NCBI RefSeq assembly: GCF_024171955.1
Contig: NZ_JAMTCS010000005.1
Coordinates: 124,001-188,000 of the forward strand
Reading direction: 5' to 3'
Length of the DNA: 64,000 bases
Origin: Promicromonospora thailandica
Lineage (GTDB): Bacteria; Actinomycetota; Actinomycetes; Actinomycetales; Cellulomonadaceae
The stretch's first letter is position 1. Each line of letters opens with the position of its first letter. The notes below the pieces were generated by a model, which saw only the letters and a list, made by a program, of their open reading frames with translations, did not search any database and was not told where the DNA came from. Positions 1-64,000 of the stretch are shown here, in pieces. The position numbers were made by a program, and so were the translations under genes.

Positions 1-152
1 GCAGTCGTTGCGACGACATGAACGGCGCGGAGACACCACCTCTACCATTGGGTGAGCGGAATTACCCCGTCCACCCTCTGAAAAACGACTACGGCGGCGC
101 CAAGACCCGAATAGGGATACCTGGCGCCGCCACGGAGAGACAGCGATCAAGC

Positions 153-656
153 TCAGTCGAAGTAGCCCGAGCTGCCGCAACCGACACGGCCACCACCGCC
201 GGGGTCCTCGCTCCACCTCACATGCATTGTGCTACGCGTTGTCGGACCGTACTCACCGTCCTGACTAAGACCATGGTAGGCCTGGACTTTCTTGAGAGCA
301 TTCAATGTGTCGTCACCGAAGAAGCCATCGATGCTAAAAGTGCCGCTCCACGAGATCCAGTCCCTATCGATATAGCACAACTTAATGTGCCTCTGCAGTG
401 CAGAAACGGCCGGATTTGAATAGCTCCGGTCATAAGCCAGCCAGCACGTGGTGGTCGTTCCGCGGGCCGGCATCCGGTAGTACGCACCGTCGGTGTACAC
501 CTCGCGCATGGCGTTGCACTTCTCGTAGGCAGCAGGGGCTACTGTCGCCGATGCGTTTGGCACTGCGACCGCGACCATGCCAAACATAACAGCGAAAGCG
601 AAAAAGAACGCCCCCAGCGCTGACTTCAGTGAACGAGCTCTAACTGTAGATTCCAC
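153..656 (-). CDS. Secreted peptidoglycan-binding-like small protein
   Basis: 167 aa. Residues about 13-37 form a signal peptide (basic start, long hydrophobic core, ASA cleavage site), so the product is exported. The C-terminal half (about residues 85-145) has the helix pattern ALQRHIKL ... DGFFGDDTLNALKKVQ ... YGPTTRSTM seen in PG_binding_1 domains, which hold proteins on peptidoglycan. There are several cysteines and a Gly-rich tail, but no catalytic domain. The start is a GTG with only a weak ribosome-binding site (GGGGTGGG). Base composition is clearly lower in G+C than the neighbours and rare codons such as CTA and AAA occur, which suggests transfer. It follows mfd on the same strand but is separated by an AT-rich repeat region. 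The binding fold is inferred from pattern only. Confidence 0.7.
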   Translation of the reverse strand: MESTVRARSLKSALGAFFFAFAVMFGMVAVAVPNASATVAPAAYEKCNAMREVYTDGAYYRMPARGTTTTCWLAYDRSYSNPAVSALQRHIKLCYIDRDWISWSGTFSIDGFFGDDTLNALKKVQAYHGLSQDGEYGPTTRSTMHVRWSEDPGGGGRVGCGSSGYFD

Positions 657-728
657 AGACCCACCCCAGAATCACCATGCCGACTTTTTGTCGATCCGGA
701 CCGCAAGCTTTTCCCCCGTGGAGCGGTG

Positions 729-790
729 GGTCAATATATCCGCCCTGGCGGAAATATGACGCATATTGCGGATGTCAGATATCCGCCAGG
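729..790. promoter_or_regulatory. AT-rich inverted repeat with four ATATCCGCC-like boxes
   Basis: Bases 744-760 and 774-790 form an inverted repeat (CCTGGCGGAAATATGAC against GTCAGATATCCGCCAGG, 15 of 17 pairs, 13-base loop). The half-motif ATATCCGCC/GGCGGATAT occurs in alternating orientation near 735, 747, 762 and 778. A TTGACC hexamer on the minus strand (729-734) lies just downstream. The site sits between the mfd stop and the start of the minus-strand gene at 656. It could be an operator for that gene or the mfd terminator; there is no U tract. Confidence 0.45.
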
Positions 791-831
791 GTGATTTCTG
801 AGGTTGGGTATTGACTCGCAGGCGCACCGGG

Positions 832-4431
<3,600 letters not shown>

Positions 4432-4599
4432 GGGATCTGTCCTTCGATGGCGCACGACGACGGGCCCACCACGGGCACGACCCGGGTAAGGGTCATGAGT
4501 GAGGGGCTGCGTCCAGGCTACTCCGGGCCACCGACACAGGCCGCTCGCCGTCCGGTCCGCGCACCCGGATGTCAGACCCGGCACGTACGATGACCGGCG

Positions 4600-5679
4600 A
4601 TGTTCACCCCCTCCGGATCCCCGCGCCACGCCGGTGCGCCGGGCCCGGGGCGCGACGCCGCCGTCGGGCAGCCCGCCCCTGCCCGTCTCGCCTGGCCCGA
4701 TGCCGCACGCGGCCTCGCCATCGGCCTCGTCGTGCTCTACCACGCCACCAACTGGACGTGGCAGACCGGGTACGAGGTCGGGGTGCTGCGTGAGATCAAC
4801 GAGACGCTGCGCAGCCTGCGCATGCCCCTGTTCTTCACGGTGGCCGGCATGTTCGCCGGCAAGTGGGTCGCGGCGCCGTGGTCGCGCCTGGCGCGCGGCA
4901 AGCTGCTGTTCTTCGCGTGGGTGTTCGTGCTGTGGGAGCCGATCTCGCTGGTGGTCCGGCTGCTCACGGGCTACTACCAGGTGGCCGACGCCGACTGGGG
5001 CACCCTGGGCCACGACCTCGCGTGGTCGCTGCTCGTGCCCCGCTCCGAGCTCTGGTTCCTCTGGACGCTGGCGGTGTTCTTCGTGATCGCCCGCGTCCTG
5101 CGCCGGGTCCCCGTGGTCGCCCAGCTCCTGCTGGCCGCGGCCGTGGGCGCGTGGGCGCTGGCCGGCTGGGAGCCCGAGAGCATCGCGTGGCGCGGCACCG
5201 CGCAGTTCGCGCTGTTCTTCCTGGCCGGGTTGCACCTGCGCCCCCTGCTCGAACGGTTCGCGGCGCGGATCACCTGGTACTGGGCCGCCGCCGCGGTCGC
5301 GGTCTGGCTCGCGATCCAGGTCGTCGTGCGCCAGACCGGCGTGGCCGACGTGCCCGGGTTCTACCTGCTCGCGAACGTCGCGGGCGTGCCGGCCGGCGTC
5401 GCCGTGAGCGTGCTGCTCTCCCGGGTGCCGGGCGCGCTGGGCCTGCGCTGGCTCGGCGCGCGCACGCTGCCGGTGTTCGTCACCCACACCTCGGTGGTGC
5501 TCGCGCTGCTGTCGGTCCTGTGGCGCAACGCGATCTGGATACCGGCGCCGCAGTCGCAGTGGCTGCCGGTGGCGCTCTGGGCGGCGGCGGTCGGCGTCGG
5601 CCTGCTGCTCGGCGAGCTCGCCCCGCGCCTCGGCGCCCGCTGGCTGTTCGCACCGCCCCGCCGCCTCGCAGGCCGCTGA
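4600..5679 (+). CDS. Acyltransferase family 3 membrane protein
   Basis: 359 aa, multi-pass membrane protein of the acyltransferase-3 (OafA/OpgC-like) family, which moves acyl groups onto extracytoplasmic sugars or lipids. Seen: the N-terminal signature WPDAARGLAIGLVVLYHATN, in which the His of the first membrane helix is typical of the family, the second-helix motif LRMPLFFTVAGMFAG, and about ten hydrophobic segments. A Pro/Gly/Arg-rich cytoplasmic stretch of about 30 residues precedes the first helix. It diverges from mfd. The substrate cannot be inferred from the neighbours. Downstream lies a long palindrome that could end its transcript. Confidence 0.85.
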   Translation: MFTPSGSPRHAGAPGPGRDAAVGQPAPARLAWPDAARGLAIGLVVLYHATNWTWQTGYEVGVLREINETLRSLRMPLFFTVAGMFAGKWVAAPWSRLARGKLLFFAWVFVLWEPISLVVRLLTGYYQVADADWGTLGHDLAWSLLVPRSELWFLWTLAVFFVIARVLRRVPVVAQLLLAAAVGAWALAGWEPESIAWRGTAQFALFFLAGLHLRPLLERFAARITWYWAAAAVAVWLAIQVVVRQTGVADVPGFYLLANVAGVPAGVAVSVLLSRVPGALGLRWLGARTLPVFVTHTSVVLALLSVLWRNAIWIPAPQSQWLPVALWAAAVGVGLLLGELAPRLGARWLFAPPRRLAGR

Positions 5680-5767
5680 CCGCCCGGCGCGGGGCTCCCC
5701 CGCCCGGCCCGAGCCTCGCCGACTCCCCCCGCCGGCCCTCCGCCGACTGCCGCCCGCCGCTACTCCC

Positions 5768-5829
5768 CTTCGAGACCGAGGTTGCTTCGCTTTGACGGGC
5801 CCCAAAGCGAAGCAACCTCGGTCTCGAAG
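5768..5829. repeat. 26-bp perfect palindrome in a 320-bp gene-free stretch
   Basis: Arms 5768-5793 and 5804-5829 are perfectly complementary (26 of 26), with a 10-base loop (GACGGGCCCC). The inner part of the arm reads GAGGTTGCTTCGCTTT. This lies in the gene-free interval 5680-5999. Directly after it, 5830-5875 is an almost pure purine tract (GGAGGGGGAGGGAGAGAG...). There is no U-rich tail, so it is either a U-less actinobacterial terminator for the acyltransferase gene or a mobile palindromic repeat. Nothing else is visible in the interval apart from the ribosome-binding site GGGAGG before 6000. Confidence 0.8.
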
Positions 5830-5999
5830 AGGAGGGGGAGGGAGAGAGAAGAGAGGAGGGAGGGAAGGACGGGCGGCGGCCGGCCCAGGGCGGGCCAGAA
5901 GCCACCAGGGCGACATCTACCCCGTGGGCGATATTTCCTGTTACTGTCTTTCCCTCAGCAACGGCGACGGAGCCGGGGCGAGCGCCTGCGGGAGGTCTC

Positions 6000-7619
6000 G
6001 TGCGACGCATCAGACGGACGGCCCTGCTCCTCACCGTGCTGACCGCCGTCGGCCTCGGCGCGACGGCGGCGATCACGCCGGCAGCAGCCAGCGGCACCGA
6101 CGCAGAGGTCGCCGTCACCGGCACCCCCTTCACCGACACCCGGCCCGACGGCACCGTGTACGGCCTCGTCGACGCGCACAGCCACCTGTTCATGCAGGAC
6201 GGCATGGGTGGCGCCGCCGTCTGCGGCAAGGTCTTCTCGCCGCACGGCATCGAGACGGCGCTGCGCGACTGCCCGTCGCACGAGCCCCACGGCCTGGGCG
6301 CCCTGCTGGAGAACCTGACGCGGGACGGCTCGCCGATCGGCACGCACGACACGACCGGCTGGCCCACCTTTGCTGACTGGCCGGCCCACGACTCCCTCAC
6401 GCACCAGCAGATGTACTACCGCTGGGTCGAGCGGGCGTGGCGGGGCGGGCAGCGCGTGCTGGTCAACGACCTGGTCACCAACGGCCTGCTCTGCTCGATC
6501 AACCCGGGCACCTACCAGAGCTGCGACGAGATGACCGCGATCCGCCTCCAGGCGCAGGACACCTACGACCTGCAGGCCTTCGTCGACGAGCAGCACGGCG
6601 GGCCGGGCCGGGGCTGGTTCCGGATCGTCACCACCAGCGAGCAGGCGCGGCAGGTGATCGAGGAGGGCAAGCTCGCCGTCGTGCTGGGCGTGGAGACGTC
6701 GGAGCCGTTCGGCTGCAAGCAGACCCTGCGCATCCCCGGCTGCACGCGGGCCGACATCGACGCGGGCCTCGACGAGCTCTACGACCTGGGCGTGCGGTCC
6801 ATGTACCTGTGCCACAAGTTCGACAACGCGCTGTGCGGCGTGCGGTTCGACGAGGGGTCGCTCGGCACGGTCATCAACGCGGGCCAGTTCCTCTCGACGG
6901 GCACCTGGTGGGACGCGCGCTCCTGCCCCGCCGACCGGCCGCACGACAACAACCCGGGCAACGGCGAGCTCCCGCCGGAGCTCGAGGACGACCTGCCGCC
7001 CGTGCTGCCGCTCTACCCGCCGGGCACGCTGTGCAACACGCGTGGCCTGAGCAGCCTGGGCGAGTACGCCGTGCGCGGCATGATCGAGCGCACCATGATG
7101 ATCGAGATCGACCACATGAGCGCGAAGGCCGCGGGCCGCACGCTCGAGATCCTGGAGGACGAGGACTACGCCGGCGTGCTGTCGACGCACTCCTGGATGG
7201 ACGAGTCCTACCTCGACCGGCTCTACGCGCTCGGCGGCTTCGCCACGATCTACGGGCACGCCGCCCACGAGTTCGTCGCCGAGTACGAGCGGACGGCGCC
7301 CGTGCGCGAGCGGTACGGCGCGGGGATCGGCTTCGGCTTCGACATGAACGGCTTCGGCGGCACCCCGCCGCCGCGGGCCGACGGCGCCGCGGGAGTCACC
7401 TACCCGTTCCGCTCGTTCGACGGCGGCTCGCTGCTCGACCGGCAGACGACGGGCGAGCGCACCTGGGACGTCAACGTCGACGGCGTGGCGCACTACGGAC
7501 TGGTGCCGGACTACGTGGAGGACCTGCGCCTCGTGGGCGGCCAGGGGCTGATCGACGACCTGTCCCGCGGTCCGGAGAGCTACCTGCGCACCTGGGCGGC
7601 CACGGAGGCGCACCGGTAG
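6000..7619 (+). CDS. Secreted metallo-dependent hydrolase, M19 (membrane dipeptidase)-like
   Basis: 539 aa, GTG start preceded by GGGAGG at good spacing. Residues 1-30 are a signal peptide (MRRIRRTALLLTVL ... PAAASG). The mature protein looks like an amidohydrolase-fold enzyme: YGLVDAHSHLF near residue 55 supplies the HxH metal ligands, an ETSEPFGCKQ strand carries a possible metal Glu, and IEIDHMSAKAAG, VLSTHSWMD and IGFGFDMNGFGG resemble the later metal-binding strands of peptidase M19 (renal dipeptidase-like). Several cysteines could form disulfides. It is longer than typical M19 enzymes and divergent, so the substrate is open. A strong hairpin follows (7634-7659). Confidence 0.7.
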   Translation: MRRIRRTALLLTVLTAVGLGATAAITPAAASGTDAEVAVTGTPFTDTRPDGTVYGLVDAHSHLFMQDGMGGAAVCGKVFSPHGIETALRDCPSHEPHGLGALLENLTRDGSPIGTHDTTGWPTFADWPAHDSLTHQQMYYRWVERAWRGGQRVLVNDLVTNGLLCSINPGTYQSCDEMTAIRLQAQDTYDLQAFVDEQHGGPGRGWFRIVTTSEQARQVIEEGKLAVVLGVETSEPFGCKQTLRIPGCTRADIDAGLDELYDLGVRSMYLCHKFDNALCGVRFDEGSLGTVINAGQFLSTGTWWDARSCPADRPHDNNPGNGELPPELEDDLPPVLPLYPPGTLCNTRGLSSLGEYAVRGMIERTMMIEIDHMSAKAAGRTLEILEDEDYAGVLSTHSWMDESYLDRLYALGGFATIYGHAAHEFVAEYERTAPVRERYGAGIGFGFDMNGFGGTPPPRADGAAGVTYPFRSFDGGSLLDRQTTGERTWDVNVDGVAHYGLVPDYVEDLRLVGGQGLIDDLSRGPESYLRTWAATEAHR

Positions 7620-7633
7620 CCAGGGCTCCGGCG

Positions 7634-7659
7634 GCGGGTGAACTCGGCAGTTCACCCGC
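7634..7659 (+). terminator. Hairpin after the secreted hydrolase gene
   Basis: Perfect 11-bp stem GCGGGTGAACT/AGTTCACCCGC (7634-7644 and 7649-7659) with a CGGC tetraloop, 15 bases after the stop codon. No U tract, which is common for actinobacterial terminators. Confidence 0.6.
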
Positions 7660-7691
7660 TTCCGGGCAGGTCGGTGCCGACGGCGTCGGCC

Positions 7692-7697
7692 TAGCCT
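7692..7697 (+). promoter_or_regulatory. -10 box TAGCCT for the MFS operon (leaderless)
   Basis: TAGCCT ends 7 bases before the ATG at 7705, the spacing expected if transcription starts at the start codon. No ribosome-binding site precedes the ATG. Confidence 0.45.
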
Positions 7698-7704
7698 GAA
7701 CGAC

Positions 7705-9120
7705 ATGTCAGGGCTTGTCCGCGCCGTTCCGGGAGACGCCGGACAACCGATCCGCACCGCCCCGGAGGCCACCCCGCAGACCCCCGAGCCGCGGCCGCCC
7801 CGGCGGCCGGACGCCGCACGCCGCCGCGCGGGCCGGGTGCCCTCCACCGTCGTGACGCTCGGCGTGGTGAGCTTCCTGACCGACGTCTCGTCGGAGGCCG
7901 TCACCGCGATCCTGCCGCTGTACGTCACCGCGGCGCTGGGCCTGTCCGTGGTCGCCTACGGCGTGGTCGACGGGCTCGTGCAGGGCGCCGGCGCGCTGGT
8001 CCGGGTGGCGGGCGGCTGGGTGTCCGACCGCACCGACCGGCCGAAGTGGGTGGCCGCCGTCGGGTACGGCCTGTCCGCTCTGACGCGCGTCGGCCTGCTG
8101 TTCGCCACGGGTCTGCCCGCGATCGCGAGCCTGGTCGTCACGGACCGCGTGGGCAAGGGCGTGCGGACGGCGCCCCGTGACGCCCTCATCGCCGCGGCCG
8201 CGAACCCGCGCAACCTCGGGCGGTCCTTCGGGGTGCACCGCGCGCTGGACACGGCCGGCGCGGCGCTCGGCCCGCTCCTCGCGTTCGCGGTGCTGTGGGC
8301 CATCCCCGACGGGTGGACCACGATCTTCGTCATCTCCCTCGGTGCGGCCGTGCTCGGCGTGGGCGCACTGGTGCTGCTCGTCCCGGACCTGCGGCCCCGG
8401 CAGGCCGCGTGGCTGCGCGCGCACCGCACCCGCCAGGACCGCGGGCTGCCGAAGTGCAAGGGATGCACGTGCGACGCCCCCGGCGCCGCCGCCCTGACGG
8501 CCGGCGGCCGGCCGTTCTCGTGGAGCTTCCTGCGCGGCGGCGCGACCGTGCGGCTGCTGCTGGTCGCGGGCGTCCTCGGGCTCCTGACCGTGGGCGACGG
8601 CTTCGTCTACCTCGCCCTCCAGGACCGCGACGGGTTCGCCACGCAGTGGTTCCCCCTGCTGTACGTGGGCACCAACGCCGTGTACATGCTGCTCGCCGCG
8701 CCCGCCGGCCGCCTCGCCGACCGGCTCGGCCGCGCCCGGGTGCTGGTGTGGGGCCACGCCCTGCTGGCCGGCGCCTACGTCTGCGCGGCCGCGCCGTTCT
8801 CGGGCGCGGCCACCACCGTCACCGCCCTCGTGCTGCTCGGTGCTTTCTACGCGACCACCGACGGCGTGCTCTCTGCCCTGACCAGCGCCCTCGTGCCGAC
8901 GGCGGTGCGCGGTACGGCGATCGGGACGGCCCAGACGGTCACGGCCGTGGCGCGCATGGCGGCCTCCGCCGGGTTCGGCGTGCTCTGGTACGCGACCGGG
9001 CGCGTGGACGCGCTCTGGATCGCGGCGGGCGCCCTGCTGGTCGCGGTGCCGGTCTGCGCGTACCTCGTGCGCGGCGGCCGCCTGGAGCCGGCGGCCCCGG
9101 CCGAGGAGACGACGGCGTGA
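7705..9120 (+). CDS. MFS transporter with cysteine-rich central loop
   Basis: 471 aa, major facilitator with about 12 membrane segments after a 45-residue Pro/Arg-rich cytoplasmic start. Seen: FLTDVSSEAVTAILPLYVTAALG in helix 1, the loop 2-3 signature GGWVSDRTDRPKWV and a second copy AGRLADRLGRARVLV in the C-terminal half. The central cytoplasmic loop carries CKGCTC near residues 249-254, three cysteines in six residues, which is unusual for MFS proteins and could bind a metal or a thiol ligand. Its stop codon overlaps the GTG of the next gene (GTGA), so translation is coupled with a beta-propeller protein and then a lipoprotein. Substrate unknown. Confidence 0.85.
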   Translation: MSGLVRAVPGDAGQPIRTAPEATPQTPEPRPPRRPDAARRRAGRVPSTVVTLGVVSFLTDVSSEAVTAILPLYVTAALGLSVVAYGVVDGLVQGAGALVRVAGGWVSDRTDRPKWVAAVGYGLSALTRVGLLFATGLPAIASLVVTDRVGKGVRTAPRDALIAAAANPRNLGRSFGVHRALDTAGAALGPLLAFAVLWAIPDGWTTIFVISLGAAVLGVGALVLLVPDLRPRQAAWLRAHRTRQDRGLPKCKGCTCDAPGAAALTAGGRPFSWSFLRGGATVRLLLVAGVLGLLTVGDGFVYLALQDRDGFATQWFPLLYVGTNAVYMLLAAPAGRLADRLGRARVLVWGHALLAGAYVCAAAPFSGAATTVTALVLLGAFYATTDGVLSALTSALVPTAVRGTAIGTAQTVTAVARMAASAGFGVLWYATGRVDALWIAAGALLVAVPVCAYLVRGGRLEPAAPAEETTA

Positions 9121-10184
9121 GCGCCGACGACGCCCCCGCCCGCCTCGGCGACGACCGGGCCCAGAGGTCCGTCGTCCGCCGGAGGGCCGCGTTCGCGGTG
9201 CTGACCCTCGTGGTGCTGGCCGGGACGGTCTGGTACGGCGTGTCCGAGCTCCAGCGCGCCCGCGCCGAGCAGTCCGCGCCGAGCCAGGTCGACGTGGCCG
9301 ACGGGATCCTGGACGCCCCGCACGTCCTGTTCCGCAGCACGGCGCCGGGCGACCTCTACGGTCACGCGGCCGCCGTCGCGCTCGACGACCTGTCCGGCCC
9401 GCGCGAGGTCACGTCCGTCGTCTGCGACCGGGTGTCCTCCGACGGCACGACGACGGTCTGCCTGCGCACCGACCGCGGCGTCGTCACCACCTACGAGGCC
9501 GAGGTGCTCGACGCCGCCTGGCGCACGACCGCCACGTGGCCGCTGCCCGGCATCCCCAGCCGGGCGCGCCTCTCGCCGGACGGCCTGGTAGCCACCACAG
9601 CCTTCGTGACCGGCCACTCCTACTCCCAGACGGGCTTCTCCACGGAGACGACGGTGCACCGCGTGGACGGCACCGACGTGTCCGGCAACCTGGAGGACTT
9701 CACGCTGCTGGCCGACGGCGAGCGCGTGGCTCCCGTCGACCGGAACGTGTGGGGCGTGACCTTCGTGGACGCCCGCCACTTCTACGCCACGGTGCAGTCC
9801 CGCTCGCTGGGCCACACGTGGCTCGTGCGCGGCGACCTCGAGGAGCGCACGCTCGTCACGGTGCTCGACGGCGTGGAGTGCCCCTCCCTGTCGCCCGACG
9901 GCACCCGGCTCGCGTTCAAGCACGACGCCGCGCCGGCCGGCTCGGCGACCGCCCACTGGACCCCGGCCGTGCTGGACCTGGCCTCCCTGGAGGTCACGGT
10001 GCTGGACGCCGAGGAGCGCAACGTCGACGACCAGATCACATGGCTGGACGACGCGACGCTGCTGTACGGGCTGGCCCGCGACGACGAGCCGGAGACCACC
10101 GACGTGTGGTCCCTGCCCGCCGACGGCACGGCCCCGCCCGAGGTCGCGATCCCGCAGGCCTGGTCCCCGAGCGTGGTGAGGTGA
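9117..10184 (+). CDS. Membrane-anchored TolB-like beta-propeller protein
   Basis: 355 aa, GTG start overlapping the transporter stop by four bases. One N-terminal membrane helix (about residues 22-42, AAFAVLTLVVLAGTVWYGV) anchors a large extracytoplasmic domain. Repeated blade patterns such as RARLSPDGLVATTAF, CPSLSPDGTRLAFKHD and DQITWLDDATLLYG are typical of WD40/TolB-like propellers, with the SPDG turn in at least two blades. It has no enzyme motif. The sandwich position between an MFS gene and a lipoprotein gene suggests a role as the outer-face partner of the transporter, but this is inference only. Confidence 0.75.
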   Translation: MSADDAPARLGDDRAQRSVVRRRAAFAVLTLVVLAGTVWYGVSELQRARAEQSAPSQVDVADGILDAPHVLFRSTAPGDLYGHAAAVALDDLSGPREVTSVVCDRVSSDGTTTVCLRTDRGVVTTYEAEVLDAAWRTTATWPLPGIPSRARLSPDGLVATTAFVTGHSYSQTGFSTETTVHRVDGTDVSGNLEDFTLLADGERVAPVDRNVWGVTFVDARHFYATVQSRSLGHTWLVRGDLEERTLVTVLDGVECPSLSPDGTRLAFKHDAAPAGSATAHWTPAVLDLASLEVTVLDAEERNVDDQITWLDDATLLYGLARDDEPETTDVWSLPADGTAPPEVAIPQAWSPSVVR

Positions 10185-10189
10185 GGAAC

Positions 10190-10957
10190 ATGTCCCGTCC
10201 CCGGACGACACGACGCCGCGCGGCGGCACCGCTGCTGGCCGCCGCGCTCCTGCTGGGCCCGGCCCTGACCGCGTGCACCGCGGACGACCCGGCCCAGGCC
10301 GGGAGCACCGCTCCGGGCGGCGAGTCCGCCGGCACGACGGACGACGGAGACGCCGCCGCCGGCTCCGCGGGCAACGACACCCCGGGCAGCAGCGGCACGG
10401 GTGACAGCAGCGCGGGTGACCCCGGCACGGCCGACGGCGGGAGCGACACCCGCCCGGGCGGCGACGACACCGGCGCCGACGACGACACCGGCACGGCCGA
10501 CGGCAGCGGCGGCCAGACCGGCGGCGACGGCAGCGAGGTGGTCCCGGCCGGTCCCGGGCGGGCGCCGAAGGGCGGCCTGGGCAGGGTGGAGATCCCCGCG
10601 GCGGGCCACCTGGACCGCGACCAGCCGACCGGCACCGCGGAGGGCCTCGTCGCGGGCTTCCCCGGCGACGTCGTGCTGGTCCCGGAGGACGCCACGGTGA
10701 CGTCCAGCTCGGTGACCCGGTCGGAGCGCCGCTACCAGGTGACGCTCGAGGCCTCGGTGGACGGCGCGTGCGACCCGGCGGTGCTGGACCAGCGCTCCTG
10801 GTACACGACGGGCGGCTTCACGGAGACCGACGCCGCGTCGGGCCCGGACCGCACCACCGTCGAGCTCACACGCGCCGACGGCACGGTCCGCCTGGACGCC
10901 GCCGAGGCGCGGTCGGGCTGCACCCTGATCCTCCTGGCCGCCCTCACGCCCCGCTGA
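10190..10957 (+). CDS. Lipoprotein with long acidic low-complexity linker
   Basis: 255 aa, ATG start after GTGAGGTGAGGA at the end of the previous gene (5-base gap). The signal peptide ends in LTAC, a lipobox, so the mature protein is lipid-anchored by the Cys at about residue 26. Residues about 30-120 are almost only Gly, Asp, Ser, Thr and Ala, a disordered spacer. The C-terminal ~130 residues form a small domain of unknown family with two cysteines (DGACDPAVL ... SGCTLILL). It is the third gene of the MFS/propeller operon. Confidence 0.8.
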   Translation: MSRPRTTRRRAAAPLLAAALLLGPALTACTADDPAQAGSTAPGGESAGTTDDGDAAAGSAGNDTPGSSGTGDSSAGDPGTADGGSDTRPGGDDTGADDDTGTADGSGGQTGGDGSEVVPAGPGRAPKGGLGRVEIPAAGHLDRDQPTGTAEGLVAGFPGDVVLVPEDATVTSSSVTRSERRYQVTLEASVDGACDPAVLDQRSWYTTGGFTETDAASGPDRTTVELTRADGTVRLDAAEARSGCTLILLAALTPR

Positions 10958-10960
10958 GCC

Positions 10961-11002
10961 GGGCTGACCGGCCCGGCCTCAGCGGGCCGGCCCGGTCAGC
11001 CC
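10961..11002. terminator. Bidirectional hairpin between convergent genes
   Basis: Left arm 10961-10978 (GGGCTGACCGGCCCGGCC) pairs with right arm 10985-11002 at 17 of 18 positions, with a 6-base loop. It lies between the lipoprotein stop (10957) and the convergent stop at 11009. Confidence 0.75.
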
Positions 11003-11008
11003 AGCGGG

Positions 11009-14000
11009 TCAGTCCGTGAAGACGGGCTCCACCCAGTACCCGGTGCTGTCCCACGAGTACTGCGGGAAGCCCCCGCCGTAGGCGTAGCGGCCGGCGTCCA
11101 CCGGCGTGGTCAGCGGGCCCAGGGTGCGCGGCTGCGCGAAGTAGCCGGCGCCCGCGGCGTAGCCGCCGTGGGGCGCCAGGTACGACACCACGTACGTGGA
11201 CCCCGCGGTGACGTCCACCGGGGTAGGCAGCGGCACGGTCTGCCAGCCCTCGCTCCCGCCCGCGGGGGCGTCGGCAGTGGCCAGCGGGGCTCCGGCGTCC
11301 GACCACAGCGTCACGGTGTGTGCGCCCGTGTTCGCGGGCCCGCGGTAGAACCGCACGGCGCCGATCTCGCCGTCCCGGGTCACGGAGAAGCGGGTGCCGA
11401 GCTCGACGGCGGCGCCGTCGTCGGCCGAGGCCACCGGGGGCACGTCGCCGCCGAAGATCAGGCAGGGGCAGTCCCCGGACGCCGTCCGCGTCGTGAACGA
11501 CCAGGTGGTCGGCGCCACGGCGCCGCCGTCGACGCCGCTGCCCGTGAACCGGGCGGTGTACGTGGTGCCGGGCTGGAGGGCGGCGGTCGGGTTCAGCGTC
11601 GCGGTCGCGCCGCTGACGCTCAGGCTGCCGGGCACGGCCTGGTTGCCGGGTCCGGTCAGCGTGAGCGTCGCGCCGGCCGCGAGCGGCTGGGACACGGTGA
11701 CCGACACGTTCGTGTCCGTGGCCACGTCGGCGCCGCCGGAGGCGGGCGTCCGCGAGACGACGACGGGCGCCGCCGGAGCGGGCTCGAACTGCACGTCGAC
11801 GAGGTAGCTGGTGGAGGTCGTGGTCGTGGGGCGTCCCGAGCCGTACACGTACACGCCCGCGTTCTGCGGCGTGGCGAGGTCGCCGACGGTGGCGGGCGCC
11901 CCGAGCACGCCGAGGGTGGCCGGGTAGTGGCCGGACGGCGCCCGGTAGCCCACGGTGTACTCGCGCCCGGCGACGACGTCCACGGGGCTGTCGAAGGTGA
12001 TGTCCTGCCAGCCCTGCGGCACCGGGTCGGTCACGGTCGTCTGGGCGAGCACCTGGCCCTCGGGACCCCACAGGGTGGCCAGGAACGGCCCCTGGATCTG
12101 CGTCGACTTCCAGAGCTGCATGCCTGTCACCTCGCCGTCGACCCGCGGCGAGAACCGCATGCCCAGCACGACGGCGTCCGGGTCGGGCGCGGCGGCGAGG
12201 TCCGGCACCACCGTGTCGGCGTAGATGCCGCAGGGGCACGTGGCCGACGGCGGGCGCACGGTGCGGAAGCTCCACGTGCCGCCGTCGGTCAGGGGCGTGC
12301 CCTCCGCCGACTGCGCGGTGACCACGGCGGTGTGCTCGGCGAACCCGGCCCACGGCGCCGAGGGCGTGAACGTCGCGGTCCGGCTGGGCGCGTCGTAGGA
12401 CACGGTGCCCGGGACGCTGTTGCCCGCCCCGTCGGTCACCGCGAACTGCACGCTCGAGGCGACGGCGTTCTTGGAGAACGTGATGCGCAGCGGGGTGTCC
12501 AGGGCCACGCTGACCTCCCCGGGCACGGGGGCGTGCGCCGTGGCGACCAGGGGCGAGTCGTCGGTGAAGGTGAACACGGGGTCCACGTAGTAGGCGGCGT
12601 TGTCCCACGACTGGGTGGGCACGGTGCCGGCCGTGCCGTAGACGCCCGCGGGGGCGGCGGCGAACCCGCCGGGCACCGTGAGCGGCCCGGCGTCGCGGCC
12701 GAGGGACTGGAAGGCCCACGGCGTCGTCGTGTAGCCGCCGTTCGGCGCCGTGTACGACACCACGTAGGCCTCGCCCTCGACGACGGGCACGGGGGTGGTG
12801 AACGCCGCCTCCTGCCAGCCCGTGGCGGACTCGCCGGTGAACTCCACGCGGGCGAGCTGCGCGCCGGACGCGCTCCACAGCGTGCCGTGGTGCACCCCGG
12901 TGTTGGCCGCGGTCTTGTGGAAGCGGACGCCGCTCACGTAGCCGTCGGCCGCCGCGACGAACCGCAGGCCCAGCTCCACGGCCGAGGAGTCGCCCGAGGG
13001 CTTGCCGCCCGGGGTGTCGCCGTACACGGTGCACGGGCAGGTCACCTGCACGCCCCGCGACGCCGCGGGCCCGATGTTGGCGCTGTCGTCGACCGCCCGT
13101 GCCCGCAGCTGCACCGGGCCGGACCCGTACACCCGCCCGGTGTACTGCCAGCTCGACCGGCCCTCGGCGGGGTGCCACGTCGCGCCGCCGTCGAGCGAGA
13201 CCTCCACGCCCGCGACGCGGCCCCCGGCGTCGGTGGCCGTGCCGCTCACGGTGACCGCCGCCCCGCCCCGGTACGACTGCTGGGCCGGGGGGCTCTGGAT
13301 CGTCGTGGTCGGGCCGGTGGTGTCGGTGGTGCGCGTGGCCGGGGTGATCCCGGCGGCGAGACTGCCGGGCTGGACGCCCATGTCCGCGAAGAGGTTGACG
13401 GTCGCCTGCCGCATCCGGTCGTCGGCGGGTGCGCCGTTGCCGTCGTGCTTCTGGTCCAGGCCCCACGCCCACTGCACCGTGCCGGCGGAGAACACCAGCG
13501 CACCGCTGGGCGCCTTGTACAGCGTGATCGTGTGGGTCGTGGAGCCGGGGGCCACCTCGTTGCCGAAGTCCTGGAGGTACTCGGGCACGTCGCCCACCGT
13601 CTTCGACATGCGGATCAGGCCCTCGGGCCGGAACCCGTTGTCGACGTCCTCGTTCGACTCGTACCCCACGGTGTGGTCCGCCAGCACCGCGGACGAGCCG
13701 GCGGGCAGCGCGTCCAGGCCGGTGTGCCGCCAGAAGCGCAGGTCGCCCTCCTCGGCCGGGACCGTGAGCGGCAGGTCCGAGTAGTTGACCATGTAGAGCG
13801 TGCCGATGGTGCCGTTCTCGGGGTCGTTCGCGCCGGCCGCCTCGCCCGCGTACCGGGGGTCGCGCCAGGTTCCGGTCCACTCGCTGGAGGGGTCGATCTT
13901 GGTGCGGCTCCAGGTCTCCTTGTAGGAGACGAGGGTGCGGTAGGCGGTCGCCGGGCCGGCCACCGACGGCTCCCAGCGGGTGCGCCAGTACATCTCGTTC

Positions 14001-14953
14001 CCGGCGAAGAAGGCCAGGTGCACGCCCGCGTCCCGGGCCTGCTCGACGGCGGCCCGCTGCGGGCCGGACCAGTACTCGTCGTGCCCCACGGACAGGAAGA
14101 CGTCGTGGTCGAGCAGGCGTGCTCCGTCCCGGTGGGTGTCGGCGCCCGCGATGTAGGTGACGTCGTAGCCGTTCTGCTCCAGGAAGCGCACCATCGCGTA
14201 CTCGGCGCTGAAGTAGAAGTCACGGCCGTTGGCCAGCCCGCGGGTCGCGAAGGGCCGGTTGTAGCTCAGCTTGTAGGCGCGCTCGTTGGCGCCGCCGGAG
14301 TAGAAGCTGGAGCCGCCGTAGGTGTTGTACGCCTGCCACGTGGTGTCGGCGGTCTGGAAGACCATGTCGGAGGTGGAGCCGTCGTCGCGCACGACGAACG
14401 TGATGTGGCTCTGCCCGCCCGTGTCCTGCCGGGTCAGCAGCGCCACGTACACGCCGGAGACCGCGTTCGCCGGCACGTTCCAGGTGGCCGACACGGCCCA
14501 GCTCCCGCAGTCGACCAGCTCGACGGGCTCGGCCCACGCGCACTCGGGCTGGTGCTGCGGCAGCGACGCGCTCGGGGTGACGGAGTCGATGCGGCGCGCC
14601 CCGAGCCCGCCGTACCAGCCGGTGCGGAAGATGTCGACGGTGTAGGCGCGGGCGTCCGTGTCGATCTTGAACGCGAGGCTGTCGCCCGCGTCCACGCTCA
14701 TCTGCGTGGCGAAACCCTGGATGCTGGGGTCGCCGGCGCCCTCGATGTCCCAGACCAGCGGCGACGTGCCCGGCTTCGAGTTCTCGCACACGATCGGGTT
14801 GCCCCCGGGGGCGCACGGGTCGGTGTCGGCGCTGGCGGTCGGGACCGCCGCGAGCAGGCCGGACGACAGGGAGAGCGCGGCCACGGCGAGGAGCGCCGGC
14901 AGGCGCAGGCCACGGCGGGACCGGAATGACGGGAGTGCGAGGGTAGTGCCCAC
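11009..14953 (-). CDS. Large secreted multidomain protein: dimethylformamidase-beta-like domain, Ig-like and three DUF4082 repeats
   Basis: 1314 aa with signal peptide (residues 1-42, ending TASA). Residues about 45-520 resemble the large (beta) subunit of N,N-dimethylformamidase, including LLDHDVFLSVGHDEYWSG near 286, a glutamine-amidotransferase-like fold of unproven activity. An Ig-like domain follows (about 540-635), then an alternating series: DUF4082-like (about 640-780), Big_5-like Ig (795-890), DUF4082 (900-1040), Big_5 (1055-1150), DUF4082 (1160-1314). Each DUF4082 unit opens with a Cys-Pro-Cys motif (CPCTVYG, CPCGIYA, CPCLIFG) at about residues 639, 904 and 1158. There is no sorting signal or membrane anchor. 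The repeats suggest carbohydrate or wall binding. Confidence 0.8.
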   Translation of the reverse strand: MGTTLALPSFRSRRGLRLPALLAVAALSLSSGLLAAVPTASADTDPCAPGGNPIVCENSKPGTSPLVWDIEGAGDPSIQGFATQMSVDAGDSLAFKIDTDARAYTVDIFRTGWYGGLGARRIDSVTPSASLPQHQPECAWAEPVELVDCGSWAVSATWNVPANAVSGVYVALLTRQDTGGQSHITFVVRDDGSTSDMVFQTADTTWQAYNTYGGSSFYSGGANERAYKLSYNRPFATRGLANGRDFYFSAEYAMVRFLEQNGYDVTYIAGADTHRDGARLLDHDVFLSVGHDEYWSGPQRAAVEQARDAGVHLAFFAGNEMYWRTRWEPSVAGPATAYRTLVSYKETWSRTKIDPSSEWTGTWRDPRYAGEAAGANDPENGTIGTLYMVNYSDLPLTVPAEEGDLRFWRHTGLDALPAGSSAVLADHTVGYESNEDVDNGFRPEGLIRMSKTVGDVPEYLQDFGNEVAPGSTTHTITLYKAPSGALVFSAGTVQWAWGLDQKHDGNGAPADDRMRQATVNLFADMGVQPGSLAAGITPATRTTDTTGPTTTIQSPPAQQSYRGGAAVTVSGTATDAGGRVAGVEVSLDGGATWHPAEGRSSWQYTGRVYGSGPVQLRARAVDDSANIGPAASRGVQVTCPCTVYGDTPGGKPSGDSSAVELGLRFVAAADGYVSGVRFHKTAANTGVHHGTLWSASGAQLARVEFTGESATGWQEAAFTTPVPVVEGEAYVVSYTAPNGGYTTTPWAFQSLGRDAGPLTVPGGFAAAPAGVYGTAGTVPTQSWDNAAYYVDPVFTFTDDSPLVATAHAPVPGEVSVALDTPLRITFSKNAVASSVQFAVTDGAGNSVPGTVSYDAPSRTATFTPSAPWAGFAEHTAVVTAQSAEGTPLTDGGTWSFRTVRPPSATCPCGIYADTVVPDLAAAPDPDAVVLGMRFSPRVDGEVTGMQLWKSTQIQGPFLATLWGPEGQVLAQTTVTDPVPQGWQDITFDSPVDVVAGREYTVGYRAPSGHYPATLGVLGAPATVGDLATPQNAGVYVYGSGRPTTTTSTSYLVDVQFEPAPAAPVVVSRTPASGGADVATDTNVSVTVSQPLAAGATLTLTGPGNQAVPGSLSVSGATATLNPTAALQPGTTYTARFTGSGVDGGAVAPTTWSFTTRTASGDCPCLIFGGDVPPVASADDGAAVELGTRFSVTRDGEIGAVRFYRGPANTGAHTVTLWSDAGAPLATADAPAGGSEGWQTVPLPTPVDVTAGSTYVVSYLAPHGGYAAGAGYFAQPRTLGPLTTPVDAGRYAYGGGFPQYSWDSTGYWVEPVFTD

Positions 14954-15041
14954 GTCGCCACCCTAGGAGCGTGGTGGCCGCGACGACGGTGTGAACGGGG
15001 ATGATCACCCCCGGTTCACCCGTCTGCATGCACCTGCGCGG

Positions 15042-15647
15042 TCAGGCGCGTGCGGTGTGGTACTTGCCCTGCGCGGTCAGCAGCCCCTCGGTGACGAGCA
15101 GCTCGACGGCGTCGGCGGCGTCGTCCACCAGGATGGGCAGGTCCTTGCGCTCCGTGCCGGAGAAGTCGCGCAGCACGTAGTCGGCGGTGTCCATGCGGCC
15201 CGGCGGGCGGCCGACGCCCACCCGCACGCGGTGGTAGTCCTTGGTGCCGAGCGCCTTGGTGGTGTCGCGCAGCCCGTTGTGCCCGCCCTCGCCGCCGCCG
15301 ATCTTGAGCTTGATCGTGTCGAAGGGGATGTCCACCTCGTCGTGCACCATGACCACCTGCTCGGCGGGCACGTCGTAGTACTGCGCGAGCGCGCTGACGG
15401 GGCCGCCGGAGGTGTTCATGTACGTGGTCGGCTTGGCCAGCACGACGCGCGGTCCGGGGGCGCCCCCGGGCAGGACGCCGAGCCGCGTCTCCGCGACGAC
15501 GGCCTGGGCGCGCGCGTGCCGCGAGAACCGCGCACCGGTGCGCTCGGCGAGCAGGTCCAGCACCATCTGACCCACGTTGTGCCGGTTGCCGGCGTACTTC
15601 GGTCCGGGGTTCCCGAGGCCGACGACGAGCCAGGGCCGGTCACTCAT
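15042..15647 (-). CDS. pth: Peptidyl-tRNA hydrolase
   Basis: 201 aa, full length. It releases tRNA from peptidyl-tRNA that drops off ribosomes. Seen: [19 protein letters not shown] with the substrate-binding Asn13 and catalytic His23, TYMNTSGG, the general-base loop [10 protein letters not shown] at about residue 100, and [12 protein letters not shown]. The ATG is preceded by AAAGGA. It lies 178 bp downstream of rplY on the same strand, the usual actinobacterial pair. Confidence 0.97.
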
Positions 15648-15783
15648 GTCAGGTTCCTTTCACGGCGGGGTGACGGACGTGCGACGGCGGGGCCGCCCGG
15701 AGACGAGCCGGGCCGAGGCAGGACCCGCGCCGCGCACGATCATCTCGCGCGCGGACCCGCGGGTTCTCCCTCGGCCCGTACGT

Positions 15784-15800
15784 CCCGGCTCAGGGCCGGG
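15784..15800 (-). terminator. Possible small hairpin between rplY and pth
   Basis: CCCGGC/GCCGGG 6-bp stem with 5-base loop just after the rplY stop. Weak: short stem, no U tract. Confidence 0.3.
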
Positions 15801-15825
15801 GCAGCCTCTGCCCGACGGAAGGGGC

Positions 15826-16431
15826 TCAGCCCTCCGCGGGGGCCTCGGCGGCGGACTCGGCGGAGTCGGCCGACTCCTCGTCCGCGCTGGCCTCGCCACG
15901 CGGCTCGGTGATCAGGACCACGACGGCCTTCGGGTCGGTCAGCAGCGTGGCGCCGGCCGGGAGGGTGACCTCCTCGGCGTGCACCTGCGCGCCGGCCTCG
16001 AGGCCCTCGATGGAGACGTCGACCGACTCGGGCAGGTGCGTCGCCTCGGCCTCGACCGACAGCGTCTGCTCCTCGACCAGGTGGATGGTGCCCGGGGCCG
16101 ACTCGCCCACGATGTTCACGGTCACGTCGACGGTGATCTTCTCGCCGGCACGGACGACCTGCAGGTCGATGTGCTCGATGACGTTGCGGACCGGGTCGCG
16201 CTGGACGTCCTTGGCGACGGCGAGCTGGCCCTTGCCGTCGAGCTCGATCGACAGCAGCACGTTGGTCTGGCGCAGCGCGAGCATCGACTCGTGGCCGGGC
16301 AGCGTCACGTGCACGGGGTCCGTGCCGTGCCCGTACAGGACAGCGGGGATCTTGTTGTCGCGGCGGATGCGGCGGGCCGCACCCTTGCCGAACTCGGTGC
16401 GGGGCTCGGCGGCGAGCTTGATCTCGGCCAT
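15826..16431 (-). CDS. rplY: 50S ribosomal protein L25/general stress protein Ctc
   Basis: 201 aa, the long Ctc form: an N-terminal L25 domain that binds 5S rRNA (residues 1-95: EPRTEFGKGAARRIRRDNKIPAVLYGHG) plus a C-terminal TL5-type beta domain, ending in an acidic Ala/Glu/Ser tail of about 20 residues. Ribosome-binding site AGGAG lies about nine bases before the ATG. It is upstream of pth. The 220-bp leader up to the next gene contains no recognisable r-protein autoregulatory element. Confidence 0.96.
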   Translation of the reverse strand: MAEIKLAAEPRTEFGKGAARRIRRDNKIPAVLYGHGTDPVHVTLPGHESMLALRQTNVLLSIELDGKGQLAVAKDVQRDPVRNVIEHIDLQVVRAGEKITVDVTVNIVGESAPGTIHLVEEQTLSVEAEATHLPESVDVSIEGLEAGAQVHAEEVTLPAGATLLTDPKAVVVLITEPRGEASADEESADSAESAAEAPAEG

Positions 16432-16659
16432 GGGAACTCACTCCTGAAAGGTCTTGTGTGCAACTCGAAGATGGCGGCTGCGTCGGCGCGGGACACGTGA
16501 CGGGCACGGAGCAGGCACGGAGCGGACACGCGAGGCGGAGTGCTGTGGACTCCACCAGGGGCCGCCGACGGCCGCCCAGTCGATCACGGACGCCGGCCGA
16601 GTGCTCGCGGGATCAGGTCCCGTCGCGGCCGTCAGGCGTCCCTCGCCGAGGCAACCTGA

Positions 16660-17865
16660 CTACTGTACCCGCTCGTCGGCCCGGTCCGCACCGACGGGCG
16701 GTGTGACGCCGATCGTGGGCTGGGTACGGCGCGGCCGGTAGACCACCTGGACGTGGAACACGAACCGCAGCAGGAACGCCACGATGAGCGTGATCGCCTG
16801 CACCAGGACGGGCCACATGCCCGTGTGCTCGACCAGCCACCACAGCACGGGCAGGCGGATCACCGCCTCGGTGCCGTTGAACGCGAACGAGTGCGCGAAC
16901 CGCGACCAGACGCTGCGACCCTCGTTGCGCAGGTCGCGGAAGACAAACCGCTCCTGCAGCAGGAAGTTGGTGACGATGGTGACGACGGCGGAGATCACGG
17001 CCCCGGCCACGTAGTGCATGCCGACGCCGGTGAGCGCCCACAGGATGAGCACGTTGAGCACCGCGCCGAAGCCGCCGATGATCGCGAACCGCGACATCCG
17101 GCCGAACCGCAGGGCGGCGAGCTGCTCCAGGTAGCGCAGCCCGGTCCGGAGCGTCGCCTTGGAGTGCCCGGCGTACCGCTCGCCGAAGACGAAGGGCTCC
17201 TCGCCCACGGCGAGGCGGTTGCGGGCCAGGATCTCCAGCAGGATCTTGAACCCGCGCGGGTGCAGCGCGTCGAGGTCCAGCCGCTCCACCCGGGCCGCGA
17301 AGAACCCCGTGAGCGGGTCGGTCACGTTGCGCAGGCGCGTGGGGAACATCGAGCGCGCCAGCAGCGCCGACGCGATCGAGACGCCGTGCCGCCACCAGCC
17401 GTCCAGGCCGCCCGCGTCGCCGTCGCCGGTGTACCGGGAGGCCACCACGAGGTCGAGGCCCGACTCGCGCCCGCGCGTGACGAGGGCCGGCACGAGCTCC
17501 GGCGGGTGCTGCAGGTCGCCGTCCATGACGACCGCCCACTCGCTGGTCACGGTGCGCAGGCCGGCCACGACCGCCCCGCTCAGCCCGCCCTGCGGCTGCT
17601 CCCGGTGCAGCAGCCGGACGGGGACGGGCGCCGTGGCCGCGACCTCGCGGATGCGCTCGGGGGTGTCGTCGGTGGAGTCGTCGACGAAGAGGATCTCCAC
17701 CAGGTCGGGCGCCCCCACGGGGGCCGGGCCGCCCTCGGGTCCGGACGGGACGGCGGAGGAGCGACCGTCGTCGGGCAGCACGCCGAAGGCGGCGCACAGC
17801 CGCTCGGTGAGCGCGCGGACGTTCGGCCCCTCGTTGAACGTCGGGACCACGACGGTGACGGTCAC
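16660..17865 (-). CDS. Dolichol-phosphate-mannose-synthase-like GT2 fused to GtrA domain
   Basis: 401 aa. Residues 1-240 are a family-2 glycosyltransferase: VTVTVVVPTFNEGPNV, LFVDDSTDDTPE, then the nucleotide-sugar/metal motif VVMDGDLQHPPEL near residue 112 and LTGFFAARV. Residues about 265-390 hold four membrane helices of a GtrA/DPMS domain (FAIIGGFGAVLNVLILWAL). The GTG at 17865 is chosen because AGGGGGAGGG lies directly before it; a GTG-less extension of 19 codons is possible. The product probably charges polyprenyl phosphate with a sugar used by membrane glycosyltransferases such as the Pmt encoded at 45.7 kb (inference). Confidence 0.85.
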   Translation of the reverse strand: MTVTVVVPTFNEGPNVRALTERLCAAFGVLPDDGRSSAVPSGPEGGPAPVGAPDLVEILFVDDSTDDTPERIREVAATAPVPVRLLHREQPQGGLSGAVVAGLRTVTSEWAVVMDGDLQHPPELVPALVTRGRESGLDLVVASRYTGDGDAGGLDGWWRHGVSIASALLARSMFPTRLRNVTDPLTGFFAARVERLDLDALHPRGFKILLEILARNRLAVGEEPFVFGERYAGHSKATLRTGLRYLEQLAALRFGRMSRFAIIGGFGAVLNVLILWALTGVGMHYVAGAVISAVVTIVTNFLLQERFVFRDLRNEGRSVWSRFAHSFAFNGTEAVIRLPVLWWLVEHTGMWPVLVQAITLIVAFLLRFVFHVQVVYRPRRTQPTIGVTPPVGADRADERVQ

Positions 17866-17943
17866 TGACCCTCCCCCTGAGATGCTCAAGACACGGTCCC
17901 CTGTCGACCACGCCTCAGTCAAGTGCCCGCCCGCCGGTCCGGC

Positions 17944-18924
17944 TCAGGAGTTGCCGTCGAACAGCGAGGTCACCGAGCCGTCCGAGTGCACCTCGTTGAT
18001 CGCCGACGCCAGCAGCGGAGCGATGGAGAGTACCTTGAGCGACTCGAACCGGCGGTCCTCCGGGATGGGCAGCGTGTCGGTGACGACCACCTCGCGCGCC
18101 CCGCACTCGGTGAGCCGCTGCCGGGCCGGGCCGGACAGCACGCCGTGCGTGGCCGCCACGGTGACCGACTTGGCGCCGGCCGCCATGATGACCTTCACCG
18201 CCTCGGCGATGGTGCCGCCGGTGTCGATCAGGTCGTCCACCAGCACGCAGTCCTTGCCCTGCACGTCACCCACCACGCGGTTGGCGACCGACTGGTTGGG
18301 GCGCGTGACGTCGCGCGTCTTGTGCACGAACGCGAGCGGGCCGCCGCCCAGCTTCGACGCCCAGATCTCGGCGACGCGGATGCGGCCGGCGTCGGGCGAC
18401 ACGACCGTGACGTTGTCGACGTCCACGCGGCTGCGCACGTAGTCCACGAGGATCGGCATGGCCCACAGGTGGTCCACGGGGCCGTCGAAGAAGCCCTGGA
18501 TCTGCGCGGTGTGCAGGTCCACGCTCATCAGGCGGTCCGCGCCGGCCGTCTTGAACAGGTCGGCGATCAGGCGGGCCGAGATCGGCTCGCGGCCCCGGCT
18601 CTTCTTGTCCTGCCGGGCGTAGCCGAAGAACGGCGCCACCACGGTGACGGAGTGCGCGGAGGCGCGCTTGGCGGCGTCGACCATGAGCAGCTGCTCCATG
18701 ATCCACTGGTTGACCGGCATCGTGTGCGACTGCAGGAGGAACAGGTCCATGCCGCGCACGGACTCGCTGAACCGCACGTAGGTCTCGCTGTTGGCGAAGT
18801 CGTACGCGGACACGCCGAGGAGGTCGATGCCCAGCTCCTTCGCGACGTTCTTCGCCAGCTCGGGGTGCGCCCGTCCGGACGCGAGGACGAGCGGGTGACG
18901 GTTCGGGCCGGGTGTGCTGGACAT
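17944..18924 (-). CDS. prs: Ribose-phosphate pyrophosphokinase
   Basis: 326 aa. It makes PRPP from ribose 5-phosphate and ATP. Seen: LVLASGRAHPELAKNVAKELG, the flexible-loop region FFGYARQDKKSRGREPISARL, SVDLHTAQIQGFFDGPVDHL and the PRPP-binding motif VLVDDLIDTGGTIAEA. The start ATG overlaps the glmU stop (TGATG), so translation is coupled, the standard glmU-prs arrangement of actinobacteria. Confidence 0.97.
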   Translation of the reverse strand: MSSTPGPNRHPLVLASGRAHPELAKNVAKELGIDLLGVSAYDFANSETYVRFSESVRGMDLFLLQSHTMPVNQWIMEQLLMVDAAKRASAHSVTVVAPFFGYARQDKKSRGREPISARLIADLFKTAGADRLMSVDLHTAQIQGFFDGPVDHLWAMPILVDYVRSRVDVDNVTVVSPDAGRIRVAEIWASKLGGGPLAFVHKTRDVTRPNQSVANRVVGDVQGKDCVLVDDLIDTGGTIAEAVKVIMAAGAKSVTVAATHGVLSGPARQRLTECGAREVVVTDTLPIPEDRRFESLKVLSIAPLLASAINEVHSDGSVTSLFDGNS

Positions 18925-20558
18925 CAGTGGGTATTTCCTTCCGTGTCGGCCCCTCCTGCAGGGACCTGGTCGGCCTCGGCCTGTGCGGCCGCGGCCCGCG
19001 GGGCAGGGGCCCCGGCTGCATTCTGCTGCGCGAGCTGACGCTGCGCCTGGTCGCCGAGACCCGACGACGCGCCGAGAGCACCGGCCGCGGCGTCCGCCGC
19101 CGCCGTCCCGGGCCGACGACGGGCGACCCAGCCCTCGATGTTGCGCTGCTGCCCCGCGGTGACGCCGAGGGCGCCCGCGGGCACGTCCCGGCGGATCACC
19201 GACCCGGCGGCGGTGTACGCGCCGTCGCCCACGGACACGGGCGCGACGAACATGTTGTCCGCGCCGGTGCGGGCGTGCGAGCCGATCACCGTGCGGTGCT
19301 TGTGCACGCCGTCGTAGTTGACGGTCACGGACGCGGCGCCGATGTTGCTGTGCTCGCCGATCGTCGCGTCGCCCACGTAGGAGAGGTGCGGCACCTTGCT
19401 GCCGTCACCGATCTCCGCGTTCTTCGTCTCGACGAAGGTGCCGATCTTGCCCTTGCGGCCGAGGCGGGTGCCGGGCCGCAGGTAGGCGAACGGGCCCACC
19501 GACGCGCCCTCGCCGATCACCGCGAGGGACCCGTGCGTGCGGATCACGGTGGCGCCCGCGCCCACCTCGACGTCGGTCAGCGTGGTGTCCGGGCCGATGG
19601 TGGCGCCCGACGCGACGACCGTGGTGCCCTGGAGCTGCGTGTTGGGCAGCAGCGTGACGTCGGGGGCGAGCTCGACGTCGACGTCGATCCACGTGGTGGC
19701 CGGGTCCTGGACCGTGACGCCGGCGCGCTGCCACTCCTCGACGACGCGCCGGTTCATCTCGCGCGCCAGCACGGACAGGGCCACGCGGTCGTTGACGCCC
19801 TCGACCAGCATCGGGTCGTCCGCGAGCAGCGCCCGCACGTGCAGGCCCTCGTTGCGCGCGAAGGCGATCACGTCGGTCAGGTAGACCTCGCCCTGCGCGT
19901 TCTTGCTGCCCAGGCCGCCGAGGCCCCGGCGCAGCGTCGCGGCGTCGAACACGTAGACCGACGAGTTGATCTCGCGGATCTCGAGCTGGTCCGCCGAGGC
20001 GTCCTTGTGCTCCACGATCTCCAGCACGTCGCCCGTGTCCTTCTCCCGGACGATGCGGCCGTAGCCCGTGGCGTCGTCGACCTCGGTGGTGAGCACCGTG
20101 ACGGCGTTGCCGTCGGCGTGGTGCGCCGACAGGAGCTGACCGAGCGTCGCACCGTCCAGCAGGGGCACGTCTCCCGCGACGACCACGACGGCGCCGTCGA
20201 GGCCCTCGCCCACGAGCTCGCCGTCCGCGAGGCCGGCTGCGGCCGACGCCGCCTGCGCCTTGGCGTCGAGCGCCGCCAGGGCGCACTGCACGGCGCGACC
20301 GGTGCCCGGGATCTGGTCCTGGTCGACCAGGATCGCGGCGGGGTCGAGCCGCGCGACGGCGGCGGCGACCTGCTCGCGCTCGTGCCGCACCACCACGGCG
20401 ACCTGACCCGGCTCGAGCTCACGCGCCGCCGTCAGCGCGTGCCCCACCATCGGCTTGCCGCCGAGCGGATGCAGGACCTTCGGCAACGCGGACTTCATGC
20501 GGGTGCCCTGGCCGGCGGCGAGGACGATGACTGCTGCCGGCTGAGGTGTGTCGGTCAC
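18924..20558 (-). CDS. glmU: Bifunctional GlcNAc-1-P uridyltransferase / GlcN-1-P acetyltransferase
   Basis: 544 aa. Makes UDP-GlcNAc for peptidoglycan. The N-terminal pyrophosphorylase domain has VLAAGQGTRMKSALPKVLH and VVVAGDVPLLDG; the C-terminal left-handed beta helix has hexapeptide repeats and the acetyltransferase stretch RPGTRLGRKGKIGTFVETKN. The GTG at 20558 gives VTDTPQPAAVIVLAAGQG; GGAG lies about five bases upstream. After residue ~485 there is an extra disordered Ala/Gln-rich tail of about 55 residues beyond the usual end. Upstream is tRNA-Gln. Confidence 0.96.
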   Translation of the reverse strand: MTDTPQPAAVIVLAAGQGTRMKSALPKVLHPLGGKPMVGHALTAARELEPGQVAVVVRHEREQVAAAVARLDPAAILVDQDQIPGTGRAVQCALAALDAKAQAASAAAGLADGELVGEGLDGAVVVVAGDVPLLDGATLGQLLSAHHADGNAVTVLTTEVDDATGYGRIVREKDTGDVLEIVEHKDASADQLEIREINSSVYVFDAATLRRGLGGLGSKNAQGEVYLTDVIAFARNEGLHVRALLADDPMLVEGVNDRVALSVLAREMNRRVVEEWQRAGVTVQDPATTWIDVDVELAPDVTLLPNTQLQGTTVVASGATIGPDTTLTDVEVGAGATVIRTHGSLAVIGEGASVGPFAYLRPGTRLGRKGKIGTFVETKNAEIGDGSKVPHLSYVGDATIGEHSNIGAASVTVNYDGVHKHRTVIGSHARTGADNMFVAPVSVGDGAYTAAGSVIRRDVPAGALGVTAGQQRNIEGWVARRRPGTAAADAAAGALGASSGLGDQAQRQLAQQNAAGAPAPRAAAAQAEADQVPAGGADTEGNTH

Positions 20559-20595
20559 GGGTGCTCCGATCGGTGGGTGCGTCAGATCCGGACGG

Positions 20596-20667
20596 CTCCG
20601 CCCCCAGGATTCGAACCTGGACCAAAGGCACCAAAAACCTCTGTGCTGCCGATTACACCAAGGCGGA
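20596..20667 (-). tRNA. tRNA-Gln (anticodon UUG)
   Basis: A 72-base cloverleaf on the minus strand: acceptor TCCGCCT/GGGCGGA (one T-G pair), D arm GTG...CAC, anticodon stem GAGGT/GCCTT with loop TTTTGGT and anticodon TTG (bases 20632-20634), T arm CCAGG-TTCGAAT-CCTGG, discriminator G; CCA not encoded. The tRNA-Gln/glmU linkage is typical of actinobacteria. Confidence 0.95.
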
Positions 20668-20818
20668 CCGGGCGCGCGCGAGGCCCGTCGTGCCCCGGGG
20701 CAGCCGTGTGCCACCGTCGCACGTCCGTGAACAGTCTGCCAGGTCCGCGGGGATGCCCCGTGCCGTACCACGGGATCACCACCGAACCCGCCACGTGCCG
20801 TCAGGCACAATGAACTCC

Positions 20819-21457
20819 ATGGCCGCCGACAACCGACGCACCCCCCGACCTCGCATGACGGCCAGTCAGCGCCGCGAGCAGCTGCTCACCGTCAGCCGCG
20901 GGCTGTTCGCCGAGAAGGGGTTCGAGGGCACGAGCGTCGAGGAGATCGCGGCGCGCGCCGAGGTGTCCAAGCCGGTCGTGTACGAGCACTTCGGCGGCAA
21001 GGAGGGCATCTACGCCGTGGTGGTGGACCGCGAGGTCCAGGCGCTCACGACGGCGCTGACGGGCGCGCTCGGCTCGGGCGGCCATCCCAAGGTGCTGCTG
21101 GAGCGCACGGCGCTCGCCCTCCTCGACTACATCGAGTCGTCCGAGGACGGTTTCCGCATCCTCGTCCGGGACTCGCCCGTGGCGCAGGCCACCGGCACCT
21201 TCTCGAGCCTCATCGGCGACGTCGCCACCCAGGTCGAGGCGATCCTCGAACCGCAGTTCCGGTCGAACGGGCTGGAGACGAAGGCCGCGCCCCTGTACGC
21301 GCAGATGCTCGTGGGCATGATCGCGCTCACCGGCCAGTACTGGCTCGACGCGCGCAGCCCCGGCAAGACCGAGGTGGCCGCCCACCTCGTGAATCTCGCC
21401 TGGAACGGCCTGCACAACATGGAGAAGAAGCCGGCACTGACCCGGCTCTCGCGCTGA
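20819..21457 (+). CDS. TetR family regulator
   Basis: 212 aa. N-terminal helix-turn-helix: RREQLLTVSRGLFAEKGFEGTSVEEIAARAEVSKPVVYEHFGGKEGIY (split over residues about 15-62), with the classic VYEHF recognition helix. The C-terminal ligand domain (about 75-205) is of unknown specificity. There is no ribosome-binding site. The ATG at 20819 (MAADNRR) was chosen; an in-frame ATG at 20810 adds three residues. CACAAT just upstream may be a -10 box for a leaderless transcript. It diverges from tRNA-Gln and glmU; the target is not evident. Confidence 0.88.
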   Translation: MAADNRRTPRPRMTASQRREQLLTVSRGLFAEKGFEGTSVEEIAARAEVSKPVVYEHFGGKEGIYAVVVDREVQALTTALTGALGSGGHPKVLLERTALALLDYIESSEDGFRILVRDSPVAQATGTFSSLIGDVATQVEAILEPQFRSNGLETKAAPLYAQMLVGMIALTGQYWLDARSPGKTEVAAHLVNLAWNGLHNMEKKPALTRLSR

Positions 21458-21523
21458 CGCCGCCTCAATAAACCGGCGAAATGTCTGCCGACTAGTGTTT
21501 TGACCCGGCCGTGCACCCATTCC

Positions 21524-21555
21524 TGCGCTCGCGCAGCAAAGTCTGCGCACGCGCA
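21524..21555. repeat. Two TGCGCNNGCGCA boxes
   Basis: TGCGCTCGCGCA (21524-21535) and TGCGCACGCGCA (21544-21555), each self-complementary, start 20 bp apart (two helical turns), downstream of the TetR gene and of the terminator of the small peptide gene. Possibly a protein-binding pair; function unknown. Confidence 0.4.
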
Positions 21556-21559
21556 AAAG

Positions 21560-21600
21560 AACGAACGCCTCCCCCGGAATTACCGGGGGAGGCGTTCGTT
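21560..21600 (-). terminator. Strong intrinsic terminator of the 27-codon gene
   Basis: 18-bp perfect stem (21560-21577 with 21583-21600; core GCCTCCCCCGG/CCGGGGGAGGC) and 5-base loop. On the minus strand the stem is followed by CTTTTG, a U-rich end. One of the best-formed terminators in the window; it lies 56 bases after the small gene's stop and could also stop the convergent TetR transcript. Confidence 0.85.
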
Positions 21601-21655
21601 CAGCTGGGGATGAAGCTGCGCCGCGATCGACCGCGACGAATAACGTCTTACCTGC

Positions 21656-21739
21656 TCAGATGCCCAGCAGGTCGCGGATCTGCGCCAGCGTGATCCCGAG
21701 GGAGTCGAGCAGGGTCGCGAGAATGTCAACGACGGTCAT
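21656..21739 (-). CDS. 27-aa hydrophobic amphipathic peptide (small gene)
   Basis: Too short for ordinary gene finding. The product starts MTVVDILATLLDSLG and ends with an IRDLLGI tail; 27 residues, over half Leu/Ile/Val, three Asp and one Arg, no cysteine. A helical wheel would place the Asp/Arg/Thr/Gln on one side, so it is probably a membrane-active or membrane-bound amphipathic helix. Support for a real gene: GGAAGGA eight bases before the ATG, a TTGCAG-N17-TAGCGT promoter about 70 bases upstream, and an excellent terminator downstream. It has no leader or processing site and no immunity gene can be named. Candidates: leaderless bacteriocin, modulin-like surfactant, small membrane regulator or type I toxin. 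Function unknown. Confidence 0.7.
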   Translation of the reverse strand: MTVVDILATLLDSLGITLAQIRDLLGI

Positions 21740-21810
21740 GGTGCTTTTCCTTCCAGAAAACGGGACTCACAGGATGATCACCTGCGAGCGGAACAGTGTT
21801 CGCGTTCCAT

Positions 21811-21839
21811 ACGCTAAGCACGCGAGACGGACTCTGCAA
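21811..21839 (-). promoter_or_regulatory. Promoter of the 27-codon gene
   Basis: Minus strand: -35 TTGCAG (21834-21839), 17-bp spacer, -10 TAGCGT (21811-21816), giving a start near 21804 and a leader of about 65 bases containing the ribosome-binding site GGAAGGA. Confidence 0.65.
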
Positions 21840-21874
21840 CGGGAATTGGATATTCGGCTTTAATGAGCACCCAC

Positions 21875-21900
21875 TTTCACCCTGTGATAGTGGGGTGAAA
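21875..21900. promoter_or_regulatory. Inverted repeat TTTCACCC-N10-GGGTGAAA
   Basis: Perfect 8-bp arms at 21875-21882 and 21893-21900 in the AT-rich interval 21740-21962 between the divergent small peptide gene and the methyltransferase gene. Arm spacing of 18 bp suits a dimeric regulator; it lies 36 bp upstream of the small gene's -35 box and 63 bp before the methyltransferase start. Confidence 0.5.
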
Positions 21901-21962
21901 AATGGCACACTCTCCACCGCAAACCGGGCACGGTTCTCACCTGCGCGGCTAGGCTCGCGGGC

Positions 21963-22652
21963 GTGACCTCACCCGAGCACCTCACGACCGTCCGTGCCGG
22001 CTACGACGCCAAGGCGCAGGCCTACACCGACTTCGCCACCGAGGCGTTCGCCGCGAAGCCCCTCGTCCACACGATGATCCGGACGTTCGCCGAGCTCGTC
22101 GGGCAGACGGGCGGCGGCCTCGTGGCGGACGTCGGCTGCGGGCCCGGGCACGTGACCCGGTACCTGCGGGAGCACGGCGTCGACGCGTTCGGCGTCGACC
22201 TGTCCCCCGAGCTCCTGGCGATCGCCCGGGCGAGCAACCCCGGCGTGCGGTTCGAGCTCGGGGACATGGGCGCGCTCGACGTGCCGTCCGGCAGCCTCGC
22301 CGGCGTCGTGGCGAACTACTCGCTCCTGCACACCCCGCCCGAGGTGCTGCCCGGCGTCCTCGCGGAGCTGACTCGCACGCTGGCCCCCGGCGGGCACCTC
22401 CTGGCCGGCTTCCCGGCGCTGGACGACGCCGGGACGCACGACGCCGGGACGCACGCCGGAGGCAGGACCGCCGTGAACGCCGCGACCTTCGACCACACCG
22501 TGACGCGGGCCTGGCGGTTCTCGGTGGACGACGTCGCGGACCTGCTCGCGCGGGACGGCGCGGTCGAGGTGGCACGCCTGGTGATCGCCGCGACCGAGGA
22601 CGTGGTGCGCGGCTTCCCGCAGGCGCACCTGCTGGTCCGCAGGACCGCCTGA
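21963..22652 (+). CDS. Class I SAM-dependent methyltransferase
   Basis: 229 aa, GTG start. Rossmann-fold methyltransferase: motif I VADVGCGPGHVTRYL (about residues 51-65), acidic end of strand 2 FGVDLSPELLAIAR, motif II region LDVPSGSLAGVVANYSLLHTP. Members of this UbiE/TehB-like group methylate small molecules; the acceptor is not predictable. A short DNA tandem repeat (15 bp, twice, about 22425-22457) encodes DDAGTHDAGTHAGG in a surface loop. It converges with the next gene and is separated from it by only two bases. Confidence 0.85.
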   Translation: MTSPEHLTTVRAGYDAKAQAYTDFATEAFAAKPLVHTMIRTFAELVGQTGGGLVADVGCGPGHVTRYLREHGVDAFGVDLSPELLAIARASNPGVRFELGDMGALDVPSGSLAGVVANYSLLHTPPEVLPGVLAELTRTLAPGGHLLAGFPALDDAGTHDAGTHAGGRTAVNAATFDHTVTRAWRFSVDDVADLLARDGAVEVARLVIAATEDVVRGFPQAHLLVRRTA

Positions 22653-22654
22653 GG

Positions 22655-23698
22655 TCACCACGCCCCGAGCAGCAGCTCCTCGACCTCGTCGGCCACGACC
22701 GGGCGCGGGTTCGGGTACGGGGCGGCGGCGACGCGCTCGGCCACCTCGCGCAGCGCCGTACGGGGCAGGCCGAGCGCACCCAGCGTCGTCGGCCCCGCGT
22801 GGCGGGCGGCGAGCGCCGCGACGGCGGCCACCGGGTCGCCGCCGGCCACGCGGGTCAGGCGGGCTGCGGCGTCGGGTGCCGCGGGCAGGTCGTACCGCAG
22901 CACGTGCGCCAGGAGCAGGGCGTGGAGCTCGGCGTGCGGCAGTCCGTAGGTGCCGCCGAGGGCGTGGGCGAGCTGGTGGTGCAGGCCCATCCGGGCCTGG
23001 GCCAGGCACGCGCCCGCCAGCCAGGCCGCCTCCTGGAGCCGGGCCCGCGCGCCGACGTCGGACAGGTCGTCGAGGACCAGGGGCAGCGCGGTCAGGACGC
23101 CGTCGGCCGCCTCGACCGCGTACGCGCGGGTGGCGGCGCTCGCCTGCTCGTCCCAGAGCGCCTCGACGGCGTGCGCCAGCGCGTTGAGCGCGGAGGTCAG
23201 CGTGAGGCCGTGGGGCATGGACAGCGTGAGCTCCGGGTCGTAGACGACGGTGCCGGGCGCGAGGGCGGGGTCGCGCCGCGTCGTCTTGACGCCGTGCTCG
23301 GTCTCCCCGAGCACGGGCGTGGCCTCCGAGCCGGCGTAGGTGGTGGGCACGGCGACCTGGGGCATGCCGGTACGGATCGCGAGCGCCTTGGCGAGGCCGA
23401 TCGCCGAACCGCCGCCGATCGCGACGAGCGCGTCCGCGCGCGCCTCGCGGGCCGCCTCGAGCGCCCGCGCGGTGACCTCGACGGGGGTGTGCTGGACGGG
23501 CCGGCCGAAGGTCGCGGCGTGCCGCTCCCCCAGGGCCTGCGTCAGCTCGCGTGCCGCTGCGGCCGACGACGGCGCGGCCACCACCAGCACGCGCCGCGCC
23601 CCGAGCCGGTCGAGCTCGTCGGGCACGAGCGCCAGCGCCCCCGCCCCCTGCACCACGCGCCCGGCATATACCTCGTGCACCCTGACCTGACGTCCCAT
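22655..23698 (-). CDS. Maleylacetate reductase / iron-type alcohol dehydrogenase family
   Basis: 347 aa. Dehydroquinate-synthase-like fold: nucleotide-binding GGGSAIGLAKALA, TTYAGSEATPVLGETE, and metal-ligand region with LAHAVEALWDE, MGLHHQLAHALGGTYGLPHAELHALLL, two conserved His sets. Closest in pattern to maleylacetate reductases, which reduce maleylacetate to 3-oxoadipate in (chloro)aromatic and resorcinol breakdown; no ring-cleavage enzyme is nearby. ATG at 23698; -10 box TAGGCT (minus strand, 23706-23711) implies a nearly leaderless mRNA. Divergent from a MarR gene, with a shared operator. Confidence 0.85.
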   Translation of the reverse strand: MGRQVRVHEVYAGRVVQGAGALALVPDELDRLGARRVLVVAAPSSAAAARELTQALGERHAATFGRPVQHTPVEVTARALEAAREARADALVAIGGGSAIGLAKALAIRTGMPQVAVPTTYAGSEATPVLGETEHGVKTTRRDPALAPGTVVYDPELTLSMPHGLTLTSALNALAHAVEALWDEQASAATRAYAVEAADGVLTALPLVLDDLSDVGARARLQEAAWLAGACLAQARMGLHHQLAHALGGTYGLPHAELHALLLAHVLRYDLPAAPDAAARLTRVAGGDPVAAVAALAARHAGPTTLGALGLPRTALREVAERVAAAPYPNPRPVVADEVEELLLGAW

Positions 23699-23758
23699 GA
23701 CGGGAAGCCTAGGCGGGGGATCTCCTTCGAGGACCACCACCGGCCGGTCGGTCGAGAT

Positions 23759-23772
23759 TCTTGATGTCGAGA
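23759..23772. promoter_or_regulatory. MarR-type operator TCTTGATGTCGAGA
   Basis: Near-palindrome TCTTGA-TG-TCGAGA (one mismatch) in the 93-bp divergent region, overlapping the expected -35 position of the MarR gene (its -10 TAGCCT is at 23780-23785). Its half-sites match the TCTTGA/TCAAGA type typical of MarR proteins. GTCGAGA occurs again at 23751-23757. Confidence 0.65.
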
Positions 23773-23791
23773 CATCCGGTAGCCTCTCGCC

Positions 23792-24295
23792 ATGGAGCAC
23801 TCCGGTCCTGCCGACGAGGTCGACCGCATCGTCGCCGCGTGGCAGCACGTGCGCCCCGACCTGGAGCTCGAGCCGCTGACGGTGTTCAGCCGCGTGTCCC
23901 GCCTGGCCCGGCACCTCGACCTCGCCCGCCGTACGGCGTTCGCGCGGCACAGCCTGGAGACCTGGGAGTTCGACGTGCTGTCGGCGCTGCGCCGCGCGGG
24001 CGAGCCCTACCGGCTCTCGCCGGGCACCCTGGTCACGCAGACGCTGGTCACGAGCGGCACCATGACCAACCGGATCGACCGGCTGGAGTCGCGCGGCTTC
24101 GTCCAGCGGCACCGCTCGCCGGACGACCGCCGCGGTGTGCTCGTCGAGCTCACGGACCAGGGGCTGGCCCGCGTCGACGCGGCGATGAGCGACCTGCTCG
24201 ACGTCGAGGCGAAGGTGCTCACGGCCCTGTCGCCGGCGGAGCGTCCGCAGCTGGCCGCGCTGCTGCGGGCGGTCACTGCCCAGTTCGACGAGTGA
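23792..24295 (+). CDS. MarR family regulator
   Basis: 167 aa winged helix protein: dimerisation helices at both ends, LSPGTLVTQTLVTSGTMTNRIDRLESRG as helix-turn-helix (about residues 76-103) and the wing HRSPDDRRGVLVELTDQG. The ATG lies 7 bases after TAGCCT, so the mRNA is probably leaderless. It most likely represses itself and the divergent maleylacetate-reductase-like gene through the operator between them. Confidence 0.9.
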   Translation: MEHSGPADEVDRIVAAWQHVRPDLELEPLTVFSRVSRLARHLDLARRTAFARHSLETWEFDVLSALRRAGEPYRLSPGTLVTQTLVTSGTMTNRIDRLESRGFVQRHRSPDDRRGVLVELTDQGLARVDAAMSDLLDVEAKVLTALSPAERPQLAALLRAVTAQFDE

Positions 24296-24340
24296 CCCGG
24301 CGCCCGGCCGTGCTCGGGAACGGGAACAGGGACGGCGCGC

Positions 24341-24787
24341 TCAGCGGCTCCGGCTGACCACGACCTTCTCGCGCCCGAGCTGGTCGGGCAGGAAGAACAG
24401 GTCGTCCGCGCCCGCGACGTACAGCGGCAGCTCGCCCATCCTGGCGGGCAGGCCGTCGGCGTCGGTGACCGTGAGCTCGACGTGGTCGGCGCTCGTGGGC
24501 ACGTACTTCCACGTGCCCTCGATCTCGGAGGGCACGGTGCGGGCGTCGCCGGGCGCGTCGTCGAGTGCGTCGTCGAGCACGTCGTGCGGCACGCCCACGG
24601 CGGTGAACGTGCGGTCGGCGCCGAGGGCGACGACGGTGCCCGCACCGTCGGCCGCGTAGGAGCCCACGAACTGGGGCTCGGAGTAGTCGAGCTTGCCGAT
24701 GTCGAGCCCGCATCCCGCAAGCAGCCCGGGGAGCACCAGCACTGCGGCGAGCACCCCCGCCCCCCGGCGGACCTGTCGCTGGTTCAT
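24341..24787 (-). CDS. Small lipoprotein of unknown function
   Basis: 148 aa with a lipoprotein signal: basic start, hydrophobic core and lipobox LLAGC at about residues 22-26. The mature part is a single ~120-residue domain with GTVVALGADRTFTAVGV and GTWKYVPTSADHVELTV, suggestive of a small beta barrel, but no family is recognised. TAGATT on the minus strand near 24830 is a possible -10 box. It converges with the MarR gene and diverges from an MFS gene. Confidence 0.75.
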   Translation of the reverse strand: MNQRQVRRGAGVLAAVLVLPGLLAGCGLDIGKLDYSEPQFVGSYAADGAGTVVALGADRTFTAVGVPHDVLDDALDDAPGDARTVPSEIEGTWKYVPTSADHVELTVTDADGLPARMGELPLYVAGADDLFFLPDQLGREKVVVSRSR

Positions 24788-24915
24788 TCGAGACCTCAGT
24801 TGTTCCGGACGTGCTGACCGGTCGCCCAATCTAACGGGAACGGCGTGATCCCTCCTGGGCAGGCGGTGGACGCCGACGGCGGCCGGGCGGCGCCGTCGCG
24901 CACAATGGCAGGACC

Positions 24916-26136
24916 ATGAGCACTGTCCGCGCGGCGGCCGGGGGCTCCGCGCTGCTCGCGGCGGTCCTCGTCTTCGCCCTGAACCTGCGCACCCCGATCA
25001 CGTCCCTCCCACCGGTGATGGCCGACGTCGCGGCGGGGCTCGGCCTCGACCAGTCCCTGGCCGGGCTGCTCGTCGGCATCCCGGCGCTCTGCTTCAGCGT
25101 GGTGGCGCCGGCGGCGTCGGCCCTGATCGGCCGGGTGGGCCCGTACGCGGCCGTGACCGTGGCGCTCGTGGGTGTGATCGCGGGCACGCTGGTGCGGTCG
25201 GTCGGTTCGGGGACGGCGGGCGTGGTCGCGGCCTTCGCCGGCACGGTGGTGCTCGGCGCGGCGATCACGGTGGGCAACGTGGTCGTCCCGGTGATCATCG
25301 CGCGCGACTTCCCCGCCCGGACGGCGTCGGCCACGGGACTCTACTCGTCCGTGATGAACGTCGGGTCGGTGTTCGCGACCTCGTTCACGGCGCCGCTCGC
25401 GGCCCTGCTGGGCTGGCAGGGCGCGATCGCCTCGTGGTCGGTCGTCGCGGCGGTGGCGCTGGTGGTCTGGCTGGTCACCACACGGCGCCTGCCGAGCCGC
25501 CCGCGTCCCGCCGGCACCCCGGCGGACCGCCCGGCGCCACGGCCCGGCGACACCTGGGCCGGTGTGCTGCGCCGGCCGGTCACCTGGGTGCTGTCCGTCG
25601 CCTTCGCGGGGCAGTCGTTCTCCTACTACGCGGTCACGGGCTGGCTGCCCGAGCTGCTGCGCGACCTGCTGGACGTGCCCGCGACCACGGCGGGCAACGC
25701 GGCCGCGCCGTTCCAGGGGCTCGCCATCGCGGGGAGCGTGCTGGTCCCGCTCGTGCTGGCCGCCCGCGTGCCGATGCGCGCCGTCGCGGCCACGACGGGG
25801 CTGCTGTGGGTGGCGCTGCCGGCCGGCCTGCTGCTGGCGCCGGAGTGGTGGCTGCTGTGGGTGAGCCTGTCCGGGATCGCGCAGGGCGGGAACTTCGTCG
25901 TGATCTTCACCGTCGTGGCGCAGCGCTGCCGCACCGTGGCCCAGACCCGGCGCACCGTGGCCGCGGTGCAGGCCTTCGGCTACGCCGTGGCCGCCACCGC
26001 GCCGTCCGTGATCGGCGCGGTCCACGGCCTGTCGGGCGGTTGGACGGCGGCGCTCCTGGTGATGCTCGCGTCCACGCTGACCCTCGGGGTGGCGGAGCTG
26101 GTCGCGACGCGCCGGCCGAGGCCCACCCGCGGGTAA
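24916..26136 (+). CDS. MFS transporter, CynX/NimT-like
   Basis: 406 aa with about 12 membrane helices. The start LNLRTPITSLPPVMADVAAGLG is characteristic of the CynX/NimT group (cyanate or 2-nitroimidazole transport in E. coli). FPARTASATGLYSSVMNVG and GIAQGGNFVVIFTVVA are further conserved helices. Preceded by CACAAT, a possible -10 box. Substrate unknown; lat follows after 56 bp but has its own promoter. Confidence 0.85.
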   Translation: MSTVRAAAGGSALLAAVLVFALNLRTPITSLPPVMADVAAGLGLDQSLAGLLVGIPALCFSVVAPAASALIGRVGPYAAVTVALVGVIAGTLVRSVGSGTAGVVAAFAGTVVLGAAITVGNVVVPVIIARDFPARTASATGLYSSVMNVGSVFATSFTAPLAALLGWQGAIASWSVVAAVALVVWLVTTRRLPSRPRPAGTPADRPAPRPGDTWAGVLRRPVTWVLSVAFAGQSFSYYAVTGWLPELLRDLLDVPATTAGNAAAPFQGLAIAGSVLVPLVLAARVPMRAVAATTGLLWVALPAGLLLAPEWWLLWVSLSGIAQGGNFVVIFTVVAQRCRTVAQTRRTVAAVQAFGYAVAATAPSVIGAVHGLSGGWTAALLVMLASTLTLGVAELVATRRPRPTRG

Positions 26137-26156
26137 CAGGAACTTTTCCATACGCG

Positions 26157-26186
26157 TTGAAACTTGGCAGGATCATTGCCTACCTT
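26157..26186 (+). promoter_or_regulatory. Promoter of lat (leaderless)
   Basis: -35 TTGAAA (26157-26162), 18-bp spacer, -10 TACCTT (26181-26186). The expected start is at the ATG itself (26193), and no ribosome-binding site is present. Confidence 0.6.
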
Positions 26187-26192
26187 GCCGCT

Positions 26193-27500
26193 ATGACGAC
26201 ATCTCTTGAGCCCACCGCAGTGCTCCCCACCCTTCGTGAGCACCTCCTGGTCGACGGTTTCGACCTCGTCCTCGACCTCACCCGGTCGCACGGCTCCACG
26301 CTCGTCGACGCGCGGGACGGCCGCGAGTGGCTCGACCTGTTCACCTTCTTCGCCTCGTCCCCGCTCGGCATGAACCACCCGGCGCTGGCCGACGACGCGG
26401 CGTTCCGCGAGGAGCTCGCCACGGCCGCGATCAACAAGCCGTCCAACTCCGACATCTACACGGTCGAGATGGCACGCTTCGCCGACACCTTCGCGCGCGT
26501 GCTCGGCGACCCCGCACTGCCGCACCTGTTCTTCATCGACGGCGGCGCGCTCGCCGTCGAGAACGCGCTCAAGGTGGCCTTCGACTGGAAGTCGCGGCAC
26601 AACGAGGCGAACGGCCGCTCGCCGGAGCTGGGCACCCGGATCATGCACCTGGAGCACGCGTTCCACGGCCGCTCCGGATACACGATGTCGCTCACGAACA
26701 CCGAGCCGGGCAAGGTCGCCCGGTTCCCGAAGTTCGACTGGCCCCGCATCCCGTCCCCGTACCTGGCCGAGGGCAAGGACATGGACGCGGCCGAGGCGGA
26801 GGCGCTGGCCGCCGCCCGCGCGGCGTTCGAGGCCGCGCCGCACGACATCGCGGCGTTCATCATGGAGCCGATCCAGGGCGAGGGCGGCGACCACCACTTC
26901 CGCCCCTCGTTCCTGCAGGGCATGCAGACGCTGTGCCGCGAGTTCGACGCGCTGTTCATCCTCGACGAGGTGCAGACGGGTGCGGGGATCACCGGCACGG
27001 CGTGGGCCTACCAGCAGCTCGACGTCACGCCCGACGTCGTCGCCTTCGGCAAGAAGACCCAGGTCTGCGGCGTCATGGCGGGCGGCCGTGTCGACGAGGT
27101 GCCGGACAACGTGTTCGCCGTCTCCTCGCGCATCAACTCCACGTGGGGCGGCAACCTCACCGACATGGTGCGCTCGCGCCGCATCCTGGAGACCTACGAG
27201 GCCGAGGGCCTGCTGGACCGGTCCCGTGCACTGGGCAAGCAGCTCAAGGACGCCCTGGGCGAGCTGGCCGCGCGGCACGAGGGCGTGACCGACGTGCGCG
27301 GCCGCGGCCTGATGTGCGCGCTGACCCTGCCCTCGCGCGAGGTGCGCGACCGCGTCCTGGCCGCGCTCACCGAGCGGGGCGTGCTGCTGCTGGGCTGCGG
27401 CGAGCGGTCGGTCCGGTTCCGCCCGGCCCTGACCGTCACGGCGGAGGCCCTGGAGGCCGGCGTCCGGGCCCTCGACGAGGCCCTCACGGCCACCCTCTGA
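26193..27500 (+). CDS. lat: L-lysine 6-transaminase
   Basis: 435 aa class-III aminotransferase. Converts lysine plus 2-oxoglutarate to aminoadipate semialdehyde (piperideine-6-carboxylate) and glutamate. Seen: FFASSPLGMNHPAL, INKPSNSDIYT, FFIDGGALAVENALKVAFDWK, AFHGRSGYTMSLTNT, LDEVQTGAGITGTAWA and the PLP-lysine motif AFGKKTQVCG; the INKPSNSD and GGALAVENA motifs are specific to the lysine 6-transaminase group. The dehydrogenase that normally acts next is not in the window. An AsnC/Lrp gene lies 2.4 kb away; in M. tuberculosis lat is adjacent to lrpA, so a regulatory link is possible. Confidence 0.93.
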   Translation: MTTSLEPTAVLPTLREHLLVDGFDLVLDLTRSHGSTLVDARDGREWLDLFTFFASSPLGMNHPALADDAAFREELATAAINKPSNSDIYTVEMARFADTFARVLGDPALPHLFFIDGGALAVENALKVAFDWKSRHNEANGRSPELGTRIMHLEHAFHGRSGYTMSLTNTEPGKVARFPKFDWPRIPSPYLAEGKDMDAAEAEALAAARAAFEAAPHDIAAFIMEPIQGEGGDHHFRPSFLQGMQTLCREFDALFILDEVQTGAGITGTAWAYQQLDVTPDVVAFGKKTQVCGVMAGGRVDEVPDNVFAVSSRINSTWGGNLTDMVRSRRILETYEAEGLLDRSRALGKQLKDALGELAARHEGVTDVRGRGLMCALTLPSREVRDRVLAALTERGVLLLGCGERSVRFRPALTVTAEALEAGVRALDEALTATL

Positions 27501-27503
27501 ACC

Positions 27504-27545
27504 TGTCAGACGTACAGGGCACCCCAGCGTCCTGTACGTCTGACA
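27504..27545. terminator. Bidirectional terminator after lat
   Basis: 15-bp perfect arms TGTCAGACGTACAGG (27504-27518) and its complement (27531-27545) with a 12-base loop, between the stop codons of two convergent genes. Confidence 0.8.
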
Positions 27546-27547
27546 CC

Positions 27548-28231
27548 TTATTCGTCCTCGGCGGCGACGCTGTCGGCGATGCGGACCAGCTCGGCGACCG
27601 TCGGCCCCGCGCTCCCCGTGGGCGTGCGGCCGACGGTCGCGAGCAGCAGGTACGAGCCGACGTCGTCCGTCCACTCCACGCGCACCGGGCCGTACCCGTT
27701 GTTGTCCACCCGGGTGACCCGCGCGTCGCCGCCCGACTCGGCCAGCTTCTGCCACTCGACGGTCACGGTGTCGCCGGACAGCTCGTCCGACAGCTCCGTG
27801 GAGTCCGGGTAGGCCACGTAGAGGATGGCGGACGCCGGGTGGTACGCGCCCGCGCGGACGTCGTCGGCGGGCCAGCCGGGACCGGGGCCGCCGCGGAAGG
27901 TCTCGGCGTTCACCTCGCCGTCCAGCGGGTAGGTGATCCACGTGCCCAGGTGGTCCTCCGCCGTGGTGCGGCCGATGCCGGCCGAGATGTCGGCGGGGCA
28001 CTCGGCCACGGCGCGCCGGACGTCGTCGGGCACCCAGTGCGGCTGCCGCAGGCCCTCCGCGCACGTGCCGACCGTGAGGTCGGTGGCGTCGGCGGGCGCC
28101 ACGACGGGCTCCTCCTCCCCGGACCCGAGCACGAGCGTGACCACCACGATGATGATCGCGCCGAGCAGCGTCACCGCCCCGCCGAGCAGCCACTCGGGGC
28201 GGATGCGTGGCTCGTCGATCGTGGTGACCAC
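27548..28231 (-). CDS. Single-pass membrane protein, unknown function
   Basis: 227 aa, GTG start one base after the stop of the upstream gene, so the two are cotranscribed. One membrane helix at about residues 15-36 (LLGGAVTLLGAIIIVVVTLVLG) and an extracytoplasmic domain of about 185 residues with two Cys (VGTCAEGL, VAECPAD) and no enzyme motif. No family recognised. It probably works with the preceding gene's product at the cell surface. Confidence 0.7.
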   Translation of the reverse strand: MVTTIDEPRIRPEWLLGGAVTLLGAIIIVVVTLVLGSGEEEPVVAPADATDLTVGTCAEGLRQPHWVPDDVRRAVAECPADISAGIGRTTAEDHLGTWITYPLDGEVNAETFRGGPGPGWPADDVRAGAYHPASAILYVAYPDSTELSDELSGDTVTVEWQKLAESGGDARVTRVDNNGYGPVRVEWTDDVGSYLLLATVGRTPTGSAGPTVAELVRIADSVAAEDE

Positions 28232-28232
28232 G

Positions 28233-28766
28233 TCAGCCCCCGCACTCGATCTCGGTCACGGCGTCCCGCGACAGGGCGATCACCGTGTCCGACGCGACCG
28301 GGCTGAGCGCCACGCCCGGCGGCACGACCGAGCCCCAGTCGCAGTCGTTCTCGGCGAAGTACGCCTCCCGTGCGCCGCCGTCGGGCGCCCAGTACCGGAC
28401 ACGGTGGTCCGGACCCTGGCACTCGAACTCCGGGTCGCACACGGAGACCACGAGCGCACGCATGGTGACCCAGGTGCTCTCGTCGACGCAGCCCGTGACC
28501 GGCAGGCCGTTGTAGGCCTGGAAGGCCTCGGTGGCCACCTCCGACTGCGCGTCCCACGACCCGTCGACGGGCTGGAGCCCCGTGCCCGCCCACAGCACGT
28601 TCTGGGCCGCGACGACCGCCCCGCCGCTGGTCGCACCGCACTCCCCGACCGGGTCGTTGGAGACCCACATCGCGCTGGAGTGCATCGCCTGCACCACGGC
28701 GGCGACCAGCAGCGCGGCGACGACCGTGCCGCCGCCCGCCTGCAGCCAGGTCCGGGTGCTGGGCAT
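28233..28766 (-). CDS. Membrane-anchored protein with peptidoglycan-binding-like motif
   Basis: 177 aa. N-terminal membrane helix (about residues 11-27) acts as anchor or signal. Residues about 52-105 (AAQNVLWAGTGLQPVDGSWD ... TEAFQAYNGLPVTGCVDESTW) follow the PG_binding_1 pattern of aligned Leu/Asp-Gly/Phe-Gln/Leu positions. Six cysteines suggest disulfides. Same general design as the protein encoded at 153-656. Minus-strand TTACGCT near 28818 is a possible -10 region. Confidence 0.7.
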   Translation of the reverse strand: MPSTRTWLQAGGGTVVAALLVAAVVQAMHSSAMWVSNDPVGECGATSGGAVVAAQNVLWAGTGLQPVDGSWDAQSEVATEAFQAYNGLPVTGCVDESTWVTMRALVVSVCDPEFECQGPDHRVRYWAPDGGAREAYFAENDCDWGSVVPPGVALSPVASDTVIALSRDAVTEIECGG

Positions 28767-28947
28767 GTCCTCGACGCTCCTTCGTCCGCGTGCCCGTGGT
28801 CGGGCCGCGATCGCGAGCGTAACAATCCGCCCTTAGTAGACGGAAGCGACGCACCGGACATCTACGGCGGCGGGCGCGGGCCGCGGAAGTTTCACGAGGG
28901 TGAATTCAGCAGGTGACGAGGCACCGCACCGGGGTAGTGTCGGGCGC

Positions 28948-29874
28948 ATGCTGCGGCCCCTGATCGGCCCGCCTCGCCTGCGGCCGGGCGACACGGTGGC
29001 CGTCGTGGCGCCGTCGGGCCCGGTGCCCGCCGAACGGCTGGACGCCGGCGTGCGCCGGCTGCGGGACTGGGACCTCGAGGTGCAGGTGATGCCGCACGTG
29101 CGGGACACGCACCCGGTGCACAGCTACCTCGCGGGCTCGGACGCCGCCCGCGCGGCCGACTTCCAGGAGGCGTGGCTCGACCCCGACGTCCGCGCGGTCT
29201 TCGTGGCGCGCGGCGGGTACGGCGCCAGCCGGATGATCGACCTGACGGACTGGGACGCGCTCGCCGCCACGGACCCCAAGGTGCTCGTCGGGTACAGCGA
29301 CTGCACGGTGCTGCACCAGGCCGTGGCCCAGCACCTGGGCGTGGTGTCGCTGCACGGGCCCATGCCGGGCACCACGTCGTTCCTCGACTCCCTCGTCGCC
29401 CGCGAGCACCTGCGCCGCACCCTGTTCGAGCCGGAGGTGACGCAGGCCATCACCGGGCCGGGTGCCCACACCCTGGTGGGTGGCACGGCCCGCGGGGTCA
29501 CGACGGGCGGGTGCGTCTCGCTGCTGGCGACGTCCGTCGGCGTGGGGAGCCCGGCGCCGTCGGCCGCGGGCGGCATCGTGCTGCTGGAGGACGTCGACGA
29601 GCAGGCCTACCGCATCGACTCGTTCCTCACCCACCTGCTGCGCACGGGCTGGTTCGACGGCGCCGTCGGCGTCGTGCTCGGCTCGTGGCAGGACTGCGGC
29701 GCGGTCGAGCCCGTGGTGCTCGACCTGCTCGGACCGCTCGGCATCCCGGTGCTGGGCGAGCTCGGGTTCGGCCACGGTCCCGACCCGCTCACGGTGCCGC
29801 TCGGCGTCGAGGCCCGGCTCGACGCCGACGCCGGCACGCTGACCCTGGGCGAGCCGGCGCTCGGCCTGCGCTGA
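28948..29874 (+). CDS. LD-carboxypeptidase (peptidase S66)
   Basis: 308 aa, cytoplasmic (no signal peptide). Family S66 cuts the L,D bond between residues 3 and 4 of recycled muropeptide tetrapeptides (LdcA) or hydrolyses microcin C7-like compounds (MccF). Seen: nucleophile region LVGYSDCTVLHQA, the acidic catalytic LLEDVDEQAYRIDSFL and histidine GELGFGHGPDPLTVPLG, in the expected order. TAGTGT (28935-28940) ends 7 bases before the ATG, so the mRNA may be leaderless. Converges with the AsnC gene. Confidence 0.92.
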   Translation: MLRPLIGPPRLRPGDTVAVVAPSGPVPAERLDAGVRRLRDWDLEVQVMPHVRDTHPVHSYLAGSDAARAADFQEAWLDPDVRAVFVARGGYGASRMIDLTDWDALAATDPKVLVGYSDCTVLHQAVAQHLGVVSLHGPMPGTTSFLDSLVAREHLRRTLFEPEVTQAITGPGAHTLVGGTARGVTTGGCVSLLATSVGVGSPAPSAAGGIVLLEDVDEQAYRIDSFLTHLLRTGWFDGAVGVVLGSWQDCGAVEPVVLDLLGPLGIPVLGELGFGHGPDPLTVPLGVEARLDADAGTLTLGEPALGLR

Positions 29875-29880
29875 GCCGGG

Positions 29881-30353
29881 CTACCGTCCGGCGTCCGGCT
29901 CGGACGTCTGGCCCTCGAAGTAGGTCTGCAGCACCACCGTCGTGCGGGTCGACACCTTGGCCGTGCGCCGGATCCGCCCGAGCAGCTCCTCCAGCGCGCG
30001 CGGCGACGCGACGCGCACGGTCAGCAGGTAGTTCGCGTTGCCGGCCACCGAGTAGCAGGACTCGATGCCGGGCATGCCCCGCAGGCGGTCCGGGGCGTCG
30101 TCCTCCTGCGCCTGGTCCAGGGGGGTGATCTCGACGAACGCCGACAGCGGCAGCCCGACCGCCTCCGGGTTCACCACGGCCCGGTAGCCGGTGATCACGC
30201 CGCGGGCCTCCAGCTTGCGCACCCGCACCTGCACGGCGGACAGCGACAGGCCCGAGATCTCGGACAGCACCGCCAGGGTGGTGCGCCCGTCGTTGCGCAG
30301 CGCGTCCACGAGCGCGCGGTCGATCCCGTCGAGCGGTGTCACGTCGTTCTCGG

Positions 30354-30357
<4 letters not shown>
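29881..30357 (-). CDS. AsnC/Lrp family regulator
   Basis: 158 aa. N-terminal helix-turn-helix (LDGIDRALVDALRNDGR, LSEISGLSLSAVQVRVRKLEARG) and C-terminal RAM ligand domain (SAFVEITPL ... GNANYLLTVRV). The ATG overlaps the stop of the ABC-F gene (ATGA), so it is translated as the second gene of that operon. Possible effector: lysine or a branched-chain amino acid; lat is close by. Confidence 0.93.
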
Positions 30358-32201
<1,844 letters not shown>

Positions 32202-32207
32202 CAGTCA

Positions 32208-32228
32208 AGGGTAGTCGCGCGCTAGGCT
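32208..32228. promoter_or_regulatory. Divergent -10 boxes of the ABC-F and esterase genes
   Basis: Minus strand TACCCT (32208-32213) places the ABC-F start site on its GTG codon; plus strand TAGGCT (32223-32228) serves the esterase gene, which has a normal leader and GAGGAG ribosome-binding site. No clear -35 boxes. Confidence 0.45.
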
Positions 32229-32304
32229 CACCCCGGCCGACGGCGGTCGCACCCGGCGCACGCCGCCCGCCGGCCCGCGGAACGACGATGCGAGGAGCAC
32301 AGAC

Positions 32305-33291
32305 GTGGCCCAGTTCGACATGCCGCTGCCCGACCTGGAGCGGTACGCCCCCGAGATCGAGGAGCCGGACGACTTCGACGACTTCTGGGCCGGGACGCTG
32401 GCGGAGGCCAGGACGTTCGACGCCGCGCCCGCGGTGGAGCGGGTCGACACGGGCCTGACCCAGGTGCTGGTCGACGACGTGACCTTCCCCGGCTTCGGCG
32501 GCCACCCGGTCAAGGCGTGGCTGACCCGCCCGGCACACGCGGACGGCGACCTGCCCGTGGTGGTGGAGTACCTGGGCTACGGCGGTGGGCGCGGCCTGCC
32601 GTACGACCACCTGCAGTGGGCGGCCGCGGGCTACGCGCACCTCGTGATGGACACGCGCGGCCAGGGTTCGGGCTGGGGTGCGGGCGGCGGGACGCCGGAC
32701 CCGGTGGGCTCGGGTCCCGCGTCTCCCGGCTTCATGACGCGCGGCGTCCTCGACCCGCACGAGCACTACTACCGCCGGGTGTTCACCGACGGCGTGCGCG
32801 CGGTGGACGCCGTCCGCGCGATCGCGGGGCTGGACCCGGAGCGGGTCGCGGTGACGGGCGGGAGCCAGGGCGGCGGCATCACGATCGCGGTGGCGGGCCT
32901 GGTGCCCGACGTCGTGGCGGCGATGCCGGACGTGCCGTTCCTGTGCCACTACCGCCGCGCGGTGTCGATCACGGACGCCATGCCGTACGGCGAGATCACG
33001 AAGTATTTGTCGGTGCACCGCGGTCCCGAGGTCGAGGCGCAGGTGTGGCGCACGTTCTCGTACCTGGACGGCGTCTCGTTCGCGCGCCGCGCCCGCACGC
33101 CCGGCCTGTTCTCGACGGCCCTCATGGACGCGACCTGCCCGCCCTCGACCGTGTACGCGGCGTACAACGGGTGGGCCGCCGGGCAGGCGGACGTGGCCCG
33201 CGAGATCGACGTCTACCCGTACAACATGCACGAGGGCGGCGGCGACTACCGCTTCCCCCGGAAGCTGGAGTGGCTGGGCGCGACGCTCTGA
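32305..33291 (+). CDS. Acetyl xylan esterase / cephalosporin-C deacetylase (CE7)
   Basis: 328 aa, GTG start after GAGGAG. Alpha/beta hydrolase that removes acetyl groups from xylo-oligosaccharides and also accepts cephalosporin C; cytoplasmic, typically hexameric. Catalytic triad visible: Ser187 in TGGSQGGG, Asp275 in LMDATCPP, His309 in YNMHEGG, plus the family motif DTRGQGSGW. Length is normal. A truncated, catalytically dead paralogue follows directly. Confidence 0.95.
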   Translation: MAQFDMPLPDLERYAPEIEEPDDFDDFWAGTLAEARTFDAAPAVERVDTGLTQVLVDDVTFPGFGGHPVKAWLTRPAHADGDLPVVVEYLGYGGGRGLPYDHLQWAAAGYAHLVMDTRGQGSGWGAGGGTPDPVGSGPASPGFMTRGVLDPHEHYYRRVFTDGVRAVDAVRAIAGLDPERVAVTGGSQGGGITIAVAGLVPDVVAAMPDVPFLCHYRRAVSITDAMPYGEITKYLSVHRGPEVEAQVWRTFSYLDGVSFARRARTPGLFSTALMDATCPPSTVYAAYNGWAAGQADVAREIDVYPYNMHEGGGDYRFPRKLEWLGATL

Positions 33292-33366
33292 CCGCCCCGG
33301 CGGGCGGGCGTGTCACAGCCGGGCGGTAGGCTCCCCACCGCACGACCCATCCCCGGAGGTGTTCCC

Positions 33367-34176
33367 GTGCCCGACTTCGACCTGCCGCTCGTCGCGGTGA
33401 CGCCGGCTGGCCCGCCCGCCACCGACGAGCCCGCGAACTTCGACCTGTTCTGGTCACGGACGCTCGCGGAGCACCGTGACATCGAGGTGGCCCCTGAGCT
33501 GACCGCCGCGTCGGCCCGGTCCCGGGGCCTCGTGGCCGAGGCGGTGACCTTCGCCGGGTTCGGCGGGCGACCGGTGACCGGGCGCCTGCTCACGCCGGCC
33601 GACGCCGCCGGCCCGCTGCCGGGTGTCGTCGAGCTGCGGCCCGCGGGCCGGGACGCCGGGCGCGACCTGGAGTGGCTCGCCCCGGGCGGGTTCGTGCACC
33701 TCGTGGTCGAGCTGCCGGGCGACGACCTCGACGATCCCTACAACCGTGGTGTCTTCACGGATGCCGTGCGCGCGGTGCAGGCCCTGCGCACCGTGACGAG
33801 CGTGGATCCCTCCCGCGTCGCGGTGCTCGGCACCGGCCCGGTGGCCGCGGCCGCCGTGGCCGCGGCGGGGCTCCTGCCGGACCTCGCGTGCGCCATGGTG
33901 GAGGGCGACGTCCCCGCGGCGCACAAGGACTCCCTGGTGGCGTTCGCCCGGCGCGCGAGCACGCCCCTCCAGCTCACGCAGGGCGCGGGCGCGCAGGTGC
34001 TGCTGGAGGAGTGGGGCTTCAACGCGGCGCTCGCCCTGGCCGCGATGACCGGCACGGTCAAGCGGGTGGTCGAGTGTGTGCTCACCGAGGACGACGACGT
34101 GCCGGGCCGCCGCGCCCGCTGGATCACGGCGCACACGCACCTCGCGAACGTCTTCGTGCCGCAGGTCGCGTACTGA
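33367..34176 (+). CDS. CE7-like pseudoenzyme (paralogue of upstream esterase)
   Basis: 269 aa, GTG start with GGAGGTGTTCCC before it. The start (PDFDLPLVAVTP ... PANFDLFWSRTLAEHR), VTFAGFGGRPVTGRLLTP, YNRGVFTDAVRAVQALR and VDPSRVAVLG align with the upstream CE7 enzyme. The nucleophile motif is GTGPVAA instead of GGSQGG (Ser replaced by Gly), the DTRGQGSGW segment is missing, and no Asp/His triad partners are visible in the shortened C-terminal part. The frame is intact and has a good ribosome-binding site, so it is probably expressed, perhaps as a non-catalytic partner of the hexamer. Confidence 0.8.
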   Translation: MPDFDLPLVAVTPAGPPATDEPANFDLFWSRTLAEHRDIEVAPELTAASARSRGLVAEAVTFAGFGGRPVTGRLLTPADAAGPLPGVVELRPAGRDAGRDLEWLAPGGFVHLVVELPGDDLDDPYNRGVFTDAVRAVQALRTVTSVDPSRVAVLGTGPVAAAAVAAAGLLPDLACAMVEGDVPAAHKDSLVAFARRASTPLQLTQGAGAQVLLEEWGFNAALALAAMTGTVKRVVECVLTEDDDVPGRRARWITAHTHLANVFVPQVAY

Positions 34177-34180
34177 GGCC

Positions 34181-35134
34181 CTAGCTCCGCGCCACCGACG
34201 TGACCACCTGCGTGCCCGGGGCCGGCCCGGTCGCGCACCAGATCTGGTCGACGACGTCGGCCGCCGTCCACGCCGCGCCCAGCGCCAGGGCGTGCTGCCG
34301 GGACCGGCCGAGGGCGGCGACGGTGGGGCCGGACCCGGAGACGACGACGCCCAGGGCGCCCGCCTCCGTGGCCACCTCCAGCACCTCGGCGAGCTCCGGG
34401 CGCAGGTCGAGTGCGGGCCGCTCGAGGTCGTTGTGCAGGGCCTTGCCGAGCGCGACCGGGTCCCCGGCGCGCAGCGCGTGCATGAGCTCGGTGTCGTCGG
34501 CGGGCGCGACCGCGGGCGTCGACGGGCCGGCCAGCTCGTCGAACCGGCGGAACACGCTGGGCGTCGACAGCCCCGTGCGCTGCGTGCCGAAGCACCAGTG
34601 GAACTCCCCGCGCGTCATCGCCGGGGTCAGCAGGTCGCCCCGGCCGGTTCCGACGGCGGTGTGCCCGAGCAGCGAGAACGGCACGTCCGCACCGAGCTCG
34701 GCGGCCATCTCGACCAGCTCGGCACGTGGCACACCGGCCTCCCACAGCGCGTCGCAGGCCACGAGCGCGGCCGCCGCGTCCGCGGAGCCCCCGGCCATGC
34801 CGCCCGCCACCGGGACACCCTTGGTGACGTGCAGCGCGACGTCGGCCGCCAGGCCCGTGCGGTCGGCCAGCAGCGCGGCGGCCCGCCACGCGAGGTTGGT
34901 CTCGTCGGTCGGCACGGCCTCGGCCTGCGGGCCCGAGACCGTCAGCGAGATGCCGGCGCCGGCCGGAACCTGGGTGGCCGTGACCTCCTCGAAGAGGGAC
35001 ACGGCCTGGAAGATGGTCGCCAGCGGGTGGTAGCCGTCGGCACCGACGGGCCCGACGCGCAGCGCCAGGTTGACCTTTCCGGGCGCGCGCACCCGGACGG
35101 ACGGCTCAGGGGCCGCGCTCAGCCGCGCGCTCAC
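34181..35134 (-). CDS. ispE: 4-diphosphocytidyl-2-C-methyl-D-erythritol kinase
   Basis: 317 aa GHMP kinase of the MEP isoprenoid pathway. Seen: RAPGKVNLALRVGPVGADGYH (substrate lysine region), glycine-rich ATP loop PVAGGMAGGSADAAAALVA, and GVVVSGSGPTVAALG. Its start overlaps the rsmA stop (ATGA). It is the last gene of the metG-tatD-rpf-rsmA-ispE series. Confidence 0.97.
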   Translation of the reverse strand: MSARLSAAPEPSVRVRAPGKVNLALRVGPVGADGYHPLATIFQAVSLFEEVTATQVPAGAGISLTVSGPQAEAVPTDETNLAWRAAALLADRTGLAADVALHVTKGVPVAGGMAGGSADAAAALVACDALWEAGVPRAELVEMAAELGADVPFSLLGHTAVGTGRGDLLTPAMTRGEFHWCFGTQRTGLSTPSVFRRFDELAGPSTPAVAPADDTELMHALRAGDPVALGKALHNDLERPALDLRPELAEVLEVATEAGALGVVVSGSGPTVAALGRSRQHALALGAAWTAADVVDQIWCATGPAPGTQVVTSVARS

Positions 35135-36003
35135 TCGCCCGCCTCCCCCGCCGCGCCGGGCAGGTGCTCGGCGATGCGGGCGAACTGCTCCACGGTCAGG
35201 GTCTCGCCGCGCGCTCCCGGGTCCACACCCGCGGCGCGCAGGGCGGTCTCGGCCGCGGCGCCCGAGCCGAACAGCGCGGACAGGGCGGCGCGCAGGGTCT
35301 TGCGCCGCTGCGCGAAGGCAGCGTCGACGACGGTGAACACCGCCTCGCGCGGCGCCGTGGTCTCGGGTGGCTCCCGCCGCTCGAGCTGCACCAGCGCGGA
35401 GTCGACGTTGGGCGCGGGCCAGAAGACGCTGCGCCCGATGGTGCCGGCCCGGCGCGCCGACGCGTACCAGGCGGCCTTCACCGAGGGGACGCCGTAGATC
35501 TTGCTGCCCGGGGCGGCCGCGATCCGGTCGGCCACCTCGGCCTGGACCATGACGAGCACACGCTCCAGGGAGCCGAACCGCTGCAGCATGGTCAGCAGCA
35601 CGGGGACGGCCACGTTGTAGGGGAGGTTCGCCACGAGCGCCGTCGGCGGGTCGCCGGGCAGGGCCGTGACGTCCATCGCGTCGGAGAGCACGGCCTCGAA
35701 GTCGGACTCGGGGAACCGCGCCCGCACGGTCGCGGCGATCTGGCCGGCGAGCACCGGGTCGATCTCGATGGCCACGACCGACGCGCCGGCCTCCACGAGG
35801 CCGAGGGTCAGGGACCCCAGCCCCGGGCCGACCTCGACGACCCGCTCCCCCGGCCTGAGGCCGGCGGTGCGCACGATCTTGCGGACCGTCCCGCCGTCGT
35901 GCAGGAAGTTCTGGCCCAGCGTCTTGGTGGGCCGCACGCCCAAGCGCCCTGCCAGGTCGCGGATCTCCGCGGGACCGAGCAGGGCGCCTGAGGTTTCGTT
36001 CAT
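35131..36003 (-). CDS. rsmA: 16S rRNA dimethyladenosine transferase
   Basis: 290 aa, RsmA/KsgA, dimethylates the two adjacent adenines near the 3' end of 16S rRNA. Seen: KTLGQNFLHD, motif I VVEVGPGLGSLTLGL, acidic AIEIDPVL, catalytic NLPYNVAVPVLL and the C-terminal substrate domain. Lies 25 bp downstream of an rpf-type gene and overlaps ispE. Confidence 0.97.
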   Translation of the reverse strand: MNETSGALLGPAEIRDLAGRLGVRPTKTLGQNFLHDGGTVRKIVRTAGLRPGERVVEVGPGLGSLTLGLVEAGASVVAIEIDPVLAGQIAATVRARFPESDFEAVLSDAMDVTALPGDPPTALVANLPYNVAVPVLLTMLQRFGSLERVLVMVQAEVADRIAAAPGSKIYGVPSVKAAWYASARRAGTIGRSVFWPAPNVDSALVQLERREPPETTAPREAVFTVVDAAFAQRRKTLRAALSALFGSGAAAETALRAAGVDPGARGETLTVEQFARIAEHLPGAAGEAGE

Positions 36004-36027
36004 GCAGGGGAGCCTAACTGACAGGGG

Positions 36028-37371
36028 TCAGTACCAGCCCACCGACTCCGAGTGACCCCACGCACCGCACGGCGTGCCGTAACGGTCCGCGATGTAGCCC
36101 AGGCCCCACTCGATCTGCGTGGCCGGGTTGGTGGCCCAGTCGGAGCCCGCCGAGCCCATCTTGGAGCCCGGCAGCGCCTGCGGGATGCCGTAGGCACCGG
36201 ACGACGGGTTGGCCGCCTGGTAGTTCCAGCCGGACTCCCGCTCCCAGAGGAGCTCGAGGCAGGTCCACTCCGAGCCGGTCCACCCACGGGCGGCGGCCAT
36301 CTGCTGGCCGATCTCCTTGACGGAGCCCGCCGGCGCCGGGGCGCTGGTGGTGGCAGCGGTCGTCGTCGGCTCGGCGGAGGTCTCCTCCACCACGACCGGA
36401 CGCTCCTTGGTGCCGTCGACGACGACCCGGTCGACCGGCTTCTTCGTCACCTTGTCGGAGATCTCCTTGCGGTGGACGACCTCGCCGTCGATCGTGCGCA
36501 CCTGGACGACCCGGGTGCGCACACCCTTCTCGCCCTCGGTCCGCACCACGTCGGCCAGGTCCTCGTAGCGGTCGCCGTCCTTGACGGTCTTCGTCGAGAA
36601 GTCCAGGTCGATGCGCTGGGTCACGCGCTTGGTCTCGACACGCTGCACCTGGACGGCGACGTCCGCGCCGGCCTTGTCGGCCGCGGTCGCGTCCTTGCCG
36701 CGGATGACCTTGTCCTCCGCGAGCGACGCCACGGGGGCGATGCTGACCAGGTCGTCCTTGTCGAGCTCGATCTCGAGCCCGTCCAGCACGCTGTCGACGC
36801 TCTCGGAGTGGTCCTCGACCACGCGGGTCCTGCCGTCGGCCACGACCGCGACCGGGCCGTCGTCGTTCAGGCGCAGGGGCAGCGACGCGCGGTCGCCGGA
36901 GCGGGAGGCCACGAGGGCGACGTCGCCGCCACGCTCGGCCAGGGTGCTCAGGGCCTCGCTCGCGTCGGTGACGGTGACCCAGACGTCTCGCTGGTCCTTG
37001 CCGTCGGTCATGGTGACCTGGCGGCCGTAGCGGACCACGATCTCGTCGCCGTCGGAGAGGGTGGCGTCGACGCCCGGGGCGACGAGGTCCCGCTCGCCCA
37101 GGCGGATGCCCTGCGACTCCAGCATGCCCTGGACGGAGCCGGAGTAGGTGGTGAGGGTCTGGGTGGTGCCGTCGACGTCGAGGGTGACGGTCTTGCGTGC
37201 CTCGGCGAAGGCGACCGAGCCGGAGGCGACGATCGCGACGGCGGAGAGGCCGGCCACGAGCGGCCAGCGACGGCGGTTCTTCTGGGGGGTGGTCCGGGTG
37301 GCTGCTGCCTCGGACGGTGAGTCGATGCTGGGGATGGAGCCAGAACTCAGCTGCTCAGAACGGGGGTTCAC
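36028..37371 (-). CDS. DUF348/G5 cell-wall lytic protein (RpfB-like, SLT-type C terminus), copy 1
   Basis: 447 aa. Membrane anchor or signal at about residues 36-56 (WPLVAGLSAVAIVASGSVAFA), then three DUF348 modules (e.g. KTVTLDVDGTTQTLTTYSG), a G5 domain (KTVKDGDRYEDLADVVRTEGEKG, KKPVDRVVV), a Thr/Pro linker and a lysozyme-like catalytic domain: CLELLWERESGWNYQ with the catalytic Glu, NPSSGAYGIPQALPGSKM, GSDWATNPATQIEWGL. Such proteins cleave peptidoglycan and trigger resuscitation. The GTG at 37371 is preceded by GACTGGACACGA, a block shared with the next copy; a GTG ten codons upstream is possible. Confidence 0.88.
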   Translation of the reverse strand: MNPRSEQLSSGSIPSIDSPSEAAATRTTPQKNRRRWPLVAGLSAVAIVASGSVAFAEARKTVTLDVDGTTQTLTTYSGSVQGMLESQGIRLGERDLVAPGVDATLSDGDEIVVRYGRQVTMTDGKDQRDVWVTVTDASEALSTLAERGGDVALVASRSGDRASLPLRLNDDGPVAVVADGRTRVVEDHSESVDSVLDGLEIELDKDDLVSIAPVASLAEDKVIRGKDATAADKAGADVAVQVQRVETKRVTQRIDLDFSTKTVKDGDRYEDLADVVRTEGEKGVRTRVVQVRTIDGEVVHRKEISDKVTKKPVDRVVVDGTKERPVVVEETSAEPTTTAATTSAPAPAGSVKEIGQQMAAARGWTGSEWTCLELLWERESGWNYQAANPSSGAYGIPQALPGSKMGSAGSDWATNPATQIEWGLGYIADRYGTPCGAWGHSESVGWY

Positions 37372-37729
37372 TCGTGTCCAGTCGTCGGACGTCCCGGGCA
37401 CGGGCGGCGAGACGGGCACCCGCACGCGCGGGAGTCCTACCACGATCCGGCCTGGGGGCCAGGCGGCTCGTACGAGCCGTCGCGGTCTCGACCGGCCGAT
37501 CCGGCGGTCTGACACCGTCCGCGAGGGTCCGCATCGGGTGCCGCCCCTGCCGCCGCGGAGGTGCTGTGCGGTACACCACAAGGCACCCCCACGCCAGCGA
37601 GGACAACCGAACGTAACTGATTTGTTATCGCTCGGACAAATATCTCGGGGAATTGACACTGTGGTCTCGGTCACTCGTCTTGGACGCTCGTCCATGTCAT
37701 TCGGCGGCCTTCCGGAGAGTCTTTCGAGG
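37372..37729 (-). promoter_or_regulatory. Long leader/promoter region of Rpf-like copy 1
   Basis: 358 bp without a gene. Minus-strand promoter TTGTCC (37634-37639), 18-bp spacer, TACGTT (37610-37615), inside the paired boxes GATAAC-N6-GTTACG whose GTTAC-type cores are 11 bp apart. The ~240-base leader contains AGACCGCCGGATCGGCCGG (about 37491-37509) and CGTGCCCGG ... GACTGGAC just before the start, both also present before copy 2. GGACG-CT-CGTCC at 37682-37693 is a small hairpin after copy 2. No c-di-AMP (ydaO) riboswitch motifs were found. Confidence 0.55.
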
Positions 37730-39364
37730 TCAGGACAGACCCAGGGCGGACGAGCACGCGGGCCACTGGCCCCATCCCGACCGCTCCTGGAGAGCCTGGG
37801 CGCGCATCGTCTGCTCGGCGGCCGACGCCTCCGACGGCAGACCCGACCCGCCCATCGCCTCCCAGGTCTCCTGCGAGAACTGGTAGAGCCCGTAGTACCC
37901 GTTGCCCGTGTTCGTGGCGGGGTTCCCGCCCGACTCGCACTCGGCCAGGCTCGACCAGACGCCGCCCGCGGGCGCGGAGAGGCTCTGGGCCTGCGTCTCG
38001 CCGTCAGGGTCCGCGTCGTCGCCCTCGTCGCCGCCCTTGTCGTCGCCCTTGCCGTCACCCTTGCCGGCGTCCTTCTCGGCGCCCTTCTCGGTGTCCTTCT
38101 GGGTGCTCTTCTCCGTGTCCTTCTGGGTGCTCTTCTCCGTGCTCTTCTCCGTCGCCTTGTCCTTGGGCTCGGGCTTCGGCTTCGGCCGGGGCTTGCTGCC
38201 GTACATGATCAGCTTGTCGACGGGCTGCTTCGAGACCCAGGAGTTCAGCTTCTCCTTCGCCACGACCTCGCCGTCGATCCGGGTGACGTCCCACGACGTC
38301 ACCCGCTCGCCCGGCGCTCCCGACCGGGCCAGGTACGGGGCCAGGTCCACGTAGTGGTCGGGGTCGGAGGCCGTCACCGTCTCGAACGGGATCTCGCTCA
38401 CCGTCTCCTCGATCGAGGCCTGCACCGTGCGCACGACGACGGTCAGCACCGGCTCCGTCGCGCCCTCCGGCTGCCGGTGCCCGACGCTGATCCGGTCGTC
38501 GCCGTCCACCCGGACGTCGTGCGCGGCCAGGAGCCGGTCGAGCGTGACCGCGCCCTCGGCCACCTCCCGCGTCTCGCCGCCGGCCACCAGCGTCACCGGG
38601 CCGTCCGTGTCGAGCGGCAGGGGCAGCGTCGCCGTGCCGCCGGCCCGGGTGGGCAGGAGCACGACGTCGTCCCCCTGCGCGGAGAGCGTCGCGAGCGCCT
38701 GGTCGGCATCGAGCGCGGCCACCCAGGCGGTCCGGCGCTCGCCGTCGGCCCGCAGCGTCAGGCGGTGCCCCGACCGGACCACGACCGTGTCGCCCTCGCG
38801 CAGCGTGGCGTCGAGGCCGGGCGTGACCTCGTCGTGGACCCCGACCTCGACACCCTCGCCGGCCAGCAGGTCGGCGACGTCGCCCTCGAAGGTCTCGACG
38901 GTGGTCGTCTCGCCGTCCACGTCGACCGTGACCGTCTTGTGCGCCGCGGCGTACGTGGCAGCCGCGCCCGCCCCGGCGAGGGCGACGGCCGCGACCGTGA
39001 CGAACGCCGCGGTCCGGTGCCGGCGCGGGGCCGCCTCGGGCGGCGGGGGCGGGGGCGGGGGTGGTTCCGCGACGTACCCGAAGCCGTCCGCGGGCTCGTC
39101 GCCGGGCGCCACGACCGGCAGCGGGCCGGACGGGTGGCCGGGCGGGAGCTGGTCCATGACCTCGGACACCGCGGTCTCGGCCTCGGCCGCCGTGTCAGGG
39201 ATCAGCTCGGGCGCCAGGTACGGCGCGGCGAACATGGCCGCGGGGAAGACCTCGTCCGCGCGCGGTGGCGGGCCGAAGAGCTCGGTGATGCCGACGTCGC
39301 CGTCGGCCTCAGGGTCGATGTAGGAGTCGCTGGGGCTGCCCTGAGCCGGATGCGGAGATGTCAC
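37730..39364 (-). CDS. Resuscitation-promoting factor with DUF348/G5 and classic Rpf domain, copy 2
   Basis: 544 aa. Unusual long cytoplasmic N terminus (about 120 residues, acidic, ending in nine prolines), membrane helix at about residues 123-147, DUF348 modules, a G5-type segment (HYVDLAPYLARSGAPGERV), then a Lys/Glu/Thr/Asp-rich low-complexity linker (about residues 395-465) with repeated TEKSTQKD units. The C-terminal 75 residues are the true Rpf fold: VWSSLAECESGGNPATN with catalytic Glu, GYYGLYQFSQETWEAMGG, ASAAEQTMRAQALQ and WPACSSALGL with the paired cysteine. GTG start at 39364; a second GTG ten codons upstream is possible. Confidence 0.9.
   Translation of the reverse strand: MTSPHPAQGSPSDSYIDPEADGDVGITELFGPPPRADEVFPAAMFAAPYLAPELIPDTAAEAETAVSEVMDQLPPGHPSGPLPVVAPGDEPADGFGYVAEPPPPPPPPPEAAPRRHRTAAFVTVAAVALAGAGAAATYAAAHKTVTVDVDGETTTVETFEGDVADLLAGEGVEVGVHDEVTPGLDATLREGDTVVVRSGHRLTLRADGERRTAWVAALDADQALATLSAQGDDVVLLPTRAGGTATLPLPLDTDGPVTLVAGGETREVAEGAVTLDRLLAAHDVRVDGDDRISVGHRQPEGATEPVLTVVVRTVQASIEETVSEIPFETVTASDPDHYVDLAPYLARSGAPGERVTSWDVTRIDGEVVAKEKLNSWVSKQPVDKLIMYGSKPRPKPKPEPKDKATEKSTEKSTQKDTEKSTQKDTEKGAEKDAGKGDGKGDDKGGDEGDDADPDGETQAQSLSAPAGGVWSSLAECESGGNPATNTGNGYYGLYQFSQETWEAMGGSGLPSEASAAEQTMRAQALQERSGWGQWPACSSALGLS
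38091..38150. repeat. 24-bp tandem repeat inside the Rpf linker
   Basis: GTGTCCTTCTGGGTGCTC plus six bases, two exact copies (38091-38114, 38115-38138) and a half copy to 38150. Encodes the repeated KSTQKDTE linker; copy number may vary between strains. Confidence 0.8.
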
Positions 39365-39474
39365 GCGGGTCCAGTCCTCGAGCGGTCCGGGCACGGAGAC
39401 CGGAGCGACGCGACTCGCACGCGCCTCCCGCGCTGGGACGCGGGGCCCGGCCGGCCGATCCGGCGGTCTCCCAG

Positions 39475-39502
39475 ACCGTAACCCCACCGTTACCAGATGC
39501 AA
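39475..39502 (-). promoter_or_regulatory. Promoter of Rpf copy 2
   Basis: -35 TTGCAT (39497-39502), 16-bp spacer, -10 TACGGT (39475-39480). It lies within GGTAAC-N5-GGTTACGG, two boxes 11 bp apart, matching the arrangement before copy 1; CCAGACCGTAAC (39471-39482) recurs before copy 3. Leader of about 105 bases. Confidence 0.6.
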
Positions 39503-39580
39503 GCCAACCGGCGATTAGACACGCGTGAATGGCCGGGAGCATCCCGCATTACCCCAAATTTCCGTGGGCGAGAACGGGGG

Positions 39581-40753
39581 TCAGTACCAACCGATGTCCA
39601 CGGAGTGGGCCCAGGCGGCACACGGCGTGCCGTACCGGCCGGAGATGTAGCCCAGCCCCCACTCGATCTGCGTGGCCGGGTTGGTCAGCCAGTCGCTGCC
39701 CACGGAGGCCATCTTGGAACCCGGGTTGGCCTGCGCGATGCCGTACGCCTCGCTGCTCGGGTTGTCCGCGTTCCAGCGCCAGCCGCTCTCCTTCTGCCAG
39801 AGCTGGTCCAGGCAGGCGAACTCGTCCGCGCCCCAGCCGCGCTCCGCGGCCATCGCCTGGCCCAGGGCCCGGGCCGAGCCCGGGTCCACCGGGGCGGTGG
39901 CGACGTCCATGGTGCCGACCGCGACCACCTCGTTCACCGGCTTGCGCGTGACCTTCCGCTCCACCACGGTGCGCTCGACGACGGCTCCGCCGACCGTCTT
40001 CACCGCGTAGGTGACCTCGGCCTCGCCCGGCACGCCCGCGGTACGGATCGACTCGTAGCCCTTGGGCAGGCTCGGGTCCTCGACCGTCTCGGTCTCGAAC
40101 GGCAGCACCTCGGTCACGGTGCGCGACGACGACGCGTCGCGGCTCACCATCACGACCATGCCGTCCACCGCGGCGGCGTCGAGCGGCACGGACGTGACGT
40201 CGCCGTCGGCCAGCGAGATGCCCGCCTCCTGGAACACACCGCGTACCGTCGACTGCGTCGTGTGGAACTCCAGCACGGAGCCGTCCACCGCGATGTTGAG
40301 CTTCTTGACGGTCGAGAAACGCACCGGGTCGCGGTCGAGCCGCGCCGTGCGGGAGGCGGTGGCGAGGGCGCCGTCGCCGCGGGGGCCGAGCGACGCGAGG
40401 AACTCGCCGACCGTGCCCGCGGTGGTGCGGACCGTGATGACCTGGCCGTCGAGCTCGAAGGTGACCGGCCGGCTGGTACGGACCACCACCGTGCCGCCCG
40501 CCTCGAGCGTCTCCTGCGGGGCGGGCTGCACGACGTCGTCGGCGCCCAGGTCGATGTTCTGCGAGGCGAGCGCCTCCACGACCGTGCCGCCGTACACGCC
40601 CACCGTGCGCACGGTGCCGTTGTAGTCGATGGTCACGGTGCTCGCGTTCGCGACGTAGACGCCGCTCACCGCCAGCAGCGTGCCCACGACGGCGCCACGC
40701 ACCATCCACCGGGCCGGCGTGCTCGCGAGCCACGGCCGTGCGTACCTCACCAC
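39581..40753 (-). CDS. DUF348/G5 cell-wall lytic protein (SLT-type C terminus), copy 3
   Basis: 390 aa from the GTG at 40753. Membrane anchor at about residues 18-38 (VVGTLLAVSGVYVANA), three DUF348 modules (TVTIDYNGTVRTVGVYGG, KKLNIAVDGSVLEFHTT), G5-like segment (GYESIRTAGVPGEAEVTY) and a lysozyme-like domain nearly the same as copy 1: CLDQLWQKESGWRWN, NPSSEAYGIAQANPGSKM, GSDWLTNPATQIEWGL. The start is uncertain: several GTG codons (40759, 40753, 40750) lie 4-13 bases after the -10 box TACGGT (40763-40768), so the mRNA is close to leaderless. Confidence 0.87.
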   Translation of the reverse strand: MVRYARPWLASTPARWMVRGAVVGTLLAVSGVYVANASTVTIDYNGTVRTVGVYGGTVVEALASQNIDLGADDVVQPAPQETLEAGGTVVVRTSRPVTFELDGQVITVRTTAGTVGEFLASLGPRGDGALATASRTARLDRDPVRFSTVKKLNIAVDGSVLEFHTTQSTVRGVFQEAGISLADGDVTSVPLDAAAVDGMVVMVSRDASSSRTVTEVLPFETETVEDPSLPKGYESIRTAGVPGEAEVTYAVKTVGGAVVERTVVERKVTRKPVNEVVAVGTMDVATAPVDPGSARALGQAMAAERGWGADEFACLDQLWQKESGWRWNADNPSSEAYGIAQANPGSKMASVGSDWLTNPATQIEWGLGYISGRYGTPCAAWAHSVDIGWY

Positions 40754-40762
40754 GAGCACCAG

Positions 40763-40768
40763 ACCGTA
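40763..40768 (-). promoter_or_regulatory. -10 box of Rpf-like copy 3
   Basis: TACGGT on the minus strand, within CCAGACCGTAAC (40759-40770), identical over 12 bp to the element before copy 2. TTCTCC 17 bp upstream may be the -35 box; the second GTTAC box is not conserved here. Confidence 0.5.
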
Positions 40769-40852
40769 ACGGAACGAACCGCACGGGAGAAGAGATTCGA
40801 ACAGGAAATGAAATGCCGCATTTCTGGGGTCAGAGAGCCGTTCTCGCCACAC

Positions 40853-41857
40853 TCACCACGTGCCGTAGACCCGTTCCGACGTCGCGGCGAGGTCCGCGCA
40901 CAGGACCGCCAGGTCCTCGTCCAGGTGGGCGGCCATGGCACGCACCGTGTGCGCGACGGCGAACGGTGCGTTGGGTCGGCCCCGGAACGGGTGCGGCGTC
41001 AGGTACGGGGCGTCCGTCTCTACGAGCAGCAGCGCGCGCGGCGCCACGCTCAGTGCCGCACGGAGGTGGTCGTTCGCCTTGAACGTGACCGGCCCGGCGA
41101 AGGACAGGTACCAGCCGTGCTCCGCGCAGACGCGGGCCATCTCGGCGTCGCCGCTGTAGCAGTGGAAGACGGTGCGCTCGGGCGCGCCGTCGGCGAGCAG
41201 GACCTCGATGACCTGGGCGTGCGCGTCCCGGTCGTGGATCTGCAGGGCCAGGCCGAGCTCCTTGGCCAGGGCGATGTGCGCACGGAAGGCGTCCCGCTGC
41301 GCCTGCTCGCCGCGCGGCCCGGTGCGGAACAGGTCCATGCCGGTCTCACCGATCGCGCGGACCCGGTCGTTGCCCTTGGCGAGCCCCGCGATCTCCGCGA
41401 TCGCGTCGTCCAGGCCGACGGCGTGGTGCTCCTGCACCTCGGGCACGAGCCCGTCCGGCCCCACCTCGTCGATCCCGGCGTGCAGCGTCGCCTCGTTCGG
41501 GTGGATGGCCACGGCCCCCACCACCCCGCTGAGTGCTGGGTATCCGCCCTTTTCTGTGTGCCAGGAGGGCGAAAGTCCAGCACTCAACACGGAGGGCTGG
41601 GTCAGGAGGTCTACCGTCCAGCGGGCCGACGGGAGGTCGCAGCCCACCTGGACCACCCGGTCCACGCCCGCGGCGGCCGCCCGGGCGAGGTGGTCGGCCA
41701 CCGACGGCGGCCAGGCCAGGCCGGCCGGCTCGCCGTCGGGCGCCTCGTCCGGGAGCACCGACGCGATGTGGTCGAGGTGGGTGTGGTTGTCCACGACCGG
41801 GACGGGCAGCGGCTCCGGGTCGGCCGGGAACCCCCGCTCGCGCGTACGCCTCGCCAT
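40853..41857 (-). CDS. tatD: TatD family DNase
   Basis: 334 aa, metal-dependent nuclease of the amidohydrolase fold. Seen in order: VVDNHTHLDH (metal His pair), RAIGETGMDLF (metal Glu), LQIHDRDAHAQ, VFHCYSGD and LLLVETDAPYLTP (metal Asp). It is longer than usual (about 255-280 aa): one extra stretch, VLSAGLSPSWHTEKGGYP and flanks at about residues 90-110, is encoded by a DNA palindrome (41530-41586). It ends four bases before metG's... downstream side: the tatD start lies four bases after the metG stop, so the two are cotranscribed. Confidence 0.94.
   Translation of the reverse strand: MARRTRERGFPADPEPLPVPVVDNHTHLDHIASVLPDEAPDGEPAGLAWPPSVADHLARAAAAGVDRVVQVGCDLPSARWTVDLLTQPSVLSAGLSPSWHTEKGGYPALSGVVGAVAIHPNEATLHAGIDEVGPDGLVPEVQEHHAVGLDDAIAEIAGLAKGNDRVRAIGETGMDLFRTGPRGEQAQRDAFRAHIALAKELGLALQIHDRDAHAQVIEVLLADGAPERTVFHCYSGDAEMARVCAEHGWYLSFAGPVTFKANDHLRAALSVAPRALLLVETDAPYLTPHPFRGRPNAPFAVAHTVRAMAAHLDEDLAVLCADLAATSERVYGTW
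41530..41586. repeat. Nested inverted repeat inserted in frame in tatD
   Basis: Outer arms TGAGTGCTGG (41530-41539) and CCAGCACTCA (41577-41586), inner arms CGCCCT (41545-41550) and AGGGCG (41566-41571). The 57-bp element keeps the reading frame and adds about 19 residues. It looks like a short non-autonomous palindromic (REP-like) element. Confidence 0.7.
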
Positions 41858-41861
41858 CCGG

Positions 41862-43583
<1,722 letters not shown>

Positions 43584-43681
43584 CGGGGGATGCTCCATTT
43601 CTGCGGGACGAGAAGCTGTCGTCCAATCCTAGGGCCACGGGTCGAGGGCGATACCCCGGGGCGTGTGGTGCCGCCGTGGGC

Positions 43682-44256
43682 TCACGCGAGGGCGGGATCG
43701 ATCTCGTCGGCCCAGGCGAGGAAGCGCTCGATGATCTCGCGGCGCCAGGCGGGGCCGACCTCGTATGCATCGAACGCCTCGGTGCCCAGCACCTCGGCCC
43801 GGGTGAACCTTCCCGAAACCACGACGGCGTCGATGTCGATGAAGTCGCGGGTCTCGCCGCGCGACCACAGGGCGCTCATCTTCCCGGCCACGGCGTCACG
43901 GACGTCGAGCACCGGCCCGATCTCGAACCGGGCCGGCGCGAACTCGCGGTAGTTCACGCCCACTGGATCGAACTCGTCTCCCGCGTCGCGTCGTCGGTCA
44001 CGCTGAAGTCCGCGAAGGTGCGTCCGATCAGGTTGTCGTGGACGGTCAGTCCCTCCGCGAGGAAGGTCGCGCGCAGCTTTGCCACGGACGTCTCGAACAG
44101 GCTCGGTGAGGAGACGTTCGTGAACAGGTCGACGTCGGCCGACGGCCGGTCACCGATCCCGTTGACCGCGATCGCGTACCCGCCGGCCAGCACGAAGCCG
44201 TAGCCCTCCAGCGCCTCGAGTCCGATCCGGGCCAGGCGCTCGTGGAACGGCAGCAT
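43682..44256 (-). pseudogene. AbiEii/AbiGii-type nucleotidyltransferase, broken by a frameshift
   Basis: Two overlapping frames. The N-terminal piece (44256 to 43954, 100 aa) has the nucleotidyltransferase core LAGGYAIAVNG ... RPSADVDLFTN and stops in ETSSIQW-A. The C-terminal piece (from about 43963 to 43682) continues GVNYREFAPARFEIGPVLDVRDAVAGKMSALWSRG in another frame. One missing G in the GGG run at 43959-43961 would rejoin them. Intact relatives are toxins of AbiE-like systems, which modify tRNA or other nucleotides. Either a real inactivating mutation or a sequencing error. The upstream partner overlaps its start (TGATG). Confidence 0.75.
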
Positions 44257-44621
44257 CAGGCGGCCCGTGGGCCGCGGGCACGCGCCGCAAGCGTCGGGAA
44301 CTTCTGCTCCCAGATCGACCGGCACCTCACCGGGAGGTTCAGGCGTGGCCAGAGTCTCAGCAAGGTGGCCCGATCCAGGTTCCTCGTCTGGTCCGCGATG
44401 GAGCCGGAGCGAACCACCCGGGCGTACAGGTTCTCCAGGCGGTCACGATCACCCAGCTCGTACTCGGGGTCGAGGCTCGTGTCGATGTGGGGCCCCACCC
44501 GGACCACGCCCGACGTCGGCCCCCGCAGGTCGTCGAGGGACCCGGGGGTGTCGTACGGGATGTGGTCGGCGTAGACGTAGCCGCGCGGCACCGTGCGGTG
44601 CTCGTCGGGTACCGCGGACAT
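44256..44621 (-). CDS. Short partner of the AbiEii-like gene (possible antitoxin)
   Basis: 121 aa, ATG preceded by AGGGAGGGGTGAGCAGG. The protein is highly charged, with helices ELGDRDRLENLYARVVRSG and NLDRATLLRLWPRLNLP. No clear winged helix, and it is much shorter than AbiEi antitoxins. The gene overlaps the toxin-like gene by one base, the layout of a toxin-antitoxin pair. Family not recognised; the antitoxin role is inferred from position. TAGGCT on the minus strand near 44673 may be its -10 box. Confidence 0.6.
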   Translation of the reverse strand: MSAVPDEHRTVPRGYVYADHIPYDTPGSLDDLRGPTSGVVRVGPHIDTSLDPEYELGDRDRLENLYARVVRSGSIADQTRNLDRATLLRLWPRLNLPVRCRSIWEQKFPTLAARARGPRAA

Positions 44622-44766
44622 CCTGCTCACCCCTCCCTGGTTCGTACGAGCTGACCTGATCCGTCGCACCGAGCCTACGACCCGGCCCGGACACCTCCAC
44701 CAGGCTATCCACAGTTCTAGAGAGATGCCAGGAACCGGCCGTGCGCGACGTGGCAGAGTGGGACGC

Positions 44767-45363
44767 ATGAGCCTGACCGAGTCCGAGTCCGTCCGCCGTG
44801 CGCTCGTCGTCGTCGACGTCCAGCCCACGTTCTGCGAGGGCGGGGAGCTGCCCACCGAGGGGGCGAACGAGATCGCCCACCGTGTCGCCGCGTATGCCGC
44901 AGCGCACCGCGACCGCTACACGACGGTGCTCACCACGCAGGACTGGCACATCGACCCGGGCGAGCACTTCAGCGACCACCCGGACTTCGTCGACTCCTGG
45001 CCGCCGCACGGCGTCGCGGGCTCCGCGAACGCGGAGCTGCACCCCGCGCTGGCCGACCTGCGGCCCGACGCCCGGCTCAAGAAGGGCCAGTACTCGCACG
45101 GCTACTCGGGCTTCGAGGGCGCGGACGAGCACGGCCGCGGCCTGGAGACGATCCTCGCCGAGGCGGGCGTGACCGACGTCGACGTCGTGGGCCTCGTCGA
45201 GTCGCACTGCGTGAAGCACACCGCGCTGGACGCGCGCCGCGCCGGCCTGCACGCCCGTGTGCTGACCGACCTGACCGTCCCGGTGTCCCCCGAGCTGGGC
45301 GCAGCCGCCGAGCAGGAGCTCATGGCCGCGGGCGTCGAGCTCCGCGACTCGGCGGCGCTCTGA
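44767..45363 (+). CDS. pncA: Nicotinamidase / isochorismatase family
   Basis: 198 aa. Hydrolyses nicotinamide to nicotinate for NAD salvage. Seen: ALVVVDVQPTFCEGGEL (catalytic Asp), metal-binding TQDWHIDPGEHFSDH, LKKGQYSHGYSGF (catalytic Lys) and VGLVESHCVKHTALDA (nucleophile Cys). This set fits nicotinamidase better than other isochorismatase-fold enzymes. CAGAGT ends 7 bases before the ATG, so it may be leaderless. Confidence 0.93.
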   Translation: MSLTESESVRRALVVVDVQPTFCEGGELPTEGANEIAHRVAAYAAAHRDRYTTVLTTQDWHIDPGEHFSDHPDFVDSWPPHGVAGSANAELHPALADLRPDARLKKGQYSHGYSGFEGADEHGRGLETILAEAGVTDVDVVGLVESHCVKHTALDARRAGLHARVLTDLTVPVSPELGAAAEQELMAAGVELRDSAAL

Positions 45364-45391
45364 TCCTGCGCTCGGGCCCTGACAGCCGGCA

Positions 45392-45700
45392 CGAGTTCGG
45401 TCGCCTGCCCTCCCCCGCCACGTGACTTCGGTCGCCTGTGCTCCACTGCACCCTGGGTTCGGTCGGTTGCCCTCCTCCGCACCCCGACTTCGGTCACCCG
45501 CCCTCCAGTGCAACCTGAGTTCGGTCACCTGCTTTGAGATCGGTCCATCGAACGACCGATCTCGATGCAACCGACCGAACCCACGTCAGGACATGGGCAA
45601 CCGACCGAACTCAGGGTGCAGTGGAGGGCAGGTGACCGAACCCACAGCGGGACGAGCGCAACCGAGCAACCCCACGGCAGGAAACGAGCAGCCGACCGAA
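45392..45700. repeat. Array of degenerate 31-bp repeats, head-to-head around a hairpin
   Basis: Fills the 360-bp gap 45364-45723 between convergent pncA and pmt. Five units in exact 31-bp register start at 45392, 45423, 45454, 45485 and 45516 (core GAGTTCGGTCGCCTGCCCTCC, with degenerate CTGCACCC end). At 45536-45563 lies the perfect hairpin GAGATCGGTC-N8-GACCGATCTC. Beyond it, about five more units of 28-33 bp run in the opposite orientation (GGTGACCGAACCCA, GCAACCGACCGAACC). The period is not a multiple of three, so it is not coding. It could form a large cruciform or a bidirectional terminator. Confidence 0.8.
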
Positions 45701-45723
45701 CCCGCCAGGCCGGCCACCGAGGG

Positions 45724-47484
45724 CTAGATCCAGCTCGGCAGCAGCATGAGGCGCTGCCAGTACTCGTACGGCACGGGCATCGCCGTCCAGATGGGGTAGT
45801 AGAGCGCGCTCACGCCCACGACCAGCACCACCAGCACGGCCGCCAGCCACACCACGATGCGCCGGTCCGCGCTCCGGCGCGGCGTCCGTTCGAGCCCCAC
45901 GGCCAGCAGGTGCACCAGCGTCAGGATCACGAACGGCGTGAACACGATCGAGTAGAACGTGAAGATGGTGCGGTCCGCGAGCGGCCAGGAGTACAGGAAC
46001 CACGGCAGCCAGCCGGCGGCGATGCCGGTGAGCGCCGCGGCGCCACGCCAGTCGCGGTACCGCAGGGAGAGCACGAGCACCACGGGGATCGCGGCCGCAC
46101 CCAGCCACCACAGCAGCGGGTTGCCCAGCGACGTCACCGCGGTGGCGCAGTCGCCGACCGTGTCCGCGGGGCACGGCCCCTGCCCGGGGGCGTACTTGTC
46201 CCAGTAGAACGACGTCGGACGCCACTGGATGATCCAGCCCAGCGGGTGGGACGCGTAGTTGTGCTCCGAGTCGAGGCCGTTGTGGAAGTCCCACATCATG
46301 TGGTGGTACTCCAGCAGGGACCGGCCGGCCTCCCAGGCGCCCTGCGCCCAGCCCCATCCGGGCCACCATCCCGGCGGCGCGGCGCCGTTCACCTCGGCCC
46401 AGTTGCGCAGGTACGACATCGGGTGCGCGAACCACGCCGACCACGACGCGACGTAGACGAGCACCACGGTGGGCAGCATGACCAGGGCGGCCGGGACGGC
46501 GTCGACCACGAGCGCGTCCTCCCACCAGCGCTCGATGCCTGCCGCACGCCGGGCCGTCAGGTCCCAGACGACCGTGAGCAGGCCGAAGGCCGCGACGAAG
46601 TACAGTCCGGACCACTTGACGCCGCAGGACAGGCCGAGCGACACCGCCGCCGCGAACCGCCACCAGCGCCAGCCCAGCCGCGGCCCGTACTTCCCCACCG
46701 CGCCGCCCGCCTCGACGATCTGCGCCACGCGGTCCGCGAGCCGGCGCCGGGCCCACTCCCGGTCCAGCACCAGGCAGCCGAACCCGACGAGCACCCAGAA
46801 CATGAGGAACTGGTCCAGCAGGCCGGTGCGCGAGTGCACGATCGCTTCGCCGTCGACCGCGAGCAGGAGACCGGCGACCAGCCCGAGCGCGGTCGAGGCG
46901 AACAGGCGCCGCGCGATGCGCACCAGCAGGAACACCGCGAGCACGCCGATCACCGCACTGGCGATGCGCCACGCCACCGGGTCCTGGGCGCCGCCCATCA
47001 GGCGCATGCCCAGCGCGATCATCCACTTGCCGACCGGCGGGTGCACCACGTACTCGGCCTCGTCGGCGTCGTACGAGCTCACGTCGCCGGCCTCGAACGC
47101 CGGGTTGGGGTCGTCCGGCCACGCGGCCTCGAAGCCCAGGCTGGCCAGCGACCAGCCCTCCTTGACGTAGTACGTCTCGTCGAAGACCAGCTTGCCGGGC
47201 CGGCCCAGCTCCCACAGGCGGGCCGCCGCCGCGACCGCCGTCACGAGCAGCGCGCCGAACATGGCCCAGAACCGGTCGGACGCCGTCCGCCCCAGCGCCA
47301 GGCGCCGCTCACCGAGCAGGTCGCGCAGGAGCCGGTCCCGCACGGGCGGCTCGGGCTCCGGATGCGCGACGGCAGGAACCGCCCCGGTGCTCACCGCCGC
47401 ACGGCGCATGTGCGCGCCGAACGTCCCGGGCAGAGCCTGCCGTGCTGCGGCATGACGTGCTCCGGTGGCTTCAGGCTGAGACAC
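45724..47484 (-). CDS. pmt: Protein O-mannosyltransferase (GT39)
   Basis: 586 aa, about 11 membrane helices. Transfers mannose from polyprenyl phosphate to Ser/Thr of exported proteins during Sec export. Seen: the catalytic first-loop motif KLVFDETYYVKEGW, VVHPPVGKWMIALGMRL, EAIVHSRTGLLDQFLMFW, and C-terminal GNPLLWWLGAAAIP. The GTG at 47484 (VSQPEATG) is chosen because TATGCT (47491-47496) puts the transcription start on it. The sugar donor may be supplied by the GT2-GtrA enzyme at 16.7 kb. Divergent from rsmI, the usual actinobacterial pair. Confidence 0.94.
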   Translation of the reverse strand: MSQPEATGARHAAARQALPGTFGAHMRRAAVSTGAVPAVAHPEPEPPVRDRLLRDLLGERRLALGRTASDRFWAMFGALLVTAVAAAARLWELGRPGKLVFDETYYVKEGWSLASLGFEAAWPDDPNPAFEAGDVSSYDADEAEYVVHPPVGKWMIALGMRLMGGAQDPVAWRIASAVIGVLAVFLLVRIARRLFASTALGLVAGLLLAVDGEAIVHSRTGLLDQFLMFWVLVGFGCLVLDREWARRRLADRVAQIVEAGGAVGKYGPRLGWRWWRFAAAVSLGLSCGVKWSGLYFVAAFGLLTVVWDLTARRAAGIERWWEDALVVDAVPAALVMLPTVVLVYVASWSAWFAHPMSYLRNWAEVNGAAPPGWWPGWGWAQGAWEAGRSLLEYHHMMWDFHNGLDSEHNYASHPLGWIIQWRPTSFYWDKYAPGQGPCPADTVGDCATAVTSLGNPLLWWLGAAAIPVVLVLSLRYRDWRGAAALTGIAAGWLPWFLYSWPLADRTIFTFYSIVFTPFVILTLVHLLAVGLERTPRRSADRRIVVWLAAVLVVLVVGVSALYYPIWTAMPVPYEYWQRLMLLPSWI

Positions 47485-47490
47485 CGGGCC

Positions 47491-47496
47491 AGCATA
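47491..47496 (-). promoter_or_regulatory. -10 box TATGCT of pmt (leaderless)
   Basis: Six bases separate TATGCT from the GTG start, so the mRNA should begin at the start codon. No ribosome-binding site. Confidence 0.5.
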
Positions 47497-47517
47497 GAGC
47501 GTGGGACCCTGTGCTTC

Positions 47518-48393
47518 ATGACCGACTCGTCCCCGGCTCCCGGGCCCGCGCCCGAGGCCGGCTCCCTCGTCCTGGCCGCCACCCCGATCGGCAACCCCGA
47601 GGACGCCTCGCCCCGCCTGGTGCGCCTGCTGTCCGACGCCGACGTCGTCGCCGCCGAGGACACCCGCCGCCTGCACGGGCTGGCCGGGCGCCTCGGCGTC
47701 CAGGTGCGCGGCCGGGTCACCAGCTATCACGAGCACAACGAGACGGCCCGCGCGGACGAGCTGCTCGACGTCGTCGCGGGCGGCGGCACCGTGGTGGTCG
47801 TGACGGACGCGGGCATGCCGTCGGTGTCGGACCCGGGCTACCGCATCGTGGAGCGCGCGATCGAGCGCGGCCTGCGCGTCACCGCCGCGCCGGGCCCGAG
47901 CGCGGTGCTCACGGCGCTGGCGCTCTCCGGCCTGCCCACCGACCGGTTCACGTTCGAGGGCTTCCTGCCGCGCAAGGCCGGCGACCGCGCCCGGACCCTC
48001 GCCGCCGTGGCCGCCGAGCCGCGCACCATGGTGTTCTTCGAGGCGCCGCACCGCATCGCGGAGACCCTGGGCGCGATGGCGGAGGCGTTCGGCGCGGACC
48101 GGCCGGCCGCCGTCGCGCGCGAGCTGACCAAGACCTACGAGGAGGTACTGCGCGGCACGCTCGCCGACCTCGCGGCGCGCGCCGGCGACGAGCAGCTCCG
48201 GGGCGAGATCTGCGTCGTCGTCGGCGGGGCGCCCGCGACGGGCGCGACGGTGGCGGACGTCGTCGACGAGGTGCTGGCCCGCGTCGCCGGCGGCGAGCGC
48301 CTCAAGGCCGCGGTCGCCGAGGTGGCCGAGGCCGCGGGCGTGCCGAAGCGCGACCTCTACGCGGCGGCCCTGGCGGCCCGCCCCGCGACCTGA
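47518..48393 (+). CDS. rsmI: 16S rRNA (cytidine-2'-O)-methyltransferase
   Basis: 291 aa tetrapyrrole-methylase-fold enzyme that methylates the ribose of C1402 in 16S rRNA. Seen: LVLAATPIGNPEDASPR, VVAAEDTRRLHGL, VVTDAGMPSVSDPGYRIV, TAAPGPSAVLTALALSGLP, FEGFLPRK and VVFFEAPHR-like MVFFEAPHRIAETL. ATG at 47518, no strong ribosome-binding site. Ends 10 bp before the convergent GH20 gene. Confidence 0.96.
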   Translation: MTDSSPAPGPAPEAGSLVLAATPIGNPEDASPRLVRLLSDADVVAAEDTRRLHGLAGRLGVQVRGRVTSYHEHNETARADELLDVVAGGGTVVVVTDAGMPSVSDPGYRIVERAIERGLRVTAAPGPSAVLTALALSGLPTDRFTFEGFLPRKAGDRARTLAAVAAEPRTMVFFEAPHRIAETLGAMAEAFGADRPAAVARELTKTYEEVLRGTLADLAARAGDEQLRGEICVVVGGAPATGATVADVVDEVLARVAGGERLKAAVAEVAEAAGVPKRDLYAAALAARPAT

Positions 48394-48403
48394 CCTGCGC
48401 GGG

Positions 48404-49954
48404 TCACCAGTCGATCTGCGGTGTCGGGTGGTAGCTGGCGCCGTCGCGCCGCCAGGCGGCCGCCTCGACCGCGACGCGGCCGCGGAACGACTCCCAGTCC
48501 TTGGCGTCCGCGCGCGACCAGGCGATCTCCGCGACCGCCGCGAGCCGGGGCAGCAGCATGGAGAACAGGTCGGCCCGGCTCACCAGCGTCTCGGTCCACA
48601 CCGCGGCCGACACACCCTCGACCGCCGCCTCGGGCAGGCCCTCGATCAGCGTCGCGGGGTCCCAGTCGTAGGAGTCGCGCAGCTCGACGAACGCGGCCCA
48701 CTGCTGGCCCAGCGGGTGCTCGGGCGTGTACTTCATGTCGAGGTACGCCTTGTCGGCCGGGGACATCACGAACCGCGCGCCGGCCTCCGCCGCGCGCAGG
48801 AAGGGCGCCGGGTCCGGCCGGGTGTCCCAGTACTGCAGCACCGTCCCCGGCTCCACGAGCACCGGGCCCTCGTCCGCCGCCGGCTCGGGCACCCCGGGCG
48901 CCCCGTCCGCCAGCGCCGCGACCGCGGCCTGGTCGCCGTGCGCCGAGCCGCCGGCCTCCTGCCACGCCACGGGGACCTTGCCCGCCCCCGTGATGATCTC
49001 CTGGCACAGCACCACGAACCGGCCGAACTCCTCGGCCCCCATGACCAGCACCTCGTCGCCGCCGAAGTGCACCCACGGCCCCAGGGTCATGCGCGCCACG
49101 TCGGTGAACACGTCGCGCAGGAACGGCTCGGTCGCGGGCAGGTCGAGGTGGAGCCGCGAGAACCCCACCTCGATCCCGTCGTAGGTGTCGGTGGCCTCGC
49201 CGGACGGCGTGAGCTCGCCGTACGCGTGGGTCGCCGCGTTCACGTGCCCGGGCACGTCGATCTCGGGCACGATCACGATCTCCCGCTCGGCCGCGTACTC
49301 CTGCAGCTCGCGGTACTCGTCGGCCGTGAGGTACCCGCCGGACGCGCCCGACACGGCCCCCTGCGACGACCGCTCCGTCAGCGCGGGCCGCGACGGGATC
49401 TCGAGCCGCCAGCCCTGGTCGTCGGACAGGTGCAGGTGCAGCCGGTTCATCTTGTAGGAGCCCACCAGGTCCACGACGGCCCGCAGGTCGGCCGGCCCGA
49501 ACCAGTGCCGCACCACGTCGAGCGACAGCCCGCGCCACGGGTACCGCGGCTCGTCCCGGACGACGACAGCGCCCGCCTCGACCGGGCCGCCCGTCTCCCC
49601 GCGGCGTGCGTTGACGAGCTGGCGCAGCGTCCGCACGCCGTGCAGCAGCCCCAACCGCTCGGGGGCCGCGACGGTCACGCCGTCCGCCGCCACCGTCAGG
49701 GTGTAGCGCTCGGGGTTCCCCGAGCCCTCCGGGCCCGCGGCGGCATCGGCCACGAGCGTCACCGGGGTGCCGTCCTCGGCGACGGTGGCGCCCGCGCCGG
49801 CGAGCAGCTCGCCGGCCAGCCGTGCGGTCGCGGCGTCGGGGGCGACCACGGTGACGGTCGTGAGGTCGAGCGCCCCCTCGCCCGGTTCGAGCTCGACAGG
49901 TGCGGGAATGACGGCGTCGGCGACGACCGCCGCACCGCTGCTCACGGTAGTCAC
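48404..49954 (-). CDS. Beta-N-acetylhexosaminidase (GH20)
   Basis: 516 aa. Cleaves terminal beta-GlcNAc/GalNAc from chitin or wall fragments. An N-terminal GH20b-like domain (residues 1-135) precedes the TIM barrel: YPWRGLSLDVVRHWF, LHLHLSDDQGWRLEIPS, EIVIVPEIDVPGHVNAA, and the catalytic Asp-Glu pair in WVHFGGDEV. No signal peptide at the chosen GTG (VTTVSSG), so it is probably intracellular. AAGGGG lies 12 bases upstream; a GTG three codons on is possible. Confidence 0.92.
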   Translation of the reverse strand: MTTVSSGAAVVADAVIPAPVELEPGEGALDLTTVTVVAPDAATARLAGELLAGAGATVAEDGTPVTLVADAAAGPEGSGNPERYTLTVAADGVTVAAPERLGLLHGVRTLRQLVNARRGETGGPVEAGAVVVRDEPRYPWRGLSLDVVRHWFGPADLRAVVDLVGSYKMNRLHLHLSDDQGWRLEIPSRPALTERSSQGAVSGASGGYLTADEYRELQEYAAEREIVIVPEIDVPGHVNAATHAYGELTPSGEATDTYDGIEVGFSRLHLDLPATEPFLRDVFTDVARMTLGPWVHFGGDEVLVMGAEEFGRFVVLCQEIITGAGKVPVAWQEAGGSAHGDQAAVAALADGAPGVPEPAADEGPVLVEPGTVLQYWDTRPDPAPFLRAAEAGARFVMSPADKAYLDMKYTPEHPLGQQWAAFVELRDSYDWDPATLIEGLPEAAVEGVSAAVWTETLVSRADLFSMLLPRLAAVAEIAWSRADAKDWESFRGRVAVEAAAWRRDGASYHPTPQIDW

Positions 49955-50001
49955 GATTGTTAGGGCCCCTTCGCTCTGGTGGTGCCCGCAGTTTCTCAGG
50001 T

Positions 50002-51624
50002 TCAGCCGGCGGAGACCAGACCGAGGAGCGGTTCGTCGGGCAGCACGGCCGACGGGTGCGCCGGCGCGGACCAGCCGAGGTAGGTGCGGTCGGGGAGCCC
50101 GGCTGCGACGTCGGCCCAGACGCCGTCCGCCGTCGCCAGCCCCTCGCCCGGCGCGGCCGCCGTGAAGACGACGGCCACCTGCGGCGGCACGTCCAGGTCC
50201 GCGCGGTCGACGATGGACGCCGCCGTCGACTGGTGCACCTCCAGCATGATCTGGGGCAGGCCCTGCTCGGTGGCGGTCCGCGCGAGCCGGTCGACCACGG
50301 CCTGGAGCTCCGCGACGGGCACGGCACCGTCCTGCGCACCCTCGCCCGCGAGGCGGAACTCGGGGTGCACCGACACACCGACGCCCGGGCGCGCGAGCAG
50401 CGGCTCGAGCGCGTCGAGCTGCGCGGCCATCGGCTGGTTCCCGGGGGCGATGTCGAGCAGCACGAGCTGCCCGGCGTCGCGGATCGCACCGACGGCGGCC
50501 GTGACGGCCTCCAGCGGCTGCTCGTCGACGTGGTTCCCGTCCTCGCCCGCGCTGCCGGACCGGACGCTCGCCACCACGGTGACCAGGGGCGAGCCGTCGA
50601 ACGCCTCGGCGTTCGCCGCGGCCTCCTCCACCACTCCGGCGGCGTGCGCGGCCGGGTCCGCGATGCCGGCCGGCACCACGTACGACGTCGACACGTACCG
50701 GCCCGGGAACAGGCGCAGCATGCCGCCCGGCAGCGTCCGGCCCGACGTCGCGACGGCCACCTGCCAGCCCAGGTCGTCGGCCGTGCCGAAGCCTGCGCCG
50801 ATCCCGACCACGCCCAGCGGCTTGAGCGTGCGCACGGTCGAGACCGTCTCCGGGCTGGTGGCGATGTCGCCGCCCGGCACCTCGACCGGCACGGCGCCCG
50901 CGGCGAGCGCGGTGCCGATGGCCGCCTCCTGGCCCGGCTTCGGGTCCACCGCGACGAGGATCTCCTGCAGCAGCTCCGGGTCGGCGACGTCGGGGATCTC
51001 CGCGCGCAGGCCGTCGACGTCCACCTCGTCGAGGCGGTCGGGCGTGGGCAGCCGCACCTTCTTCGGGTCCGGCTTCTCGGTACCGCCGCGGCCCGCCGAG
51101 GCGGCGGCCTCCGCGGCCGCGCTCAGCGCACCGGGGTCGAACCGGACGACGTCGCTGTCGCCCGTGGCCTCGCCGATCTCGGCGACGGCCTCGTCGTCCC
51201 CGACGACGACGACGGTGCCCGCGCCGAGCCGGTCGAGCTCCGCGACGAGGTTGGTGTCCGAGACGCCCCCGTCGGTGAGCAGCACCGGGGCGGTGACGGC
51301 GGCGCCGGTGGCCGCGGCCGTCGCGCGCGCGTCGGCGTCGTCCGCGGACGCCAGGACGGCCAGCGGCGAGGCGTGGAAGAAGGCCTGGCTCGCGGTGAGC
51401 GCGAGCTCGGCCGGATCGGTCGAGTCGAGCACCAGGGCAGGGCCGGACGGCTCTCTGACCTGGAAGTTCTCCCCCGTGCTCCCGTCGACGCCCTCGGCCG
51501 TCGGCACGGTGCAACCGGCGAGGACGAGGGCGGTCGCCACAGGCAGGGCCGCGAGCAGGGCCGTGACGGAGGCAGGGCGGTGGTGTGGGACGAATCGGGC
51601 GTTCCGGATGACCACGGGCTTCAT
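50002..51624 (-). CDS. Lipoprotein with cell-wall-binding-repeat-like N terminus
   Basis: 540 aa, ATG after GGGGGAGA. Lipobox LVLAGC at about residues 33-38. Residues about 60-165 (ALVLDSTDPAELALTASQAF ... GAGTVVVVGDD) resemble the cell-wall-binding repeat 2 / ArgK-like flavodoxin-type strands found in actinobacterial surface proteins. The C-terminal ~300 residues look like a TIM-barrel-type domain (GQLVLLDIAPGNQPMAAQLD, MLEVHQSTAASIVDRADLD) of unknown activity. It may act with the GH20 gene, which lies downstream on the same strand. Confidence 0.75.
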   Translation of the reverse strand: MKPVVIRNARFVPHHRPASVTALLAALPVATALVLAGCTVPTAEGVDGSTGENFQVREPSGPALVLDSTDPAELALTASQAFFHASPLAVLASADDADARATAAATGAAVTAPVLLTDGGVSDTNLVAELDRLGAGTVVVVGDDEAVAEIGEATGDSDVVRFDPGALSAAAEAAASAGRGGTEKPDPKKVRLPTPDRLDEVDVDGLRAEIPDVADPELLQEILVAVDPKPGQEAAIGTALAAGAVPVEVPGGDIATSPETVSTVRTLKPLGVVGIGAGFGTADDLGWQVAVATSGRTLPGGMLRLFPGRYVSTSYVVPAGIADPAAHAAGVVEEAAANAEAFDGSPLVTVVASVRSGSAGEDGNHVDEQPLEAVTAAVGAIRDAGQLVLLDIAPGNQPMAAQLDALEPLLARPGVGVSVHPEFRLAGEGAQDGAVPVAELQAVVDRLARTATEQGLPQIMLEVHQSTAASIVDRADLDVPPQVAVVFTAAAPGEGLATADGVWADVAAGLPDRTYLGWSAPAHPSAVLPDEPLLGLVSAG

Positions 51625-51690
51625 TCTCCCCCACCGGGCAGGCTGGTGGAACCCCGCCCGGGTAGACGAACACGTCAGTTCACTACGCGG

Positions 51691-51745
51691 TATGATGGAG
51701 GGCTACGCACCCGACGACCACTTCCAACGACCACATCCAACGACC
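51691..51745 (+). promoter_or_regulatory. TATGAT -10 box and 13-bp direct repeats before TetR gene
   Basis: TATGAT at 51691-51696, followed by CGACCACTTCCAA (51715-51727), CGACCACATCCAA (51728-51740) and a partial third copy CGACC. The repeats lie in the leader of the TetR gene at 51760; possible autoregulatory site. Confidence 0.45.
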
Positions 51746-51759
51746 CAGGAGCGACCGGG

Positions 51760-52344
51760 ATGAGCACGACCACCACCCCCTCCACCCGCGACCGGATCCT
51801 CGACGCGGCCACGGAGCTCTTCTACACCCACGGCATCCGGGCCGTCAGCGCCGACAAGATCATCGAGCGCGCGGGAATCACGAAGGTCACGTTCTACCGC
51901 CACTTCCGCACGAAGGACCTGCTCGTGGTGGCCTACCTGGAACGGCAGGCGGCCCGCGAGCGCGACGCCCTCGGCGAGATCCGTGCCGCGGCGGGCGACC
52001 CCGCGCAGGCGCTGCACGGCTTCGCCCGTGTCATCGGCGCCGAGGCCTGCAAGCCCGGCTTCCGGGGCTGCGCGTTCATCAACGCCGCCGCCGAGTACGC
52101 GGAGCCCGACAGCCCGGTGCGCGCCGTCGTGGCCGAGCACCGCGCCTGGTACCACCGCACGTTCGTCGACATGCTGGAGCAGCTCGACGTGCCGGGCGCC
52201 GAGCAGGCGGCCGCCGAGCTGATGATGCTCCGCGACGGCGCCATGCTCGCCGGGTACCTGGGCGACCCGGCCCAGGTCGCGGACGCCCTGGACCTCGCGA
52301 TCTTCGCCGTCGTCGAGGGCCGCGCGCCGGCGGTGCGCAGCTAG
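51760..52344 (+). CDS. TetR family regulator
   Basis: 194 aa. Helix-turn-helix: RDRILDAATELFYTHGIRAVSADKII ... AGITKVTFYRHFRTKDLLV (residues about 10-55). The C-terminal domain with GFRGCAFINAAAEYAEP is that of the TetR group often called LmrA/QacR-like. ATG after AGGAG. Divergent from the lipoprotein gene at 51624, which may be its target. Confidence 0.9.
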   Translation: MSTTTTPSTRDRILDAATELFYTHGIRAVSADKIIERAGITKVTFYRHFRTKDLLVVAYLERQAARERDALGEIRAAAGDPAQALHGFARVIGAEACKPGFRGCAFINAAAEYAEPDSPVRAVVAEHRAWYHRTFVDMLEQLDVPGAEQAAAELMMLRDGAMLAGYLGDPAQVADALDLAIFAVVEGRAPAVRS

Positions 52345-52476
52345 GCCGCGCTCGCGGCCGGGGCTCACACGCGCACCGAGGTGGAGCTGGACCTCGAAGA
52401 GGTGCTGCGACCGGGCACCGGCCGACGTTCCTGACGGGACCGGAGCGGCGTCCGCGGGGCCACCGAGGACGCCGCT

Positions 52477-53097
52477 TCACCCGCCGGTGCGCGTCCCGAC
52501 AGGGACATCCGCCCCCGGCCCGTCACCGCGCAACGACGCGCGCACCAGACCGGCCACGACGTCTGCCAGGTCCGGCGGCACCGGACGGTTGCCGCTCAGG
52601 TACCGCCGCACCGCCGCGTAGGGCAGGTCCACCGCGACCAGCAGGATCTCGGTGGTCGAGGCCGACGTCTGCGCCCTGAGCCGGCGGGTCAGGCCGCGGA
52701 TCGCGTCGTCCCACCGTGCGCTCTCGGCCGCCTCGGCCTCCCGCGCCGCCGCGGGCCAGGCCTCGGGGTCGAACCGCGAGCGCCCCGCCAGCAGCACGTG
52801 CGCGTGCCCCGGCTCGGACCGGCACCAGCGCACGGTGTACGCGCCGAGCGCTGCCGCCGCGTCGACGGGGTCGCCGTCGAACAGCGGGTAGGCCGCGGTG
52901 TGGTAGCTCGCGATCGCGCGGTTCCAGAGGGCCGCGAGCAGGGTCGAACGGTCCGGGAACCGGTAGTAGAGGGATCCGCTCGGTATGCCGGCCTCGCGGA
53001 TGACCGCCGCCATGGTCACGGCTCCGGCGCCGCCCGCGCCCAGGACCCGGACCGCCGCGTCGAGGATCGCGGAGGTGTCGTGGGTCGGGCGGGGCAT
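52477..53097 (-). CDS. TetR family regulator
   Basis: 206 aa. Helix-turn-helix: DTSAILDAAVRVLGAGGAGAV, AVIREAGIPSGSLYYRFPDRSTLL. C-terminal domain unassigned. Divergent from the thioesterase gene, with a perfect 20-bp operator (53136-53155) in the shared region, so it very probably represses that gene. Confidence 0.9.
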   Translation of the reverse strand: MPRPTHDTSAILDAAVRVLGAGGAGAVTMAAVIREAGIPSGSLYYRFPDRSTLLAALWNRAIASYHTAAYPLFDGDPVDAAAALGAYTVRWCRSEPGHAHVLLAGRSRFDPEAWPAAAREAEAAESARWDDAIRGLTRRLRAQTSASTTEILLVAVDLPYAAVRRYLSGNRPVPPDLADVVAGLVRASLRGDGPGADVPVGTRTGG

Positions 53098-53100
53098 GCG

Positions 53101-53129
53101 TTGACCGTACCGGAGGGCCCCGTTAGAGT
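53101..53129 (+). promoter_or_regulatory. Promoter of the thioesterase gene
   Basis: TTGACC (53101-53106), 17-bp spacer, TAGAGT (53124-53129): the best consensus promoter in the window. Transcription should start at about 53136, the first base of the operator. Confidence 0.75.
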
Positions 53130-53135
53130 CCTGGC

Positions 53136-53155
53136 TCTAGAGAGTTCTCTCTAGA
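53136..53155. promoter_or_regulatory. TetR operator TCTAGAGAG-TT-CTCTCTAGA
   Basis: Perfect 9-bp inverted repeat with a 2-base centre, extended by GG...CC with one mismatch (53133-53158). It begins at the predicted start site of the thioesterase mRNA, 38 bp upstream of the start of the divergent TetR gene; a roadblock-type repressor site. Confidence 0.8.
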
Positions 53156-53178
53156 ACCGCCTCCCGAAAGGTGCCGCC

Positions 53179-53577
53179 ATGACCCTGACCGCCGACGAGG
53201 TCTACGCGGCCGCCCCGTTCGTCCGCACGCTCGGCGTCGAGCTGGAGCGGATCGCGCCGGAGGCCGTCGTCGGGCGGCTGCCGTTCGCACCGGGTCTGTC
53301 GACGGTCGGCGGCGGCCTGCACGGCGGGGCGCTCATGGGGCTGGCGGACGGCGTCGCCGCCGTCTGCGCGGCAGCCAACGGCGAGCCCGGGGCCCTGCCC
53401 GCGACCGCGGAGTCCACCACGCACTTCCTGCGCCCGGTGCGGGGTGCGGCGACGGCGACGGCCACCCCCGTCGCCGCGACCGGCACGCAGGTGCTGGTCG
53501 AGGTGCGGGTCACGGACGGGTCCGGCGAGCTGTGCGCGCACGTGCTGCAGACGGTGCGCCTGGTCCGGCCCCGCTAG
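53179..53577 (+). CDS. PaaI-type hotdog thioesterase
   Basis: 132 aa hotdog-fold acyl-CoA thioesterase. Seen: STVGGGLHGGALMGLADGVAAVCA, the HGG segment that opens the hotdog helix, then ESTTHFLRPVRG and a beta-sheet tail. Such enzymes hydrolyse aryl- or acyl-CoA. ATG after AAAGG. Controlled by the divergent TetR gene through the operator at 53136-53155. Confidence 0.88.
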   Translation: MTLTADEVYAAAPFVRTLGVELERIAPEAVVGRLPFAPGLSTVGGGLHGGALMGLADGVAAVCAAANGEPGALPATAESTTHFLRPVRGAATATATPVAATGTQVLVEVRVTDGSGELCAHVLQTVRLVRPR

Positions 53578-53692
53578 CACCCGCCGCCCGGGAGACCTCC
53601 CCACATCTCCTGTTCTCCCCGCACCCGGTGCACTAGCGTCGGTCCCGCACGGCGCCCGGGCGGGGCGTGTCATCCGAGGGGGGAGACGACAG

Positions 53693-55543
53693 GTGCGCAC
53701 GGGGCAGATCGTCGGTGACCGGTACCGGCTGGAGGAGCGGCTGGGGGCGGGCGGCCACGGCGAGGTGTGGCGGGCCGCAGACCTGCGGCTGCACGAGCGG
53801 CCGGTGGCGCTCAAGCGCACGCGGTACGACGGCGACCCCAGCGGTGCGGAACGGGTACGCCGCGAGGCCCGGAGCCTCGCGCGCATCAGCCACCCGCACG
53901 TCGTGGCAGTCCACGACGTGGTGGACGACGGCGGCGAGGTCTGGGTGGTGATGGAGTACGTGGCCGGCCGGCCGCTCTCCGAGGCGGGTCCGCTGTCCCC
54001 CACCGAGGCCGCCCGCTACGGCGCCCAGCTCGCCGGCGGCCTGGCCGCGGTGCATGCGCACGGCATCCTGCACCGGGACGTCAAGCCCGCCAACGTGCTC
54101 GTCACGGGCGACGGGTTCGCCAAGCTCGCGGACTTCGGCATCTCCCGGCCGGTGCACGGCGAGGAGACGGTCACCGCCACCGGCGCGCTCACCGGCACGC
54201 CGGGCTATGTCGCCCCCGAGGTGGCCAAGGGCGGCCGGTTCACCGAGGCCGCGGACGTGTGGTCGCTGGGCGCGACCCTGTACCACGCGGTCGAGGGCAC
54301 CACGCCGTTCGGCGACGACAACGCGCACGCCCTGCTGTGGAAGACGGTGACGGAGGAGGTCCGGCCGCCGGTCCGCGCCGGCGACCTCGCGCCCGCCCTG
54401 CTGCGCATGCTGGCCCGCAGGCCCGGGGACCGGCCCCGGCTCGAGCGGGCCCGGCAGGAGCTGGCCGCCCTCGCCGGGGAGCCGGCCGCGGGGGTCGGGC
54501 CCCACCCGGTGCGGCGGCGGCACCCGCGTCGGGTCCTCGTGGCGGCGGCCGTCGTCGTCGGGCTGGTGGCAGCCCTCTGCGGCGCCACGTGGTTCGCGCT
54601 GGACGCCGTGCGGGCGCAGGACGGCGGAGCGCCGGCCGCTGACCCTCGGCCGGCTGCCGGGCAGACCGCCATGATCGGCGACCCCGCCACCGCGGACCCG
54701 TGCGCCCTGCTCGACGTCGACGCGCTGGGCCGGTTCGGCCTGACGCGGGTGCGCACCGACGAGAGCGACCTGAACAGCTGCGACGTGGTCGTCACGCGGT
54801 CGGACGGCGCGCTGGTCGCGGTCAGCGCGACCATCTGGCACAACCGGGAGAAGCCCGCCGAGCCGAACCGGCGGTTCGGCCGGATCGTGGTCGTGAACGA
54901 CGAGTACGAGCTGCCCGAGGAGTGCAGCCGCGAGCTCTTCCTGCCGGGCGGCGACTACAACGTCTCGCTGGACGCGTGGCAGGAGACGTGGAACCAGACG
55001 GCGAAGGAGGCGGGCGTGGTGGACAACCTCTGCGCGATCGCCGACGCGAACCTCAACCACGCCACCACCACGCTCAACGAGGGCGAGATCCCGCGCCGCA
55101 CGCGCACCCCGGCACCCGGCTCGCTGTACACGCAGAGCGCGTGCGACCTGCTGGAGGGCGAAGCACTCGACCGGCTGCCCGGCGTCGACGCCGCCCACCC
55201 GCTGGTCGGCTTCGCGGAGTGGGAGTGCCGCTGGGAGACCGACGACGGCAAGGACCTGCGCGTGCTGTTCCAGCACGACGACCCGCTCACCGAGGACGAC
55301 GGCGAGCGCTACGTGTTCAGCGGGCACGAGGTGTTCGACCGGGGCGACTCGTGGTCCACGGACTCGTGCCTCGTCGACGTCGTGAACCGGGTGGCGGTCA
55401 GCGTGGACGGCGACGGCGACGTCGTGGCCGAGCTGGTCCGCATCGAGCTGGAGGACGAGGACGGCGCGGACGTCGACGAGCTGTGCGCCGTCGCCCTCGA
55501 CATCGCCGAGCCGGTGGCGGCAGCGCTGCCGCCGGCGTCCTGA
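53693..55543 (+). CDS. Transmembrane Ser/Thr protein kinase with two sensor domains
   Basis: 616 aa, GTG start after GGGGGGAG. Kinase domain (residues 1-265): RYRLEERLGAGGHGEVW, VALKRTRYD (ATP lysine), LHRDVKPANVLV, ADFGISRPV, GTPGYVAPEV, ADVWSLGATLY. Membrane helix at about 281-303. The outside part (about 315-616) holds two similar Cys-containing modules, DPCALLDVDALGRFGL ... and SACDLLEGEALDRLPGV, with the start pattern of DUF3558-like sensor domains. The FHA gene 94 bp downstream is the likely reader of its phosphorylations. Confidence 0.92.
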   Translation: MRTGQIVGDRYRLEERLGAGGHGEVWRAADLRLHERPVALKRTRYDGDPSGAERVRREARSLARISHPHVVAVHDVVDDGGEVWVVMEYVAGRPLSEAGPLSPTEAARYGAQLAGGLAAVHAHGILHRDVKPANVLVTGDGFAKLADFGISRPVHGEETVTATGALTGTPGYVAPEVAKGGRFTEAADVWSLGATLYHAVEGTTPFGDDNAHALLWKTVTEEVRPPVRAGDLAPALLRMLARRPGDRPRLERARQELAALAGEPAAGVGPHPVRRRHPRRVLVAAAVVVGLVAALCGATWFALDAVRAQDGGAPAADPRPAAGQTAMIGDPATADPCALLDVDALGRFGLTRVRTDESDLNSCDVVVTRSDGALVAVSATIWHNREKPAEPNRRFGRIVVVNDEYELPEECSRELFLPGGDYNVSLDAWQETWNQTAKEAGVVDNLCAIADANLNHATTTLNEGEIPRRTRTPAPGSLYTQSACDLLEGEALDRLPGVDAAHPLVGFAEWECRWETDDGKDLRVLFQHDDPLTEDDGERYVFSGHEVFDRGDSWSTDSCLVDVVNRVAVSVDGDGDVVAELVRIELEDEDGADVDELCAVALDIAEPVAAALPPAS

Positions 55544-55636
55544 CGCGGCCGTGTCCCGGCCCGCCCGGGAGGGGTCCCCGCGGTGGCGTGCCACGATCGG
55601 GCCGATACGCCCGGCCGGGCACGACTGGAGGCCAGC

Positions 55637-56431
55637 ATGACGGACATCCCGCAGGTGGAGGGCACGGAGCCGCTCTCCGCGAACCACGCGAGCCTGGCCT
55701 TCGGCGTACCGACGTCGGCCCCCGGGACCATCTACGCGCTGTCGGTGTCCGGCGGCGTGCGGCTCGGCGCGCGCGAGGAACGGACCGTGGTGTTCGGGCG
55801 CAACCGCCCGGACGTGCACGTCTGCGTCGGTGAGGACGACCTGCGGATCAGCCGCAACCAGGGCTCGGTCACCTACCGCGACGGCCGCTGGTGGCTCGCG
55901 AACACCGGGCACCGGGCCCTCCAGCTCCCGCGCTCCATGACGCTCTTCCCGGAGGACGACCCCTTCCCCATCGACGTCGGGTACACACCCGTGTTCGTCA
56001 ACGGCACGGCCCGCCGCCGGCACCTGCTGGAGCTGTACGTCGCGGGCGACGACGGGCGCCTGCCGCGGCCGTCTCCGGGTGCCGAGACCCTGCGCGACAA
56101 GCCGTGGTCGCTGCGCGCCGACGAACGGCTCGCCCTGGTCTCGCTCGCCCAGAAGTACCTGCTGCACGAGGCCTACCCGCAGCCGGCCACCTGGCAGCAG
56201 GTGGCCGGCGACCTCGCGGGGCTGCAGCCCGGCGAGCACTGGACCGGCAAGCGCGTGGAGCACCTCGTCTCGGGTGTGCGACGGCGGCTGTCCCGCGCGG
56301 GCGTGCCCGGCCTGACCCGCGAGGAGGTGGGTGAGCCTGTGGGCAACATGCTCAACCACAACCTGGTCACGGAGCTGCTGCAGACCCGCACGCTGGTGCC
56401 GCCGGACGTGCTGCTGCTGGAGGACGGCTGA
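55637..56431 (+). CDS. FHA-domain protein
   Basis: 264 aa, ATG after GGAGG. Residues about 40-100 are an FHA domain (VVFGRNRPDVHVCVGEDDLRIS, RNQGSVTYRDGRWWLANTG): the Gly-Arg and Ser-Arg phosphothreonine contacts are present, but the usual His after SR is Asn. The C-terminal ~150 residues (DERLALVSLAQKYLLHEAY ... KRVEHLVSGVRRRLS) look helical, a possible winged-helix or sigma-4-like DNA-binding region. Follows the kinase gene on the same strand. Confidence 0.85.
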   Translation: MTDIPQVEGTEPLSANHASLAFGVPTSAPGTIYALSVSGGVRLGAREERTVVFGRNRPDVHVCVGEDDLRISRNQGSVTYRDGRWWLANTGHRALQLPRSMTLFPEDDPFPIDVGYTPVFVNGTARRRHLLELYVAGDDGRLPRPSPGAETLRDKPWSLRADERLALVSLAQKYLLHEAYPQPATWQQVAGDLAGLQPGEHWTGKRVEHLVSGVRRRLSRAGVPGLTREEVGEPVGNMLNHNLVTELLQTRTLVPPDVLLLEDG

Positions 56432-56470
56432 CGTCAGCCGGACGTCAGCCGAACGTCAGCCGAACGTCAT
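56430..56470. repeat. 11-bp tandem repeat at the junction of convergent genes
   Basis: ACGTCAGCCGG/A repeated three times plus a partial copy (56431-56470); it covers the FHA stop and the last codons of dipZ. Confidence 0.7.
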
Positions 56471-58198
56471 CGTGTAGACCTGCACTCCGTCCGGCACCTC
56501 CAGCTCCACGCGGCCACGGGTGGGCGCCTCACCCTGCAGGACCGGGTAGAGCCGCGGGTTCCCGGAGACGTCGATGTCACGCGTCCGCTCCTCGCCGTCT
56601 GTCGCGACCGTCGCCGTGACGGTGCCCTCTCCCCCGAGCACCACGAAGACGTCGGTCGCGCGGTACGCAAGCCGCACGCGGGCGTCGTCGGACACCGCCT
56701 TCGCACCCTGGAAGTCGACCTCCCAGGTGCCGCCCAGCGAGAACGTGTCCGGCTGCTGCTCGGCGGCGAGCGTGAACTCCCGGCGGCCCGCCGCGTACCG
56801 CGGCTCGCCCGCGTAGTTCAGGACGCGCTTGATCGAGAAGTAGGTCTCGGGCGTGATCCGGTCGCGCGGTGTCGCGTCCTGCACGGTGGTGGCCCGCGGC
56901 AGGTCGACGCCGGGGTCGGCGTCCGCCAGGAGCTCGCGGATCAGCTTCTCCGTGTTCTCGTACCCGCCCTCGCCCAGGCGGATGTGCCGCACCGTACCGT
57001 CCGCGTCGATCAGGTACTGGGCGGGCCAGTAGCGGTTCCGGTACGCCGTCCACGTCGCGTAGGAGTTGTCCTGGGCGATCGGGTAGGTCACGCCGAGGTC
57101 CTCAGCCCCCGCGATCACGTTGCGCGTCTCGCGCTCGAACGCGAACTCCGGGGTGTGCACGCCGATCACCTCGAAGCCCTTGCCGACGTCGGCGTACCTG
57201 TCGTGCCAGGCGTTGATGTGCGGGACGGACCGCTGGCAGTTGATGCAGGAGTAGGTCCAGAAGTCGACGAGCACGACCTCGCCGCGGAGCGCCTGGAGCC
57301 GGAGCGCGGCGCCGTCAGGGGTGTTGAGCCACGTCTTGATGCCGCGGATCTCCGGCGCCGTGCCGCAGTCCTCCAGCACGGGCGCACCGTTCGTGCAGTT
57401 GGACAGCTCACGGTTCTCGTCGGTCACGAGGCCGCCGAGGTCGAGCGCCTCGCGCACCGTCTCCGAGGAGTCGATGCGCTGCTGGAGCACGCCCGTGTAG
57501 TCCGGCAGCATCCGCTGGATCGCGGCGGGCACATTGAAGGCCAGGGCGATCGCCAGGAGGATGACGGCGATGCCGCCGCCGGTTCGGATGGCCTTGGTAT
57601 GGCGCTGGAAGGCCTGCACGCGCTCGGCGAGCCGCCGTCCGGCCAGGGCGAACAGCAGCAGCGGGACCGCCGCGCCGACGGCGAACGAAACTGTCAGTGC
57701 CACCGTCCCCGCGCCGATACGGCCCGTGGCGCCCGCCACCGTGATCGCCGCGAGCACCGGGCCGGCGCACGGCACGTAGAGCACGCCGAGCCCGAGGCCG
57801 AGCGCGAAGGCGCCCCGGTCCTGCCGGGCGGCGCCGCGGCTCGCTCCGAACGCCGCGACGCGCTGGAAGGGCCGCTCCAGGATCATCTCGAAGCGCGGCA
57901 CGATCATGCCGACGCCGAGCAGCACCAGCAGCACGATGCCCGCCCAGCGCAGCAGGTCCTGCGGCAGGCCCAGCGCCGTCAGGAGCAGCGAGCCCAGGAG
58001 CGTGAACACGCTGAAGCTGAGCACCAGGCCCGCGATCACGAGGTAGGGGCGCCACGAGCGCCGACCCCCCGGCGTGGCGCGGTCGCGCGCGCCCTGCACA
58101 CCACCGGCGAAGAAGACCGCGGGCAGCATCGGCAGGATGCACGGCGAGATTCCGGTGATCAGGCCGCCGAGGAGGCCGATGACGACGAGGGTTCCCAT
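56456..58198 (-). CDS. dipZ: DipZ-like membrane thiol-redox protein (CcdA plus thioredoxin domain)
   Basis: 580 aa. Residues 1-245 are a CcdA-type membrane domain with the redox cysteines in GISPCILPMLPAVFF and VLYVPCAGPVLAAI; about 285-425 is a TlpA/thioredoxin-like domain with the active site Cys318-Ile-Asn-Cys321 in FWTYSCINCQRSVPH; the last ~140 residues are the beta-rich DipZ C-terminal domain (FSLGGTWEVDFQGAKAV). It carries electrons across the membrane to extracytoplasmic thiols. The ATG at 58198 lies 7 bases after a SigK-type -10 box. In M. tuberculosis dipZ lies between mpt83 and mpt70, as here next to a fasciclin gene. Confidence 0.93.
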   Translation of the reverse strand: MGTLVVIGLLGGLITGISPCILPMLPAVFFAGGVQGARDRATPGGRRSWRPYLVIAGLVLSFSVFTLLGSLLLTALGLPQDLLRWAGIVLLVLLGVGMIVPRFEMILERPFQRVAAFGASRGAARQDRGAFALGLGLGVLYVPCAGPVLAAITVAGATGRIGAGTVALTVSFAVGAAVPLLLFALAGRRLAERVQAFQRHTKAIRTGGGIAVILLAIALAFNVPAAIQRMLPDYTGVLQQRIDSSETVREALDLGGLVTDENRELSNCTNGAPVLEDCGTAPEIRGIKTWLNTPDGAALRLQALRGEVVLVDFWTYSCINCQRSVPHINAWHDRYADVGKGFEVIGVHTPEFAFERETRNVIAGAEDLGVTYPIAQDNSYATWTAYRNRYWPAQYLIDADGTVRHIRLGEGGYENTEKLIRELLADADPGVDLPRATTVQDATPRDRITPETYFSIKRVLNYAGEPRYAAGRREFTLAAEQQPDTFSLGGTWEVDFQGAKAVSDDARVRLAYRATDVFVVLGGEGTVTATVATDGEERTRDIDVSGNPRLYPVLQGEAPTRGRVELEVPDGVQVYTMTFG

Positions 58199-58205
58199 GT
58201 TTCCG

Positions 58206-58232
58206 GTTCGGCGCGGGGACCGTTCCGGATGG
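58206..58232 (-). promoter_or_regulatory. SigK-type promoter of dipZ
   Basis: Minus strand: CCATCC (58227-58232), 15 bp, CCGAAC (58206-58211). Start site expected next to the ATG (58198). Same motif as before the fasciclin gene and sigK. Confidence 0.8.
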
Positions 58233-58259
58233 GTGCGGACCTGCCCCCATCCGGAACGG
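58220..58259. promoter_or_regulatory. 14-bp palindrome holding both divergent -35 boxes
   Basis: CCGTTCCGGATGGG (58220-58233) and its exact complement (58246-58259), 12-base loop. The two SigK-type -35 boxes sit inside the arms, so the two promoters are mirror images. Confidence 0.8.
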
Positions 58260-58273
58260 CGACGGCTCCGAAC
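58247..58273 (+). promoter_or_regulatory. SigK-type promoter of the fasciclin lipoprotein gene
   Basis: CCATCC (58247-58252), 15 bp, CCGAAC (58268-58273); leader of about 48 bases to the ATG with GAGGAGAG as ribosome-binding site. M. tuberculosis SigK promoters are described as CCATCC-N16/17-CCGAAT. Confidence 0.8.
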
Positions 58274-58327
58274 ACCTGTCATGACGCCCCGTGACCCGCG
58301 GGGCGACGCGACACCGAGGAGAGACCG

Positions 58328-59020
58328 ATGAACGCTCGAACCCGCACGTCCTACACCGTCGCAGGCATCGCCACGCTGGCCGTGCTCGGCCTCTCGGCCT
58401 GCGGCGCCGACTCGTCGGCCGGCACCGCGTCGGAGGAGACCCCCATGGCCGAGGAGACCACGGGCACGGACGACACGACGGACGAGCCGGCCGAGGAGCC
58501 GACGGACAGCGCCATGGCCGACCCCGCTGCGAACCTTGTCGGCCCGGGCTGTGCCGGCTACGCCGAGCAGGTACCGGACGGCCCCGGCTCGGTCACCGGC
58601 ATGTCGACCGACCCGGTAGCCGTCGCCGCCTCCAACAACCCGCTGCTGAAGACGCTGGTCGCGGCCGTGAGCGGCGAGGTCAACCCCGAGGTGAACCTGG
58701 TGGACACGCTCAACGGTGACGAGTTCACCGTGTTCGCCCCGGTCGACGACGCGTTCGCCGAGATCGACCCGGCGACGATGGACACGCTCTCGACCGACGC
58801 CGATCTGCTGACCGAGATCCTCACGTACCACGTGGTGCCCGGACAGCTCACTCCGGACCAGGTGGTCGGTGAGCAGACCACCGTCCAGGGCGAGACCGTC
58901 GAGGTCACAGGCAGCGGTGACGAGCTCATGGTGAACGACGCGGCAGTGATCTGCGGCGGCGTCATGACCCAGAATGCGACGGTCTACCTCGTCGACTCGG
59001 TGCTCATGCCCTCGATGTGA
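58328..59020 (+). CDS. Fasciclin-domain lipoprotein (MPT83/MPT70-like)
   Basis: 230 aa. Lipobox LGLSAC at about residues 20-25, an acidic Thr/Glu/Asp linker (about 30-70), then a single FAS1 domain (about 75-230): [52 protein letters not shown], and [13 protein letters not shown]. Two cysteines (GCAGYAEQ and VICGG) match the disulfide seen in the mycobacterial homologues. Surface adhesion-type role. Divergent from dipZ under the same type of promoter. Confidence 0.95.
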
Positions 59021-59037
59021 CCGTCAGCTCCACTCCG

Positions 59038-59085
59038 AGAACGCCCCGAGGTCGTCGTCCGGTGATGACGACCTCGGGGCGTTCT
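59038..59085. terminator. Bidirectional terminator between fasciclin gene and rskA
   Basis: 19-bp perfect stem (59038-59056 with 59067-59085; AGAACGCCCCGAGGTCGTC arm), 10-base loop, between convergent stop codons. Confidence 0.85.
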
Positions 59086-59091
59086 GGCCGG

Positions 59092-59859
59092 TCAGGCGGA
59101 CAGGGTGACGATCGGCGTCGTCGTGGGCTGGGCCGAGCCGCCGGCGGGTTCGACCGAGACCGCCATGCCGACGCCGTGGGAGTCCCGGACCAGCGAGGTC
59201 GCCGCGCCGTCCCGCAGGGCGAGGACGCCGGCCGAGGAGACCCCGCCGTCCGCGCCGACCACCCAGAGCTGGTACGCCCGGTCCGGGCCGGGGTCGGGCA
59301 GGCCCTCGGCCTGGAAGAACATGTCGTCGTCGGCCACCAGCACCGACGCCTCGCCGCCACCGTCGACGGCGGCGCGCAGGATCGCGCTGTCCGGGTCGGC
59401 CAGCATCTCGGAGACCGCCGCTGCCTCCTCGCGAAGACGGTCCCGCTCTGCGGAGACCTGCACGGCGATCGTCGTCGGGACGGCGATCGCCGCGGCCGCG
59501 GCGACGGCCGCCACCGCGGCGCCCCAGCGGCGGCGCCGGCGGGCGACCAGGTCGACGACGGCGCCACCCGCGGCGCCCGGCGACGGCGCGGGCGCGGTGT
59601 CCGCCGGCGCGTCCTGGACCTGTGGGACGTCGCGGACCTGGTCCAGCACACGCGACCGCAGTGCGGCGGGCGGCTCGGTCTCGACGGCGAACGCCGCGAC
59701 CACGGCCCGGTACTCGTCCAGGGCACGTCGCGCGGCGGGGTCGGCGGCGAGCAGCCGGTCGACCGCCCTGCGGTCGGCGTCGTCCAGGGCGTCCAGGGCG
59801 TAGCCGGGCAGCAGGTCCCACACGGAACTCGCGTCGCCCACCCTCGGATCGTCAGCCAC
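59092..59859 (-). CDS. rskA: Anti-sigma-K factor RskA
   Basis: 255 aa. N-terminal anti-sigma domain (residues 1-85: VWDLLPGYALDALDDADRRAVDRLL), one membrane helix at about 108-130 after RRRRRW, and an extracytoplasmic RskA domain (about 150-255: PGPDRAYQLWVVGADGGVSSAGVL). In mycobacteria RskA holds SigK and is cut by membrane proteases on signal. Its start overlaps the sigK stop by 8 bases. Confidence 0.95.
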   Translation of the reverse strand: MADDPRVGDASSVWDLLPGYALDALDDADRRAVDRLLAADPAARRALDEYRAVVAAFAVETEPPAALRSRVLDQVRDVPQVQDAPADTAPAPSPGAAGGAVVDLVARRRRRWGAAVAAVAAAAAIAVPTTIAVQVSAERDRLREEAAAVSEMLADPDSAILRAAVDGGGEASVLVADDDMFFQAEGLPDPGPDRAYQLWVVGADGGVSSAGVLALRDGAATSLVRDSHGVGMAVSVEPAGGSAQPTTTPIVTLSA

Positions 59860-60448
59860 GGTGCACCCCCAGGCAGTCCCGGAGCCGGCTCAGCCCGTCG
59901 CGGATCCGGCTCTTGACGGTCGGCAGCGCGGCATCGAGGCGCTCGGCGACCTCACGGTAGGTCAGACCGCCGTAGTAGGCGACGACGACGGCCTCGCGCT
60001 GGGTCGAGGTGAGCCCGTCGAGGCAGCGGCGGACGGCGGAGCCCTCCAGCCGGCGCTCCACGTCCTCCACCACGACGTCGCGTGCCCGCTCGTGGCTGCG
60101 CAGGTCGGTGTCCCGCTGGTCGCGGTCCCGGTGCGCCTGCTCCGAACGCACCCGGTCCACGGCCCGCCGGCGGGCGAGCGTGGCGACCCAGGTCCGGGCG
60201 GAACCGCGGGCCGGGTCGAACCGCGAGGCCGTCTGCCACACCTCCACCATCACCTCCTGGGTCACCTCCGCCGCGTGGTCGGGGTCGCGCAGCACGCCGA
60301 GCGACGCGCCGTAGGCCACCGGCCCCAGGGCGTCGTAGACGGGCGCGAAGGACTCGGGCACACCGCCGACGCACGCCACGAGCAGCGCGTCGACAGCGTC
60401 GGCCGAGGTCCGGGCTGGTGGTGAGGCCACCGCCTCAGTCTGCCCCAC
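59852..60448 (-). CDS. sigK: ECF sigma factor SigK
   Basis: 198 aa. Region 2: YGASLGVLRDPDHAAEVTQEVMVEVWQTASRFD; region 4: LDGLTSTQREAVVVAYYGGLTYREVAERLDAALPTVKSRIRDGL. Paired with RskA and preceded by its own motif-bearing promoter, so autoregulated. GTG at 60448 (VGQTEAV) has GGAGG five bases upstream; a GTG at 60472 lies at the predicted mRNA start and would add eight residues as a leaderless alternative. Confidence 0.95.
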   Translation of the reverse strand: MGQTEAVASPPARTSADAVDALLVACVGGVPESFAPVYDALGPVAYGASLGVLRDPDHAAEVTQEVMVEVWQTASRFDPARGSARTWVATLARRRAVDRVRSEQAHRDRDQRDTDLRSHERARDVVVEDVERRLEGSAVRRCLDGLTSTQREAVVVAYYGGLTYREVAERLDAALPTVKSRIRDGLSRLRDCLGVHRG

Positions 60449-60477
60449 TGACACCTCCGATCGCGTGCGCACCGGAG

Positions 60478-60504
60478 GTTCGGAGCCGGTGCGGTCCCGG
60501 ATGG
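60478..60504 (-). promoter_or_regulatory. SigK-type autoregulatory promoter of sigK-rskA
   Basis: Minus strand: CCATCC (60499-60504), 15 bp, CCGAAC (60478-60483). The same hexamers and spacing as the two promoters at 58.2 kb, and the bases GGCTCCGAAC agree with the fasciclin promoter beyond the hexamer. Confidence 0.8.
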
Positions 60505-60521
60505 GGTGACCCCTGTCACCC
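60504..60521 (-). terminator. Small hairpin after manD
   Basis: GGGTGAC/GTCACCC 7-bp stem, 4-base loop, between the manD stop and the sigK promoter; it touches the -35 box. No U tract. Confidence 0.4.
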
Positions 60522-60527
60522 GTCAGG

Positions 60528-61742
60528 TCACCAGTCGTGCACGGTCCCGTCCTGGAGGCGGTTGACCGGCAGGTAGCCGGGCTCGTACGGGTGCGCGGCC
60601 GCGAGCTCCTCGTCCAGCTCGACGCCGATGCCGGGCGCCTCGCCCGGGTGCAGGTAGCCGTCGTCGAACGTGTACGCGTGCCGGAACACCTCGTTCGTGC
60701 GGTCGGTGTGGCCCGAGTACTCCTGGATGCCGAAGTTGTGGATCGCGAGGTCCAGGTGGATCGCCGCCGCCATGCCGACGGGCGAGATGTCCTCCGGCCC
60801 GTGGATCGCGCTCTTGATCCCGCGCTGGCCCGCGTAGTCGAACAGCTTCTTCATGGGGCTGACGCCGCCGAAGTGCGTGACCGCCGAGCGCACGTAGTCG
60901 ATGAGCCGCTCGTCGATCAGGGTCTGGTAGTCGAAGACCGTGTTGAACACCTCGCCGATCGCCAGCGGCGTCGTGGTGTGCTGCCGCACCAGGCGCAGCG
61001 CCGCCTGGTCCTCCGCCGGGGTGCAGTCCTCCAGCCAGAACAGGTCGTACGGCTCCAGGTCCTTGCCGAGCCGGGCGGCCTCGATCGGCGTGAGGCGGTG
61101 GTGCGCGTCGTGCAGCAGCGGCAGGTCGGGGCCGAACTCGTTGCGCACGGCCTCGAAGACCCGGGGGATGTACCGCAGGTAGGCACCGGTGTCCCAGTCC
61201 TCGACGGCCGGGCGGGCGAGCACGTCCGGCGCGGACCCGTCGTCCGACGTCGTGGTGTGCACCCCGTAGACGGACTGCAGCCCCGGCACGCCGCTCTGGA
61301 TGCGGATGCTCCGGTAGCCGCGCTCCTGCAGGGCCCGCACGGAGTCGAAGATCTCGGGCAGGCTCGACCCGTTGGCGTGGCCGTAGGCCTGCACCCGGTC
61401 GCGGCTGGCGCCGCCCAGGAGCTGGTACAGCGGCAGGCCGGCGACCTTGGCCTTGATGTCCCACAGCGCCACGTCGACGGCGGCGATCGCGGCCATCGTC
61501 ACCGGGCCGCGCCGCCAGTAGGCGCCGCGGTAGAGGTACTGCCAGGTGTCCTCGATGCGGTGCGGGTCGCGCCCGACCAGCAGCGGCACCACGTGGTCGC
61601 GCAGGTAGCCGACCACGGCGAGCTCGCGGCCGTTCAGGGTGGCGTCGCCCAGCCCGGTGACGCCGTCGTCCGTGGTGATCTGGAGCGTGACGAAGTTGCG
61701 GCCCGGCGAGGTGACGACAACCTTCGCGTCGACGATCTTCAC
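60528..61742 (-). CDS. manD: Mannonate dehydratase-type enolase-superfamily enzyme (ManD/RspA)
   Basis: 404 aa. Enolase-superfamily dehydratase acting on D-mannonate or related sugar acids. Seen: [20 protein letters not shown] capping domain, [16 protein letters not shown], metal ligands in [22 protein letters not shown] and IGEVFNTV, then [33 protein letters not shown] at 61742. No uronate pathway genes flank it. Not all ManD proteins are efficient dehydratases, so the reaction is likely rather than certain. Confidence 0.9.
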
Positions 61743-61847
61743 GCGGAAACCTCGCCCGGCGGAGACGGGAGGGGCTCGTGCGTGGCCGGTCCTGCGATCG
61801 CGAGCGGGGATGTCATGCGTCGAGGATAAGCATCCCCGGGCCGGGGA

Positions 61848-62714
61848 TCAGCACTGGTCGTACGCGTACGCGGCGTCGTCGGGCCCCACGAGGTCCCGGT
61901 CCCGCAGGATGGTGAGCGGGGCGCGGTCCGGTCCCGCGCAGACCGTGGCGAAGTCCTGGGGCAGGTTGTCGGTGTACTCGACCTGGAGCACGTGGTCCCC
62001 GTACACGCCGGTGTACGCGCCGCACTCGTCGTAGGCCGCGCACTCCTCGGTGACGGCGAAGTCGAAGCCGAGGTCACGCCCCTGCGTGGTCGCCTCCGCG
62101 GCGTTCTTCTGCCCGATGGCCAGGCCCTCCTGGTGCGCCAGGCCGATGTACGCGGCCGCGAGCGCCAGCGCGTCCTCCTGCTCGATCAGGCCGGTGGCCG
62201 GGTCGGTGAACCGCGTCCAGGTGTCGAGGTTGTCGATCTCGACCGCGGCGAAGCCCGCGTCGGCGCAGCCCGTGACGACCTGCCCGAGGATGCCGACGAT
62301 GCGGTCCCGCTTGTCCTCGGTGGAGGGGTCCAGCACGTACTCGTCGGGCCAGTCGGGGTCGATCACCAGGTTGCCCGCGGCGTCGTGCAGCAGCAGGTCC
62401 TCGTTGCCGTCGAGCCACAGGTCGGCCTCGCCGGGCTGGGTCTGGAAGCCGTTGACGTAGCAGATGTTGTAGGCGCCGGCGGCGGGCTGGGCGGTGGCGT
62501 CCCGCGCGACGACGTCGAGCCCGCCGGCGAGGTCGTAGGCGGCGCCGAGCTGGTAGTCGAACCGGCCGCTGGTGGGCGGGAGCGTCACCTCCGCGGCGGC
62601 GACGGACGCGGTGCCCGGGTCGGCCGGGTCGCCCCCGTCCGGGGTGGCGCCCGGTGCGGCCTGACAGGCCGTGAGCGTGAGGACGGCGAGCGCGGCGAGG
62701 ATCAGGTGCGGCAT
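61848..62714 (-). CDS. GH114-type lipoprotein (endo-alpha-1,4-polygalactosaminidase-like)
   Basis: 288 aa, lipobox LTLTAC at about residues 12-17, short Gly/Asp/Ala linker. The TIM-barrel domain (about 50-285) shows the family's marks: FDYQLGAAYDL, YNICYVNGFQTQPGE, DEYVLDPSTEDKR, and the catalytic-type Asp in FAAVEIDNLDTW. GH114 enzymes cut galactosamine polymers of biofilms or cell walls. ATG at 62714. ManD lies 105 bp downstream on the same strand. Confidence 0.88.
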   Translation of the reverse strand: MPHLILAALAVLTLTACQAAPGATPDGGDPADPGTASVAAAEVTLPPTSGRFDYQLGAAYDLAGGLDVVARDATAQPAAGAYNICYVNGFQTQPGEADLWLDGNEDLLLHDAAGNLVIDPDWPDEYVLDPSTEDKRDRIVGILGQVVTGCADAGFAAVEIDNLDTWTRFTDPATGLIEQEDALALAAAYIGLAHQEGLAIGQKNAAEATTQGRDLGFDFAVTEECAAYDECGAYTGVYGDHVLQVEYTDNLPQDFATVCAGPDRAPLTILRDRDLVGPDDAAYAYDQC

Positions 62715-62767
62715 CCGCCGATGGTAGAGGCGGCGGCCCGGCGCCGGCCGGGCACGCCGCCAACTGC

Positions 62768-63439
62768 TCATTCGGACTGAGCGCTCGCGTCGGGTGCCGT
62801 CGCGACGGCCTCGGCGATCGGGGTCGCGCCGTTGCCGAACGCGATGGTCCGGCGCACGGTGCGGTCGTCCGCCAGCACGGCGGCGGCGACGGCCGCGACG
62901 TCGGCGCGCGAGACGCGGCCCTCGCCGGGGTCCGCCACCTCGATCAGCCCGGTGGGTTCCTCCAGCGTGAGGGGGCCGGGCTGCAGGATGGTCCAGTCGA
63001 GCCCGGAGGCGCGCAGGTGCTCGTCGGCCGCGGCCTTGGCCTCCGCGTAGGCGAAGAACGAGTTGTCCTCGGGGACGCCGTGGTCGGTGCGGGCGCCGAG
63101 GTAGGACACCATGACGTAGCGCGCGACGCCCGCCGACCCGGCGGCGTCCATGGACCGGGTCGCGGCGTCCCGGTCGACGGCGTAGGTGCGGGCCGGGTTG
63201 CCCCCGCCCGCGCCGGCCGACCACACGACGGCGTCGTACCCCTGCACGACGTCGGCGAGCCCGGCGGTGTCGAGCTGCTCGACGTCGGCGACCAGCGGGA
63301 CGGCGCCCGTGGCGGCCACCTCGTCCTGGTGGTCGGGGTTGCGGATCACGCTCGTGACGACGTCACCCCGCTCGACGAGCAGTGGGGCCAGCCGGAGGGC
63401 GACCTTGCCGTGGCCACCGAAGATCAGAACGCGGGACAT
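62768..63439 (-). CDS. NAD(P)-binding protein (atypical SDR, NmrA/YwnB-like)
   Basis: 223 aa. Nucleotide-binding VLIFGGHGKVALRLAPLL, acidic patch VADVEQLDTAGL, VVWSAGAGGG, VMVSYLGA and YAEAKAAADEHL, WTILQPGPLT, as in atypical short-chain dehydrogenases that bind flavin or NAD(P). ATG with GGAAGGAAG upstream. No partner gene evident. Confidence 0.88.
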   Translation of the reverse strand: MSRVLIFGGHGKVALRLAPLLVERGDVVTSVIRNPDHQDEVAATGAVPLVADVEQLDTAGLADVVQGYDAVVWSAGAGGGNPARTYAVDRDAATRSMDAAGSAGVARYVMVSYLGARTDHGVPEDNSFFAYAEAKAAADEHLRASGLDWTILQPGPLTLEEPTGLIEVADPGEGRVSRADVAAVAAAVLADDRTVRRTIAFGNGATPIAEAVATAPDASAQSE

Positions 63440-63596
63440 GGAGCTTCCTTCCGTCAGGGACGGCTCCAGGCTATGCCGGACCGCCGCGCTCACCACCGCA
63501 TATCCGCTCTTACCAGGCGAGTCGCACCGGGGCGTGGGTAGCGTGGCGCGCACCGCGCAAGCCGTCGTGAGGAAGGTACGGACCCGATGACCGACC

Positions 63597-64000
63597 ACGC
63601 CCTGCCCGACGCCGAGACCGTGCAGGCCGCACTCACCTCGCACCCGGGCCCGTGGGGGCCCGGCGTCCGGGTGCTCTCGGTGCGCGACCTGTCGTCCGGG
63701 CTGGGTCAGGCGGTGGTGCTGCGGGTGAGCCTGACCGCGCCGGGACGTGGCGCGTCGCTGTGGATCGTCAAGATCCCGGGCTGGGGTCGCCAGACCCTGC
63801 TCGACTCGCGCGACAGCGGCCTCGACGCCCGGGAGGGCCGGTTCGTCGGCAGCGTGCTGCCCGGCCTGCTCCCCCGCGGCCTGACGACGCCGCCCGACGC
63901 CACCGTGCTCCGGCACCACGGCCGGCCCTGGATCGTGATGCGCGACGTGGGTGCCGTGCTGCAGCAGACCTGGACGCCCGAGGCCGCCCTGGTGGCGGCG
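63597..64000 (+). CDS. Phosphotransferase-type protein, 3' end beyond the window
   Basis: First 134 codons only. ATG at 63597 after GAGGAAGG. Seen: VRVLSVRDLSSGLGQAVVLRVSL followed by SLWIVKIPGWG (a likely ATP-site Lys) and PWIVMRDVG, which fits the N-terminal lobe of aminoglycoside/choline-kinase-like (APH) proteins. TAGCGT at 63539-63544 may be a -10 box. The catalytic loop lies outside the window, so the assignment is tentative. Confidence 0.6.

Follow-up and report, generated by a model that had tools for sequence, protein, structure and literature searches.

A conserved family of 27-codon genes with their own regulatory parts encodes a predicted anionic helix in the genus Promicromonospora

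Introduction

SpoVM and MgtS serve as models for small proteins that bind a membrane or a partner protein. The type I toxin TisB of E. coli has 29 residues, starts with MNLVDI and has a structured leader. Type I toxins mostly bear positive residues, according to passages of PMC8309996. The phenol-soluble modulins (PSMs) and LspU of staphylococci are described in parts of PMC12607899 as short helices that lack a signal peptide and are often missed by annotation, and some PSM-type amphipathic helices aggregate outside the cell. In Corynebacterium, the very short helical polypeptides PorA and PorH have hydrophobic and polar faces arranged in a heptad pattern and oligomerise into channels, with 40 residues in the case of PorACj (passages of PMC3792995). 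Leaderless bacteriocins of Actinomycetota lack a leader and are helical, and two of them have 52 residues with three or four Trp (passages of PMC11580447); leaderless bacteriocins are listed as cationic in a part of PMC6131525.

The 27-residue peptide described here, from Promicromonospora thailandica, represents a new family within a familiar kind, the short helical peptide without a signal peptide. Like the PSMs and LspU it escaped annotation, but it is anionic, its gene is monocistronic and its host is an actinomycete, the comparison being one of description and not of sequence. The likeness to PorA is likewise one of description, namely the heptad-patterned hydrophobic and polar faces of a very short helix, and the peptide is shorter than PorACj. 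We know of no mycolic acids in Promicromonospora, and hence of no mycomembrane. TisB is close in length, shares an MxLVDI start and has a structured leader, whereas the Promicromonospora peptide lacks a cationic tail, is similar to TisB only at the level of shuffled sequences and has no recurring antisense promoter. It resembles the leaderless bacteriocins in having no leader and in its predicted helix, but is shorter and acidic. The word Promicromonospora is absent from the main text of PMC11580447, and four terms for phyla gave no passage in PMC11264685. The peptide is not mentioned among the papers listed on Promicromonospora, on type I toxins and on small proteins in Actinobacteria.

Results

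A complete transcription unit on the minus strand

The window, i.e., the whole 64,000-nucleotide stretch of P. thailandica DNA analysed here, contains an unannotated gene for a 27-residue peptide on the minus strand (21656-21739; Table 1). With a profile of 12 members, 18 copies were found in 12 of 13 Promicromonospora genomes (G000, that of the window, to G012). Copy a adjoins the same TetR gene in 12 of the 13 congeneric genomes, and copy b is a paralogue at another site in six (G000, G006, G007, G008, G010 and G011). The initial annotation had read a complete transcription unit from the letters of the window. All the parts that it named lie on the minus strand where it had placed them, and promoter, SD-like site, frame and terminal hairpin recur in 18/18 units.

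Table 1. Features of the peptide gene in the window.
Feature	Position	Strand	Basis
Block upstream of -35, CTATCACAGGGTGAAA ... ATTAAA ... GAATATCC	21840..21890	-	Conserved in alignments
Predicted promoter, TTGCAG-N17-TAGCGT	21811..21839	-	TTGCAG 21839-21834, TAGCGT 21816-21811
Leader hairpin 1, GAAC-N3-GTTC core	21790..21808	-	Near inferred 5' end
Leader hairpin 2, TCGCAGG-N7-CCTGTGA	21767..21787	-	Covarying pair; 99.1% of cells in the helix paired
Shine-Dalgarno, GGAAGGA	21748..21754	-	Read from window sequence
27-codon ORF, MTVVDILATLLDSLGITLAQIRDLLGI	21656..21739, stop included	-	27 codons in 18/18 units and coding signature
Start and stop codons	ATG at 21739; TGA ends 21656	-	Read from window sequence
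3'-UTR stretch, CATCCCCAGC	21603..21612	-	Core conserved in alignments
Terminal hairpin AACGAACGCCTCCCCCGG-TAATT-CCGGGGGAGGCGTTCGTT, 18 bp, with tail CTTTT	Hairpin 21600-21560, with tail to 21555	-	Stems in 18/18 units
Two dyads, TGCGCTCGCGCA and TGCGCACGCGCA	21524..21555	.	Starts 20 bp apart, just past terminal hairpin

The G+C content of the intergenic region (21456-21962) is 59.6%, against 73.3% for the window, in agreement with the lower G+C initially noted around the unit. A strict consensus scanner found no sigma-70 promoters in 21400-22000, and the 18-bp hairpin was absent from its terminators because of the short T run. With neither called, it is conservation that speaks for a real promoter and a real terminator. 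The scanner's two terminator-like sites were leader hairpin 2 and a plus-strand site at 21474-21490. Judged by eye, copies b have a weaker T run behind leader hairpin 2, and attenuation in the leader was therefore set aside. In the terminal hairpin of the window, 13 of the 18 base pairs are G-C by sequence; the hairpin with its short T run is a probable terminator. Rfam returned one tRNA-Gln only for the window at gathering scores, and six sub-gathering matches to unrelated families in 21500-21970, mostly over the terminal hairpin.

The ORF carries a coding signature

The ATG, the 27 codons and the TGA are kept in all 18 copies, including that of the window, and an SD-like site precedes every ATG (18 units, by eye). 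The initial annotation was to be refuted by loss of the frame in relatives that keep the terminator; the frame is conserved in 18/18 such units. To measure coding signal, the 78 aligned columns were shuffled 1500 times. The mean BLOSUM score was 1.78 compared to 0.07 +/- 0.35 (s.d.) in shuffled columns and the synonymous fraction was 0.343 compared to 0.193, and neither observed value was attained in any of the 1500 shuffles. Both measures were lower in the remaining five frames. None of the 18 copies has an internal stop, as is also the case in 115 of the 1500 shuffles. Second codon positions are the least variable, with 630 pairwise differences versus 1153 and 1237 at the others. Mean dS is 0.33 in the subgroup with Arg22, 0.46 over all pairs and 0.23 within copies b, and the corresponding dN values are 0.10, 0.26 and 0.16. 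The constraint is thus moderate. Six residues (Met1, Asp5, Leu10, Thr17, Leu25 and Gly26) are invariant in 18/18 members. Judged by these substitution patterns, the ORF in the window is almost certainly a translated gene. The units form a conserved family of coding genes with regulatory parts of their own.

A predicted anionic helix with a heptad pattern

AlphaFold2, run with 12 rows, predicted a helix over residues 3-25 (mean pLDDT 87.6 in the best model and 70-77 in the remaining four; pTM 0.39). This fits the helix without leader or processing site that had been proposed for the 27 codons between start and stop. Heptad positions 4/11/18/25 and 7/14/21 are all Val, Ile or Leu in 17 of the 18 members. 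In the window peptide, Leu, Ile and Val together make up 13 of 27 residues, which is slightly under half and not over half as first counted. Its hydrophobic moment is 0.26 (p=0.14), and p ranges from 0.09 to 0.32 in the other eight members with Arg22 and from 0.0008 to 0.017 in the nine members without Arg22. The amphipathic character suggested for the helix is thus significant in the latter nine and not significant in the nine with Arg22, the window's included. GRAVY values lie between 1.06 and 1.87. The side-chain charge is -1 to -3 in 18/18 members, so simple binding to an anionic membrane is unlikely, and the likeness to leaderless bacteriocins drawn by the initial annotation does not fit this charge.

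The description of the peptide as unrecognised was borne out for the 12 of 16 distinct peptides that were searched: the best matches in Pfam (E 0.047) and PHROGs (E 0.19) were not convincing, and NCBIfam and PADLOC gave no match. The profile of these 12 peptides, A1, which leaves out G006a, G006b, G008b and G000b, matched nothing among PDB sequences.

Promoter, leader and terminal structures recur in all copies

Every one of the 18 copies has a promoter, a two-hairpin leader, an SD-like site and a terminal hairpin. A promoter/leader search pattern, built from these same copies and allowing up to three mismatches, matched at 18 sites across 59 genomes, each a peptide locus, and the reversed pattern matched none. 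The second promoter hexamer is TAATGT or TAACGT in most relatives, versus TAGCGT in the window. Just parts of the block upstream of the -35 hexamer are retained in copies b; from its conservation, this block would probably provide contacts for a regulator or RNA polymerase.

In leader hairpin 2, one base pair is A-U in 11 rows, G-C in two, C-G in one and U-A in one, with two gapped rows. For the whole leader, a covariation score of 0.119 and four cells changed on both sides were each attained in 0/500 shuffles, five further pair types in 16/500 and one pair changed on both sides in 214/500, where related rows can beat shuffles without any structure. Hairpin 1 has four invariant pairs and a loop of variable length among relatives, and its outer pair forms in only 6 of 17 distinct rows. 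We considered control by LexA through the GAAC..GTTC dyad of the leader. A LexA box has fixed spacing, whereas the spacers here are variable (2, 3 or 5), and this candidate was rejected. The stems of the terminal hairpins measure 16-21 bp in 18/18 units, allowing G-T pairs and one mismatch. The core of the 3'-UTR stretch can pair with CTGGG of codons 25-26, as read from the sequence.

Upstream of the leader in copies a, ATCACAGGGTGA matches the inverted leader sequence TCATCCTGTGAT at 11 of 12 positions (by eye). A role for this pairing was dropped because ATCACAGGGTGA is not kept in copies b. The inverted repeat TTTCACCC-N10-GGGTGAAA reported earlier is present in the window but is not conserved as an operator: the left arm TTTCACCC occurs in 5/18 units and the right arm GGGTGAAA in 12/18, all of them copies a. 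A home-made consensus score revealed no antisense promoter that keeps its position across the 18 units.

Past the terminal hairpin, two TGCG/CGCA dyads (TGCGC-N2-GCGCA in the window) recur among the units. The strict pair was found in 4 of 39 genomes, the window's own included, once in each and always at a peptide locus, be it a or b; the strict pattern read backwards as a control gave a match in G007 alone. When one mismatch and gaps of 3-5 are tolerated, at least two dyads are found in 16/18 units within the stretch examined, and G003a and G005a have one each. Their spacing is mostly about 18-21 bp (26 in G008b), and in G001a the pair is shifted downstream. Across the window, the relaxed dyad occurs at 161 places with seven pairs 14-26 bp apart, and the strict dyad at six places with the pair described here as the only one; two or more TGCGCNNGCGCA were seen in 8/100 shuffles of the window. 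The recurrence of the tandem dyads suggests that they may be a protein binding site.

Two loci with different neighbours

The TetR gene is convergent behind copy a in 12/12 cases, and copy a is therefore not the leader peptide of an attenuator. In G000, copy b adjoins NUDIX and RF-1-domain genes (Pfam), the RF-1-domain gene lying downstream in the same direction, and the same neighbours were seen by eye in G008. Copy b of G007 lies between DUF1269 and LysE genes (Pfam), as it does by eye in G010 and G011, and in G006 DUF1269 is nearby. As NUDIX or RF-1-like genes also occur within the fetched 9-10 kb of copy b in G007, G010 and G011, we infer that copy b occupies one old site. Pfam assigned the eight neighbours submitted to it to TetR, methyltransferase, Fe-ADH, FAD oxidase, RF-1, NUDIX, DUF1269 and LysE; there was no ABC transporter among them, and LysE is a translocator.

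The TetR-family regulator of the window (TetR_N, 20858-21457) is 94-97% identical in 7/7 congeners searched, and this neighbour is present in 24/24 other genera of the family. To our knowledge, conservation at this level is unusual for such a regulator. In the stretch that separates the TetR stop from the peptide unit (21470-21500), copies a have one or two GGCATTTCRCCGG-like dyads by eye, with a perfect CCGGCAATTTGCCGG in G010. On the other flank, the window has a methyltransferase gene (21963-22652), and an Fe-ADH-like gene takes this place in G001 and G002 (by eye). About 70-100 bp past the terminator of copy b lies a promoter-like TGGACA-N17-TAA/TAG in the direction of the peptide. It ranks in the top three sense scores of 5/6 b units (in G007b by eye only) and recurs although the genes behind it differ; as the second hexamer lacks the final T, it is weak.

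The family is confined to one genus

A peptide search of 59 genomes gave matches with E <0.03 in Promicromonospora only, the best match elsewhere having E 0.84. The 12 loci with named hosts all belong to Promicromonospora (citrea, panici, kroppenstedtii, sukumoe, soli, iranensis and two further species). Profile A1 found nothing convincing outside the genus in 221 family, 396 order and 394 class genomes, sets that overlap and include G000. Its best outside matches (E 0.0047, 0.0013 and 0.0005, respectively) sit in frames of 160, 473 and 310 residues. The order match L094 (32 residues, E 0.007) was rejected as a relative, its frame having no start codon; the other weak order match in a short frame was G322 (18 residues, E 0.098). 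Viral contigs, plasmids and phages gave no match, two of these searches using one member each as query. In the first 1.5 kb after the TetR gene of the 24 other genera, a strict filter found nothing, and a loosened filter, which recovered 6/6 carriers as a control, found a small ORF in 7/24 genera, none of them family-like by eye. As far as searched, the peptide family is restricted to the genus Promicromonospora.

G002 has neither copy a nor copy b, which indicates that the peptide gene is dispensable there. In this genome, 24 bp separate the end of the Fe-ADH-like gene from the TetR stop, and they contain no unit. In a TetR tree of 13 rows with a midpoint root and 5/10 inner branches open, in which G008 is represented by 315 of 597 bases, G002 falls among carriers, apart from the G000/G008 pair, and loss in G002 is thus the simpler reading.

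Discussion

We tentatively propose that the unit works as an independent gene whose product, an anionic helix with a heptad pattern, self-associates on the membrane or the cell surface. In this it would act somewhat as do other helical peptides that lack a signal peptide, such as the PSMs and the corynebacterial PorA. The mRNA would start near one hairpin and end with a strong one, giving a stable transcript from which much peptide could be produced, with neither a signal peptide nor processing. Self-association of the helix is suggested by the predicted fold, the heptads, the hydrophobic moment and the charge: the Val/Ile/Leu heptad positions, together with a polar face that has the invariant Asp5 and Thr17, would bring the helices together. 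At the membrane or cell surface, the peptide might then act in oligomeric form or as a film, and not as a lone membrane-disrupting cation. Abundance, self-association and location are all read here from sequence features.

A role at a partner protein or membrane is nearly as likely as a self-associating helix. The peptide could be an intracellular small protein of which the helix docks on one protein or a curved membrane and modulates it, a possible reading in view of its size, its own promoter, the lack of a signal peptide, the six invariant residues and its retention in 12/13 genomes. Against this, no partner gene is evident and the neighbours of copies a and b differ, and the TetR gene is present in 24/24 other genera without such a peptide within 1.5 kb downstream. 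The length, the structured leader and the MSLVDI start of copy b in G007 and G011 (MNLVDI in TisB) recall a type I toxin-antitoxin pair and its membrane peptide. Local alignment with TisB nevertheless remained at the shuffled level (p=0.05-0.53 for 6/18 members), no antisense promoter keeps its position over the 18 units by the home-made score, the leader dyad is not a fixed-spacing LexA box, and the peptides are net negative, unlike the mostly positive-residue toxins in the passages of PMC8309996. We thus consider a TisB-like toxin decidedly improbable.

A leaderless bacteriocin or antimicrobial peptide would fit the hydrophobic, predicted helix without an N-terminal leader (18/18) and the LysE-type translocator near copy b of G007, which by eye recurs in G010 and G011; anionic charge in 18/18 members and the lack of an ABC transporter among the eight neighbours put to Pfam make this very unlikely. 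Finally, the structured leader and 3' end and the high conservation of parts of the leader could reflect a regulatory small RNA in which the frame is incidental. Given the coding signature, the 27 codons kept in 18/18 copies and the SD-like site before each ATG (by eye), there is scarcely any room for this reading. To return to the self-associating helix, its most far-reaching form would have mycelial actinobacteria that lack a mycomembrane produce, in bulk, a helix that assembles itself on the surface or forms pores. This would be the first member of a class of signal-less, anionic, heptad-built structural peptides in Micrococcales. Its control would lie with a promoter block of its own, the two hairpins of the leader and, past the terminator, tandem dyads that bind a dedicated regulator; we regard this form as unlikely.

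The family provides an example of a gene below the reach of the family libraries tried, with 27 codons, a conserved promoter, RNA structure and a terminal hairpin at two loci. Its specific leader could act as a search handle for such genes, and the peptide may serve as a test case for the role of short anionic helices in filamentous actinobacteria.
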